NCBI GenBank assembly: GCA_034231615.1
Contig: CM067316.1
Span: forward strand, 25,443,791-25,507,790
Source: Meghimatium bilineatum
Lineage: Eukaryota > Mollusca > Gastropoda > Stylommatophora > Philomycidae
DNA: 64,000 nt
Direction: 5' to 3'
In this document: piece by piece, positions 1 through 64,000 of the stretch
How the letters are laid out: each line of letters begins with the position of its first letter
Position numbering within the stretch: position 1 is the first letter of the stretch
Translations under genes and position numbers: made by a program
Notes under the pieces: generated by a model
What the model was told of the DNA's origin: nothing
What the model saw: only the letters and a program-made list of their open reading frames with translations
Databases searched by the model: none

Positions 1-496
1 TATATAGGTACTCTAAGTCCCAGTCTCTATAAATCTATCAGAGTGTAGCATCTCAGTATCAGTTCTGTGTTGATTTACCAGGTTCTTCACCAATCTATAT
101 AGTTTTTTTTCTTTGTCCGGTACATTACACCAATCTCTTGCAAAAACTTTAGTGATACCATGATTCATACTTCTGAAAATCTTCTGAATGGATGAGGTTC
201 TCCGTTCATTATGTCAGAACAATCCACTGATTCAACTTTTGATACTGTGGCTAATGCACACAATATATTTTTAACATAATTGTATGCAGTATGTATGAAT
301 ATACACGTGTACATGTGTATACATTTCTACACACATCAACTTACACACAACCATCATCATGTGTCATCAGCTGATGTTGGTAATGATAGATCTCCACAAA
401 CTTGTATGTCTCAACTATCAGTTTTTATGTTGTTATCTTCGTTTGCTTTTTTTTGCTCTTCATATCAACAAAGAGGAAAACATTGCAAATAATAAC
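1..496. other. AT-rich sequence without recognisable feature
   Basis: No exon, repeat or transposon signature could be recognised. It probably lies inside or downstream of the minus-strand CLIP4 gene, which continues past the left edge. Confidence 0.4.
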
Positions 497-1326
497 CTGA
501 TGAATAACTTAATAATGAAATCAATGAACTTTTATTTGCTGATGATCAAAGTTTAATATACAAAGATGAGGAAACTTTGCAAAAGCACATCAATGCATTG
601 TTGTTAGCATGTCAGAAGTACAACATGAAAATTAAAGTAAAAAAACAGAAGTTATGAAAATTAGCAAGTCTTCAACACCAATGAATATAACAATAGATAA
701 CACCAAAGTGAAACAAGCCAAAGAATTTAAATATCTAGGCATTTTTTCCGAAGATGGAAGACTAGACAGAGAAATAGAAACAAGGTGCCAGAAAGCAAAC
801 ACAGTGACTTAACAACTTTCACCATTACTTCTTCATCCAAAGATCAAGATGGAAATTAAAAAACAAATAATATCTACAATTTTTATACCAACACTGTGCT
901 ACCAATGTCAAACATGGTCTTTAACAGCTTCGCAGCAAAGAAAAATCATGACATGTGAAATGAAGTGTCTGAGGAAAGCTGCAATGGTTACCAAACTAGA
1001 TAAAATAAGAAATGAAGAAATTAGGAAAAGAGTTGGTATAATATCATGTATTGAACATATTGAGAGACAGCAAGTAAAATGGTTCAGTCACCTTATGAGA
1101 ATGAAGCCACACCAAATACCAATAAGAGCATATAATACAGGAATATCCGGGCATAAAGCCAAAGGTAGACCAGAAAACGGTGGATAGAAAACATTAAGAT
1201 AACCTTGAACAAACATGGACTAAATGCAACCTCGGCGACACATCTGGCCTTGAAATGACAGCTTAAGATACCACCCCTACGCTTAACGGCAAGTGTGAAT
1301 GCGATCAACAATCATTCACCTGGGGA
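497..1326 (+). mobile_element. LINE fragment: reverse transcriptase C-terminal half and 3' end
   Basis: Frame-shifting translation gives the RT active-site segment ELLFADDQ, then a KIKVKKTEVMKI-like stretch, EFKYLG, CQTWSLTASQQRKI, KIRNEEIRKRVG, IERQQVKWFSHLMRM and GRPENGG. This order is the palm-to-thumb tail of a non-LTR retrotransposon polymerase. At least two frame breaks separate the parts, so it is dead, and the 5' end is missing. The 849-1187 stretch (112 residues) is the longest open piece. The last 200 bp recur at 4,203-4,412. Related copies lie at 20,331-21,190 and 40,640-41,840. Confidence 0.85.
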
Positions 1327-2157
1327 TAGACAATATAATAGGAGGATTCTATTTTTCAGATTTCTGCTGGCAATGACTTGTTACATATAATCATCTTCAC
1401 TTTCTGTAATTTTGATTTTGTTTGCTGTATTCTATTTGTATCAGATAGTACAATAGAACATCAGATGTACTCATTATTTCAAAATCTTTAAATTCATGTC
1501 CCCCAGCAACATCCCATTTACTTTTATAAAAGTTTGGTGCTATTTCCCATTCATTCTTTTCAAGGTGATCACACCTTCTGTCTTCATTCAGGCTTTGGTG
1601 TTCTTTTCTATATACATAATTAATTCTATATTTGAGCTATTCACAGAAATGTTGTGAATGTAAAATCAAACTGTTCACAATACAGCTTAGACTGAAATTA
1701 ATAAAATAGAAAACATGATCACTAACACAAATATACTCAGATATACACACAAAATCACTAACACATAAGATATACAAAAGGTGTGTGTGTGTGTGTGTGT
1801 GTGTGGAGAATTAACTTTATTGTACTTGGGTTTACCCCATATGTACTCCACTCTCTCAATAAAGCAGCTTGCTAACTGTTAATACTCATAGCTCATAACC
1901 CCGTAGTTTCAAGTGATAATCACATTTAAAAATCAAGACATTACAACTAAAACTTAGACTGAAACAATCATGAACACAAGGCAAACAGCTGAACCACTAT
2001 GCATGTCTCTTCACTTTACATTTGACGTAAGTGTACATTAGTCAAACTTAATCTCTATGAATGTGCATATAATTGTATCTATACATATTTACTATATCAT
2101 TAGAGATAGTAAATTATCTTCATAAACTGTCATACTATATTTTTCTCGTTAGGGTGT
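1327..2157. other. Non-coding AT-rich stretch with a GT microsatellite
   Basis: No exon or transposon was recognised. A (GT)n run occupies about 1,779-1,805. Confidence 0.4.
1779..1805. repeat. (GT)n microsatellite
   Basis: An uninterrupted GT dinucleotide run of about 13 units, read directly from the sequence. Confidence 0.95.
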
Positions 2158-2338
2158 ATTCGAGTGGCGTATGTGATAAAGGCTGCATGCCCTTGCTGTC
2201 GCCACATGATATTCAGGGTGAGTTTTTTTTAATTTCACTGACAGAAAAAAACCCAGTCCTTACCGGGGGTCACACTCTGGACCTCACGGGTGTGAGACCA
2301 ACACTCTAACCTTTAGGCCATGCTACTACCCTTCATGC
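2158..2338 (-). mobile_element. tRNA-derived SINE, copy 1
   Basis: On the minus strand a tRNA-like head (GGCCTAAAGGTTAGAGTGTT, then TCACACCCGTGAGGTCCAGA and a degraded B-box region) is followed by a body ending in a CATGTGGCGACAGCAAGGGC segment. A second copy at 40,076-40,245 shares head and body. There the B box reads GAGTTCAATCCC, close to the pol III consensus. No target-site duplication is evident here. Confidence 0.7.
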
Positions 2339-2772
2339 TGTCAGTATAACACACTTTGGAACTAAAATCAAAATGATCTAAAAAAAAAGAAAATCTACTT
2401 AGAAATACAAGATTATATGAATACAAGATCCCGACTTGGTTAATATGAAGCACAGAAGATACAAGCAGACTAGTCTTCAGAATGTGTTGTATGAGTTATA
2501 TAGGACAAGAGATGTGATATAAATGTGCATCTTTTGCCAGTGTCCTCCTGGCTGAAAATAAAACAATGATCTAGTTTTCATGAAGTCACTACTCTTACTT
2601 CCTCTTTCAGATCCAGAGAGAAGTATTCTTCCATCTGAAAATGTTTACATATCAAAATGTTCACATATATGCTTATTGTTATCTTGAACATGGGATTTAT
2701 ATTTCTAATAATAGTACTGTACACACTCTAAATAAATAAAATACAAATTAAACCCTGGGTTGTGAATGCAAA

Positions 2773-3010
2773 AGATTTATATGGAGCAAACACAAGATAG
2801 AACAAATTGATATTTCAACCAAAATGTCTTTATCAAGAACATGGAACAATTATGTAATTTCCATTTCTGTCAGTTTCTAGAAGACTACATACTTTCATGC
2901 ATTTTCCATTTTCATCTTTACTATTGTTTCATGCCATGTGTGTTTATCTTGATAAAGACCTTGTGATTGAAACATCCATTTGTTATATCTTGTATTTACT
3001 CTAAATAAAG
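2773..3010. repeat. Fold-back repeat: inverted ~70-bp arms
   Basis: The segment at 2,773-2,843 is a diverged reverse complement of 2,945-3,010. Both contain a TTATCAAG / CTTGATAAAGAC block, a GAAACATC-like block and a CAAGATATAAC-like block. About 100 bp separate the arms. Each arm carries one hammerhead-like motif (2,811-2,838 minus; 2,948-2,976 plus). Confidence 0.65.
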
Positions 3011-4202
3011 CTGCTATTTAACAATTTAATATTTTACAAATTATATTTATTGACCAGATGGAACAAAGCTTTACTGCAGTCTCAAATTCATTCAATTGTT
3101 GACATTCTAAACTCAAGTTTAAAAAAAAAAAATGTACTAGCTGACAGGTATGTATTGCTCACCTCATTTAAAATTTGGTAGAGTATCCTATTCAGGATGT
3201 AAAAATCGACCCAGCATTTTTTTTTGTCTGTAGTGATTTTCTCACCTCATACATATACACTATCTACCTATACGATGTGGCCTTTATTTGCCTTGCGGCA
3301 TCAGAGGATATACAATATCATATAATATTATGTACTAACAAAAAGATGTGTCTACTGTATAATATAATTTTACTTCGATTTGATATACAAGTTTAATTTT
3401 TCTTAATTTTATAGTCTGGGGTTTGTGTGGTGTTCTTGGTCATGTCTGTCAATAGCCTTCTGTCTTGTGTGAAAAATAATAAAAGTTGTACAAGACATTG
3501 CTATTGTTAAATTATTAAGCACCACTAATAATATATCCAATCATGTTACCAGTACAGTATGGATAATCCATTTTCAAACAACAATTTAATTTGACCGAGT
3601 TGCCATGTGAGGTGGTTTCACTATCCACTTTACCACCGAGCTGTCTCAGGTATTGCTAATAATTTTAGACTCCAATATGTTCCTTGATGACTGTAAAGCA
3701 TCTTTTCTCTTGATCTTCCTTTGCCTCTTTTGATTTTCAGCTTTCCTGATGTCACAATGTGCCCCACCTTTTGCTGTATTATAATACACCTTAATTATGT
3801 TGACTGTCTTCTTTTGGTTCAAGTAACCAGTTGTCATTGCAAGTTATTTCTTTAAACAGGTCTTCAAAATGTTTCTGTCCACAATGTTCTTATCATTGTT
3901 TAGAAAAGAAAAACTACATCTCCACTGCTTCCACACATATTTCCTGTATACTGCTGACTGTTATAATTTTAAACATTAAATGTTACAGAAATATGAACTT
4001 GTTGACATTTACTTGACAATGCAAAGAAAGATGTCCAAACAAGGACAGAGGTAAAGAGCTACAAACAGCTAACAGAAAACCATGAAAAATAACAAACTAC
4101 ACAGATAATATTAATTTGAATGTCTCTAATAAGATAGAATAGAAGACAATAGTATTAAACAAATGCAACAATAAGTTGAGATATTGAAGTATCATAACTA
4201 CA
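3011..4202. other. Non-coding stretch, possible SINE head near 3,590-3,650
   Basis: No exon was recognised. The minus strand of about 3,590-3,650 reads like a tRNA-type head (CTCGGTGGTAAAGTGGATAG), but without a good B box, so only a weak SINE remnant is suggested. Confidence 0.3.
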
Positions 4203-4412
4203 GATAAGATACCAATAAGAACATATAACAAAAGAATATCCGAACATAAGGCCAAATTAGACCAAGAAAATGGTGGATAGAAAACATCAAGATAGCCTTA
4301 AACAAACATGGACTCAATGCGACTCATCTGGCCTTGGACCAACAGCTAAAGCTTCCATCGCTACACTCAACGGCAAGTGTGAATATGATCAACCATTGTT
4401 CACTTAGGGGCA
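4203..4412 (+). mobile_element. LINE 3'-end fragment, same family as 497-1326
   Basis: This stretch matches about 1,109-1,326 closely, including ATACCAATAAGA, GGTGGATAGAAAACATCAAG and CGGCAAGTGTGAAT. It holds only the last codons and the 3' tail of the element. The extreme 5' truncation is typical of LINE insertion. Confidence 0.8.
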
Positions 4413-4470
4413 GGAAATAAACAATAACTACAGAGTTATAAACGTATGTTTTCAATAGAATAAAACTTAC

Positions 4471-4605
4471 CTGTATCTACTTTGGCTGTGACTCTTGACA
4501 AATCTATTGAAGTTGCATCTCTAGAATACCATTTAGGGGCAGGTGGTGTTTGTGACCTTTGAATCGCACCAAGTTTTGTAATTTTACTTATAGGAGCAAA
4601 GATAC
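4471..4605 (-). CDS. CLIP4: CLIP4 exon: end of first CAP-Gly domain and linker
   Basis: A 135-nt exon read in phase 1 from the previous exon (AG acceptor at 4,607-4,606, GT donor at 4,470-4,469). It encodes GIFAPISKITKL, the closing strand of the first CAP-Gly domain, then a polar linker ending SIDLSRVTAKVDTG. Human CLIP4, from memory, has GIFAPLSKISKA followed by a linker ending IDVAHVTSKVNTG, so both halves match. This is the most 3' exon seen. The second and third CAP-Gly domains expected of the ~700-residue protein would lie left of the window. Confidence 0.88.
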
Positions 4606-4679
4606 CTGTGAATAAAGAAACAAATAACAGATAAATTTCACCATACAAGTACAAAAAATATATGTAAACATGGTCATCA

Positions 4680-5062
4680 CCAGGTGACATATTCTTTACA
4701 GAGTGTAGTCTTCCTTATGTATCTGTTGAATTCTCCTCAGTCTCGAGCAAGCTGTCCTGCCTCCTTTAGGGACATGTTCAGGCATTCCTATATGTCTTCT
4801 GTCCAACAGTATCTTGGTCTGCCTTTACCCACACCTTCTATTATCCCCTCTTATATCACTCTCTCCATACCATCATGTCTCTTAATGTAACTGAAAAAAA
4901 AACCTAGCTCTTTCTTTAATATGGTGTCCAGAAGCCAGCACTCTTGGATGCTGATTGTGCTTAGCACCTTCTGGTTTGTTTTCCTTGCTGCCCATGGTAT
5001 TCTCATAACTCTTCTGTAGCACTTTAATTCAAATGATATTCTCTTGGACAGTGTTTTATTTA
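4680..5062 (-). mobile_element. LINE 3' fragment, antisense in CLIP4 intron
   Basis: The minus-strand translation gives CYRRVMRIPWAARKTNQK, a YIKRHDGMERV-like block, GRPRYCWTEDI and a terminal FNRYIRKTTLCKEYV. These are the usual thumb-region and C-terminal motifs of a non-LTR RT. It is broken by stops and related to the 23,305-23,965 and 34,039-34,207 copies by the KTT.(F/C)WKEYV end. Confidence 0.75.
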
Positions 5063-5114
5063 TTCATATGTAAACATATGACTACTATAATCAGTGAGCT
5101 GATGCTCACTGCAG
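5063..5114. other. Short junction between LINE fragments
   Basis: This is a LINE-like continuation of uncertain family. Nothing else was recognised. Confidence 0.3.
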
Positions 5115-5500
5115 GCATGGAGAAATTAATAGAGGTCCTCAAATACAAATGTTACAAACTATGAGCATCTCCTATAGAGAGCATAAAACAAATATGTACA
5201 TAATAAATAAAAAGACATGCATGCAGGTCCATAAGAACGACTACTTTTGATAGTGAAACGATGAAAACTTACATGATTTGGACATGTAAGCTGACATGGT
5301 TCTTTGTCAAAAACAATGATTCTGGGAACATTCAAAGGTGGAAGAAGCAGAGGACAACAAAGAAAATCATAGAAAGAGAACATTAAAGACCGAACAGGTC
5401 AAGATTTTTCTCCATTTATCCGCATCTCTGAAGTTAGAAATTGCTGGAGGACTGTGTGTCCAATGTGGTACCCTACGACCCTGATGGGTTATGGTTGTAT
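5115..5500 (+). mobile_element. LINE 3' fragment, same family as 42,243-43,440
   Basis: A YKCYKL / SPIESIKQICT-like block, TFDSETMKTYM and GHVS-like and GGRSRGQQRKSYRK-like blocks are followed by the family's 3' signature CCCTACGACCCTGATGGGTT. The same signature ends the copies at 42,243 and 27,205 (minus) and is seen alone at 22,471-22,500. It is degraded and 5' truncated. Confidence 0.75.
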
Positions 5501-5949
5501 TGATACATCCAAAGTGGTACCCCTACAGTCGTGATGGATTAAGGATTTTGTTCTTTATCTGCGATGAATTATTATACATCCGTCTCATATTATTCATATA
5601 TAGAGCTCTTTGCTTTAGGTCATTGTGGTCCCCACAATTTTTTTGCAGAGGCACTCTTGTGGGCCAGACTGTTAATCTGTGAACAGAGAAGTTGGGACAG
5701 TCGATGATTCTGTGTACTTGGGCTTTTAAATGGCAATTTCCTGTTCTCAGTTGAAATATTGTGATTTATTCATTCCCTGTTCACATTGTCCTACTCAGGT
5801 TTGTAGTTTCTGTTAAATTATCTCAAATGAAGTCTCAAAGATTGTTTTAGGAGAGACTGTACTTCCTTGAAAATTTGGGGCACTTGGGACAGAGCGAGGT
5901 TGCTTCCCATATTTTGCCAGTTGTTTTTAAATTGCCAAGGATATCACAA

Positions 5950-6012
5950 GGCCAGCACCTTGAAGTAGTGAAGAGGCTTAGTTCAGCCGTCAGGGGCTGG
6001 AAACTAACATTC
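5950..6012 (+). mobile_element. Solitary copy of LINE 5' leader sequence
   Basis: GGCTTAGTTCAGCCGTCAGG and GGCTGGAAACTAA here match the 5' leader of the nearly complete LINE at 58,633-62,942, whose minus strand at about 62,930-62,880 reads GCGTAGTTCAGCCATCAGGG then GCTGGAAACTAA. The rest of the LINE is absent. It could also be a shared pol III-like module. Confidence 0.55.
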
Positions 6013-7163
6013 AATCAAAAGCCTAAAGGGGGATGGGAAGGGGAAGACACACACATCATAAATTGACAAGATAGGTGGGGGGGGGGAGACACACATCATA
6101 AAATGACAAGATATAATCTTGTGCACTACAAAGGCAGTGTAGTTGACATTTTGTGTGGAGACTGAACTTAATGATGACAGCATCAGAAAACTGACAAAGC
6201 AACAAAATGAGAAAAATTGATCCAGAGTTATAAGAGTGGGACAAAAGTTCACATGGTGATCAATACAAATGGCAGCACAGAGATTTGGCAATGGTAAAAA
6301 TCAACAACAGGGTTGACTGTATTAAAACCATAAATATAAAAAAAAAACTGTATAGAAAAAATGTTACAGTTCACAAAATAGATATGAATTCATGAAAAAA
6401 TACAGTTGATAGTTTACAAAACACTAAATTTAATGTTTCAATCAAAATGCCTTTATCCAGGAGTAAAATGCAAATATAAACGAAGGATAAATAATTAAAC
6501 TAATACTGCTAATGATCTACATTAAATGTTTAACAACAGTAGGAACACCACAGAAGCAATAATGTATTATGGGAGATACCAAAGATGACTATAAAAACAG
6601 TGACAACTATCTAGCAGCCTCTTAGACTTTGAATACATTCCCAGAATTATATTTGTAGTAGTATCTGTTCACATACAATTGTCTAATCTATGTGGGAAAT
6701 GCTAACCAATCTCAAATAGCCAACATTGATAAATGTTACTTAGTAAATTCAAGACTTTCTAAGTTCAGTGAAATTTGGAATCATCACCATAGCTACTGTA
6801 CAAACGATCTATTCCTGACTTGATTAGGAACAAGCGCCACAGCACTGGATGCATTCCCATATATGCTCTGCTTGTCATTCCGTCAGCCATCTAAAAGTGT
6901 ACAAGTTCAGTGTCCCAGTCAATTGCTGATTGCGCGTTCTTCTGATCTTTCCGGAGAGGGAGCACTTTCTCCCATCACCTCTAGGTCACTCCCATTTCTA
7001 CCATTCCTGACACTTTCAGAAAATTAGAGGCCAAGCACCACTGAATATACTCTGAGTACACAGATCTTATCTTGTTAAATTTAACAGTTTCTATGTTTAT
7101 GAGAATATTTACTGTTCTCTTAGACTGAAAGTACATAAAGGTACAAAGAGACAGAAGACCTAC
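6013..7163. other. CLIP4 intron remainder, no exon seen
   Basis: It contains a short imperfect duplication around a G-run at 6,077-6,086 and one hammerhead-like motif on the minus strand at 6,433-6,460. No coding exon or further transposon was recognised. Confidence 0.4.
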
Positions 7164-7299
7164 CGCTGTTGTTAGGACAATTGAAATAGTTAATTCCTCC
7201 AACACTGCCATTGTTTTTTCCTGCTGATTCATCTAGTTCCACTCCAGCCCACAAACCTGGGGCAAACTCTGTTGGACCACAGTACCGTAGAATTCCACT
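7164..7299 (-). CDS. CLIP4: CLIP4 exon: core of first CAP-Gly domain
   Basis: A 136-nt exon with acceptor AG at 7,301-7,300 and donor GT at 7,163-7,162, entered in phase 0 and left in phase 1. It encodes SGILRYCGPTEFAPGLWAG, VELDE and GKNNGSVGGINYFNC. CAP-Gly domains bind the EEY/F tails of alpha-tubulin and EB proteins through the GKNDG loop. The loop is present here as GKNNG, the form human CLIP4 also has in its first CAP-Gly domain. The aromatic and glycine positions (G-W-G, YF-C) are all kept. The exon joins in phase to the exons on both sides, so the gene is intact here. Confidence 0.95.
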
Positions 7300-7587
7300 C
7301 TGTTAAAACAGAGACAACATTTAATAGCCTATGCAGTTCTATATAATTTCATTAAACATGAGAAAACTTATGATGGTATAATCAAAGAAGTGATAACACT
7401 AAGAATAACATACTGTTGTTAATGTTACTAATAAAACTAATGGTTCTTTCCTAGGATGCGTGTCCCACTACTTTAACAAAACTTTAACAGACACATATGA
7501 AGTTTACAAAAAACGTAACGAATGTCAAGGTAAGGAGAGAGAATTTGTACAGGAAAATAGTTGTTTTAAACAGTGGACGCTTTATTG

Positions 7588-7622
<35 letters not shown>

Positions 7623-7841
7623 TGGCGATGGAATGTCAGTAGATGATTATGTATTATGGTTAAGTGGGGAGTGAGTATTTCGTTCTTTTGGGGGTGGGGT
7701 GTAATGTTCCGTTCTTTTGGAAAGAGAGGGGGAGTTGGGTTGGGAGAGGGGTAAGTGCTTCTTTTCATAAGAGGGAGGGGGTGAGGAGGGAATAAGTATT
7801 TCATTATGCAGGGCACCAGTATCTCTTTATATCCTCAAGGA
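7300..7841. other. CLIP4 intron with TA microsatellite and G/T-rich stretch
   Basis: It has a (TA)n run at 7,590-7,619 and an imperfect repeat built from TTCKTTCTTTTGGG and GGGGG blocks at about 7,665-7,790. No exon was seen. Confidence 0.5.
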
Positions 7842-9200
7842 TTACTTTAAATGGGTCCTTTCCAGTTGGTAATCTTGTATGGCACACAAACTTGGCCACA
7901 TAAGTTTTGAGGTGTTGTCTAGATTTTCAGCGATTTTTTTTTTTGTATTTTTCCATTTGACGCTACCCCACATTGTCTCAACTGTTTTCATATGTACCCC
8001 TGTTTCTGGATCAAGTAAATATAAGTAGGAAGCCAGAGGACAATTAAACAATTTTTTGAGACTAACGGGAATTGAACCAGTCCGTTCAACGGCACCAAAT
8101 CGCCTAGCAACTATTGAACACGCGTTCTTCCATACTTGACTAACCGCATCTCCAAAAAAAGATGCGATTTCATCAAGCCTTTCAAACCGTGCACAAAAAG
8201 TCACCAGAACGGACCGATCGAGACAAGGACTATTACAACAACAACAAACATCCCGTACAGGTATTATGTTATATGTGTGTTGTTACTGAGGATATATCAA
8301 TACCTGTACGGGATGTTTGTTGTTGTTGTAATAGTCCTTGTCTCGATCAGTCCGTTCTGGTGACTTTGTGTGCACGGTTTGAAAGGCTTGATGAAATCGC
8401 ATCTTTTTTTGGAGATGCGGTTAGTCAAGTACGGAAGAACGCGTGTTCAATAGTTGCTAGGCGATTTGGTGCCGTTGAACGGACTGGTTCAATTCCTGTT
8501 AGTCTCAAAATATTCTGGATCAACTAAATTGTATTGGTGGTTCACTCAATACTGTTCCAAGCCTGCTGCTTCGATATCTGTACTCTTGTATCCTTTCCAT
8601 GAGTTGAAGTAGATTGTAGACTCTACATTAGCAATAATGGCTTGCAAGAACGTTGGTGCATTTCTGCTCAGCACTGGCACCAAAAAGACTTCGCTCATTT
8701 CATGGCACACTCCACCAAAAATCCATTGTTGTTTCAGGGCTCTTCCAACATTGTTCTTCCATTAGGAAAACAGGCTTTTATCGATTTCCACAATTTTGTC
8801 ATCTCCTCCAATGCGACTGCCCTGTAATGTTAAAAGGGATGACACACAAACTTCATGAAGGAAAGTGTTTCATTCAATAATGGCGTTTTTATTAATCTGC
8901 ATCTCTCGGAAACACCACTTTATTGAGCTGGTTTTCATAGCCCAATAATAAACAAAGTGGATAACATCCACTCGAGCAATTATGTATTCTCTAAACATGT
9001 GCCGCTTTGGATCTCTATGTTGCTTGTACTGGCATCTGTGCACATCCAGTGAATTCTCTCACCAGCATAGAAATTAACCCTCAAGGAATGGCCTAGCATG
9101 CAACACAGTTTTTGACGGCAATATTCCATGATCTTGCAGAAATGAGACAGCATCATTGGACTGCAACAGTCAGTTGCCAATCCAACCCACATTTCCTTTT
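7842..9200 (-). mobile_element. Merlin-type DNA transposon (ISXO2/IS1595-like transposase), broken
   Basis: Minus-strand translation, with several frame changes, gives VGWIGN near 9,190, then IGGDDKIVEIDKSLFS, KNNVGRALKQQWIFGG, EVFLVPVLSRNAP, TIYFNSWKGYKST and NHQYNLVDPE. After an interruption come TGVHMKTVETMWGSVKWKN and further C-terminal sequence. The VEID...., WIFGG, DSWKGY-like and VETMWGSVKW blocks identify the IS1595/Merlin transposase family (DDE catalysis). The expected middle Asp of the DSWKGY block reads Asn (FNSWKGY). The gene is a pseudogene, interrupted by the palindrome at 8,015-8,512. Terminal repeats were not located. Confidence 0.82.
8015..8512. mobile_element. Fold-back element (212-bp arms) inside Merlin transposase
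   Basis: Left arm 8,054-8,265 and right arm 8,299-8,510 are near-perfect reverse complements with a 33-bp spacer. The whole insert is bracketed by an 11-bp direct repeat, TTCTGGATCAA, at 8,004-8,014 and 8,513-8,523. It splits the transposase codons for VDPE from DPETGVH, which is what a target-site duplication predicts. The left end has about 39 bp outside the arm, the right end almost none. Both arms encode the same short open stretch (RFERLDEIASFFGDAVSQV), but this is probably incidental. Confidence 0.85.
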
Positions 9201-9364
9201 TAAGAACGTAAATTATTATTTCAAATATATTGTGCGCTGCTAATTTTAGATCTGAAACTAATTGAATCTTGCAGTTTTTCGTAAACTTCTGAGTGATTTA
9301 GCATTTCAATTATGTTTTTCAGTAGCAGAATATGCAATTACTCAGTGTATCAATCAGTCATTAA

Positions 9365-10278
9365 CCTTTAGGCCCCTATTGTCGCAACATTGCGCCTTGC
9401 GTGTGCGTCCCACCTTGCCTGTGGTCGCAATCATACGCCATATGATATCGCTCCATTCCCGAGTACGGAACTTCACGAAGTTAAAGCTTATATGACGTAG
9501 AATTCCCGCCACACGAAGCTAGGAATACGTCACAGTTTAAAGGTCAAATTCCTTTACTCATTACGATTGTAAGAGAGAGAAAGCCGGTTGAATTTGTCAA
9601 CGCATTTCTAGAGCGACTTTAGCCATTTTCTGCCGTATTTTACTATCAAATTGAGTACCGCGTGGCATGGGTAAGTGATCATGACTACATGTTCTAATTG
9701 TTGTTTTTTGTATTTAATATGTTGTTATTTGATAAGAATGTTTGTGTATTCATTAAAAAACACAAAAATAATATGTATCGGGTGCCACGTGAGTGCATGA
9801 ACAATAATTACGTTGCGTGTTGGGCTAGACCTAGTATTGACCGGACAGACGTTATATGCGATTTCTTAAAGTTTTATTGGTTTTTTAGTCCATATTATAT
9901 TAGTTTGGATATAAAACAATATATACATTAAGTATAGGTATTTATGAGGATTTTATCAATGATGCCACACATTGCTCATGTATTAGGGTCGTCATGAAGA
10001 TATATTTGCGATTTTGAAAATGGCGTTTTGCGTTTTTCGCCCGAATTTTCTATTTCAAAATTTGCTCACAACTGTCATATCACACATACAACAACAACAA
10101 AAACAGATTATATTCACTATTCATTCCTTTATTTAGATGTGCAAAAATTATTTTGATATCTTTGAAAACAAAAAAGTTATCACGTTTTCAAAACACCCAC
10201 CATCAATAACGCAAATTTTCCAAAAAATAAGTCAGGCCCTGGGTGAAGTTTTGTAATTTTAAGCCAGGGATCTAAAGG
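9365..10278. mobile_element. Non-autonomous piggyBac-like element
   Basis: The element is flanked by TTAA on both sides (9,361-9,364 and 10,279-10,282). It starts CCTTTAGGCCCC and ends with the reverse complement of CCTTTAGATCCC, giving terminal inverted repeats with two or three mismatches. TTAA duplication is the piggyBac hallmark. The 914-bp interior holds no transposase, and its left third is richer in GC and CpG than its surroundings. Just outside, a ~27-bp host sequence (TCAGTGTATCAATCAGTCAT at left, CGGTGCATCAATCAGTCATT at right) is present on both sides, probably an earlier tandem duplication that supplied the TTAA. Confidence 0.72.
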
Positions 10279-10282
10279 TTAA

Positions 10283-11034
10283 GAGTCTTACTCGGTGCAT
10301 CAATCAGTCATTAATAGCCAGAGTTAGACATTTTTAATATTTAAAACCTACTAAATTGTTATATTGGTTTTTCCAATTTTTATCAAAAATAATTTAAACC
10401 AACATCATCTTTTTAAAAAACAACAATTAAACACAGTTCAGGAGACCGGTACTTCAAGTCATGTTTACATTTTGGTCATGAAAGGTCTTAGAGTAAAAAA
10501 TCCTTACCTAGTAACAGATAATAACAGTTACTGGGTGATGATTTTCTGGTGAGAGAAATAATTCTCCCTGCCATTTTGGTTATATTGGTTATGGTTTTAT
10601 TTTCTTAACTGTTTTTGTGTCTTGATAAAGGTCCTAATAGGGCCGACATGTTGAAAATTGTATTTGTTCTTGATTTTATTGTTATTTTCTATTATTTTAT
10701 ATTGACAGTTTTCTTCAGTAACCTACCTTATTTAGTATTTACATTCTTTTATGTCCTTATTGGACTGCAACATAGAACATGTAATTGTTCCTTTGTTTGT
10801 TTGTTATTTTACATTAAAAATATTTTATATTTTGTATTTAAACTATTTTTTAGTTTTATCAGTAACAAAAATACATTCAACTTAGTATTATCACTCCTCA
10901 TATCTCTGTTACTGCGGTACTCTCCACCTTGTCAGATATCCACTCACAGTTTGGTTATTATTTAATGCAGAATCCTTGATGAAACCATTTATTTCATAAC
11001 GAAGATTTAAGTCTACTGATTTAACTCACTATAC
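10283..11034. other. CLIP4 intron, T-rich, no exon
   Basis: It contains one hammerhead-like motif on the plus strand at 10,621-10,653 with stem GTCC/GGGC-type pairing. Otherwise it is T-rich sequence with no recognised feature. Confidence 0.4.
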
Positions 11035-11395
11035 AAACCAACCATGCAACAGAAAACCTTAGTAGATGACATGCCTTTATATTGAGGTTATCTTCTTATA
11101 GAAGCTTCATGACATCATCTATACAATCCCGTAGTCGTAACCTTCGATAACAGTTACCATGTTGTTCCGACAGGCCGACGTTGTGTTTGAACTAGTTACG
11201 GGCACGACGTGGGTGGGCGGAAAAACAAAGAAACCTGTCGCAGGGGCCAGAGCTGTGCCCTGATGTCGACGTCTGTTTCGGCTGGATTGGACTAGAAACA
11301 CCTTCAAGTCAAAAGGCTGCTGGAACAGAGGGCGGAGCACTTATGGGAATGCCCCACGTAACTGTGAGGCCAGTTTTCTAATCAAGAATCTACTG
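11035..11395 (+). mobile_element. Dispersed repeat joined to RNase H-LINE 3' tail
   Basis: The first ~95 bp (AACAGAAAACCTTAGTAGAT, TTATCTTCTTATAGAAGCTT, CATCTATACAAT) recur at 49,870-49,985 and, inverted, at 55,915-56,015. The following part ends RLLEQRAEHLWECPT and TTCTAATCAAGAAT, which matches the 3' end of the RNase H-bearing LINE at 44,280-44,390. Confidence 0.6.
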
Positions 11396-11483
11396 ATTTA
11401 GAAATTCTTTGTATTCAAAAGTTGTCTAAGCTGTACAAAATATGAGGACCATCTGTAACACAGTTGATAGAATCTAAATATAC

Positions 11484-11683
11484 CTTCATCCCTCCAACTA
11501 GAATTTTGTCTCCCAAGGCCAGTCCAAGTGCCTGCAGAGTCACTTTACTCTGAACAAGATCATAGTTTGGTGGTGGCTGTTTTTGTGATGGTGGAAGAGC
11601 CTCACTTAAAGTTTTCTTCACTTTTGCCACCAGCTGCTGCATGTTTGAATCTTCCTCATAGGAACTCGGATCTGGGACACAGT
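11484..11683 (-). CDS. CLIP4: CLIP4 exon: linker into first CAP-Gly domain
   Basis: A 200-nt exon (acceptor AG at 11,685-11,684, donor GT at 11,483-11,482), entered in phase 1 and left in phase 0. It encodes CVPDPSSYEEDSNMQQLVAK, a short charged helix, then PPPNYDLVQSKVTLQALGLA and LGDKILVGGMK. Human CLIP4 has the equivalent VVPDP..., LPNYDHV.GKA.LTSLGLKLGDRVVIAGQK segment between the ankyrin repeats and the first CAP-Gly domain, so position and order agree. Confidence 0.93.
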
Positions 11684-11747
11684 CTAACAGAAGAATGGCA
11701 ATTATATTAATTGATAACATATATTAGAAAAAAGATCATAAGAGAAA

Positions 11748-12030
11748 GAGTGGGAGTTATATCAATTCTACAATACATACAAAATCAACAAATGCAATGG
11801 TTTGGTCATCTGGAAAGAATTCTGTGTGATTCCTTAGTTTATAAATAATATACGAAAAGAGGAGAAGCAGAAAGAAGAGCCAGAGTACGCTGGATCCGAC
11901 AACATCAGAGACATTACACGAACACCAAATGACATTATCTGAAGCTGCCAGAAAAGTGAGAACAAGAACATCGTATCTGCCTCGACACTCGTAAAAAAGG
12001 AAGGAAAGAAGATAGATAGATAACACATAA
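11748..12030 (+). mobile_element. LINE 3' fragment
   Basis: SILQYIQNQQMQWFGHLERI is followed by KRGEAERRARVRWIRQ. This is the (I)QQ.(K/Q)WFGH block and basic C-terminal tail seen in the other LINEs here. It is short and interrupted by stops. Confidence 0.7.
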
Positions 12031-12196
12031 TAAAGATGCATCACACAAAATAATACTATAAAATTATCTGCCACCACACTTCACAAACATCAATATAAAA
12101 ATGTCAGCACACTACCACTCTGCTATGTTACTATCCCAATTGAGACTTAAGTCTTTTGTGATTATGTTATTTACACTGATATAATAATATAGTGCC

Positions 12197-12365
12197 AGGG
12201 AGATGAACAAGAGGCAGACCAAGATCAAGATGGACGCAAGACATCAAAGACCACTCGAACATGACAGTGATAGAAACAGGAAGACTGGCTCAACATCGAC
12301 AGAATTTTCAAAAGGCTGTGAAGACTGCTAAACCCTGTTCAGTATATGCTACCTGATGATGATGA
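12197..12365 (+). mobile_element. LINE C-terminal fragment
   Basis: RPRSRWTQDIKD, then RLAQHRQNFQKAVKTAK and a run of GATGAT, is the GRPR.RW..DIK...LAQ.R..F tail of the LINE families in this window. A further scrap, KIRWLGHSNRRKYDRI, lies at about 12,420-12,470. Confidence 0.6.
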
Positions 12366-12470
12366 CACTGATATACTGGAAAGAACAGACATTACCACAG
12401 TATTTACCATGCTGTCTACAAAGATTAGATGGTTGGGGCACAGTAACAGGAGGAAATATGACAGAATTAA

Positions 12471-13139
12471 GAAGAATCTCCTCTACGTGGATTACGGTTG
12501 GGAAATAAACTCAGGGCTAACCTCTACTTTGGTACAAAGATATATACAAATGAGATATGTATGATACAAGTAGTGAATATTTATGCTCAATGAGTACTCA
12601 AAACATAAAAATTGTTCCAACAGGATTTCCATAGAAAATATAGGTCACTTGTTGATAAAATAGGTTGACTTTATAATTTGAACTTGTAAAGCAGTGAATT
12701 GTATTAAACATTTAGCCCTGAGAATGGCAGCTGATGGTTCATTATGATGAATAAAACTATATCTCTAAAAGTCAAACTGCAGTGTATAAATGATATGCCA
12801 ATGTGAATGATAATTGAATGTCTACATTGGTAACACCTCTCTATGTCACACCTATTATGAGAAACAGTACCATTGAATAATCATGAGAACACATTTGGAT
12901 TTCACGGATAATACCACATTCTTGAAGAGATTTTATGTTTTCTTTTTTTTTTTCAATTTGCTGTAACTTAATTAAAATTCATAGTAATATTATTAACATC
13001 AACTACCACTTCTGTTGCAGAATAAAACAACACTACAAATATTTATCACAGTGACTTATATGATGTTAGTGTACCCACGTCATTTATGTAAACCAAGTTG
13101 GAGAAGTTTTGTATTTTTAGTATACATTGAGCAATTATT
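12471..13139. other. CLIP4 intron, nothing recognised
   Basis: AT-rich with a short T-run. No exon or repeat family was seen. Confidence 0.4.
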
Positions 13140-13205
13140 AGAAATGGAAAGCTATGGTTTCTGCCCTATGCACTGCCTATGACACTGGAGGAACATAACA
13201 ATAAG
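13140..13205 (+). mobile_element. LINE 3'-terminal scrap
   Basis: GGAAAGCTATGGTTTCTGCC and CTATGACACTGGAGGAACAT match the end of the LINE at 48,866-49,330 (KAMVSALCAAYGPGGT). Only the last ~60 bp are present. Confidence 0.75.
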
Positions 13206-13659
13206 TACCAAACATTGATATGCAATCTCATGGGAACAGAATGCTATGAATCATCTTGCATGGAGAAGAAAGATCAGAAATGAGATAAAGACAAAGAGAA
13301 AAGTGATATCAGACAGATGGAGGGATGCATGACTGAAACGTTCATGTGGTGCTCTATTTCCTTCTTCATATTGTAGTAGACTCTTCATGGTCCAGAATGC
13401 TTTTGCTAACCACACCAACCATCACAATGGCTTGCAGCTTATACCTTTTATTATGGCATAAAAATTTTAAATACTTGGGTCTGGAAAGATGGATAGGTGC
13501 AAGATTATCTTACCACATTTTCGTCTTGCATTCACAAACAACATAGCAGCAAGGAAAGATTAATAGCCAAAAACAGAGTTAACGGCAACAAGGTGCAAAG
13601 ACAACAATAGTGCAGTGATATATGAGATTGCTTAAACATGTCTCTAGCTGCGGCAGTTC
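13206..13659. other. CLIP4 intron, nothing recognised
   Basis: No exon or repeat was recognised with confidence. Confidence 0.35.
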
Positions 13660-13737
13660 AACTCACCCAGAATCGTGAGTGCTCAGAGAATCCATACGGA
13701 AAAACAATGTTCTGGAAAGAATATGTCACATGATGAT
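13660..13737 (+). mobile_element. LINE C-terminal scrap
   Basis: TTCTGGAAAGAATATGTCAC (FWKEYVT) followed by GATGATGAT is the same terminus as at 34,039-34,207 and in reverse at 23,305. Confidence 0.6.
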
Positions 13738-13789
13738 GATTATTCATAAACATGCAAAAGCTGAACATCTTACTGATATATCTACTTAC

Positions 13790-13933
13790 CAACAGGCATT
13801 CTACCCAAGTCATCTTTCAAGGCAGGGTTTGCACCATTCTGCAATAAGATCTTGCAAGCTTCATGTGCTAGATTAGAGGCTGCAATGTGAAGAGCTGTGC
13901 CATGTTCAAACTCTGAGCAAGTACTGTCGATAT
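13790..13933 (-). CDS. CLIP4: CLIP4 exon: ankyrin repeat
   Basis: A 144-nt exon (acceptor AG at 13,935-13,934, donor GT at 13,789-13,788), phase 1 to phase 1. It encodes DIDSTCSEFEHGTALHIAAS, then NLAHEACKILLQNGANPALK and DDLGRMPV. GTALHIAA...A..LL..GANP is a textbook ankyrin repeat. Human CLIP4 has FGTALHIAAYNLCAGAVKCL and LEQGANPAFRNDKGQIPADV at this position. Ankyrin repeats are protein-binding modules; here they precede the CAP-Gly domains, as in CLIP3 and CLIP4. Confidence 0.95.
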
Positions 13934-14000
13934 CTGTGGTAGAGTTTCAGAAAACAATTAATTACCCAATTTGTGTAAAATAACACACCTGTGTGTTGAA

Positions 14001-14022
14001 GGGGGGGGGGGGGGGGGGGGGG
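14001..14022. repeat. Poly-G run (22 G)
   Basis: An uninterrupted run of 22 G directly before a degraded SINE. It is the longest of about ten poly-G/poly-C runs in the window. Confidence 0.95.
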
Positions 14023-14290
14023 AAAGGGTTTAAATGGGAGCAAAGAATAGTGACACATTACCTGCCATGTATGTCGTAAGAGGTGACTAAGGAGACTTTT
14101 GGGGCTGTAGTTGGCTGTCCCATCATATAGAGGGTCAAAGTGACCCAGAAGCTATGTTGAAGTATAATGCGTCAGGCCAGAAGGTGCATATATTGCAGCT
14201 AAGCTGTAAACCATGACACAATGCATTCTGTTCTCTGGGACTACATTCTGCTAATTCGCAGAAGTTTGAGAGTGAACAAAGAAGAGTGTA
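14023..14290 (+). mobile_element. SINE-like retroposon (family A), diverged copy
   Basis: It shares AGCAAAGAATAG, CATGTATGTCGTAAGAGG, GGCTGTCCCATC, GTGACCC, ATGCGTCAGGCC and CTGCTAATTCGCAGAAGTTT with the cleaner copies at 51,793-52,072 and 28,285-28,556. It is the same family but about a fifth diverged, hence older. Confidence 0.8.
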
Positions 14291-14743
14291 AAATAAATCA
14301 GCATTGCTTATCCTATTAACTTCCGTGTAGATGCATGTATAACCAGCATGATACGGGAACTATTAGCACACAGAAAAGTTCACAGATGACAGAAACTGGG
14401 AGCATATATGTTGTCCTGCTAGGACTCGAGTGATATCAGTCTGTTTAAACAACAACTAGATACTGATAAGGTGAATTAATGATGAAACAAATATAATTTA
14501 GAAGCTCAATTGAGAAACCTTGCCTACTAAAACGTTGATGTTTTTTTCCAGTCATTTTTTAGTGGTATGTATTCACTGTTTGCTCAGTGTCCTTCTGGCC
14601 AGTCAAAATGGACTTTAAAGAACAAATAGATCCAGAGAGGAGACATATAACTACTGACTAAATATAAAACAAAATACCAATAAATTTGGTAGTATATTTA
14701 ATTTCTGACCATTTATTCTTCTGTATTTATAAACATATGTGTC

Positions 14744-15017
14744 GCCCGTGTGTTGCCGAGCCTGAAAGAAGAGCAAAGAATAGCAACACTGTTTACCTTC
14801 CACGCATATCGTAAAAGGCGACTAAGTAGGTTATGGGATGGAGTTGGCTGTCCCATCCCATATAGGGTCAGCGACCCAAAGCCATGCTGAAAGTCGGATG
14901 TGTCAGGCAGAAAGGCGCAGATATCGCAGCAATGCTGTAAACCATGGCACAACGCATTCCGTTCTCTGGACTACATCCTGCTAATCTGCAGGAGTTTGAG
15001 AATGAACGCAGAAGAAG
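14744..15017 (+). mobile_element. SINE-like retroposon (family A), near full length
   Basis: It runs from GCCCGTGTGTTGCCGAG to a GAACGCAGAAGAAG tail. The flanks AAACATATGTGTC (14,731-14,743) and AAATATCTGTGTC (15,018-15,030) look like a 13-bp target-site duplication with two later changes. Confidence 0.85.
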
Positions 15018-15289
15018 AAATATCTGTGTCTACTAATTGATTTTGATATGTACCTGTAATTTGGTACAATTTCATATGCAGTCTATTCAATTTCTTAGTT
15101 ATTTTTTAATTTCCTTGTCTATGACCCTATTAACTAATATGCAGAATTAATGGAGCCATACTTCTTCGCTTCTCTGCATCAGCTCTACAGTTTGGCTCAG
15201 CTCTATGCTAACTGTATTTGATTCCTTTATAAAACTGCATTTTCATCCATTTTTTTTTAAACAGAATGGGCTGTGCATGGTTTTTAGAT

Positions 15290-15485
15290 TGGCTGTGATA
15301 TTCACATCTTTTGATCTGACAAATCAAACTTCAGCATTGTTTTTTGGATTACTTTGAATTATGGAATGGGACAGCCAAATCCACTACTCTCCCTCTCCCC
15401 CAATTCTTAGTTGTCTCTTATGACATGCATGGCAGGTAACTATTGCTATTCTTAACTCTCCTTTCAGGTACCAAAACACATGGAT
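15290..15485 (-). mobile_element. SINE-like retroposon (family A), antisense, diverged
   Basis: The minus strand shows AGAATAGCAATAGTTACCTG, CATGCATGTCATAAGAGACA, TGGCTGTCCCATTCC and an AGATGTG segment in the family order. Confidence 0.65.
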
Positions 15486-15889
15486 GAGTAACATGTCACA
15501 TTAAATATCAGCATGTATATCCTTTGCCGAAGATGGCTCAATGTTTAGTTTACCTTCATAAATACACTGAAGTCATTTCTATTAGTATGCATGCTGATGA
15601 TTCTTGTAGTTTACTGGTTAAACACACTCCTCATTCTACCCTGAAGGTCCCCCCAATCCTACTAGTACCACACTTAATACTGAATTCCCTCAACCACAGC
15701 TTAAATGTATTATTGATCACAGTGTCTACATACAGAAGGTGCTAGCTAGCTAAGTAGCTTTGACATACTCTTTTATCCACCTTCAATTCACATACTATAG
15801 ACGCAGAACACACAGGCATCTCTCATTATTGCAAACACCAGCATTATGAAATTAAAATATAACACTAAGAAAATCTATAAAACAAACAT
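15486..15889. other. CLIP4 intron between two SINE copies
   Basis: No exon was seen. Open stretches here are not conserved with anything I recognise. Confidence 0.35.
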
Positions 15890-16045
15890 CAGGTCTTTTG
15901 ACCTGACACATGCATCTTCAACAATGCTTTTGTGTCACTTTGACCTATAGGATTGGACAGCCAACTTCATACAAACTTCCTTGATAATTTCTTATGACAT
16001 GCATAGAATATCATTACTATTCTTTGTTTTCCTTTCAGGTTCCAG
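15890..16045 (-). mobile_element. SINE-like retroposon (family A), antisense, diverged
   Basis: The minus strand shows AAGAATAGTAATGATATTCT, CATGTCATAAGAAATTATCA, GGCTGTCCAATCC and GTCAAAGTGACAC in family order. Confidence 0.6.
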
Positions 16046-16265
16046 CAATGCACAGGTCATGTGACATTCAATTTACGTTAACTAGGGTGCAGAATTTCTC
16101 AAATGTTAACGTGACAGTATAAGTTCTATTTGAGTAAACAACTATGTTGGGCCATTGGTACAAATGATGTGACGATGTTCCTCCTTCACAAGTGAAGATG
16201 GGCATGACATGAAAAACAATAAATGTGATGAACAAGTAGAAAAACAACAAAACATTTGTGATTGT

Positions 16266-16520
16266 CTAATTTGGTTTGTAGGTTCGTAGATGCCCGATGA
16301 GTCTGATTAATGCCAGGAAAGTTCTATTGCAGTGCATGCAGGAGTGCAGAGGGTTAGGGGCAGGAGAGTTTTCAGTTTTGTCCTTCCCTGCAATGCTGGA
16401 GAAAGTTTGTTTAGGTGATCTTTGATGCACTTTATCAGCCCCCCCCCCCCTTTGAATGTTTACCTTCGCACATCTCCCATAGAATAATCTCTTTGGAAGG
16501 CTGGTACAAATAAGAGACAC
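16266..16520 (-). pseudogene. Fragment with C2H2-like finger, probably LINE C-terminus
   Basis: An 84-residue open stretch ends CMHCNRTFLALIRLIGHLRT, a C-X2-C...H pattern in which the last His is replaced by Tyr (RTYKPN). Single C2H2-like fingers of this kind (F.A.IGL..HLRTH) commonly sit at the C-terminus of non-LTR retrotransposon polyproteins. No splice sites or neighbouring zinc fingers support a host gene. A C-run at 16,439-16,450 lies inside it. Confidence 0.45.
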
Positions 16521-16713
16521 AGCACACCAATGTTCTCTGGGCTACAACCTTCTGCAATAGAAATCTAGTAGAACCTTTCTCCTGCTACAAGAGAGATCCA
16601 GCTAAGCTAAAGTTTGAGAAAGATTGTATGAGAGACAAAGCAAGAATAAACAACTCACATTATTTTGATCATGTGATTCAACCTCATTCCTCTTTAATGT
16701 TATGAATGATTAC

Positions 16714-16969
16714 CTAATGCTTTTGTGGCCTTGAGCAGAATTTTAAGCACAGGCACAACGTCAAAATAGGCAGCATAGTGAAGAGCAGTCATGTTGGTCC
16801 ATCGACATCGAATATTGACATCAGCTCCAGCATCAATTAGCATTGATACGATACGCATAGCGGACTCAGGGTCACCTATACCAGCAGCTCCAGATTTGCT
16901 TGCATAGTGTAATAGTGTCATATCTGTAAGGCCATCTCTGTCATTGATGTTAGCTCCTCGTTTCAAAAT
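16714..16969 (-). CDS. CLIP4: CLIP4 exon: ankyrin repeats 1-2
   Basis: A 256-nt exon (acceptor AG at 16,971-16,970, donor GT at 16,713-16,712), entered in phase 0. It encodes ILKRGANINDRDGLTDMTLL, HYASKSGAAGIGDPESAMRI, VSMLIDAGADVNIRCRWTNM and TALHYAAYFDVVPVLKILLK. Human CLIP4 reads ILKRGCNVNDRDGLTDMTLL, HYTCKSGAHGIGDVETAVKF and so on, a strong match that fixes the orthology of the gene (CLIP3/4 branch). Confidence 0.97.
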
Positions 16970-17171
16970 CTGAGAACAAGACAATAGAAAGTAGAACAAG
17001 GTGTGGTAATAGTTGTCAGCAAAAATATGAAACAAGTATACTAATACAGATTCAACCAATAAAATTTAAATTTCACTTATATATTCTTTAAAAACAGGAA
17101 ACTAAAGGAATGCTTAAAAAAATGTCAGCTTAAACTGACTCATATTCACATTGTCTCTATATAGCCATAGT

Positions 17172-19406
17172 TCTTCTTCTTCTTCTTTCGTTCACTTGGA
17201 ATATGTCTATATCTGTAATTCTGTCTCCTTAATAAAACTCACTGTCTTTTGTAGCTCATACAGTGTCCCATAGAGCTTTGATTCCAGTGTTGTTTCCTCT
17301 GGCCAATATGTCTGCCTCAGCGTTTCATGCTCAGAACACTCTTGAAGTATATGTTTGGCACTCTGTGCTGCCTGTCCACATGTACACATGGCCGTGTTGC
17401 CAATCTTGAACTTTGTATACATGTGACTGCGGAGTCGGTTGTGTCCTGTTCTGAGACGTAGAATTATAACTTGTTCTGATCTGTTCATAATGTGATAGTC
17501 ATCTTGTGTTGGTGTTTGTGGCTTTCTTATTGACTTGATCATCTGTTTTTTCTGATGGTAGGTGATTGGTATATCTGGTTGGTCTTCGGCAGCACCTTCC
17601 TTAGCCAGTTGGTCTGCTTTTTCATTTCCTGGAATTCCACAGTGAGAGGGTATCCACTGCATGGATACCCTATACTGGTAAGACAATTTGCTAAGTAGTT
17701 TTTTCAAGTCTGTTAGTTTTCCAGACTGAAGACATTGAAGCACTGACCTTGCATCTGTCAGGAATACCACAGGCTGTAGGCCAGAGTTGGAGTTCTGCAG
17801 TTTTTTAGCTGCTACACTAATTGCCTGGATTTCTGCATCATAATTATTGCAGAATTTTCCTGTCGGTATTCTGATTGTATCTCTAGGCTTGTGTGAATAT
17901 TCTATATATACACCTGCACCTCCATTCCTCACAGCATTCTGTGCTGACCCATCTGTGTACACTCTGACCCATATATCTTGTGGATATTCCTCCTCCAGGA
18001 AACTGAGGGTGACTGTCATTCGCTGCACACTGTTCTGTTCGTCCTCGCTTAGTATTCCTTTCACATGGGTCTGAATGTATATTGGCATTCCATGGCTTTC
18101 ACACCACGGGGTTTGTTCTGGTACAAACCTTAAGGGGCTGTCAACTTCAGGTAGGTCTGTAAGTTGTCTACGGAGTCATTTAGCTTGATGGATAAAGCTG
18201 CTCCTTTTCAGTCGCCCCATTGCTAGATTTTGGAATCTTTCCTTCATTGGATGACTTGGCATACACTGAAACTTTTCTGCTTGAATTAGTACTTTTGTGT
18301 CTCTGCGTTCGCCAAGTGTTTGCATTCTTCCCATTTTCTGCATCTCTGCTATGGGTGTTGATTTCATTGCTCCCAACATTATTCTAAGTGCCTGGTTTTG
18401 CACTTTATCTAGATCTTGTAATGTGGTGTTTGATGCAGGACACCACGCAGCTGAACCATATTCCAGGTGTGGTCTTATGCCTTGCTGGTAAACTTTACTG
18501 AGTATATTCCCACTGGCTTCCCATGTGGTTCCACTTAGTTTTCTCAGGATAGCTAACTTCCTCCTGGCTTTTGTTGTTGCTTTGTTTATGTGCTGCTTTC
18601 ATGTCAGCTTATCATCAAAAGTAACTCTGAGGTATGTGGGTTGTTTGTCTTCTTTCAAGAGCTCTCCATCTATCTTGATATGACCAGCTTTTTGTTTTGG
18701 TGAGAGGGTAAAGAGTGTAGTGCTGCACTTATCTGTGCTAATGCTGACGCACTATCTATTTGCCCATAAGGTTAGAGCATCGATAGCTCTTTGTATTTGT
18801 TTAGTGGCCACTGTCGCATGTTCTTTTGTGCACCAGATCACCAGGTTGTCAGCATACATTGCCACTTTGATCCCGTGTGGTAGTTCAGCAACTAGGTCAT
18901 TGATGTAAACCAAGAAAAGTGTGGGTGACAGGACTCCTCCTTGGGGGACTCCATGACACAGTAGAACTTTCTTGCTCTTGCGATCAACTAATTGTACCCT
19001 GGCTCTTCTATTATGCAGGTATGCTTTTACCCATTTGTACATTCTTGAGCTAACCCTGCAATTTCTTTAGGAGCCCTTCTTTCCAGACCTTATCAAATGC
19101 TTTCCTTAGGTCTATCCATGCTGCTAGTACCAGTTTCTTTTCTTGGAAGGCATCCTCAATCTCTTGGGAGAGGTAGGTTGCCTGATCTTCGGTAGAGTAG
19201 CACTGTCTGAAACCTGCTTGCTGTGATACCAGAAGGTTTTCACTTTCAAGGTACCACTGCATCCTAAGATTGATAATGCGTTCCATTGTTTTACATAGAC
19301 AGCTTGTGAGGCTGATAGGCCTGTAGTTGGAGACTGTGTTTCCATCTTTTCCTGATTTGAGGAGTGGTATCATTATTGCTTCTCTCCACGCCTGCGGTAC
19401 ATTACC
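17172..19406 (-). mobile_element. 5'-truncated LINE with RT and RNase H, clean 12-bp TSD
   Basis: It is the same family as 58,633-62,942 and very similar at nucleotide level. Minus-strand blocks, in order, are NVPQAWREAIMIPLLKSGKD, NYRPISLTSCLCKTMERIIN, AAWIDLRKAFDKVWKEG, GVPQGGVLSPTLFLVYINDL and YADNLVIW (the RT active site, with the second Asp of YADD replaced by Asn). They are followed by an RNase H domain with VYTDGSAQNA, YDAEIQA, LTDARS and SHCGIPGNEKAD. The element is flanked by TATAGCCATAGT at 17,160-17,171 and 19,407-19,418. It lacks the endonuclease and is split into several frames, so it cannot move itself. Confidence 0.95.
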
Positions 19407-19418
19407 TATAGCCATAGT

Positions 19419-19679
19419 GACTTCACTACATTTTTCTACAAATTTTATATAAATAGGTAAAGCATGTGCATGTGGTACACAAAACCACTACTAATAAAGA
19501 AAAGAATAACAATAATGAAAAATATGGATAATACAGATTAATGTTTCAGTATAAGACCATTATCAGAACATTGATGATACAGACAGAATAACAACACAAA
19601 AATTTAAATGAAAATATATGTAAACAATCAAAATAAACAGGACAGATGGATAATTGAAATGTATATAATATTTATTTAC
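19419..19679. other. CLIP4 intron with hammerhead-like motif
   Basis: One minus-strand motif at 19,541-19,566 (CTGATAATGG...GAAACAT). Nothing else was recognised. Confidence 0.4.
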
Positions 19680-19871
19680 CTCATCAACCAGCAATGCCAA
19701 AGATTGCTGTGTTTGAGGTGTCCACTGTCGCATGATGGCAAATATCTCAGGAACTGTTGTGCTTGGGTTCAGAAGAATCTCTCTACAGCCTGGACATATT
19801 GGATCAAAAAAAGACAACTCCAGCCGCGTGCAATTATCGCACAGTGGTGGATCTACGCATGGGTGTATCAT
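19680..19871 (-). CDS. CLIP4: CLIP4 exon: N-terminal conserved segment, likely start
   Basis: The exon spans 19,680-19,891 (acceptor AG at 19,893-19,892, donor GT at 19,679-19,678). Its first ATG, at 19,871, opens 64 codons: MIHPCVDPPLCDNC, then LELSFFDPICPGCREILLNP and TTVPEIFAIMRQWTPQTQQS, ending LLVDE in phase 0. Human CLIP4 has CEFSFFDPNDASCQEILFDP and TSVSELFAILRQWVPQVQQN at this place, directly before ILKRG as here. The human protein has ~45 more residues upstream, and this reading frame stays open to the acceptor, so an upstream coding exon cannot be excluded. Cysteine-rich C..PLC..C at the start is unlike the human sequence. Confidence 0.9.
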
Positions 19872-20039
19872 GGTCCTTGTCTCTATGATGACTGAAAGTG
19901 ATAATCTAAAGATTTTCTGGAGATTTGGACATCATTTTCTCCAAATGTCATTCTGTGGATGGAAAAACAAACATAAAAGAACTCTACAAATACATAACAT
20001 GATGATAACTATCAACAAGTGCCCTCTCAGCGCATGAAA

Positions 20040-20330
20040 AGTTGCATACAACTGACTTCCAAAATCCCCGTCTCTTGGCTTGGTGGTGCACTCTGATAAG
20101 ACTATTCTGTCCATCTCATGAAATTTTCCTCCTATTTGTATAATTGTCTTTCAATATGTCCAAAATATTTTAGTTTGATTTGTATTTTTTTCTAAAATAT
20201 TTTTCCCCCTTATATGTAGTGTTATCAGAACTGTTTGTTCATTATCCAAATTTCTGAGCCATAAGTCAATACAAAGTGGATATGGCATTTTATAATACTC
20301 ATTTTTAACTTATTTGTTAAAATAATTGTT
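20040..20330 (-). mobile_element. LINE 3' fragment, antisense
   Basis: The stretch TCTCTTGGCTTGGTGGTGCA matches the 36,217-36,855 element around 36,290. The order TTTATTTAGTGTCC-like then CTGAGCCATA is also shared. It is degraded. Confidence 0.65.
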
Positions 20331-21190
20331 ATCCCCACTACGTTTTATTACATACATGGACCATATAAACAAAACAGCAAATTCTAATGAGGCAAATGAA
20401 CTGCTTTTTGCAGATGACCAGGTTTTATTCCACAACAGCATTAAAAACCTGCAAGACCACCTAAACACAATAGACACAGCAGGCAAGCAATTTGGAATGA
20501 AAATCAACATAGACAAAACAGAAGTAATGAATATTGCAAGAGAAAAGGAGAACATCAACATACAGATAAATAATAAACAACTAAAACAAGTAGATGAATT
20601 CAAATATCTGGGCAGCACATTAAGATATGACAACAAACAAGAAGCAGAAATAAACGCAAGATGTAATAAGGCCTGTCAGATCATTGGTCAATTAACACCT
20701 TTACTAAGAAACAAAGATATTACACTAGAAACAAAGAAAGCGCTTTTCAACACCATTTTCTTACCAACATTGTGTAAGAATGTCAAAGAGTGTCAAACTT
20801 GGACATTAGATTCTAGAACAATACATAAGATTAACACCACTGAAATGAAATGTGTAAGACGTATGATTGGAGTTAGCTTGAGAGACAAAATCAGGAATGA
20901 AGCACTAAGGAAACAATTAGGGATCAAACCAACAATAGAATACATACAGAAACAACAAGTTAAATGGTACGGCCACATAACCAGACAGAAAGAGCAAAGT
21001 ATTATCCAAAAAACACTTAACAAACGATACGAAAACAGGAGACCTATTGGACGCCCTCGTAAAAGGTGGATAGATAGTGTATTAGAGACACTCGGAAATA
21101 TAACAGCAGAGGAGGCAAATAGAAGGGCAAAAGACCGTACACTCACTCTCCCCTCAACACCGAAAGGTACATGAGGACAGAAAGAAGAAG
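20331..21190 (+). mobile_element. LINE fragment: RT palm to C-terminus, long open frame
   Basis: A 282-residue open frame starts at 20,326. It contains NELLFADDQVLF (RT active site), MKINIDKTEVMNIA, VDEFKYLGSTLRYD, ECQTWTLDSRTIHKI, RRMIGVSLRDKIRNEALRK, IQKQQVKWYGHITRQ and RPIGRPRKRWIDSVLETLG. It ends SLPSTPKGT just before a (GAA) tail. The frame is intact across this part but lacks the N-terminal RT motifs and the endonuclease. It is related to 497-1326 and 40,640-41,840, and is the youngest-looking of the three. Confidence 0.92.
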
Positions 21191-22224
21191 AAGAACTTAT
21201 TTGTGATTTTTTGAATGTCAGTATTTTCCCCATGAAATTACTTTCAGCCATTCCTATTCATGTTTTAGCATGTTTCACATCTACCTTTTCTGTGTGATTA
21301 TGTGGTTTGTCCATGATACAGGTAAATGGTCTACCTGTTGCAGTATCTCTCTATGTATGTTTGCATTTATTATTTGTTTCTCTTTGATTTTTCCTGTTGG
21401 ATTATCATGGTTTTTGTTTCCTGGGTGTTAATGTCTAGTCATGTTCTCTACTTTATATGTGACTTCTAAAACTGTTATTTATTCTGTACAATCTACTGCC
21501 TTGCGCTTCTCAAAATATGTACTGACTGCGCAAAACTGAAAACCATCAGGTAAAGCATGAAACAGTGTAATGAAGTTTTGCTAATAACATGAAACACACA
21601 AAAATCGATGTTTCGGCCAAAAGGCCTTATCAAGATAACATACACGTATGCATAAAAAACGACAAGTAGGGAAGACATCTTGCGTTCACATGTCTAGCGA
21701 AATGGACGGAAGGATAGAAATTAGGTCAGACGTGACACAAACAGGAAATGTACAGAAATAGGGAATAAAACAAAATCAAACCCATATAAATGTGAAAACG
21801 AGACTGAGAAATGACGGAACAACCCATCATACGTATGTCAGGTGTTCATTAATTCCCAAAGGCTTCAGAGTGCCTAATTCGTATACATATACACACCCAA
21901 TTCATTTAAAACTTTTTATTATGTCTGGACATGCAGCTTCTCCACATTTCATTATTTGTGTTTTTTCTATGTCTGATTTTAATATTGTTGGACTGCCATT
22001 ATTTTGTATTATTGGACTTTTGGTAAATTGGCCATCAAACATCTGTCACATATTCTGCCCATTCTTGTCAGTCTTATGAAATATGATTTTTTGCCACTTT
22101 TATTTAGAATGCATGGATTTTCATATTCTGTATAACTTTCTTATGCATCTTTTAAATGCAGAATCCCAAAACAACAATAGTTGAGTAAAATGCAGAGAAA
22201 AAGAGATTAAACTGCACATCAATA
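21191..22224. other. Non-coding, one hammerhead-like motif
   Basis: The cleanest copy of the motif in the window lies at 21,607-21,634 on the minus strand: CTTGATAAGGCC, TTTT, GGCCGAAACATC. No exon was recognised. Confidence 0.45.
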
Positions 22225-22500
22225 ATTTAAATGATACATATCTTTTTGTCTAGCAATGAATATTGTGAGGTGTTTTGGTTTTCTTTCTTCCTGACATTTT
22301 ACCCAGTATTTGATCGGTGTTTGTTGGTTTTTAGCTCTTCTTGCTGATAGGATTTCATAAATTGTCTGAATGATTTTCCTTAGGCTGTCCCATTTGTTAT
22401 CTATGTTCTCTTCATGATTCAGCAGAGAGGAGTGGCAAAATCTATGTGCTGTTTCCAGAGTGGCATCCCTACGACCCTGAAGGGTTATGGGTTTGATGAT
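22225..22500 (-). mobile_element. LINE fragment: endonuclease-RT linker region
   Basis: Minus-strand ETAHRFCHSSLLNHEENIDN, KWDSLRKIIQTIYEILSARR and KNQQTPIKY resemble the (D.KW..L...I...) linker between endonuclease and RT. At 22,471-22,500 the plus strand carries the LINE 3' signature CCTACGACCCTGAAGGGTTA of the 42,243 family. Confidence 0.55.
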
Positions 22501-23304
22501 GCTTATTCCAAGCACCCAATAATCTGGTGTTCATTTCTGTTCCTTACCTTTATAAGGTATTTCTGCTGCATATCTGGTTATTTCATTGCTGACGTGTACC
22601 TTTAGATCTTGATTTCTTCTATGTAAAAATATATTGTTACTGCATGTTTCCCTGTTAAGGAGTGTAGGAAAGTTTTATCCAGGCAGTAGAAATAAAGCTC
22701 ACATTGCAAATAGCAGTCACAACAACATGTATAGGAAGGATTTTTTAAATTGTACTTCTGAATGACAATAATTCTGTCCCAACTTTGGTTTGAACCCAAG
22801 ATCTCAGGGTTATATATATATGTCTAGTCATATATATATATATATATATAAAGATAGCGAAAAATTGTACATTTGACAATGTGAAAAAATATAGATAAAT
22901 CAAGAAAAATGTTATATAAACAATAATACGAATATGAGAATATTTTAAAAAATAGCTTTCAATGCATATGATTAGTTTATTCATCACCATTTCTAGCAGA
23001 ACTCCCTAGCTTTCTTTCATGAAATCATACGGGTCAGTGAAAACCAGTTTGAGAACCAGTTTCTATTTTAATATATTTTTTCTAAAATGTGAAAAATGTT
23101 TTTTTCCTACTATTACCGCATAAATAGTGTGTTGTTGAGGGGGGGGGGGTGTGTGACATACTTAAGCAGTGGGGTGGTCTCTGATTTCTTCAAAAGTTGG
23201 TGACAGGGAGTAGGAGGAGGGCCAAAAATTGTTTCCGCAATGTATGGACAGCGCGGTATGTAGAAATGTGTAGAAGAACAAGTGCCTATGTTTATGTGTG
23301 TCAT
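22501..23304. other. Non-coding, TA repeat and G-run
   Basis: TA-rich microsatellites lie at about 22,812-22,850, and an 11-G run at 23,139-23,149. No exon was seen. Confidence 0.45.
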
Positions 23305-23965
23305 GTGACATATTCCTTCCAGAACGTTGTCTTCCCAATGAACTCTCTGAACCTCTCTCTGTCTTGGGCGATGTGGCTTGCATTTTCTAGCGATGTATTC
23401 ATGTTATCTTTAATGTCGTCAGTCCATCATCTTCTTGGTCTGCCCCTTCTCCTCCTCCCAGGTATTCTTCCCTCCATTATTTGTCTTTCTAAACAGTTAT
23501 GTCTCTTTATATGACCAAACAGGCATAGTTTTGTTTTTGTTATTGTGTTTAGTAACCAATACTCTGGAATATTCTGTGTGTTTATAATATCTGAGTTTCT
23601 GATTTTATCCTTCCATGATATTCTAAGTATCTTCCTGTAGCATTTCAGCTCGAAGGCGTTGATCCTCTTTGCCGCTGTTTTACTTAGTCCATGTTTCACA
23701 GCCGTATGTTGCAACCGGAAAAATAAAAGTTCGTAACATTAGCACTTTCGTTTCTATTTTGCTGTTTTTCCATATGTTTTTCACCCATGTTATTTTGCAA
23801 TATGCCATTGCCAATCTCTTCCTTATTTCTGCCATGCAGTCTCCTGCACCGTTGATGTTTGCTCCTAAGTATTCAAATTTATCCACACATTCTACCTCGG
23901 TATTGTCTATTCTGATTTTTTTTAAATGTATGAAACCTAAAACAATGAACAATATAACACTATGA
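23305..23965 (-). mobile_element. LINE 3' half-fragment, antisense
   Basis: The minus strand gives IRIDNTEVECVDKFEYLGAN, RTFIFPVATYGCETWTK, FELKCYRKILRISWKDKIRN, LCLFGHIKRHNCLERQIMEG and RIPGRRRRGRPRR. It ends REFIGKTTFWKEYVT. Two frames cover it with one frame change near 23,700. It lacks FADD and everything N-terminal of it. Confidence 0.88.
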
Positions 23966-25269
23966 TCAACTGTTGTCATCACTTGCTAACTACTGTACTT
24001 ACACATGTTTGCTATCAATGATACACTGCCGATAACTCACTACTATAGCAGCGTGTTGTTTACAATATACACAGTTCTTGGAATATTATATAACGTTCGT
24101 GTAAGCAGAGAAACATGGATCTGTATATCTAACAGTCAAACCTAGTAGTCCAAGCTTTGACCATACCAATTTCTAGAAGTTAAGATCCTTCCTGTTTTTC
24201 CAAACACTTAGGACACTCAGCTGTTTATTTACGGAAGATATTAATCAGAGATACTACCCCCCCCCCCCCCCGACATTAAAAACAGCGTTAAGCAGGATGC
24301 ATTTTGTGTGTTTACGTGCGTGAGTTTTTCTGTTACTTGACATCCAAAAGAGTGACATGCCAGATAAGCCGTTGCGTAAGAGTTATTACTGAATGTCAAG
24401 TGTAAGACTTTTCGTGTATTTTATTTTGTACAGCAGTAGTATTAGTAAAGACTACATAACTGATGTACAGCCTTACATTAGGACCGTAGGTACGTCTTTG
24501 ATAAAGAGGCAGGAGTCGTGCTAAAAATATTTTCTTACTTTCGCTGTTGCGAGATTTGGTGGGTTTTTTTTAGGGCAAAACAGATATGGGGAGGGAGTTT
24601 AAACTTTATAAAAAAATAAGCTTTGTTATTAAAATAACAACAGATAAACACTTTTGTTCAATAAAAACCGTTCAAACTAAATAATCATTTAAAAGAAATC
24701 CTGTCAAATCCACTTATAACAACCTGATCCGGACTAACGAAATATGAAATAACAAATGATATAATAATTCGCAAAGACGACGTGTCGCTAAATGAACAGT
24801 AATGCTGAAAAACAACGAGTTCTCAGAATACTATAACCTAAATGTAATCAAAATCAGAGAAACATGGATTTGTATATCTAAACAGTCAAACCAGAGCCTA
24901 AATCTTGACCATACCTTAACCAGTCCCTCTTCAAGTGTGAGCTTTGACACATCACGTCCTGAAAGTTAAATTCTAGTGTGTAGTTAAAACAGGACGCTTT
25001 CAATGTGCCGTCCGCCGTATGTGTGTGTGCTCTGACAGAACGAGGTTTTACATAGATATGTTGAAATAAAGTATGAATATATCTGCAGATCAACACCAAG
25101 AGTCAACTGATATTTTGTCCAACAAATTCCAGAAATTACCAAACGAAGTTTTTCCAATATGTCCCAATTCTCGTTCATGATTCAGAATATCGTTTCATTT
25201 ATAAAAAAAATACGTTTGTGTATGAATAGACACACTACCATTATACACTGGTAATGATGAAATAATTAC
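23966..25269. other. Upstream CLIP4 region or 5' intron, partial duplication
   Basis: A 65-85-bp segment (CAGAGAAACATGGATCTGTA and CTAACAGTCAAACC) at 24,106-24,190 recurs at 24,855-24,935. A 15-C run lies at 24,257-24,271. No firm exon was seen. Confidence 0.45.
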
Positions 25270-25310
25270 CTTATCTGTGAGCAGGTAGCTCTTGTCAGCG
25301 CATAGTCTTT
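25270..25310 (-). other. Candidate 41-nt 5' UTR exon of CLIP4
   Basis: The minus strand has TTTTACAG, 41 nt, then GTAATT: an acceptor and a donor at the right spacing for a small exon upstream of the CLIP4 start. It holds ATGCGCTGA (start then immediate stop), so it would be non-coding. This rests on splice-site appearance only. Confidence 0.25.
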
Positions 25311-27204
25311 CTGTAAAAGCACAAGTTCTCCTTAGTTAAGTAACCAAGAGAAAGCCTAACACTTAAACTTGTCTGCACATCTTCATCACCCAATGGAACC
25401 ACGTGACATAAGACAAAATTAACATATCGAGATAATCCACGCAGTAACAAATTTGTATTGTTTCTTTAAATAAAAAAATACATTCGCATTGACATTACTT
25501 TACATTTGATATTTTTTAAAGTTATATTTGTAATCAGTGACAATAATACATTATCATAGGTGTTAACGAATTTTTCACAGGTGACAGGTTGTCAGTCTAT
25601 CCTTAACCTACCGTAGTCGCCTCCAACGACATTCCCGGAAAGAAGACAGTTGCAATATTCTATGCACCCTGAACTAGAAGTCAAGGCCATGTTGTTTTAT
25701 ACGGACGACCATCAGACAAATAAAATCAATGCCATTTTTGTCAATAATACTAATATGTAAGATTGTATTTATGGGAGTATTAATGAATAATAGTTATAGT
25801 AGTAATATATAATAGTAAATAATAGTTAATAAATGTAAGTGTTACAAAGATTGCGTTTGTGGAAATGATTGTGTTTATGGCCGTGCAATGAAAAAACAAC
25901 TTACTTTATACAGAAATCCCCCTCCCCCTTTTTTGAAAGTCTGATTAACATTAAAGCCAGAATGTTAGTCCTCTAGGAAAGTATACTGTACTAGGTGCGC
26001 AAAGATTGACACCGCTGCTATAGTTGACATGTTTCATAATGAACATAGGGACACCAAATAAGTATAAGTTCGAAAGTATCTGGGCTTAGATCTGAAAGCA
26101 CAGATAGTGGTGGACAAATACATAACAGTCAACACTGCGGTCACGAGCATGCATGAATCCGGACCATCTACAGTACTATAAGACCTAACTGCACAAAGCA
26201 AACAGGTCTTCATTCGGTAAGTTTTTGATTATTGTTACGCATCCATTGGTTACTATTTATATACTTGGAGTAGCCTTAGCTATTTTTGGCATACGATTCC
26301 AAGTATATAAATATTGACCAACTAAAAACAAGGGAATAATGAAGAAAAGGAACGAATGAAAGCCTAATTAATTCAGAGAACGAGTCTTCTACTGCCGGTC
26401 ACGAATGAATCCTGAGTTGAAACCCCTGCAAACTATAGAGATATAGTTGGAAAACACACTTCAAGATTATCTATCTAGAAATCCGTGGTTGTAAGGGGCG
26501 CCTGAGATGAATGATAAATAGTACGTATCTATACATCTTCAATAACTGCAGCACGAACATGCCATATCTACTCCTACGTCGTTTGCTAAAAGAGAGTGAG
26601 TACTTACAAGTCTGCACAGAGTGTAGCTTTAAGTGGGTTCTGTTTAAACTAATTCTTCATGTGATCACTGTGTACACTAGTATATATACGGTAATACTCT
26701 CCATCCGCACCTTAAAACTAGTTTGACCTAAAAATGCAGACAGCACACAACGGAGACTCAACTCCATATTACATTAAAAAAAAAATATCCGTCCCTTTGC
26801 TAGAAATGACTACAATCGACATTGATGCACTTATCGACTTGGTCATTGGTCATTTTCAGCTAACAGAAAGTGTTTGCGACAATCGCAACTGAATCCATTA
26901 GACGTTGGGAATCATCCTTCTAAAGTGCCGTCAATTTCCTTTTTTCCCAGTGATTTTCGTTCTTGAATTTGTGTATACGTTTTTGTCGGCAGCAATGAAA
27001 ATCATGGGAAAAGTCATATGCAATTGCGACTTTGGGAAGATAATTCCTCATATTCAAAGTACTGCATTGTAGAGGGACTCGCGACAATTCGTATACACAA
27101 CGGGTTCATTTATCAGTACAGACTGAACTACCGTATTACTACAGTGAAATCCCATTATAAGAACTTGGTCGGACGAAATAACAGAAATTCGTTATGTAAT
27201 AATA
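25311..27204. other. Non-coding, one perfect-arm hairpin
   Basis: A hairpin lies at 26,248-26,319. An ETS-like CCCGGAAA lies at 25,634-25,641, upstream of the candidate exon. No open frame of interest was seen. Confidence 0.4.
26248..26319. repeat. Inverted repeat, 22-bp arms
   Basis: GGTTACTATTTATATACTTG and its reverse complement (arms 26,248-26,269 and 26,298-26,319) differ at two positions. The loop is about 28 bp. It may be a MITE remnant or a cruciform-prone site. Confidence 0.75.
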
Positions 27205-27490
27205 AGACCCATAACCCGGCAGAGTCGTAGGGGTGCCACACTGGTTACATCAGCACAAAACGCTCTCCAAACAACTCTACCCTCAGCCAGTCGGAGGAGT
27301 GTAGAAAAATCACACCCAGACCATTCCTTGATGTTATCAATGCATGATTTTCTTACTTCCTCTCCTCCTTCTACCCTCGACTGTTCCTAGCAAAATAATG
27401 TTAGTAAACAAGTCGTGCCTCGTTACATGTCCAAACCAAACAAGTGTACGCCGTTTCATCATTGACAAAGATGGTTACTGATAACCCGAA
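27205..27490 (-). mobile_element. LINE 3' fragment, same family as 42,243-43,440
   Basis: It begins (minus 3' end) with ACCCATAACCCGGCAGAGTC and GTAGGGGTGCCAC, then ACCATTCCTTGATGTTATC and TTCTACCCTCGACTGTTCC. It is colinear with 42,243-42,490. Heavily 5' truncated. Confidence 0.82.
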
Positions 27491-27499
27491 CGATACGTC

Positions 27500-27850
27500 G
27501 CTGAAATTGTTCGTCATCCCGTCCTTTCAATTTTAGCTACACGGGGGACGATATATCAGCAGGATAACCCTCGACATCATGTGGCCCAACTCACCACCTA
27601 GTTCCTCGCTGACAACAACATACACACCATTCCGTGGTCATCCATGTACCTCCATAGAACACTTATGGGATGAATACGACAGATGACTCCAGACGTGGCT
27701 CCAGCCAATCTCCGGCAGTTTTCTCTTGCACTGCGGGAAGAGTGGACAGCCATCCCACAACAATAGATCCAACGGCTAATCGGATCCATGTGAAGAAGAT
27801 ATCGTTCTCTGATAGAGCCAGAGAAGGTCATACATCTTACTGAAACGGAG
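27500..27850 (+). mobile_element. Tc1/mariner transposase C-terminal fragment
   Basis: Plus-strand pieces in different frames give PSTSCGPTH, NNIHTIPWSS, HLWDEY-like, NLRQFSLALREEWTAIPQQ and IQRLIGSM. These are the C-terminal DDE-domain blocks (LWDE, EEW..IPQ..I..L..SM) of Tc1-like transposases. The N-terminal helix-turn-helix part is missing and stops interrupt it. Confidence 0.8.
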
Positions 27851-27852
27851 GA

Positions 27853-28112
27853 CTCAGTCGCAAAGAATAAAAGTCCAAACCAAATTTAATTAACACCATT
27901 TCGTTGTTAAAGTCTGAAAGGTTCTATATGCAAAGATTGAAACATTTAGTTCCGTAAAATAAAATTTTGGAATACGTTAAGGCCTCAGTCGCAAAGAATA
28001 AAAGTCCAAACCAAATTTAATTAACACCACTTCGTTGTTAAAGTATGAAAGGTTCTATATGAAAAAATGTGAAATATTAATTCCGTAACATAAAATTTTG
28101 GAATACGTGTAA
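27853..28112. repeat. Tandem duplication of ~130 bp
   Basis: CTCAGTCGCAAAGAATAAAA and the ~110 bp after it occur at about 27,853-27,983 and again at 27,984-28,112 with roughly ten differences. It begins right after the Tc1-like coding end, so it may be a doubled transposon 3' end. Confidence 0.85.
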
Positions 28113-28284
28113 AATTTGTTGTCCATTAGCACTGCAATAGTGTTGGGTTTTTTTAATCATTATAATTAAAGCCTATTCAACCAGCGTGCACAATTAATAA
28201 TAATATAAAATAATAATAACTGAAAAGCAATTCCCTTATACCTTAGTCATGAGTTATACATTAGTATAATTAAGGTTATAGCTT

Positions 28285-28556
28285 CGCCCGTGTGTTGCCG
28301 GCGCCCGAAAGGGAAGCAAAGAATAGCAACACTGTTTACCTTCCACGCATGTCGTAAAAGGCGACTAAGGAGGTTATGGGATGGAGTTGGCTATCCCATC
28401 CCATATAGGGTCAGTGACCCAAAGCCATGCTGAAGTCGGATGTGTCAGGTAGAAAGGCGCAAATATCGCAGCAATGCTGTAAACCATGATACAACGATTT
28501 CCGTTCTCCGGACTACATCCTGCTAATCTGCAGGAGTTTGAGAGCGAACGCAGAAG
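28285..28556 (+). mobile_element. SINE-like retroposon (family A), full length
   Basis: It starts CGCCCGTGTGTTGCCGG and ends GAACGCAGAAG. The flanks AAGGTTATAGCTT (28,272-28,284) and AAGGTTAAACCTT (28,557-28,569) form a 13-bp target-site duplication with two changes. Confidence 0.88.
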
Positions 28557-28569
28557 AAGGTTAAACCTT

Positions 28570-30087
28570 AATCATTAATTGTTTTATTATTATTATTATG
28601 TATAATTAATATTATTATTATGAATGCGCATACACAGCGCATTCATTTATAACACATTTCCCTATTTAACAACACTTTTCAAATATTTTTATTCTTTATA
28701 CTATCTGTAAATAGCAAATTTTCTGTTATTACATACATATTTTGTCGGCCCGGAGCAAGTTATTATAATAGAATTTGACTGTATTATAATTAATTATTAC
28801 AGTATTATTTTGACACTGAAGAATTTGCAACAGAATGGCATGAGTTGGAAACTCTTGAGAAATGAACATGCCGAGTTGAACCTTGTAACACGCATATATA
28901 ACACAGACTTCTTTGTTCATTTTCCCATTTCCACATTGCCGACTCTGACCAGCATGCATATCTTTCGTCTTTTAGTTACCAAGGACTCCCTATAACAGTG
29001 ATGTATATAGAACGTACTGGATGACACAAAAAATGAAAAATCGTACTAAAAAATAAAACATTATTCACCAAATTTATCATTAAACCTAGAATCATTCAGC
29101 GGTATGACCTCTTACCTTTGGCCTTTAAAAGATCATTGGAGTTCAAAAGTGGGGGTGAAGTCACTGCACTATAAGTACACGTTTCCACTTCGGATCACCA
29201 GAATAGTGTATATAATCTATTCTATATGAACATTCTCATGAAATAATTATCTATATAAATGTCATTTATGCGAATGTGGGAATGTTGATTTGTGCAGTAA
29301 TTGTAATTTGTTTCAGTTTTTATATTGTTATAGCTACACGTCAATTTAGCTCTCTATTGAAAATGTAAAAGTTCATCAAATATCTAACTTCGTGTGACTT
29401 CTAAGAGGGTCTTGGGTTAAAAACAACTGTATTATTAAAAAAGCAAACCAATTATGTACAATCTTCACCTGAGATGTGACTGCATCCGTGTGATATCGGG
29501 ACATTACAGATAAACAATTTATAGTAACAGTGCATGCAAGTCTGGAAGATAGTGAATTCAAATCGAGCATGCAGGAACTCCTTTCCTGCTCAGGGCCGTG
29601 CTATGATGCAGAGAGGCGCACCAATCACAATACATTGTCGAGAGCGGTATTTCGAAGATAAACCATTTAAAGGGGAAAGGGCGGAATTTCGAAGACTGCA
29701 TCATACTGAGAAAATATATCGCATGGTCCTGGTCCTGCTTACTACACCTCAGCACTGCCACCGAAGAAACAGTAATGCAGTGGACTGTGTGGCATACTTG
29801 AAAATGAAAAGGCTGATCTCATGTCAAGGGAAGGGGAATCGTCAGAATTTGTTTTTTTTTTAAATATGATATTTCGTACTATGAATGTAAGACTATGATA
29901 AAAGCAGAATATAAGAAAATGTGGAAGCAGATGCACCCAACCGCAGAATTAAATGATTCCTACAATAAAATGCCACGCAAGAAATAAACCATTATCTTCA
30001 TACTAAGAGTTGTCCACAACAGACTGAGAAGTCATATGCTCAGAAAGCTCAAAGCTACTGGTTACTGTTGAGTGCACGCAGATGAAG
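28570..30087. other. Non-coding, AT-rich, no exon recognised
   Basis: One isolated copy of the 34-bp minisatellite core (CACGCATATATAACACAGAC) lies near 28,889-28,908. No conserved coding segment was recognised. Confidence 0.4.
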
Positions 30088-30375
30088 AATCTTGAAACAT
30101 CTCACGCATATATAACACAGACAAACTTAAACATCTCACGCATATATAACGAAGACAGACTGAAACATCTCACGCATATATAACGAAGACAGACTGAAAC
30201 ATCTCACGCATATATAACGAAGACAGACTGAAACATCTCACGCATATATAACACGGCAGACTGAAACATCTCACGCATATATAACACAAGACAGACTGAA
30301 ACATCTCACGCATATATAACACAAGACAGACTGAAATATCTCACGCATATATAACACAAGACAGACTGAAACATA
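30088..30375. repeat. Minisatellite, 34-bp unit, about 8 copies
   Basis: The unit is GAAACATCTCACGCATATAT followed by AACGAAGACAGACT. The interior copies are almost identical; a few copies have AACACAAG in place of AACGAAG. Confidence 0.95.
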
Positions 30376-30779
30376 TTACAAATACTTCACACGGCAACAA
30401 TCACTAAAGAAATGCATGAAAATACTCTATAAGTATGTACTATACAACACTCACTGCTTAGCTCACTTCGACCGACCTCTATGACAGAGCGTGTTCTTCG
30501 CTCTGTCAAGGTACAAGGTTCAACCCCCGCCGCAGGTAACTGTGCATCCGAACTATTCATAACGAAATGACAACCTACAGAACGTATTTATATTGTCTAT
30601 AAAATGACTGCAACAAAAAAATGCAGGGTTTGTCGCTACGTTATAAATGTGATATGTTAGAAACTTCCCCAGTGCAGTATAAACGTACCTTCTCCATTGA
30701 TTTCACTGAAGTGAAAGACAAATTACAATCAATTCAACACAACAGTATTTGTTTTGTAGAATACCGTATATATTTTGTT
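30376..30779. other. Non-coding stretch
   Basis: A weak tRNA-like B box (GGTTCAACCCC) sits at about 30,510 without a foldable tRNA. Nothing else was recognised. Confidence 0.3.
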
Positions 30780-32120
30780 TCATTATCCGATCAAACACAG
30801 TCCAGTATGGGTAGAACTTAAAACGCGCATGAAACGGTCTGTCGCCACCAGGGCCGTTTTCCGTAAAGGGAATTTGATTTATATTTGTAAATACATTTAT
30901 CTAAACATAAGGCATCCTTGCGTTTCCGTGTTTAAATACATCTATTTGATGAAACATTTCACGACTTTTTTGTGAAATATCGCGATAATGGAAAGGGGGG
31001 GGGGGGGGGGGGTAGGGGGGTTGTTGTTTACCCACACTTTTGCTAAGTTCCCAGTACTAAAAGTTTCTATTACTAATAGTTATGCTCTTATTTGCTAACG
31101 GGGTGCAGGGGTCGAACACCCCAACTCGACAGAAGGTTGCTATGGTTGGGATGTTCTAACACCATTCCCCCCCCCTCCAATCTACGGGGGTATGGTCACG
31201 ATCAAACAACCCACTACAAATAGAAATCACCACACAGTCCACTACAAATTAAAGTCACAATGCGTATGGAATATCCTGTGGCAATCATACAGCACACTAG
31301 AAATCGAAGCGCGTATGAATCATTCTGTCACAAACCTCTACTAAAAAAAAAAAGAAAAGAAATTAAAGCGCGCATGGAACATTCTTGATCATTCAAAGCT
31401 CACTACAAATATAAATGAAAATGCATATGGAACATTCTAGTGACCAACAAAACTATACGATGTATTGTTTAAACCACTTATGAAAGTACACGTTTATTGT
31501 GCTAACGACTAAAAAAAAAAGTGCATATGCTTTGTCCTAGTGACCAATAAAATCACAAACGTGTATACATTTTTCTAACGAGCAATAAAGGTAAAGTACA
31601 CACTTTGTTAGCACACATTTGCTGTTCTAGCCACCAATGAAAATACAACACCCATGTAGTGTTCTAACTTACCTAATACAATATGCATAGGTTGTTCTAT
31701 GACCATTCAAAGCACTCATTTGTTTCCAAAAGGACACAAAAAGTCATGGAGGATTTACTTTATTATATTAAGGTTTTCCCATATGTATTTCGTCCCTCTC
31801 AACAGACCAGCTAAGAGTAAAGTGATAATACAAATAAACTACTGCATATTTATTGTTCTAACGACCAAAGTAGCCATCGTGCCGAAAACGGATGTGCTGA
31901 GTCGGAAGGCCCAAAATAACGCAGCTCCGCTGTGAAACCAGCAGCACAACGTACTTCACCCTACTTCGTGGAAAACACATTGGTTTATTAGAGGGCGAAC
32001 ACAGAAGAATAAAGTACCAAACAATTAAAGCACAGACGTATTGGAAATCATTCAAAATATAACTGTATTGTTCTGGCGATCAAATCACTGTATCCATCAA
32101 ATTATAATTATCCTAGTATG
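30780..32120. repeat. Decayed long-period tandem repeat (~45-48 bp)
   Basis: The phrases GCGCATGGAACATTCT, GTGACCAACAAAA and CACTACAAATAAAAG recur in order about every 45-48 bp, with many changes, from about 30,810 to 32,095. An 18-G run sits at 30,995-31,012, and a diverged family A SINE interrupts the repeat at about 31,875-32,012. Confidence 0.65.
31875..32012 (+). mobile_element. SINE-like retroposon (family A), diverged partial copy
   Basis: CTGAGTCGGAAGGCCCAAAA, ACGCAGCTCCGCTGTGAAAC, CACAACG and GGGCGAACACAGAAGAA follow the order of the family 3' half. Confidence 0.6.
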
Positions 32121-32779
32121 ACTTTCTTCACTTCACAAAAATTACTACTTTACAATCAAGAACTAGAACTACACAACTCTGAAAAGGGTCAATCTATACA
32201 CATATTATTACAGAAGTTCTAATTAAACAAGGCAAATATGCAAAATCCGTGAAAGATACAATACAAGATTACCAAAATAAAGAACATCGAAAGAACGAAG
32301 TCTTATTTGTTACAACCATTGTTGCAAACTTGGTCACCGAGGTTTGTTGGGTCACCAAAGCACTAGCCTCAAGCTAAAAAAAAAAGGCACTAAACTGTTT
32401 TTGAAAAGCGCTAATCTTTTTTCATTAAAACGTTAGAAAATATAATATTATAACTCATTACTACCAGTTAATATTAGAATGAAGTGTATTCCAGATTTAC
32501 AAAATCTCAGAAAACTTATTTCTCTTTTTCTTTAGCTATTTTTGGCCGTATGTGTTAATAGTATATAATGATGAACATTATTCAACCAAACTTTCATATG
32601 CGCCATATGATCTAATTTTCAAAGAAAAACACTAAATATGTGCCCGGTAATTCACAGAATATGGATGTGTCGGGTCATCGGCGCAAATAAAACAATCCAG
32701 TCCGTGTCATTCACAAAAGAGGAAAGAGATAGAATGAACAATGACAATATAGGATAAAAACAATATCATACAAAGAATA
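32121..32779. other. Non-coding, nothing recognised
   Basis: AT-rich, without a recognisable repeat family or exon. Confidence 0.4.
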
Positions 32780-33010
32780 CATGGACACTCAAAACATCAA
32801 ATGGTTCGGCCACCTGATCAAAATTGAACCAGATCGCATTCCATCGATAACCCTAAATAGATCATCTGAAAAGAGAAACAGGAATAGTATCAGACAAAGA
32901 TGGATAGATTAAATCATAGAAATACTAGTACACCAAAGCAAACAACTTCGCCTTCTCATAACGCTAGCGGCACACATGGATAAAACAAGACAAGAAGACG
33001 GAATCCATTG
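32780..33010 (+). mobile_element. LINE 3' fragment
   Basis: TQNIKWFGHLIKIEPDRIPS, then RQRWID and ITLAAHMD, are the KWFGH..R...RIP and RW(I/V)D blocks of the LINE family of 497-1326. It is short and broken. Confidence 0.72.
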
Positions 33011-33179
33011 TAAAACTACCGTACAGAGAGTACTATTGTGTCAATATTTGTTTACAATCAACTTATGAGGCACTATTGTTTCACAAACTCCTGAATGTGA
33101 CACGGTGCAGATCACAACATTTTCAGTTCCCGCAAGTGGCAAGCAGATGTAACATGCCTGATAACTAGTCAAGTAGATC

Positions 33180-33456
33180 AATGGTTCTCAACTTTTTGCC
33201 AGTGGCCTTCCATTGGGACAATTTTTAATCCGTGCCTAAAAATGGTCATTGACTATCACTACAAAACACCACGGCTTTGTATAGTGTACCGATGTATATC
33301 TTGTTATCTATCGTTACAAAGCACTAAGGCGTTGTATAGTCTATCGATGTATATATTATTATCTATCTTTCATATACTTAACTTCCTGTGACCACCCCCC
33401 CCCCCCATAAGTCTTTGCAGCCTCTAGATGAGTCACATGGCACACGCCGAGAACTA
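33180..33456. mobile_element. hAT-type non-autonomous element (MITE-like)
   Basis: It starts CAATGGTTCTCAACTTTTTG and ends near GCCGAGAACTACTG, the inverted form. CAGTGGTTCTCAACCTTTTT-type ends are characteristic of hAT elements. An internal 60-bp duplication (CTTTGTATAGTGTACCGATG / CGTTGTATAGTCTATCGATG) and a 12-C run are present. No exact 8-bp duplication was identified. Confidence 0.55.
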
Positions 33457-33754
33457 CTGCTGCATTAGATAAATGATTCACCATAGCTTACTCACACACA
33501 ATCGCGCGCACGCCAGGTACAAGTGCAATTATACTGCTTCAATTATTCAAACACCTGTCGCTTGTTCTGTAGATAATGCCCCATGACTGCAATGCAGTCT
33601 GGTTAAATAAACAAAACTGCTTCCTAGATAGACGTTGGTATGCATTTTTTTACAATAAAAATATACCACCGATGTCTTTATGACAGTATTATCTAAATCT
33701 CCAACTCCCATTTTTAAGGGTCATAGGCACTGATCTAAGTAAAGTGGACTCGTG

Positions 33755-34038
33755 ACTATGAAAATTGAGATTTCTAGTGGAAAAACACCTGGCTCCGACT
33801 CAATACCAATCGAAATATACAAGTATGGCTGTAAACATCTTATTGAGAAACTTCATATAATTTTCTAAGTCATGGAAAAGCGAAACTGTTCCACAAAATT
33901 TCACGGATGCGACAATTATACATCTGTATAAATGTAAAGGAAACTGCCAATCCAGTAATAACCATCGTGGTATCTCTCTACTGTCCATCGCTGTGAGGAT
34001 ATTTTCTAGAATCGCTTTGAACCGTTCAACATTTCATC
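33755..34038 (+). mobile_element. LINE fragment: N-terminal RT motifs
   Basis: SSGKTPGSDSIPIEIYKYG, HIIF, SWKSETVPQNFTDATIIHLY, NNHRGISLLSIAVRIFSRIA and LNRS are RT fingers motifs. They are colinear with 55,285-56,160, the same family. The sequence is interrupted at 34,039 and resumes at about 35,950. Confidence 0.85.
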
Positions 34039-34207
34039 CATTGGAAATTTGAAGAGGAGAAGAGGCAGACCAAGAAGACGATGGACTGACGACATTAAAG
34101 ATAACATGAACACATCGCTAGAAAATGCAAGCGACATCGCACAAGACAGAGAGAGGTTCAGAGAGTTCATTGGGAAGACAACGTTCTGGAAGGAATACGT
34201 CACATAA
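34039..34207 (+). mobile_element. 169-bp LINE tail inserted into an older LINE, 12-bp TSD
   Basis: KRRRGRPRRRWTDDIKDNMN-type codons end FREFIGKTTFWKEYVT. It is flanked by CAACATTTCATC at 34,027-34,038 and 34,208-34,219. The family is that of 23,305-23,965. It is extremely 5' truncated. Confidence 0.88.
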
Positions 34208-34219
34208 CAACATTTCATC

Positions 34220-35940
34220 TAGGGATAACATTTCCAGTGTCAGGTAACGACCCTAAACAGGAAATGGGTGGCTGAGGTACACAAAGGGGTGTACCTTTGG
34301 GGTATATTTGCCTTGGAATGGGTGGCTGGGCACAGGACAAATATCAAAATGAACAAAAATAGGTATAAGTGTTACCAAAATAAGTCGATAAGACAACCTA
34401 ACAACGAGATAATGACAGACGGCGTTTCGACTAAAAAGCCATCAGGACAAACAAAAGACCAAAGTAAATTCTTACATAGAGACATACATTGTGGTGATAC
34501 GAAGGAAAAAAGGGAAAAGAAGGACGGTAACGAGGGAACGACGGAGGAAGCAACGATAGGGAAGCATGGCAGAGGAAAAGAGGGTGGGAGAGGAAGCTGA
34601 AGTGGTAAGAAAGAAGGGGAAACTACACAGAAAAAGTGGAAATAGATAAGATATAATGCAAATAAAAATGTACGTAGCTCTATAGTAGCCTGCAGTGAAA
34701 AAAGAAATATGAACTAGAGACACCAGGTTAAATAGCAAAGTGGCATGTTACCACACGTTCAAGGACGCAGAGGCGAGAAAGACCATCCGCGGGCTATTAG
34801 ATGTAATAAACTTAGAGGGCTATTAGAGGTAAAAGACATAGACCGGATGAAAAAAAAAGACAGGGAGTATAGAGAACTCGCGGCAAACAAAAACCTAAAC
34901 GTAAGGCTGGGCCTTACGAGCTAAAAGAGGAAGTTATCAGTAAACATGACTCGAACAAAATATCATTAAATTAGATTTCAAAAAAGGGGGCTGAGAGAAT
35001 GAAGGGGAACGAAAAGGGGGCAAAAAAGAGGCGAGAAAGAAGAAGATAAGCAAAAGTGGCAGAACGACATGGACCACAAAATAAAACAGATACGTCACAC
35101 AAAGAAAGAATGCGGAGATTGGAGGGTGCCCAGGGGACGCAGGGAAGGCACAGCTGAAGAGAAGTGGAGCCATCACGGAAAAGTGCGTCGTTGGAAGGTA
35201 TACAAAAGAGGGTGATATAGGAAGACGTGGGAAGATGGTGCCAAGGAAAAGGGCACTAGTGAAGGTGGAAAATAAAGGGAAAGGAAACGAAGGCAATGGC
35301 GGAAGGAGGCAGACCCAGAACTACAACCAAGGCATGTGAAATGTATAGGATGGGACAAGGGGGACTGCCAGGTCGTCGTTGGTATTATGGTACCTCAATG
35401 TCGTGGTCAGTGGTGGTGGGTGTGGCCCGATGAAATATATGTGACATGTGGAGCCACTGCCTCCAAGCCATCCTAGTCGTGTGTAGCAGGCCACCTGATG
35501 GTGCTGCGTAAAAAAAAAGGAGGGGGTGTATAGCAGGTCAGAATCAGTCACACAGTCTCAAAATGCTCGGTTGCTGTGGGGGTAGCCGACACAACAAGGT
35601 CAAGGAAAACCAGACAGAAAGTAACCCAGAATGATGGTAGGCCCATAAATGATAGTGTGGCTAGAAAGGATCGTCACTGTGAATAACAAAGGAGAAGGAT
35701 CAGTGAAAAGCATAGGTGGTGAGAACAGATAAAGTAGAGAAAGTAGAACGGGGAATCGTAAAAGATGAGGGATGCATGAGTTGCTGAACTCATAGGAACA
35801 GAGCGAAGGAGCATGATGGCGAGGGATATAGATGAACTAACCAAATGACACGCCACATCGCAACAGATCCACACTGGTTACAGCAGCACGCCCCCCCCCC
35901 CGTATTCAGTCGTGTACTTCTGCTGTAATTTCTAAGTAGA
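34220..35940. other. Purine-rich 1.7-kb insert of unknown nature
   Basis: The plus strand is strongly A+G-biased (GGAAAGGGAA, GAAGAAGATAAG, AAGAAAGAAG and similar). A hammerhead-like motif sits near its left end on the minus strand (34,421-34,446). It lies between two halves of one LINE RT, so it is an insertion. No conserved protein was recognised in either strand; the open stretches are low-complexity. The terminal motif hints at a Penelope-like retroelement, but this is inference. Confidence 0.4.
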
Positions 35941-36228
35941 CCCCATTCTCCACTTCTTATCTTAACGAAGGACTATTATCTGAAAGCCAGTTTGGTTTCA
36001 GAAAACAACGTGGAACAACTGATATGGTCTTTGCTGAAAGACTACTTCAAGATATTATCGTGAATTCGATTTGAGCTAAACTTGAGTGTGCGCGCATCTC
36101 TCGCCTACTGAATATAAATATCCAAAAACAAAAGCCATAATAATCAGTACAGTCACAGAAGAACAGGCACTAAACACAAACATACGTGGAGAGAAACTAC
36201 AAGTAAAACACTATCATTATCTTGGATC
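35941..36228 (+). mobile_element. LINE fragment: RT palm, continuation
   Basis: LNEGLLSESQFGFRKQRGTT and DMVFAERLLQDI (RT motif around QFGFR) continue the element broken at 34,038. After a gap, KTKAIIISTVTEEQALNTNI and KLQVKHYHYLGS form the palm/thumb stretch of another LINE. Confidence 0.78.
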
Positions 36229-36855
36229 ATCATCATCATTAAGTGTCGTCTCCGCAACGAAGGTTGGCTGCAACGTATCTCCAATATCTCCTGTCTTGGT
36301 GGTGCACTCTGCTAGACTGTAACCTGTCCATCGTGTAATGTTACTCTCCCACTTGTATCTCTGCCTACCTCTTGCTCGCTTCCCTTTGACTTTACCCTCA
36401 AGTAAGGTCTTCAATAGGGTGTCATGTCTTTTAATGTGTCTAAAGTATTTTATTTGCCTGATCTTCATTTCTCTTAGTAGTTCTTTCTTCATATTAAGTG
36501 TCTTTAGCACCTCTTTATTTGTTTTCTTCTCTTTCCATCATGTTCTCCCTATTCTTCTATATACCCACATCTCAAAGGCATCAATTTTGTCTTCTAATTG
36601 TTTATTTAGTGTCCATGTTTCTGAGCCATACATTAATATGGAATAGATGTAGCATTTTATAATTCTCATTTTTAACTTGTTTGTAATTGTTTAGATATTA
36701 ATAATTTCCTCATGTCATTGAAGGTACTTTTAGCCATTCCTATTCTCCTTTTAACTTCTGTTTCACATCTGCCATCATTTGTGACTATGTGTCCAAGATA
36801 TTGATACTGTTTTACTTGTTGTAGTTTCTCTCCCTGTATGTTTATGTTTACCTCC
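36217..36855 (-). mobile_element. LINE 3' half, left arm of an inverted pair
   Basis: The minus strand gives YQYLGHIVTNDGRC, KRRIGMAKSTFNDM, YGSETWTLNKQLEDKIDAFE, IGRT, MKIRQIKYFRHIKRHDTLLK, TLLEGKVKGKRARGRQRYKW and SNITRWTGYSLAECT. It is broken by frame changes. Confidence 0.85.
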
Positions 36856-36857
36856 TT

Positions 36858-37425
36858 ATCTTGGATATATAATCACAAATGACGGCAGATGTGAAATGTG
36901 TTAAAAGGAGAATAGGAATGGCTAAAAGAACTTTCAATGACATGAGGAAAATATTAACATCTAAACAAATTACAAACAAGTTAGAAATGAGAATTATAAA
37001 ATGCTACATCTATTCTATATTAATGTGTGGCTCAGAAACATGGACACTAAATAAATAATTAGAAGACAGAATTGATGCCTTTGAGATGTGGATATGTAGA
37101 AGAATAGGGAGAACATTATGGAAAGAGTAGAAAACAAACAAAGAGGTTCTAACAACACTTAATATGAAAAAAGAATTATTAAAGGAAATAAAGATCAAGC
37201 AAATACAATATTTTGGACACATTAAAAGACATGAGAACTTGTTGAAGACCTTACTTGAGGGTAAAGTTGAAGGAAGCAAGCGAGAGGAAGGCAGAGATAC
37301 AAGTGGGAGAGTAGCATCACAAGATGGACAGGTTACAGTCTAGCAGATTGCACTAACAAGAGACAGGATGTTGGAGGTCTCTTGTAGCTAACCTTTGTTG
37401 CGGAGATGGCACTTGATGATGAAGA
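36858..37425 (+). mobile_element. LINE 3' half, right arm of an inverted pair
   Basis: YLGYIITNDGRCE, KRRIGMAKRTFNDMRK, YSILMCGSETWTLNK and QIQYFGHIKRHENLLKTLLE show the same LINE as the left arm, running the other way. The arms match closely over ~550 bp with a ~50-bp centre. Confidence 0.85.
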
Positions 37426-37427
37426 TG

Positions 37428-38085
37428 ATGATACATCTCCCCCCTAAGTAATATTCAACTTGTTTACATCTCTCCCTAAGTAATATTGAACTTGTATACA
37501 TCTCTCCCTAAGTAATATTCAACTTGTATACATCTCTCCATAAGTAATATTCAACTTGTATATATCTCTCCCTAAGTAATATTCAACTTGTATACATCTC
37601 CCCGTAAGTAATATTCAACTTGTATATATCTCTCCCTAAGTAATATTGAACTTGTATACATCTCTCCATAAGTAATATTCAACTTGTATATATATATACA
37701 TCTCTCCCTAAGTAATGTTCAACTTGTTTACATCTCTCCTAAGTAATATTGAACTTGTATACATCTCTCCCTAAGTAATATTCAACTTGTATACATCTCC
37801 CTCTAAGAAATATTCAACTTGTATACATCTCCCCCTAAGTAGTATTGAACTTGTATACATCTCTCCCTAAGTAATATTGAACTTGTATACATCTCCCCCT
37901 AAGTAATATTGAACTTGTATACATCTCCCCCTAAGTAATATTCAATGTGTATACATCTCTCCCTAAGTAATATTGAACTTGTATACATCTCCCCCTAAGT
38001 AATATTAAACTTGTTTACACCTCCCCCTAAGTAATATTCAACTTGTTTACATTTCTCCCTAAGTAATATTGAACTTGACTCCGTT
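37428..38085. repeat. Minisatellite, 32-bp unit, about 20 copies
   Basis: The unit is ACATCTCTCCCTAAGTAATA followed by TTGAACTTGTAT. TCTCTCC and TCCCCCC, and GAACTT and CAACTT, alternate among copies. Weak outlying copies extend to about 38,510. Confidence 0.95.
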
Positions 38086-38106
38086 TCAGTAATACTCAGT
38101 TTGAGT

Positions 38107-38295
38107 TTTTTGGGTGTTGGCTGTTCCATCCCATAAATGGTAAGAGTGACCCAAACAATGCTGAAATCATGTGTCTGACTAAAAGGTGCAAATAGGGGGC
38201 AAATGTAGCTAAGCTGTGAAACATGACACAATGAATTCAGTTCTCCAGACTATATTCTGCTAATCTGAAGGAGTGAGAATAAACACGGAAGAAAA
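38107..38295 (+). mobile_element. SINE-like retroposon (family A), diverged, 5' truncated
   Basis: GTTGGCTGTTCCATCCCATA, GAGTGACCCAAACAATGCTG, AGCTAAGCTGTGAAACATGA, CTGCTAATCTGAAGGAGTGA and an AACACGGAAGAA tail follow family order. Confidence 0.78.
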
Positions 38296-38529
38296 TATTA
38301 AATTTGTGTACATGTCTTCCAAACTACCAGTAGCATTTGGTTACTTAACCACAACCGCACATAGCTTCATAGGTTGCAACTTCTAGGACCAAAATATATT
38401 TGGTTTTCTGTAAATCTATCCATAATGTTCCATTTGTGTGCATCTCTCCTGAACTAATGTACAGTTTTTGTATATCCGCCTATAACTAAAATTTAATTTG
38501 TATACTGTTTTCTCAATAACAAAACAATT

Positions 38530-39470
38530 CAACAGAATGCCCAAATCTCGCAACAAAAATATATGGAATGGAATTAAATACTGACAAAAGTAAAATACTG
38601 ATGACCAGCCTGCAGAAACCATTATCCATTATATACAAATAAATATAATGGACAGAAATTAAAGAAAGTTAATGCTTTTAAATACCAGGGGATCATACTT
38701 ATGTAATAGCAGACAATCCATCAAAGAAGATCAGATAAGATCTGAGAAAGATTTGGAGACTATGTCACGGCATCGAAGCATATGGAAAAGTAACATTAGT
38801 ATTGCAGTGATGGTCAAACTATAAAAAGTTACACCAATTGGTATTATTTATCATGTTATATGGATGTAAGAGTTGGAAATTGGTATTATCTATCATGGGA
38901 TGTAAGATTCGGACAGCCACTGCACACCTATAGAGAAGGATCCTGGCCTCTGAACATAAATTATAGACAAATTTAAGGGGATGGTGTAGTGGTTAGCGCA
39001 CTGGCTTCGCAAATGAGTGGTCCTTGGTTCATTCCCCTGTTGAGGCGGAAATGCTTTTCAGACCGCAACAGCTCCTGGGTTGACCCAGTCTTAATTGGTA
39101 CCGAATTAATCCGGGAAGTAAAGAATGCGAGGGAAATGAGATGGCAGCACTACCAACATCATATGAAATAAATTACAGCATTAATAAATGCTATGGGTTA
39201 ACTTTTTTTTTTCCTCCAGACACATACAACAGATTTCCTATAGAGATCATATAACAAACAAATATGTCAGAAATAAAATAAACTCGTGTGTAAGAATTGA
39301 AGAATCACTTATATCAAAAGTTAAATGAAAAAAGATTATATGGTTCAGGCATGTCACCCAACACCATTCCTTGTCTAGAATGATATTTCAGGAAGCAGTG
39401 AAGTTGGATGAATCAGAGAGGAATGAGAAATCATGGCCTGCCAACATCAAGGAATAGATAGGATTTTAAT
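38530..39470 (+). mobile_element. LINE fragment (42,243 family), split by a SINE
   Basis: GMELNTDKSKILM, NAFKYQGIILM, SDDGQTIKKL-like, YGCKSWKL-like and SYRDHITNKYVRNKIN appear around the SINE at 38,976-39,212. RHVTQHHSLSRMIFQEAV follows. It is broken and lacks the FADD segment. Confidence 0.8.
38976..39212 (+). mobile_element. tRNA-derived SINE (family B)
   Basis: The head GGTGTAGTGGTTAGCGCACT (A box) and TTGGTTCATTCCCC (B box, GGTTCATTCCC) is followed by a body with TTGACCCAGTCTTAATTGGT, TTAATCCGGGAAGTAAAG and the tail TTAATAAATGCTATGGGTTA then a T run. It matches the minus-strand copy at 60,641-60,909. Here it interrupts a LINE of the 42,243 family. Confidence 0.88.
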
Positions 39471-39929
39471 TCTACACATTTGTTTGCATTGCAGAAGAAA
39501 CAATAAAATGGAGATATTTATCTGTTGATGCATTATCCAAAGTATTCCTTTAAGGGTTCTAGGATATACCACTTCTACTACTATTACAAGGCACTGTACC
39601 AGAACAAGATAACACACACGAATATCCAACAAACAGCAATATTAGATATTAGAATAGCAAAAAACATATTCCAGAATAAGACAACATAACACCTAAGATA
39701 TTAATAGAAAACATAAAATTCTCAAAACTTTACACAAGACAAGATGACACATAGGAACACTAAATATGATTTCAAAAACATACACAAAAATTCAAGACAT
39801 CCTACACTACATAAAAAAATATCCACGGAAATGATGATGGCAAACCTCCCACCGCCAGCATAACCAGTTCCACTATACAATTCCCCTAGAACAAGTCCAC
39901 ACACAAAGTCGCTTGTGATAGTAAGATAC
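39471..39929. other. Non-coding, nothing recognised
   Basis: AT-rich. No conserved exon or repeat was recognised. Confidence 0.4.
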
Positions 39930-40075
39930 TACACCTATGATTCTCAACCTTTTTTTTGACCTGCGGCTTCCGTTTAGGATAAATTATCCTCCGCAAACCA
40001 CACAAAGATTTATGACAAATTATATCTGTCAAATACTACACGTTTCTATTAAGGAGTTACAGGGAGGGATTTTGT
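39930..40075. mobile_element. hAT-type element end
   Basis: CTATGATTCTCAACCTTTTT followed by GACCTGCGGCTTCCG is a hAT-like 5' terminus. The other end was not found. Confidence 0.45.
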
Positions 40076-40245
40076 AGCTGTGTGATAAAGGCTGCATGCT
40101 CTTGCTGTCGCCACATCATGTACAGGGTGAGTTTTTAAATTTACCTACAGACAGAGAAAAAACCCGTCCTTACTAGGGATTGAACTCTGGACCTCACTAG
40201 TGTGAGACCAACGTGTTCTAACTTCAGCCATGTGCAAAACGAGAA
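40076..40245 (-). mobile_element. tRNA-derived SINE, copy 2 (family of 2,158-2,338)
   Basis: The minus strand has TTGGTCTCACACTAGTGAGG and a B box GAGTTCAATCCC, then ATGTGGCGACAGCAAGAGCA and GCAGCCTTTATCACAC. It is better preserved than copy 1. Confidence 0.78.
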
Positions 40246-40639
40246 ATTATATAAGAGGTATAAAAAGAATTTGATGGTATATTTAATGAAGCAATTTATG
40301 GTATAAATTTGTAAAACAAAAACAATTAATTATATGCAAAGTGTTCAAAATTATAGCAATATACCAGTATTTTTCCTGTGAAAATAATGTTAGAACAACA
40401 TGCGAAGCATATTTAAATGTCTTGTAATATTACTACAACATGTGAAGTGCAGTTGTTAGTATTGAATATTACTACAACATGTGAAGCATATTTATGTGCA
40501 TTCTATACAAAATTGCATGCAAGATTCACAGAACAATATTGATTGATAAAGCACATATATTGTGGGCGGTGTGTTTTATAGTATTCAACACCCCCTAGGA
40601 TATTAGGACATGATATTTACCACTAGGAAATCAGTAAAA
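40246..40639. other. Non-coding, short internal repeat
   Basis: ATTACTACAACATGTGAAG and a near-copy recur at 40,428-40,490. Otherwise no recognised feature. Confidence 0.4.
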
Positions 40640-41840
40640 TCCAAGAGGAAGCTTTTGACAGAGTGGATAGAGCACAACTATGGATAACACTACAAATATA
40701 TGGAGTTCCCCAACATCTGATAATCTATGTCAGATCATATACGCCAATAGTCAATGCGCAGTTGCGACGGCACTACTAGATTTGAGAGGTTTCATAGATG
40801 ACCTGAAGCGAATCATACAATTCACTGAAGCTTTTGACGATTTAACCTGATATCTGACTGAAGAACAATGAAGAATGCGCAGTAAGATAGAACACAGATA
40901 CATCAGATAATTTTCAAATTCACTCAGAAGTGAGACAGGGATGTGTACTATCCCCTCTATTGTTCATAACATACATAGATCACATCTGCAAAGTAAACAG
41001 AAGACAACGGAAGAAAACAATCTGAAGGATAACAAACGAATTGCTATTTGCAGATGACCAAGCAGTAGTAGCATCATCAGAAGAGCAACTACAAAGACAA
41101 ATAGACAGATTACATCAAACATGCCAAACCTTTAACATGAAGATAAATATATAGAAAAGACCGAAGTAATGAAGATAGGAAGAACAGAAAGAAACACCTA
41201 TATAAGTACTGGAAATAGCAGCTTAAACAAGTGACAGAATTCACATACCTAGGAAGCAATATAACAACAGACGGCAAGAGCAGCAAAGAAATACACAATA
41301 GATGTAGTAAAGCATACCAAGCCCTAGGGCAAATGACACCAATCTTGAAACAAAAATGTAGATTTAAACGTCAAAATAACACTATTCTAAACAATTATTA
41401 TGCCAATGCTGTGCTACCAATGCCAAACATGGCCAAATGACAGCACAAGACAAACATACACTTGTGACAGCTGAAATGGCATACATATGCATAATCCTAG
41501 GAATATCGCTAAGAGACAGAGTGAGGAATGAGGACATTAGACAAAGAACCGGCACCACCCCAATCTTGGAATATATTAAGAGACAACAGATCAAATGGCT
41601 TGCACACACCAGCAAACTACCATCAGACAGCATACCCCAGCAAGCTATGCTACACAGATACAGTGAAGGCAAACCTAGAGGCCGACCATGAAAATGATGG
41701 ACCACTGAAATAAAAGAGGCGACAAATTCCACAATATACTCAGAATACACGAGGGCAATCTCCAGAGAACTCTTCTACCCCTGATGCTGAAAGGCAACAA
41801 AGAGTTTAGTGAATAGATAGAATCAGTAAAATTAGGGTAA
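40640..41840 (+). mobile_element. LINE fragment: RT domain to C-terminus, broken
   Basis: EEAFDRVDRAQLWITLQIYG, SEVRQGCVLSPLLFITYIDH, NELLFADDQAVVASSEEQLQ, FTYLGSNITTDGKSSKEIHN, GISLRDRVRNEDIRQRTGTT, IKRQQIKWLAHTSKL and GKPRGRP give the canonical RT order. It carries several stops and frame shifts, and is the same family as 20,331-21,190. Confidence 0.9.
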
Positions 41841-42242
41841 AACACACACACACCTGCCCCCTCCGTCCATCCCCATAGCAAAAAGCTGATACTGATACAT
41901 GTTTGTAATTTAACCAATCATGTGCCATGCCAAGTGGTATAGGAAATCATGTTTCTTCATAGCTTGCTACCCACAACCACTAAAAGAAACTGACGTGACT
42001 AATATCATACTGTATGTACAACAAATTATTGCAAAAGAAGTTATCTCTTGTATTGTTAATAAGTTCAGTTGATAACTTTCAATTCTGTCATTCCTTGATG
42101 ACAACTCATCTATTATATTTCTATCTGGGTCTTCCTCTCCCTTATCTTTCTGATGATCACTAACATCAAATTTTACTCATCAGGTCTTGTGAATCCTGAC
42201 TCAATCCTTATAAATCCCTGATTTCAATCAATATATCAATAA
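41841..42242. other. Non-coding, nothing recognised
   Basis: AT-rich spacer between two LINEs. Confidence 0.4.
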
Positions 42243-43440
42243 AACCCATAACCCTTCAGGGTCGTAGGGGTACCACCATGGATGCTTCAGCACACAGAGT
42301 CCTCCAGCGAATTCTATCCTCAGAGATGCGGATGAGTGTGGAAATATCTAGCCCTGTCCATTCCTTGATGTTGTCTGTGCATGTCTTTATTTGTCCTCCT
42401 TTGCTTCTTCCACCCTCGACAGTTCCCTGCAGTATTGTTTTTGACAAGGAATCGTGCCTGCATACATGTCCGAACCATGCTAGTTTTCGTCGTTTCACTA
42501 TTGAAAGCAATGGCTCTTGGACACCTGCACACATCTCTACTTTATTTCTTACGTACACATTGGTCTTATGTTCCCTATAGGAAATTCGTAGAATTCTTCT
42601 GTAGCATTTATACTCGAAAGCCTGTAATCTTCTCTCCATGTCCGCAGTGAGTGTCCAACTCTCACAACCATACAACACAACGGAAAGCACCAGCGACCTA
42701 TACAGTTTGATTTTCACTCCAACACTGATGTTGCTTTTCCAAATCACAGTTAGCCTTGACAAGGATGCTAAAGCCATCTCCAGCCTTATTTTTAGTTCTG
42801 CTTTGCATTTACCATCGCTGCATATACTGGATCCGAGGTATTTGAAGGTATTCACCTCTTCAAGCTTATGTCCATTCATCATGATATTAGTCTGGTTTTC
42901 TGTGTCTCTGCTGTTTACCAAGATTTTGCTCTTATCTGAATTGATTTCCATTCCGTACTTGCTGGTAACTTTTTCTAACTTTGATGTTAATTCTTGCAAT
43001 GATTGTTCTGACCCAGCTATAAGATCAATATCATCAGCGAAACGCAAGTTGCAAATAGGGCGACCTCCGATCGATATAGACGTGTTGTAGTCATGCAATG
43101 TCTCTTGTATGATGTGCTCTAAGTATATGTTAAACAGTACTGGGGACATTATGCATCCCTGTTGAACTCCCACAGTTGTTTTGAAGAACTCTCCAATTGT
43201 ATTGTGTGACAAGACAGCACTATTTGCATTTTCGTACAGAGCTTTACTAATGTCTATAATTGTGGTGTCAAAATTACATTTGCTCAGTATGTGCCACAGA
43301 CCATCATGCCAAACACGATCAAAGGCCTTTGTAAAGTCAATGAAGTTGTGGTATAGATCACGTTGGTGCTGAATATGTTTTTCGATTAGTGTTCGGATGT
43401 TAAATATTTGTTCAACAGTGCTTCTGATTTATTGAATGAT
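42243..43440 (-). mobile_element. LINE: RT palm to 3' end, 318-residue open frame
   Basis: The open frame at 42,256-43,212 contains VGVQQGCIMSPVLFNIYLEH, NLRFADDIDLIAGSEQSLQE (RT active site FADD), KYGMEINSDKSKILV, VNTFKYLGSSICSDGKC, VVLYGCESWTLTADMERRLQ, FEYKCYRRILRISYREHKTN and RRKLAWFGHVCRHDSLSKTI. Upstream, in another frame, lies a KAFDRVWH-like block. The 3' end is CCCTACGACCCTGAAGGGTT. Possible 11-bp duplication ATCCCTGATTT at 42,214-42,224 and 43,447-43,457. Parts of the family occur at 5,115, 22,471, 27,205 and 38,530. Confidence 0.93.
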
Positions 43441-43579
43441 TTATTTATCCCTGATTTATTGAATGATGTCTCAGTGGGTATAGGGACAAAAATTATATTT
43501 CATATATATATATATATATGACCATATATCTTATGGTATATACCTTATTACAAAAAATTTGGAAGAAATAGAAAAGGGC
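43441..43579. repeat. Short duplication and TA microsatellite
   Basis: CTGATTTATTGAATGAT occurs twice at 43,423-43,470, and (TA)n lies at about 43,502-43,518. Confidence 0.7.
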
Positions 43580-44395
43580 AGTGAATGGGTGGAGGTAGAT
43601 ATTGAGAGGAAATCGCTGACTAAAGTAATAATACAACTAGATAAAGCGTGTCAAAAATGGACGGACGTCAGGACTCAGTGCACGAACTCGGCCGACTACA
43701 CTTAAAACCACAAGACATAATTATATACGCAGATGGCTCCGTTAACAGAAACACAAATAAAAGCAGTTGGGGTTTTGTGGCCTACAGAAACGGCATGAAG
43801 TTGGTTGAGAAATCTTCAGCATATTCTACTGTCACATCGAGCATGAGGATGGAGATAGAGGAACTTACAGCAGCACTTAATTGGTTGATAACTGATACAT
43901 CAACACACTCGGTAATACTCACAAACTCTCAAAGGATGCTGCGCAAGATAGAAAAGTTCATGCTAAGAAAAGAATGGTGGGACTTATTGAACAACTCAGT
44001 TGTCCAGAGCATTACATGGATATACTGCCCTGGTCATGCTGGGGTCAGAGGAAACGAGAGAGCGGACCTATTGGCAGACAATGCGGCGATAGACTGCACA
44101 TTGCTGAGAAGAGATAAAGCAGACTTAATGAAGGCAGTAATAAATTCATTTCAAGATGCAGATGATGTCAATGAGGCTAAGAACGTACACATACAGAGAA
44201 TGTTAGAAATGGGAGTATCTAGAGGTGAGGGAAGGAAAAGTAAGTTTTTTTGAAAGTTCCGAAGATCACACAATCAATACCTGACCGGGACTCTGAGTCA
44301 ACATACAGTGGGATGGCTGCTAGAGCGGAGGTCGAAGCACTTATGGAAATGTTGCGCATACTGTGAAGCCAGTTTCTAATCAAGAATAACCTTAT
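43580..44395 (+). mobile_element. LINE 3' fragment with RNase H domain
   Basis: The open frame at 43,648-44,253 (201 residues) carries IIIYADGSVNRNTNKSSWGF, SSMRMEIEELTAAL, ILTNSQRMLRKIE and ITWIYCPGHAGVRGNERADL. These are the RNase H D-E-D-(H)-D blocks of I-type non-LTR elements. The third acidic position reads Asn (TNSQ). Downstream in another frame comes the (W)LLERRSKHLW-type tail, and the end TTCTAATCAAGAAT matches 11,380-11,392. It is 5' truncated before the RT. Confidence 0.85.
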
Positions 44396-47334
44396 TACAA
44401 GACAGACATACCATGGTGTTCATTTGGATACATCATAAAATTGGGCTAGAATCACAATGTGGTGATGTGATATAGAGCGCGATTCAAATGGCCAAGGCAC
44501 CTGGTTGAAACCTTGCAGAAGGTTGTTGTGCATTCTGACTCTCCAGAAAGCAATGGCAACCTACTCAACATATTTATATTACCTAAAAAATTACTACAGC
44601 CACAAAATTTTGGGTTGATCACCAGGGTCCTGAATAGGATATGCTACCAACATTATAAAATAATTACATTAAAATAGCATTCACACTAGTTCCACATTTT
44701 TCTTATCTTTCTAACAATAACACATCACATCGAATGCTACAGAAAAACAATCTAGGTTGAATATTATAATAGCTAACCATCCCTCCCTCTTTTTAAAAAT
44801 TCCATTCCTTAGCAAAAGTAATGACGACAAGATGCCAAAGTAAGAGTTTCACAGGAATGCATAAAAAAAGCACTACATAAAAAAAGAACTATGGATTATT
44901 CCAAGTACCTCACCTTTACAAAAATGACAAGATGTCAAAGTATTACTATGAACGCTCAGGGCATGATCCATCACTCTGTGCATGCATTCATCTAGTTCCT
45001 AAAATAGACTGTACTGTTGAGATATGTACATGCCATACAAGGAATTACAGTGAAGCACAGATTATCTGAACTGATTCACAAAATAAGACATTCAGCAACT
45101 ATTCAACTAGGGTGAGCTTTAGAAGCCCATGTTTTTAGAGGACATATGTTTTGATACTATAAAGTTGAGCTCGCATCAATAATTAAAAGAAGCATGACTT
45201 TTTGAGGCTTTAACTCTTAGTGGACCAGGGACAATAGGGATATATAGGGGGGAAATGACAAATACGTTGTCAATTGGTCCACTATGAGTTAATCCAACTC
45301 TATAAACCATTTACAAGTAATAATAAGAAAGAAAATGTGAACCTAAGTGAATCAGTGAAAATGTGAATCAAAAGTGAACCTAAGACCCTAGCATAACATG
45401 TTTTAAAAGACACAGCAAAGTATACTTTAAAGTTGAAGAATGCATAGCACATTGAATTTAACAGCCAGTCACACTGAGTCAAGAAACCTTTATGGATTTG
45501 AATGGAAGCTCTAGAAATGAACTGTTGAGAAACACCTACATGAAGCTATAAGTACTAGTACATGCTATATTGTAAAATCTCAGGAGCAGGAACTTAAAGT
45601 GATCTTTGGCTATCAACCAATCAAACACTATAGATACATGACTTTAAGTGCACTGAAATCTTATATTTTTTGTGTCAACTTGGTTAGTTTCACAAACACA
45701 ACTTTATCAAACTTGTTTGTGGACCAAAAGCCAATACATTGTACTGGCAATGCGACTGGATATATGGCCTATTAGTGATGCCTAAAAATTCTACAATAGT
45801 TGAATAACAATGAATATAAATATGCTTCCATTTTTATTTATTATATTTGTGTGTACACTGTGATCATATTTGCGATTTTGTGTTGTTTCTATAGTTAAAA
45901 TTTTATAATTATATATGATTTGACATTCACAAATTGCTATTGTCTTCTAACTTTTAATTTAAGCAGTTCTTCCTGATATAAAATAGATCCTCAAATTAGT
46001 TGTCAAGGTGATCTTTATTATACAACACATTCATATTTTATTTCTTCTACTGTTTTGATGTTTCTAATATTTTGACATTATGTATTTTTTTGCTAAAGCC
46101 ATTTTCATTTGAAATGTGAAAACAACTTAAAATTATCATACCATTTATTTCACCATAGTGTATTTACAATCAGATGCATACTCTGTGAACCCAGAGGGTT
46201 TTTATTCCCTGCACAAAAGAAAGGAGTTCAACTTTTTGGATGATAGTCATAGGTCTCCATCACTCATCATCATTATTAGTCAGACCCATTTGATGATAGG
46301 GTGATCAATGTATTTGTGAATTAAGATCTTTGCCAGCTGTTTCCTGGTCTTTAAATGCAAAAATAAAATTTGTACATTTGCAGTGTCCCATAAGTTATTT
46401 TGGACAAAATTTGTTCAGCTTATCAGCAAAGCAATATACAAAAACTGTTTAAAATTTTACCTTAAAAAGGGTACCAAAAATATTTACTCAAGTTTGAACC
46501 CATATCTTTTAAACTGAGAAACATGTGCATTAACCAATCAGTCATTTATATTTTGGCACTTATTTCTTCTAATATAGAGAGATTATTATTTCCAAGCAAA
46601 GTATATGTTCACAAATTTCTGTTCAGTTTCTTTTAAAGCTATTTATCTACTATTGCCTGAAAACATGTTATTATTTATCTGTGAGTATGAAAGGAAATAG
46701 GTAAATTAATGTGTTACCATTAATAAATACAGAACACAGATGATGTATCAACAAAAATACATTAATCAAGTAGTAAATAACAATGAACCTACATAGGAAC
46801 ACACCTATACTACTGTGAGTTAAAAAAATCATACGACATGAGGAAAATGATAAAGAGGAGTATATGTCTAGTATAGCTCTAGGAGTATCGTACATATTTG
46901 TTTTCTTTTCTCTTGATACTGTGTATTATTTGAAATCAATAAGAATTGGAATTACTTTAAAAACTAAAACAGACTGAAATCTGAATCATTGACTAGGGTT
47001 CTTAGCAGACCGGAGAGCACTAAAGCATTCTCAGAGGGAGAAAAAGGGAAAAGAGAGGAAATGTCATATTTAAAAAATATGCTGATGCATTCTTTAGATA
47101 ACATGATTAGGTTTACTGACATTTCAGATAGTATTTCAACTGTTTCAACTAGTATTTCACTGCATTATACTAAATTGATATCATTTTATAGATAACAAAA
47201 CATTGCAATAAATTATATGCAAAATTATGTTTCCCACGTCTTGTGGATATTATAATATATCAGTAATAATTGAAGTATATCATATAACCTAAAGAAAATT
47301 ATTTTTCAAATATTGTGGAATTTTTACAACACTA
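44396..47334. other. 2.9-kb non-coding stretch without clear repeats
   Basis: No LINE, SINE, tandem array or convincing exon was seen. It is among the longest repeat-poor intervals here. Open stretches of about 60-74 codons are AT-rich and hydrophobic without recognisable domains. Confidence 0.45.
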
Positions 47335-47700
47335 ATCATCATAACGTGACATATATGCTTTCCAGAACGTTGCCTTTGCAATTGATGCCCGGAACCCGAC
47401 TCTATCCTGTGCCAATCTGATGCATCTTCCAGCGATATCTTCAATCTTCATACAGTCTTTGATATCATCTGTCCATCTCCTTCTAGGTCTACCTCTTCTT
47501 CTACTTCTCAGAATTCTGCCCTCTAATATGCATCTTTCCAAGCCATTGTGACTTTTTAATGTCCAAAATATTTCAATTTTCTATGTAAAATTGTATTCAC
47601 CAACTATTCTTCCTCTATATTCAGCATATTCAAAACCTTACGATTCCTTTGCAAATATCTAAGCACACTATTCTCATAGGTTGCCAGTTCTTTTGAGAAG
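47335..47700 (-). mobile_element. LINE 3' fragment, antisense
   Basis: The minus strand gives LERCILEGRILRSRRRGRPR, RRWTDDIKDCMKIEDIAGRC, LAQDRVGFRASIAKATFWKA and YMSRYDD, the C-terminus of a LINE related to the 23,305 family. Upstream thumb codons are degraded. Confidence 0.82.
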
Positions 47701-48644
47701 AAAATCTGATTAGTTAAGCACCGATATAAGAACACATACATTCTTGTTGGCCATATTGACGGAAGTCATCCAATTATATTGACAGTGCAATTCTGACAAT
47801 CTGTTTTTGAACCACAAGCAAGCTTGAAGCTAGCTGTCTTTTTTTTGGAAACAGGTCCACAAAATGTTCAACCACCAAGCCGACTAAATCTAACAATACA
47901 TAGGTCTACTACTTATAAATAGAAAAGTTTTTTTCACAACCAATACAAGTAATGATCAATACAAATTTTAAAAAAGGGTTCCAGCACCACAAAATTGATC
48001 TGTCATATTAGAAATGGGATAGGTTTATATTTGTCTTACTTAGAAATATGATGGAAAATTTTTTTTTAAAAGATAGAGAAAAAACAAACATTTCAAGCAG
48101 CAATCCAAACCAAACAAAATTTATAAAATAATATTCACATTTTTGAATCATGTAATCAAAAGTAAACAAATAGGTACACTTATAGAAATTAACAAAACAG
48201 ACATACATATATATATGCACGCATATGCAGACAAATTACTGTAGAAAATGGCTGCTACAATGATATAATATGCAATATATTATCTATGTATACAATAGAG
48301 ACAGAATACATTCTTTCTGCAAAGGAAAGAGACTGGACAATGTTCTGATGTTTGTACATAATGTTTACGAAGGATTCTATTCTAATCCGATTATTGCAGT
48401 AATGATTGACTAGGAGAATGCTTATAACTAGGGCAAAGATGTTTAGGACAATCCATTAAAAAAAAATATATAATTGCAAACTTCAGTATATTGCACATTC
48501 CAAATGTAATTTTTAAATAATTTTTTTTCTGTGAAAGACCCCAGTTTATGAACATTTTTTGACCAAATAATTTTTTTTCTAATTAGAGTTACATTACATT
48601 ACGTGACAACCGGAGATACAGGTAATTTATGTTTATATTTTTGC
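47701..48644. other. Non-coding, AT-rich
   Basis: A short direct repeat, AATAATTTTTTTTCT, lies at about 48,520 and 48,565. No exon was recognised. Confidence 0.4.
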
Positions 48645-48865
48645 ACTCATTCTCAAACTCCTGCAACGTAGCAGGGTGTCATCCACAGAATGGAATATGT
48701 TGTATTATGATTTACAGACTGACTATAATAGCTACGCTGTTCGCCCTGATACATGTGACTTCGGTATGGCTTCTGGTTTAATTTGACCCTCTATAGGTTG
48801 AGCCAGCCAATCCTACCCCAAAATCTCATGTCATCTATTATGACATGTGGCTGGTAACAATCAGG
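48645..48865 (-). mobile_element. SINE-like retroposon (family A), antisense, diverged
   Basis: The minus strand gives CATGTCATAATAGATGACAT, TGGCTGGCTCAACCTATAGA, GCCATACCGAAGTCACATGT, ATCAGGGCGAACAGCGTAGC and CTGCTACGTTGCAGGAGTTT in family order. Confidence 0.72.
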
Positions 48866-49330
48866 TTGTTTAACTCCAACATCATCCCTATTCTATCATA
48901 TGGATGCGAAAGTTGGAAAGCCACAAAAGCCACAGATAAGAGACTAGACTCCTTTGAAAACAAATGCCTACGTACCATTCTGAATGTTAAGTGGAGTGAC
49001 TTTAAATCTAACACTACTATAAGAGAGGAAAGCAAACAAACCTATATATCTTCTTTCATTAGACAAAGGCGTTGGACTTACATCGGCCATGTTCTCAGAA
49101 TAAACAGCCTAAGAATTCCCCAGCAGTCACTATATTGGGTGCCACCTGGAGTAAGAAGAAGAGGGAGACCTAGAGAAACTCTATGAAGAACCATTAATAG
49201 AGAAGGCATGTCAATGAGGCTAAACAACACGCAACAATTGAAAGACCTGGCAAAACAAAGACAGAAAGGGAAAGCTATGGTTTCTGCCCTATGCGCAGCC
49301 TATGGCCCTGGAGGAACATAACATAACTGG
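48866..49330 (+). mobile_element. LINE C-terminal fragment
   Basis: IIPILSYGCESWKATKATDK, FENKCLRTILNVKWSDFKSN, FIRQRRWTYIGHVLRI and GVRRRGRPRETL, then LKDLAKQRQKGKAMVSALCA and AYGPGGT. Its 3' end recurs at 13,140-13,205. One stop interrupts it near 49,185. Confidence 0.85.
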
Positions 49331-49389
49331 TAACAATCTTGCAATTCTTCACGTTCCTTCAACACATAGGTGGTTTAAGAACGTCATCA

Positions 49390-49563
49390 CCCGTAAGTTG
49401 CTGGGGCCCATATAGGGTCAGTGACCCAAAGCCATGCTGAAGCCGGATGTGTCAGGCCGAAAGGCGCAGATAACGCAGCAATGCTGTAAACCATGATACA
49501 ACACATTCTGCTCTCCGGACTACATCCTGCTAATCTGCAGGAGTTTGAGAACAAACGCAGAAG
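49390..49563 (+). mobile_element. SINE-like retroposon (family A), internally deleted, 13-bp TSD
   Basis: A CCCGTAAGTTGCTGGGGCCC head jumps straight to CATATAGGGTCAGTGACCC, skipping about 100 bp of the family body, then runs to the GCAGAAG tail. It is flanked by AAGAACGTCATCA at 49,377-49,389 and 49,564-49,576. Confidence 0.88.
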
Positions 49564-49576
49564 AAGAACGTCATCA

Positions 49577-49869
49577 AATTAATGTAATTGCTTATTGTAA
49601 CTCTGAGAAGGACAGTGACAATTAAAAAATGTAAATATTAGGTTCACTGTTTGTCATTTATATCTTTGTAACCAATTAACATGACAAGTTTGATTGATAT
49701 GGTTAGTAGGTAAAACATGATCATATGCTTTTGAATGATTGTTTTCAATGTGTTTTTTAAATTGTCAGCAAGATACTGGCTTCCAGCAAAATGCTATGAA
49801 CGTGAGTTACATCTATTTTTACACATGTTCTATCTTAAACTTCTGCATGTGGAAGATCTGATGGTCTCA
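49577..49869. other. Non-coding spacer
   Basis: Nothing recognised. Confidence 0.35.
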
Positions 49870-49985
49870 CCAATGGCCACCATGCAACGGCAAGTCCCTA
49901 GTAGATAACATGCTTATATAGTGAGACTTTCATCTGATGTAAGCCACACAGCACTTCATATATACAATTATAATGTTACCCCGAT
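49870..49985 (+). repeat. Dispersed repeat (as 11,035-11,130)
   Basis: CCATGCAACGGCAAGTCCCT and AGTAGATAACATGCTTATAT then CATATATACAATTATA follow the same order as the 11,035 and (inverted) 55,915 copies. Confidence 0.65.
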
Positions 49986-50164
49986 ATGAGTACGGTCCCA
50001 AAACATTGCACACTATTGAGAATAGTTTTCTGGGTATGAAATAACACTGGAGAAATTCCCCGATTGTACAAAAAGATATATGATCTATATTGCTCATGTA
50101 GTGAAAAAAATACTTTAATATTTCAGAAGCACAAATTTGAAAAAGTTACATGATTATGTAAGCT

Positions 50165-50225
50165 ATGTTGAGCAAATGGGTCAAAAAGCATGAGCCCATG
50201 GACCACTGGATCAGCAGCAATAAAT
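50165..50225 (-). repeat. Dispersed repeat (start of the 55,443 insert)
   Basis: The minus strand TGATCCAGTGGTCCATGGGC then TCATGCTTTTTGACCCA matches the start of the 55,443-56,058 insert. Confidence 0.65.
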
Positions 50226-50901
50226 ATGGATCAGTAAATAAATAATGTGCAATATATTGAGCAAACATTACGGTGCAATATGTTTCAGCAAATAGGATTA
50301 TATAGTAGCTGTGCACTTTCAGTAACAACTTCTAGTTCTCTTATTCCACCAAAGTTCACAGCTAATTATGGGTAAGGCATCCTGAGGAAGTATGACGAGG
50401 TCATTATTCCCAACTCCAAATACTACTTCATCTACTAAGGTAATTATCATCCATGCTTCAAAAGAAAAGATCCACATGGCCAGGTATCAGTAAGTGGATG
50501 ATGCCCATAACTTCTTAAACTTCCTAGGTCCTGCATAGATTGTCGTGCCAATATTAGCAGTACTGAGACTACAGATAAGCTTGACTCTAAAGCACCCATA
50601 GCTTGAAAATTGAGGAAGGATGCAGGACAAGCTGCTTGGTGAAATCCTACTGAATGCAGACACAATAATTCATGATCTATTATGCGAATTCAGTATTAAA
50701 TTAGATATGGGTAGAGCTATACACTATAGAGCAGAGTGATTAGTGTGTTTAATTAACAAGCTATGGAAACTATCACTATGTATACCCTTTGCTATTAAAT
50801 TTGGCATCAGTCAATTTAAATAGTTTTACACAGAAATCGGCCTAATTCATAGTCAGCTAGTTAAAAATGTAAACATAATGTTAATTAAATGAAACACTTA
50901 C
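50226..50901. other. Probable intron of the minus-strand gene starting at 50,982
   Basis: There is a 72-codon open stretch on the minus strand (50,447-50,665), but no well-formed splice pair joins it in phase to the exon at 50,902. I do not call it coding. Confidence 0.35.
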
Positions 50902-50982
50902 CTCATTTATAACACTTCTACTAACATCATCTAACATCAAAACGTCTACAACGCCATATATATCCATCAATTTTGCTAGCAT
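50902..50982 (-). CDS. Putative first coding exon of an unrecognised gene
   Basis: ATG at 50,982 opens 27 codons (MLAKLMDIYGVVDVLML, then DDVSRSVINE) ending exactly at GAG|GTAAGTG, a near-consensus splice donor, in phase 0. A poly-A-like context (AAAAAATG) precedes the ATG. About 90 bp further upstream is a CpG-containing, E2F-like promoter segment. I do not recognise the protein, and its next exon was not identified to the left, so the gene model rests on start, donor and promoter only. Confidence 0.5.
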
Positions 50983-51039
50983 TTTTTATCACACAATTGC
51001 CCATGCACCAGATTCTATGTTTGTTGTTCACTTTCTTGT

Positions 51040-51110
51040 CCACTATTGAATCTTCGCGCGCTTATCGCCTCATTTCCCGCCTGGCTCATGCGCAACTAAA
51101 GACAGGACCA
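51040..51110. promoter_or_regulatory. Candidate promoter with E2F-like site
   Basis: A local CpG cluster (TCTTCGCGCGCTTATCGCC) and TTTCCCGCC at 51,073-51,081, a perfect E2F consensus, precede the minus-strand start exon by about 90 bp. CATGCGCA at 51,087-51,094 is an NRF1-like half site. Such sites are typical of promoters of cell-cycle or housekeeping genes. No TATA box is obvious. Confidence 0.5.
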
Positions 51111-51778
51111 ACTCTCGATGATGCAGACTCGAGATTTAATTGTTTTTAAATCACTTTATTATTTGAATTAATAAACACCCCTTCCTTTATTAAGATATTT
51201 TTTTAATGGGGGGGGGGCACAACTACAACTTTCACATTGCTGCTTACTACCAGTGCAAAGGTTAGGCAAATAAATATTTATCCCTCGAAACTAGGACAAA
51301 GTGATATCTTTAAAAAAATGCACCTGCTTGCACAAAAAATGCACAATTATCAGCTTGGCTACATTTTGTGGTCACAAGTTTTATTTATATTTTCCTATAT
51401 ACTATATGTGGTAAACATGCTTTTTCGTCCACCGTTGTTATATATAACATCACGGATTTCCCTTGAATAACCAATCATATCGATTCATGCCTTAGACAAC
51501 TTTATTAGACAAGAATTCTTAAAGAATTAATTATAAATTCTAAACACTGATTCTAACCCTTCTCCCCCTCCCAAAAAAATTTATAAATTAATTCTAATCC
51601 TACTTTAAATCCCCCTAAGTCACAACGGTGGACGAAATGGCTGATGCGACCTATAATAACCTATATGTTACATAAATTATTTTGATAGTCAAATTAATTG
51701 AAAAAAAATTCATAACTTTCTTTTTTTTTTCAGCGTTGACATACACACCACACCACAGTGTTAGGGGTGTTGAATTTA
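51111..51778. other. Non-coding, no exon recognised
   Basis: It contains a 10-G run at 51,208-51,217. No plus-strand start exon with a convincing donor was found. Confidence 0.35.
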
Positions 51779-51792
51779 AATTTAACTACACT

Positions 51793-52072
51793 CGCCCGTG
51801 TGTTCCCGGGGCCCGAATGGGAGCAAAGAATAGCAACACTGTTTACCTTCCCCGCATGTCGTAAAAGGCAACTACGGAGGTTATGGGATGGAGTTGGCTG
51901 TCCCATCCCATATAGGGCCAGTGACCCAAAGCCATGCTGAAGTCGGATGTGTCAGGCCGAAAGGCGCGGATATCGCAGCAATGCTGTAAACCATGACACA
52001 ACGCATTCCTTTCTCTGGACTACATCCTGCTAATCTGCAGGAGTTTGAGAATGAACGCAGAAGAAGAAGAAG
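51793..52072 (+). mobile_element. SINE-like retroposon (family A), full length, perfect 14-bp TSD
   Basis: Best-defined member: 280 bp from CGCCCGTGTGTTCCCGGGGC to a GAACGCAGAAGAAGAAGAAG tail, bracketed by AATTTAACTACACT at 51,779-51,792 and 52,073-52,086. Landmarks are CATGTCGTAAAAGG, GGATGGAGTTGGCTGTCCCA, CAGTGACCC and GCTAATCTGCAGGAGTTTGA. No tRNA, 5S or 7SL head was recognised and no clear pol III A/B boxes were found. Confidence 0.95.
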
Positions 52073-52086
52073 AATTTAACTACACT

Positions 52087-52699
52087 GACTATTCACTACA
52101 CTCAGTATTTTTAATGCTGTAGGTAGTACTTATAAGTTATTATTTTGAGTCTTCTGATGAGTTGTTTTATTTCCAGGAATCAGTTTCAATTCGTCATTGA
52201 AGATAAAGGACTTACAAGTTACTAACTACCAGTCACTGTTACAGTTTTACACTGACTAACAACAGTGTGTAGGCTTACACACACCACATCCACCACACTT
52301 TACACTGTGTCTGTACAGTACAGTACAGGACTAGGATCACGATAATCTGTTATTCAAATTAAAGTTGATAAAATATTAATTAAGTTATTTAAATGATTGC
52401 CATGCTGAAAGTGTTGTTTCCAAGACGCTTCTTATGTATTATAATAAAGAAACTTTACTATGTGCTTGCAAACTTACCGTTAAACAATCACTTTTGGCTG
52501 CCTTTGTTGTTTTTTTTCCAGTATTTTTTTAAAGGATGACTCAATGGAACGTCGGAAGTGCCAGAGGAGGGGCACTTGTTCTTCACTCTAATACTGAGCA
52601 CTGAGCTATGATTTCACTACGTAAACGAGTAAAAATTAAAATTAGTTTTAAAGGATACTCATATATTGAAGTAATTAGTGTAGAAGCAACAACGTCGGA
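52087..52699. other. Non-coding, no exon recognised
   Basis: Nothing beyond AT-rich sequence and a CAGTACAGTACAG run near 52,314-52,327. Confidence 0.35.
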
Positions 52700-53010
52700 G
52701 AAATCGTAGGACCTACACTAGTCAATGACTACATCAAGAGACAACAAATCAAATGGTTTGGACATTTAATGAGAATGGAACTTGATTTCCTACTGTCGAG
52801 ACGTACAACAACAGACTATCCGAGACGAGGGAAAGAGGAAGGACCAAGACGTAAATGGATCGACAATATCAGATGCATTTTACACCCCCATGAGATTACA
52901 ACAACTACAATAACACAATTGTCAATAGAAATTGCCGTTTCACGGCATAATTGGCCAAGACAAGAAATTAGTGTGGACTGGAGCAGAAACATAAATAGCG
53001 AACGGTAATC
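52700..53010 (+). mobile_element. LINE 3' fragment
   Basis: DYIKRQQIKWFGHLMRM, RRGKEEGPRRKWIDNIR and AVSRHNWPRQEI are the IKRQQ.KW.GH and RRKWID blocks of the 20,331 family, 5' truncated. Confidence 0.78.
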
Positions 53011-53172
53011 TGGATCACTGGCGTAGTGTGACTTTTTATAGTGGGGACGTCAAGAGACCTTTCTATTAGTAGGTAGGTAGCTCCCCCGCCCTCATTGTTT
53101 GGTTACATTAGAAACACATTTTTACTTCCCTATATACAATAGTAACTAGTTTTGTGTGTTTAAAAAACATAA

Positions 53173-53390
53173 CTATATAATATTGTACAGCAGCTCCGAA
53201 CGTCTGTACTTCTTTTCTGCAAAAATGTTCAGTACCCTCTCAGTAAATGTTGATTCTGATGAAAGGGCACTTAATAGTTTCTTCTCTATCGCCAAGGAAT
53301 TCAAACATGACAGACGAGTGTTGTTCCTGGAATTTCTGAGATAAGTTTTGATTCTCTTCAGGGTGTTCATACTCATACCCTGCTGGATGT
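53173..53390 (-). pseudogene. hAT transposase dimerisation-domain remnant
   Basis: The minus strand gives MNTLKRIKTYLRNSRNNTRL, SCLNSLAIEKKLLSAL and FTERVLNIFAEKKYRR. LKRIK.YLR....RL..L..L.IE is the hAT C-terminal dimerisation motif, and F.ERV.N.FA..K.RR its tail. No other domain is in frame, so it is a fossil of a DNA transposon or of a host gene derived from one. Confidence 0.7.
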
Positions 53391-53589
53391 AGTGAAATGT
53401 ATATTTAACATCAAGTGGAGTAGTTTTGTTACTTCCTGATAGATTGAGTCTAGACCATTTACAACCGAATATGCAAGGAGGAGTTATTTAGGAGTAAATG
53501 CTTTGTCTCATCTGCTTATTTGTTATGAAGTTCATTTACAAGTAAGTGGCTATCAAAGAATGAGTAATGTTTTATGAAACATATGTCCA

Positions 53590-53700
53590 TCACAATCAGT
53601 GCACTGTTTCTCATCCTTTTTTGGTCCATCTCCCCCATGATAATGAGCCATAAATTATGTACTGCCGCCCACCCTACTCGTATCATTATGATAGGTAAAA
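53590..53700. mobile_element. hAT-type element end
   Basis: GTGCACTGTTTCTCATCCTT then TTTTGGTCC resembles the hAT terminus consensus. The opposite end was not seen. Confidence 0.4.
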
Positions 53701-53993
53701 TATTTAACTAATAATTAATTGTGCATTTATTCAGAATTGTGCTACGTGATGATGATAGTAAAGTAACAGTTTGGTTAAAGCTCAACTTAATTTATTATTG
53801 CCATGTTTACAATATAAAAATGTCATGTTGTACTCATTGTTACTCAGGAAATACTCAGTGTCTCTTGGCTGAACTTTATGAAGTGAAATCAGTCTGGTCG
53901 AAAATCATTTAACAGCAATCTTAAATCCCCACGTTGAACAACGTGCATATGATTTCTTTGTGAATGTAGTCTGACGACCGCACTAAACCCACG

Positions 53994-54269
53994 CTAAACC
54001 AAATATGATGTGGGAAATGCAGTAAGCAAATATTTTACAATTCTCTGAAGTTTTGGATAGCGATCGGATATTTCTTTCTCTAACCAGAAATCTTCGTACG
54101 ATTTCTTAAACTTGCATTTAAGTTCAATGTCATTTCTTAATTCGAGCAATTCTTCATCCAATGTTTGATTGTCAACTTCTTCCGTTTCTATAAGTGGATT
54201 TATCACCCAGTCCATGATTTCCATTGAAAGCAGATCGTTAAATCGCTCTGGCATATCTGTATGCAGCAT
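53994..54269 (-). pseudogene. hAT transposase fragment (ZBED5-like)
   Basis: The minus strand gives MPERFNDLLSMEIMDWVINP, EELLELRNDIELKCKFKKSY and YPKLQRIVKYLLTAFPTSYL. ER.....DWV.NP, ELI.LR.D, FW and AFP(S/T)SYL are diagnostic of ZBED5/SCAND3-type hAT transposase C-terminal regions, directly before the VE.GFS motif, which is missing here. It is a different hAT lineage from 53,173-53,390. Confidence 0.85.
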
Positions 54270-54859
54270 ACCTATATAAGCACATTAAATCTACAGACTA
54301 TCATCCAGTATCCCATTTGTTTGTTTTTGTTCTTATTGTGACAGGCTCGGGAACTGATATAATTCAAGATGACGTTTGAAAAGAGTTAACTTTGAAACAT
54401 ATTTTGGCTTAATACAATTGACCTCATGATGTCCATTCAGTGGTGAGTTTACTTCAGTTTACATCACCAGTGGACTGCCTGAGACGTGTTCTGGCTCCAC
54501 ACTCGACTGACAGCCTGTTAGGCAGTTATAAAGTAGCTGATGTCATGCTGAGACTGTCTCATAAAGCATACCGGTCATGTCTAACAACTACACGTAAAGT
54601 CTGATATTTGGCGAATTTATGTGTATGGGGTATGATAGTTTATCGGCCCACTGGGTAATGTAGGCGAACACCAGCAACATGTTGTTGACTGAAACAGGAA
54701 TGGTGAGACACGTAGAAAACCATGGTCATCCACTGCATCATACTTCACTTCCAGGTGTCTCGATTCATCTTGCCACTGGTTTCAAATGAGGTCCGACAAA
54801 AGCGTGAGGTCGACGCTTTGCACAACACCTCCTCACTTTAATAAAATAATCCCCAGTGC
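54270..54859. other. Non-coding, nothing recognised
   Basis: Mixed composition with no exon or repeat identified. Confidence 0.35.
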
Positions 54860-57490
54860 AATTTCTCATCCATGAAAATTCATTCAAAATCAAGGTCTAG
54901 GAAAGAAGTACTCAATTGCAAACGGAAAATTATACAAAATAAACTATGCCATATGAGGGACTCATGGTTGAGTAATAAAGCAGATGAGATACAAAGATAT
55001 GGAGACACAAACGATTTGAAAAACTTCTATGATGCACTTAAAACATTAGGCCTATATGGTCCAACCTCGTCAGGATCTTTTTCCCTTCTCAATGCAAATG
55101 AAACACAATTAATCGTAGAGAAAGATAACATTTTGCAGTGCTGGGTAGAACATTTGGAGCACATTTTGAACAACCCATCATCAATAAATGAAGAGGCTAT
55201 CAACCAACTACTGCAGGTTCCTCTCACTGAAATGCTAGGAGACATCCCTACTTTAGAGGAAACTTGCAAAGCAATTCATCAACTTTCTAGTGGGAAAAGC
55301 ACCTGACTTGACTCAATACCAATCGAAATATACAAGTATGGTGATAAAAATCTTATTGAAAAACTTCATATAATTTTCCACCAGTCATGGAAAAGCGAAA
55401 CTGTTCCACAAAATTTCAGGGATGTAACAATTATACACCTGTAGGTTTGTTGGTTGGTTACTGATCCAGCAGTCCATGGGCTCATGTCCTTTGACCCAAT
55501 GTCATTAAAATGGCATTATATTACTGGGAAGTCTGTGGATTTTCTGCCCACCTCTGGACAGAGCCAGAGAATAACTATCACATCTCCAGGAGGGTAGGTT
55601 TCAACCTATGCACTGCTTCCAGCCACTGTAGCCAAGATAGGGTTCAATGTGCTCATTCCCTGCCACCAATAGACTACTGGTTATGCCGAGCTTCTCTATT
55701 GCTCCAGGCACACAAACAAATGTTCAAGTCAAAAGGATTGTCACGTCCTGAGTCACTGTGCCCCTATAATGGGTCTCAGCTAAAGGAGAAAACAGTGCTG
55801 TCAGTTTCCTCCTCCTCAGTGCTGCATAGTATATCTCTGGCTCCCTCCCAACCACAGAGTGTGCATACATATATATTCAAGTAAACATGAAACACATTTC
55901 AACAACAAAATAAAAGCATAATTGTATAGATGACGTGCCATGAAGTTTCTATAAGAAGATAACCTCCATATAACGGCACGTCATCCACTAAGGTTTTCTG
56001 TTGCATGGGAGGTTTGTCTAGTGGGCCATTGTTGAGACCCACAGATGAACCAAATGTGTATACACCTGTTAAAAACATAAAGGGAACCGCCAGTCCTGTA
56101 ATAATCATCGTGGTACTGTCCATCGCTGGAAAGATATTTGATCGAATCCTTTTGAACCGTCTTACATCTCAATGAAGGATTATTACCGGAAAGCCAAGGT
56201 TTCAGAAAAGAATGCGGAACAACTGTTTTGGTCTTTGCTGAAAGACAACTTCAAGAACAACACTGTGACCTGTACACAGCATTCATAGACATAACAAAAG
56301 CATTTGATACTGTGAGTAGAGAGGGGCTGTGGAAGATTATGGCAAAATATGGATGCCCACAGAAATTTATCACAATGGTGCAGCAATTGCATGATGCAAT
56401 ACAAGCTAGAGTTCAGGATGATGGAGAGTTATCTGAACTGTTTCCTGCCAATATGGAGTAAAACAGGGATGTGTATTAGCACCTACTCTATTTAGCCTCA
56501 TGTTCTCTGCTATGTTGGATGATGTTTCCAGAGATCTAGACTTGGGAGTAAACATCATATATCGTATAAATAGAAAATTGTTCAACCTTCGGCAACTCCG
56601 AGCATAAACCAAAGTCAAATCACACACAATCAGGAATCTCCTATTTGCTGATGACTGTGCCCTAAATGCCAACACTGAGTCTGATTTACAATTTATTATA
56701 GACAGATTCTCCCAAGCCATACCAACTTTGGACTTACTATTAACACAGAGAAAACAGAAGTCATGTTACAACCAGCACCTGACAAAAGCTATCTCAAGCC
56801 CTGTATAAAAGTAAATGGCGTAGCACTGAAAGTTGTGAATAGATTCACATTCCTAGGTAGTACATTATCACAAGATACCAACATTGATGATGAAGTGTAT
56901 ACAAGGATCACCAAGGCAAGCAGCACTTTCGGCAGACTGTGTAACGTAGAAATGCCATTAATCTAAAACTAAGCTGAAAGTCTAGAGAGCAGTGATACTC
57001 CCAGTGTTGTTATACGCTAGTGAAACATGGACTGCGTATAGACGTCATGTGAGGAAACTCTATCACTTTCACACAACTTGTCTCAGAAAAGCTATGAACA
57101 TCAAATGGCAAGACAAGATTCCAGATACCACTGTCCTTGACAGATCTGGTATCCCCAACATTGACACTTTACAGATGCAGACACAGATTCGTTGGACAGG
57201 TCCTTTTTTTTATACATATGCCAGACCATCGCCTGTCAAAGATACCTCTTTATGGTGAGCTGGAGAAGGGTAAACGATCTCAAGGTGGCCAAAAGAAGTG
57301 CTACAAGGACTCGTTAAAGACTTCACTGAAAGCGTTTGAAATAGACCAAGACACATGGGAAGTACTTGCACAAAATAGATCTGCATGGCGCTCTACAGTC
57401 AAAAAGAGCGCACCATCTTGTGAAAAGAGGAGAAATACTGCAGCTCAACCTTGGAGAGTAGCTGAAAAGTCACAGATAGACTGAAATCTG
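54860..57490 (+). mobile_element. LINE: linker, RT and C-terminus, broken, with insertion
   Basis: Blocks in order: KNFYDALKTLGLYGPTSSGS, ETQLIVEKDNILQCWVEHLE, PTLEETCKAIHQLSSGKS, DSIPIEIYKYG, FRDVTIIHL, (insertion 55,443-56,058), RGTTVLVFAERQLQEQHCDL, ITKAFDTVSREGLWKIMAKY, VKQGCVLAPTLFSLMFSAML, LLFADDCALNANTESDLQ, FTFLGSTLSQDTNIDDEVYT, LYASETWTAYRRHVRKLYHF, MNIKWQDKIPDTTVLDRSG and RSQGGQKKCYKDSLKTSLKA. It lacks the endonuclease and has several frame breaks. The family is the one widely annotated in animals as craniofacial development protein 2-like / jockey-like RT. Confidence 0.92.
55443..56058 (-). mobile_element. 616-bp element inserted in a LINE, 11-bp TSD
   Basis: LINE sequence stops at TATACACCTGT (55,432-55,442) and resumes after a second TATACACCTGT (56,059-56,069). 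The insert's right part (AGTTTCTATAAGAAGATAAC, GTTTTCTGTTGCATGG) is the reverse complement of repeats at 11,035 and 49,870. Its left part (GATCCAGCAGTCCATGGGCT) matches 50,165-50,225 inverted. No coding domain was recognised; a non-autonomous element is likely. The strand assignment is arbitrary. Confidence 0.75.
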
Positions 57491-57589
57491 TCTACAGTGG
57501 TCATTCCTGCACTGTCCAAGGACATTAAATAACCAGAGTATATTGTTATTATTATTTCTTTCTTCTGTGATTTATCTATATTTCTGTTT

Positions 57590-58632
57590 CAATAACCGAA
57601 GTAAAATGTCATTAGTATGTCATTCTTCTAAGAATTTTCTATATTCCTGCTTAAATAACTAAAGTAAAATGTCATTAGTATGTCATTCTGAGAAATATCT
57701 ATATTCCTGCTTAAATAACTAAAGTAAAATGACATTAGTATTTCATTCTTCTGGGATTAGTATATATTCCTGGTTAAGTAACCAAAGTAAAATGTCATTA
57801 GTATATCATTCTTTTGGGATTAATCTATATTTGTTTTGTATTAATCAAAGTAAAATGTCATTAGTATTTCATTATTTCATTTATCTATATTCCTGCTTAA
57901 ATAACCAAATTAAAAAGTCATTAGTATTTCATTATTCTGGGATTTATCTATATTCTTGCTTTAATAACTACCCGGTAACTAAATTAAAATGTCATTAGTA
58001 TTTCATTATTTCATTTATCTATATTTCTGTTTAAATATCCAAATTAAAAAGTCATTAGTATTTCATTATTCTGGGATTTATCTATATTCTTGCTTTAATA
58101 ACTAACTAAATTAAAATGTCATTAGTATTTCATTAGATGAGGTTTATCTATATTTCTGCTTTAATAATTCAAGTAAAATGGTATTAGTATTTCATTCTTC
58201 TGGGATTTATCTGTATTCCTGGTGAAATAACTCAAGTAAAATGTCATTAATATTTTCATTCTTCTTTCTATATTATTGCTTAAATACTTAAAGTATAATG
58301 TTATTAGTATTTCATTCTTCTATCTATATTCCTGCTTAAATAACAAAAGTATAATGTCTTTAGTATTTTATTCCTTTGAGATTTATCTATATTCCTGTTT
58401 AAAGAACTAAAGTAAAATGACATTAGTATTTCATTCTTCTGGGATTTATTTATATTTTTGCCTAAATAACTAAAGTAAAATATCATTAGTACTTCATTCT
58501 TCTGAGCTTTATCTATATTATTGCTTAAATAACTAAAATGTCATTATTTCATTCTTCTGGGATTTATCTATATTCCTGCTTTAAATAACTAAAGTAAAAT
58601 GTCATTAGTATTTCATTCTTCTGGGATTTATC
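57590..58632. repeat. Minisatellite, ~63-bp unit, left block (~16 copies)
   Basis: The unit is TGTCATTAGTATTTCATTCT, TCTGGGATTTATCTATATTC, CTGCTTAAATAACTAAAGTA, AAA. Copies differ by substitutions and small gaps. The array resumes at 62,943 after the LINE. Confidence 0.95.
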
Positions 58633-61600
58633 TTCTTCTTCTTTCGTTCACTTGAAACATGTCTATATCTGTAATTCTGTCTCCTTAATAAAACTCACTG
58701 TCTTTTGTAGCCCATAAAGTGTCCCATAAAGCTTTGATTCCAGTGTTGTTTCGTCTGGCCAATATGTATGCCTCAGCGTTTCATGCTCAGAACACTCTTG
58801 AAGTTTGGCACTCTGTGCTGCCTGTATTCATGGCCGTGTTGCCAATCTTGAACTTTGTATACACGTGACTGCGGAGTCGGTTGTGTCCTGTTCTGAGACG
58901 TAGAATTATAACTTGTTCTGATCTGTTCATAATGTGATAGTCATCTTGTGTTGGTGTTTGTCGCTTTCTTATTGACTTGATCATCTGTTTTTTCTGATGG
59001 TAGGTGGTTGGTATATCTGGTTGGTCTTCAGCAGCACCTTCCTTAGCCAGTTGGTCTGCTTTTTCATTTCCTGGAATTCCACAATGAGAGGGTATCCACT
59101 GCATGGTTACCCTATACTGGTAAGACAATTCGCTAAGTAGTTTTTTCAAGTCTATTAGTTTTCCAGACTGAAGAGCTTGAAGCACTGACCTTGCATCTGT
59201 CAGGAATACCACAGGCTGTAGGCCAGAGTTGGAGTTCAGCAGTTTTTTAGCTGCCACACTAATTGCCTGGATTTCTGCATCATAATTATTGCAGAATTTT
59301 CCTGTCAATGTTTTTCCTGGCTTGTGTGGATATTCTATATATACACCTGCACCTCCATTCCTCACAGCATTCTGTGCTGACCCATCTGTGTACACTCTGA
59401 CCCATATATCTTGTGGATATTCCTCCTCCAGGAAACTGAGGGTGACTGTCATTCGCTGCACACTGTTCTGTTCGTCCTCGCTTAGTATTCCTTTCACATG
59501 GGTCTGAATGTATATTGGCATTCCATGGCTTTCACTCCACGGGGTTTGTTCTGGTACAGACCTTAAGGGGCTGTCAACTTCAGATAGGTCTGTAAGTTGT
59601 CTACAGAGTCGTTTAGCTTGATAGATAAAGCTGCTCCTTTTCAGTCGCCCCATTGCTAGATTTTGGAATCTTTCCTTCATTGGATGACTTGGCATACACT
59701 GAAACTTTTCTGCTTGAATTAGTACTTTTGTGTCTCTGCGTTCGCCAAGTGTTTGCATTCTTCCCATTTTCTGCATCTCTGCTATGGGTGTTGATTTCAT
59801 TGCTCCCAACATTATTCTAAGTGCCTGGTTTTGCACTTTATCTAGATCTTGTAATGTTGTGTTTGATGCAGGACACCACGCAGCTGAACCATATTCCAGG
59901 TGTGGTCTTATGCCTTTCTGGTAAACTTTACTGAGTATATTCCCACTGGCTCCCCATGTGGTTCCACTTAGTTTTCTCAGGATAGCTAACTTCCTCCTGG
60001 CTTTTGTTGTTGCTTTGTTTATGTGCTGCTTCCAAGTCAGCTTATCATCAAAAGTAACTCCGAGGTATGTGGGTTGTTTGTCTTCTTTCAAGAGCTCTCC
60101 ATCTATCTTGATATGACCAGCTTTTTGTTTTGGTGAGAGGGTAAAGAGTGTAGTGCTGCACTTATCTGTGTTAATGCTGACGCACCATCTATTTGCCCAT
60201 AAGGTTAGAGCATCGATAGCTCTTTGTATTTGTTTAGTGGCCACTGTTGCATGTTCTTCCGTGCACCAGATCACCAGGTCGTCAGCATACATTGCCACTT
60301 TGATCCCGTGTGGTAGTTCAGCAACTAGGTCATTGATGTAAACCAAGAAAAGTGTGGGTGACAGGACTCCTGCCTGGGGGACTCCATGACGCAGTAGAAC
60401 TTTCTTGCTCTTGCGACCATCTAATTTTACCCTGGCTCTTCTATTATGCAGGTATGCTTTTACCCATTTGTACATTCTTGAGCTAACCCTGCAATTTCGC
60501 AATTTCTTTAGGAGCCCTTCTTTCCAGACCTTATCAAATGCTTTTCTGAGGTCTATCCATGCTGCTAGTACCAGTTTCTTTTCTTGGAAGGCATCCTCAA
60601 TCTCTTGGGAGAGGTAGGTTGCCTGATCTTCAGTAGAGTAAAAAAGTAAAGTAACCCATAGCATTTATTAATGCTGTAGGGGTGTGAGATGTTAGCGATC
60701 TCACATTTCACAGGCTCTGCAAATGAGGGCGGTAGCCATCTCCTCTCCCTCGCAGTCTTTACTTCCCGGATTAATCCGGTACCCATTTAAGGCTGGGTCG
60801 ACCTGGGAGCCATTGCGATCTGAAAACATTTCCGCCTCAACTGGGGAATGAACCCAGGACCACTCATATGCGAAGCCAGTGCGCTAACCACTGCGCTAAC
60901 GTGGCTCCCTTCAGTAGAGTAGCACTGTCTGAAACCTGCTTGCTGTGATACCAGAAGGTTTTCACTTTCAAGGTACCACTGCATCCTAAGATTGATAATG
61001 CGTTCCATTGTTTTACATAGACAGCTTGTGAGGCTGATGGGCCTGTAGTTGGAGACTGTGTTTCCATCTTTTCCTGATTTGAGGAGTGGTATTATTATTG
61101 CTTCTCTCCACGCCTGTGGTACATTACCTGTGCACCAGCTTGTGTTAAAGATCTGCAGTAGCTTTGCTCTTGCTGCAATTCCCAGGTTTCTAATCATTTC
61201 ATTGGACACTCCATCAGCTCCAGGGGACTTTTTCATTTTCAATTTGGATATTGCATGCTCCAGTTCTCTCATTGTGATTGGTGCCTCCATGACTTCAGGT
61301 ATAGGTTCGCCTTGTCCAATGTTTTGCTGGTTCTCTCTAACCTCCTGTTGTTTGTCTGGGCTGACTTTGACATTATTGTCTTCTGCAAAGGAATCTGCAA
61401 AGTAATCAGCTGCATGTTTACCTGTTAAAATGTTTCTATCTTTATAAAGTGTGATCCTGGTATTTCTCCCTGTACCTTCATCATTTAGTTGTTTTACAAG
61501 TTTCCATAATTTCCTAGTATCTCTTTCTAGGTTCAGCGACTCTGTTTTTTTCTTTCCAGCTGCTCCGTCTGGCTTGTAACTTGGCTCTTTGAAATTTAGC

Positions 61601-62942
61601 CTTTGTTTGCTGATATTTGTTGTGATGTTCTTGGCTAGGTCTGTTCTCAGCCTGCTGTCTAGATGTTTCCATCTCATTTTGCAGCTTTTCCAGTTCATCA
61701 TTCCAGTAGGGTTTGTAGTTTTTGCGTGCCCCCCTGGGTATGGTTTTACTAGCAGCATGTAGTATACATCTATTAAATTCACTCACTGCTCTATTGATGT
61801 CTTTGTCCAAGTTCATGTCCTTAGTTAGAACACTGGTTAAATGCTGGTACATTTTCCAGTCTGCCCTTTTATAGCTCCACCTAGTGAGCATGCTGCTATC
61901 CTTGGTAAATTCATTGTGGATTTCCAGAAATACTGGTCTGTGGTCACTACCTCCAAGCTGCTTTCCAATGACACGTGTGATGTTCCATTCCAAGCCTGGT
62001 GAGTGGGATGCCAGGTCTGGTGTAGAGGTGGTGTGCCATGCTCTCGAGTAGAAGGTTGGTGAGTCTGCTGGCTGGTTAATAAGAATGAGATTATTTTCAT
62101 CCTGCCAGCTCTCAAGTTCCTCACCTCTCTTGTCGATATGATCGTAGCCCCAGCTCTGGGAGTGGCTGTTGAAGTCACCACACACTATAAGTCTCTCTTT
62201 GTCTGGAATTGTGTCTAGTGCCAATGGTTTATCATTTGGACAGTAGTAGTTCAGGAGATAGAATTCTGCACTGTCTGTTTTTAGGTGGAGCATCTGGTAT
62301 TCTGCCCCTTCCATATATACTTCCAGCTGACATGCGCTGATATTGTTTTTAACAAGTGTCAGAATTCCACCCTTTCACCTGTCCTTTCTGTCAGACCGGT
62401 AGCACTGGTAGCCTCTGATTTTGAAGGCTATGTCACTGCTGAGGTGTGTTTCTTGGATACAGCATATACTAACTTGTTCTTCACTGAGGACATTTTCAAT
62501 TTCCAATTTTTTGCTGTATCCATCTCTTTTACTGTTGACACACTCAGCATTCCAGTGCATTATTTTTATTGGTCGTTTGTTTGTTTGGCCAGTAGCTCTA
62601 TTCCCTTGCCTCCTGGCTCCTCAGGGCAATTAAGAAGGACTTCCAGTAACTGAGGTTGGGCCCTTTCGAGGTATAGGGCCCGGCACCATCCCTGCCTGAA
62701 CGTCCGCCACAGGGCAGGCACCATAACTATTTATAGATGTAGACATGTTTCCATTGTGTTTTGTGTGTGGCATCCTGATTATCTGTGTGCCTTTTGGCTG
62801 GATGCCTCCGTCTTCAGCACTCTGCTTACTTGGGCAGGACTATGGTCCTGCTCGAGTGGGACTGCCCGACCAGTCTTAGTTTCCAGCCCCTGATGGCTGA
62901 ACTACGCCCCATCACCTCTGCACGGTGCTGGTCTCGATGGGG
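58633..62942 (-). mobile_element. Nearly complete LINE (endonuclease, RT, RNase H) inside the minisatellite
   Basis: The minus strand has a ~360-bp leader, then APE endonuclease (HWNAECVNSKRDGYSKKLEI, CIQETHLSSDIAFKI, ERLIVCGDFNSHSQSWGYDH, GGSDHRPVFLEI), RT (KKSPGADGVSNEMIRNLG, NYRPISLTSCLCKTMERIIN, AAWIDLRKAFDKVWKEGLLK, LSPTLFLVYINDL, MYADDLVIWC) and RNase H (VYTDGSAQNAVRNGGAGVYI, NNYDAEIQA, LTDARSVLQ, SHCGIPGNEKADQLAKEG). It ends near the tail GAACGAAAGAAGAAG. Without the SINE at 60,641-60,909 it is ~4.0 kb. The catalytic motifs of all three enzymes are present, but I count at least three frame breaks (near 62,375, near a T-run at 61,545 and near 58,800) plus the SINE. It is an I-clade/Nimb-like element. 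The flanking TGGGATTTATC repeat (58,622-58,632, 62,943-62,953) may be a TSD, though the same text belongs to the minisatellite. Confidence 0.95.
60641..60909 (-). mobile_element. tRNA-derived SINE (family B), full length, 12-bp TSD
   Basis: The minus strand starts GGGAGCCACGTTAGCGCAGT. Its A box TAGCGCAGTGG fits the pol III consensus, and its B box is GGTTCATTCCC. The tail is TTAATAAATGCTATGGGTTA then CTTTACTTTTT. The TSD TTCAGTAGAGTA lies at 60,629-60,640 and 60,910-60,921. It sits inside the RT of the LINE at 58,633-62,942 and is therefore younger than that LINE. Confidence 0.96.
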
Positions 62943-63735
62943 TGGGATTTATCAATATTGCTGTTTAAATAACTCAAATAAAATGTCATTAGTATTTCAT
63001 TCTCCTGAGATTTATCTATATTCCTGGTCAAATAAATCCAGTAAAATGTCATTAATATTTTCATTCTTCTTTCTATATTATTGCTTAAATACTTAAAGTA
63101 TAATGTCTTTAGTATTTTATTCCTTTGACATTTATCTATATTCCTGTTTAAAGAACTAAAGTAAAATGCCATTAGCATTTCATTCTTCTGGGATTTATTT
63201 ATATTTTTGCCTAAATAACTAAAGTAAAATATCATTAGTACTTCATTCTTCTGAGCTTTATCTATATTTCTGCTTAAATAACTAAAATGTCATTATTTCA
63301 TTCTTCTGGGATTTATCTATATTCCTGCTTTAAATAACTAAAGTAAAATGTCATTAGTATTTCATTTTTCAGGGATTTATCAATATTGCTGTTTAAATAA
63401 CTCAAATAAAATGTCATTAGTATTTCATTCTCCTGAGATTTATCTATATTCCTGGTCAAATAACTCCAGTAAAATGTCATTAATATTTTCATTCTTCTTT
63501 CTATATTATTGCTTAAATACTTAAAGTATAATGTCATTAGTATTTCATTCTTCTATCTATATTCCTGCTTAAATAACTAAAGTAAAATGTCACTGGTATT
63601 TTATTCTTCTGGGATTTATCTATGTTCCTGCTTAAATAACTAAAGAAAAAAGTCATTAGTATTTCATTTTTCAGGGATTTATCTATATTCCTGCTTAAAT
63701 AACTAAAGTAAAATGTCATTAGTATTTCATTAATA
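62943..63735. repeat. Minisatellite, ~63-bp unit, right block (~12 copies)
   Basis: Same unit as 57,590-58,632. A segment of about 360 bp appears duplicated within this block (compare about 62,945-63,300 with 63,372-63,720). Confidence 0.95.
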
Positions 63736-63901
63736 ATATTGATTAAAAAGTTCTCTTACCATCTGTGATTCTTTTCAAATATACAATATATGTGCACATT
63801 TCATACTCATGATTTTCTGATGACTAAAATTCTCATTATCAAATTTCTGATGATCAAATTTCTGATGACCAAATTTTTTATTTATATTTATTCTATTTTA
63901 G
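63736..63901. other. End of intron with splice acceptor
   Basis: AT-rich sequence with a short repeat of AAATTTCTGATGA units, leading to a polypyrimidine tract and acceptor (TTTATTCTATTTTAG) at 63,887-63,901. Confidence 0.7.
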
Positions 63902-64000
63902 GCTGAAGAACCTCCTATTGCCAATTTTGATGTAGACATCAACTTCTATGATCGACATGTGTTGCCAGCTCTTACAAATCATGTACCATGTTTCCAATCA
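63902..64000 (+). CDS. FOXRED1: FOXRED1 orthologue, one C-terminal-region exon (partial)
   Basis: After the acceptor at 63,901 the frame reads AEEPPIANFDVDINFYDRHV then LPALTNHVPCFQS and runs off the window. Human FOXRED1, from memory, has [20 protein letters not shown] then PHLALRVPAFE at about residues 385-415, an unmistakable match in spacing and key positions. FOXRED1 is a mitochondrial FAD-dependent oxidoreductase of the DAO family needed for complex I assembly. The FAD-binding GxGxxG exons were not found upstream in this window, so the preceding intron, or a more distant part of the gene, lies in or beyond the repeat-rich region. No break is visible in the part seen. Confidence 0.82.

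What the first reader, a model, noticed from the sequence alone, without database searches (positions are those of the whole stretch)
8004..8523. Palindrome with two equal 212-bp arms inserted in a Merlin transposase
Arms 8,054-8,265 and 8,299-8,510 are near identical in reverse with a 33-bp loop, and an 11-bp duplication of host codons flanks the unit. Arms this well matched are young or kept alike by conversion. The 11-bp duplication does not fit Merlin or piggyBac and resembles Mutator-type or fold-back elements. A transcript would form a long hairpin and could feed small-RNA production.
Basis: partly seen in the sequence, partly recalled or inferred. Interest (0 to 1): 0.7.

Follow-up and report, generated by a model that had tools for sequence, protein, structure and literature searches.

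The report
Two-way retrotransposon insert, Penelope-like
The long palindrome is a young two-armed copy of a small, thousands-strong non-coding retroelement that appears to insert the way Penelope-like elements do, with both cut DNA strands copying related or identical RNA, rather than a fold-back DNA transposon or an assembly error.

Summary
The palindrome is real: arms 8050-8265 and 8299-8514, 98% matched, 33-nt loop, 11-bp target duplication. In 28 of 29 paralogous Merlin-type copies the joined site aligns gap-free. The insert (8015-8512) belongs to a dispersed 384-bp repeat unit; one 25-mer from it occurs exactly 4,609 times. Opposite-strand neighbours within 1 kb are head-to-head in 18 of 18 (of 100 listed places), as are 25 of 25 two-strand inserts among 44 loci, the window included. 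Of 20 head-to-head inserts with both ends classifiable, 18 carry a ~40-nt tail at one end only and none at both. The two arms of an insert share rare variants about 20-fold above permuted pairs, 14-fold without the two strongest loci. In 11 of 18 each arm holds sequence the other lacks, which excludes simple self-priming for those. This matches published Penelope-like (PLE) anatomy; PLE RTs are abundant in this genome and 10 of 10 opposite-strand close pairs are head-to-head. No hammerhead ribozyme and no autonomous PLE carrying the unit were found in the few loci examined. Mutator/fold-back is not supported.

The parts
8004..8014 (.). Left target-site duplication TTCTGGATCAA
   Evidence: one copy in the empty-site alignments, 28 of 29 gap-free
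8015..8512 (.). Whole insert, 498 bp, head-to-head pair of partial copies of the 384-bp unit
8015..8049 (-). Tail (unit positions about 344-381; the next three unit letters coincide with the duplication), present at this end only
8050..8265 (-). Tail-bearing (T) arm, unit positions from about 343 down to about 130, antisense
8266..8298 (+). Single-copy loop, unit positions about 97-129, present only in the N arm
   Evidence: BLAST lets the N arm begin at 8256 (unit 87) with mismatches, a 10-nt overlap with the T arm
8299..8512 (+). Tail-less (N) arm, sense, ending about 40 nt upstream of the tail end
8486..8496 (+). GGTTCAATTCC, like the pol III B-box consensus as recalled; no tRNA found by ARAGORN or Rfam
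8513..8523 (.). Right target-site duplication TTCTGGATCAA
7845..9058 (-). Host: decayed Merlin-type transposase copy interrupted by the insert
   Evidence: DNA match to paralogues tested over 7850-8823; to 9058 by eye from the translations; PF12762 in paralogue L041

Best explanation
The palindrome is one integration event of a short retroelement, apparently non-coding, mobilised in trans by Penelope-like (PLE) machinery. Shown: the ends, the empty site, a dispersed family, fixed head-to-head polarity, one-tail-one-no-tail ends, head-to-tail units joined end to start, and source variants shared by the two arms across the family. Inferred: a PLE protein cuts both target strands about 11-17 bp apart; each 3' end primes reverse transcription on the same RNA (or on RNAs from one source locus). 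One strand starts at the downstream site (T), the other about 40 nt upstream (N). The two cDNAs run toward the RNA 5' end and are joined head-to-head, so the overlap becomes a palindrome and the part reached by one arm only becomes the loop.
For: Empty sites 28 of 29. Head-to-head 18, tail-to-tail 0 among opposite-strand neighbours within 1 kb of the first 100 listed places; 25 of 25 two-strand inserts among 44 loci. Ends: 18 of 20 mixed T/N, 2 NN, 0 TT; binomial 1.7e-4 under independent ends, computed after seeing the data. Target duplications scored in 23 of 44 loci, against 2 in total over 20 shuffles of mismatched flanks. Rare variants shared by both arms: 29 in 4,012 non-CpG columns over 21 loci, rate 0.00723 against a permuted mean of 0.00036-0.00037, 0 of 1,000 permutations in each of two runs; without L076 and L079, 14 in 3,559, 0.00393 against 0.00028, again 0 of 1,000. 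Each arm has sequence absent from the other in 11 of 18, the window included. PLE RT matches in this genome: 10 of 10 opposite-strand neighbours under 8 kb are head-to-head; L090 has direct and inverted pseudo-LTRs around a 992-aa frame. Published PLEs: head-to-head pLTRs, an optional 31-bp tail, 8-10 bp duplications (PMC3846280, passages); a PLE protein that cuts and extends both strands and starts at two adjacent sites whose interval is the tail (PMC11167929, parts 1-2 of 4 and passages).
Against: No autonomous PLE with this unit was found, but only ten PLE-search loci (L081-L090) were examined; the one short match (L082/L084, the same place) lies outside that PLE's conserved part. No hammerhead ribozyme. 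Two of 20 head-to-head inserts have N at both ends and 5 of 25 have an end outside both classes. No TSD was scored in 21 of 44 loci. The window's own arms share no rare variant, and 11 of 21 loci share none; 15 of the 29 shared variants come from two loci. Arm joints are not generally microhomology: 8 of 25 overlap by 1-10 nt, 3 are flush, 14 have 2-25 unassigned bases. PMC11167929 saw no overall difference in start site between strands. The 44 loci were picked by similarity to the arm or spacer. Shared variants could also come from sister RNAs of one source locus or from later conversion.
Confidence: 0.75

Rival explanations
1. Twin priming by a LINE-type reverse transcriptase: a SINE-like RNA mobilised by a LINE, with the second nick priming internally at the A/T-rich stretch near the end of the unit.
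For: Target duplications scored at 12-17 bp, 5' truncation, and short joint overlaps in 8 of 25 also suit LINE products (recalled); a B-box-like 11-mer is present. No LINE search was made.
Against: The outer ends fall at two fixed sites about 40 nt apart, one at each end, in 18 of 20; long overlaps of the two arms and 384-bp head-to-tail units are common; no poly-A tail seen in the copies printed; no tRNA hit. The tail signature is described as unique to PLEs (PMC11167929).
Confidence: 0.15
2. Self-priming: one transcript or cDNA snaps back and copies itself, as hypothesised for PLEs in the 2013 Adineta vaga paper (PMC3846280).
For: It would make palindromes with related arms; in 6 of 18 T/N inserts the T arm reaches further upstream than the N arm and could have templated it, and 1 is about equal.
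Against: In 11 of 18 inserts, the window included, each arm has sequence the other lacks, so neither can be a simple copy of the other. A self-copied arm should end at the same site as its template, yet 18 of 20 have unlike ends.
Confidence: 0.07
3. A fold-back or Mutator-type DNA transposon with long terminal inverted repeats.
For: Long arms and an 11-bp duplication in this one copy.
Against: The ends are unlike; one-directional, truncated and tandem copies are common; duplication length varies.
Confidence: 0.01
4. Assembly inversion duplicate.
For: None found; raw reads were not available.
Against: Target duplication plus 28 of 29 gap-free empty paralogous sites; the same architecture at many loci with different duplications.
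Confidence: 0.01

Closest known systems
Penelope-like elements (PLEs)
   Same: Head-to-head inverted and head-to-tail direct copies, a 30-40 nt optional tail at one end, short target duplications, 5' truncation
   Different: The unit is 384 bp, too short for an RT plus GIY-YIG frame (it was not itself scanned against protein families); no hammerhead motif; autonomous partner not identified; duplications here score 11-17 bp against 8-10 in the passages seen
Metazoan non-LTR retrozymes (PMC7229834, outline and passages seen)
   Same: Tandem units of 150-450 bp, G+C below 50% (37.5% here), dispersed; published co-occurrence with PLEs
   Different: Retrozymes are defined by type I hammerhead ribozymes; none detected here. 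The terms inverted and head-to-head have 0 occurrences in that paper's main text
LINE twin-priming inversions (recalled)
   Same: Two cDNAs from two target nicks joined head-to-head
   Different: Here the outer ends lie at two fixed sites and the arms often overlap for one to several hundred bases
tRNA-derived SINEs (recalled)
   Same: Short, high copy number, B-box-like 11-mer
   Different: No tRNA match; head-to-tail units; unlike fixed ends

Membership tests
Penelope-like element (as a product of its machinery) | Head-to-head inverted arrangement | tested here: met
   18 of 18 opposite-strand neighbours within 1 kb; 25 of 25 two-strand inserts
Penelope-like element (as a product of its machinery) | Tail of 30-40 nt at one end only | tested here: met
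   18 of 20 head-to-head inserts with both ends classifiable; 2 of 20 without tail; 5 further inserts not classifiable
Penelope-like element (as a product of its machinery) | Tandem or partial-tandem units | tested here: met
   Spacing 382-388 in 9 of 9 same-strand pairs within 1 kb. Joints exactly 384|1: 33 of 36, of which 7 of 8 in arm-query loci and 26 of 28 in loci found with a query that spans this joint
Penelope-like element (autonomous member) | RT plus GIY-YIG frame | tested here: not met
   The unit is 384 bp; one PLE query against the loci then held and the window hit only L082, L083 and an opposite-strand fragment in L016; divergent PLEs could be missed
Penelope-like element (non-autonomous derivative) | pLTR or tail shared with an autonomous PLE | tested here: inconclusive
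   No match in L081-L090 beyond a 26-bp stretch outside the PLE's conserved part
Metazoan retrozyme | Type I hammerhead ribozyme in the unit | tested here: not met
   Rfam scans of L072 and L010, L056, L001, and a motif scan of the unit
tRNA-SINE | tRNA-related head | tested here: not met
   ARAGORN 0 genes, no Rfam tRNA match; a B-box-like 11-mer only
Mutator / fold-back transposon | Matching terminal inverted repeats at both ends | tested here: not met
   Tail at one end only in the window; 19 of 44 loci one-directional

The most novel reading that the evidence does not exclude
A ribozyme-free, 384-bp parasite of Penelope-like elements, with thousands of copies, whose insertions record the PLE integration reaction: both target strands prime on one RNA, each from a different one of two fixed start sites, and the cDNAs meet head-to-head. 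This argues against the self-priming model for PLEs.
Probability: 0.4. Interest if true: 0.7.

Novelty: new variant of a known kind. Interest (0 to 1): 0.5.

Why it matters
How PLEs integrate is open: a 2013 paper hypothesised self-priming and asked for further experiments, and a 2024 in vitro study found cutting and extension of both strands and two start sites but left later steps to be validated. A family with thousands of copies, many of them young two-armed inserts, is a natural record of that reaction. The coupling of tail and no-tail ends, the non-nested arms and the shared source variants are statistics that can separate the models. Dispersed long inverted repeats of this size are also candidate sources of double-stranded RNA (not tested).

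Tried and rejected
Rejected: fold-back/Mutator (unlike ends, one-directional and tandem copies); tRNA-SINE (no tRNA hit); retrozyme (no hammerhead); gene conversion as a need for this pair of arms; L082 as the autonomous partner: its 26-bp match to the unit lies beyond the region conserved among its relatives. Among the 60 longest of 743 flank-to-flank matches printed, apart from loci fetched twice and segmental copies, none pointed to an internal region shared by many unit loci. The sub-threshold miRNA-family matches at the palindrome apex are what a long hairpin can give. Promoter/terminator scan: 0 sites; it covers bacterial signals only.

Papers: of PMC7229834 I saw the outline with abstract and passages; of PMC11167929 parts 1-2 of 4 and passages; of PMC3846280 passages only. 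In the listings of seven paper searches (one search found 0) no title or abstract start described a short PLE-type family with coupled tail/no-tail ends; no other paper was opened.

Sampling: of 50 unit loci fetched, six were dropped as the same place or near-identical copies of another (L051, L054, L067, L068, L073, L080), leaving 44, the window's own locus L001 included. One search used 21 of the 25 head-to-head loci (both arms over 60 columns). One search used the 100 places that one search listed of 4,609; between 1 and 20 kb apart there were four further neighbour pairs, one of them tail-to-tail at 5.5 kb. One search scored 131 of 19,542 first-look candidates.

Full report
Observation. 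The window holds inverted arms 8050-8265 and 8299-8514 (98% complementary, 33-nt loop) and the 11-bp direct repeat TTCTGGATCAA at 8004-8014 and 8513-8523. The RNA fold is far beyond shuffles (z -47.9, 0 of 100). The flanks belong to a dispersed Merlin-type element (129 first-look candidates, 40 scored); a paralogue's 268-aa frame matches PF12762 (the name Merlin is recalled). Of 29 paralogues compared, 28 run through the joined flank 8014|8524 without a gap near the joint, so the insert is 8015-8512 and the duplication 11 bp.

Family. The arm is a dispersed repeat: 2,355 first-look candidates, and one 25-mer from it occurs exactly 4,609 times against 0 for the reversed control. A 384-bp unit, taken from one locus (L010), describes the copies. 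The window insert reads, left to right, antisense unit positions 384 to 130, then sense 87 to 339 as aligned by BLAST with a 10-nt overlap that includes mismatches.

Polarity. Among the 100 places listed, neighbours within 1 kb are 18 head-to-head, 0 tail-to-tail and 9 same-strand spaced 382-388. They form 73 clusters, 18 of which contain a head-to-head pair; about 0.2 pairs are expected from density alone. In 44 distinct fetched loci, 25 are two-strand, all head-to-head, and 19 one-directional. Same-strand joints are exactly 384|1 in 33 of 36: 7 of 8 in loci found with the arm, 26 of 28 in loci found with a query that spans this joint and so favours it.

Ends. The outer ends fall in two classes: T (positions 370-384, with tail) and N (335-352, without). 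Of 25 head-to-head inserts, 20 have both ends in a class: 18 T/N, 2 N/N, 0 T/T; the other five have at least one end outside the classes. One-directional inserts end at N in 15 and at T in 4 of 19. Under independent ends the chance of 18 or more mixed of 20 is 1.7e-4, a test set after seeing the data. Target duplications were scored in 23 of 44 loci, lengths 12-17 with up to one mismatch (the window's 11 exact letters score as 17 with one mismatch), against 2 in total in 20 shuffles of mismatched flanks.

One source RNA. Against family letters, the two arms of a locus share 29 rare non-CpG variants in 4,012 columns over 21 loci, rate 0.00723, versus a permuted mean of 0.00037 (0 of 1,000 permutations reach it); arms also differ less than permuted pairs, 0.025 against a permuted minimum of 0.034. 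The signal is uneven: 11 of 21 loci share none and L076 and L079 give 15 of the 29. Without those two the rate is 0.00393 against 0.00028, still 0 of 1,000. The window's own arms share no rare variant, so the claim of one source rests on the family; the four differences of its 212-bp arms are two private changes each, three at CpG, which fits decay after insertion.

Not self-copied. In the window the tail is only in the T arm and the loop only in the N arm, so neither arm can be a simple copy of the other. The N arm reaches further upstream in 11 of 18 T/N inserts, the T arm in 6, and 1 is about equal. The six are compatible with self-copying, the eleven are not. The joints between arms overlap by 1-10 nt in 8 of 25, are flush in 3, and have 2-25 unassigned bases in 14, so how the two cDNAs are sealed is left open.

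Comparison. PLEs are described with head-to-head pLTRs, an optional 31-bp tail at one inverted end, 8-10 bp duplications and partial tandems, and self-priming was hypothesised for them (PMC3846280, passages). A purified PLE protein cuts and extends both strands and starts at two adjacent sites whose interval is the tail (PMC11167929). That study saw no overall difference in start site between the strands; the coupling seen here is per insert and was not tested there in the parts I saw. PLE RTs are abundant in this genome: 133 matches from 131 scored of 19,542 first-look candidates; of 12 neighbour pairs under 8 kb, 10 are head-to-head, 2 same-strand and none tail-to-tail. L090 has direct and inverted pseudo-LTRs around a 992-aa frame; its GIY-YIG match is below the Pfam cut-off. 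None of the ten loci L081-L090 carries the unit beyond a 26-bp stretch, and no hammerhead was found. The element works like a PLE product; family membership stays unproven.

Limits.

Noticed in passing
L090 (G000:C1:108897400-108902200) and the list: A large, homogeneous PLE family in this genome: 93 of 133 listed RT matches stand at 63-64% identity to the query, 89 of these 93 without a stop inside, with open frames up to 992 aa, suggesting a recent burst.
   Followed up: partly
window 36226-37429: A second large palindrome, arms 36383-36688 / 36968-37273 (91%) with outer and inner extensions; no match to the 384-bp unit.
   Followed up: partly
window 8223-8341: The palindrome apex matches miRNA-precursor families mir-982 and mir-3327 below their gathering cut-offs; such matches are expected of a long hairpin.
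   Followed up: partly
L016 847-1260: A PLE RT/endonuclease fragment about 190 bp from a unit insertion, on the opposite strand; the unit there has its own 12-bp target duplication.
   Followed up: partly
L066, L067, L068, L080 (C5:11.84-12.07 Mb): Four near-identical loci in one region of contig C5, apparently a segmental duplication carrying one unit insertion.
   Followed up: no
L082 2534-2559: A 26-bp stretch at 88% identity to unit positions 321-346 at a minisatellite edge downstream of a PLE, outside that PLE's conserved part.
   Followed up: yes
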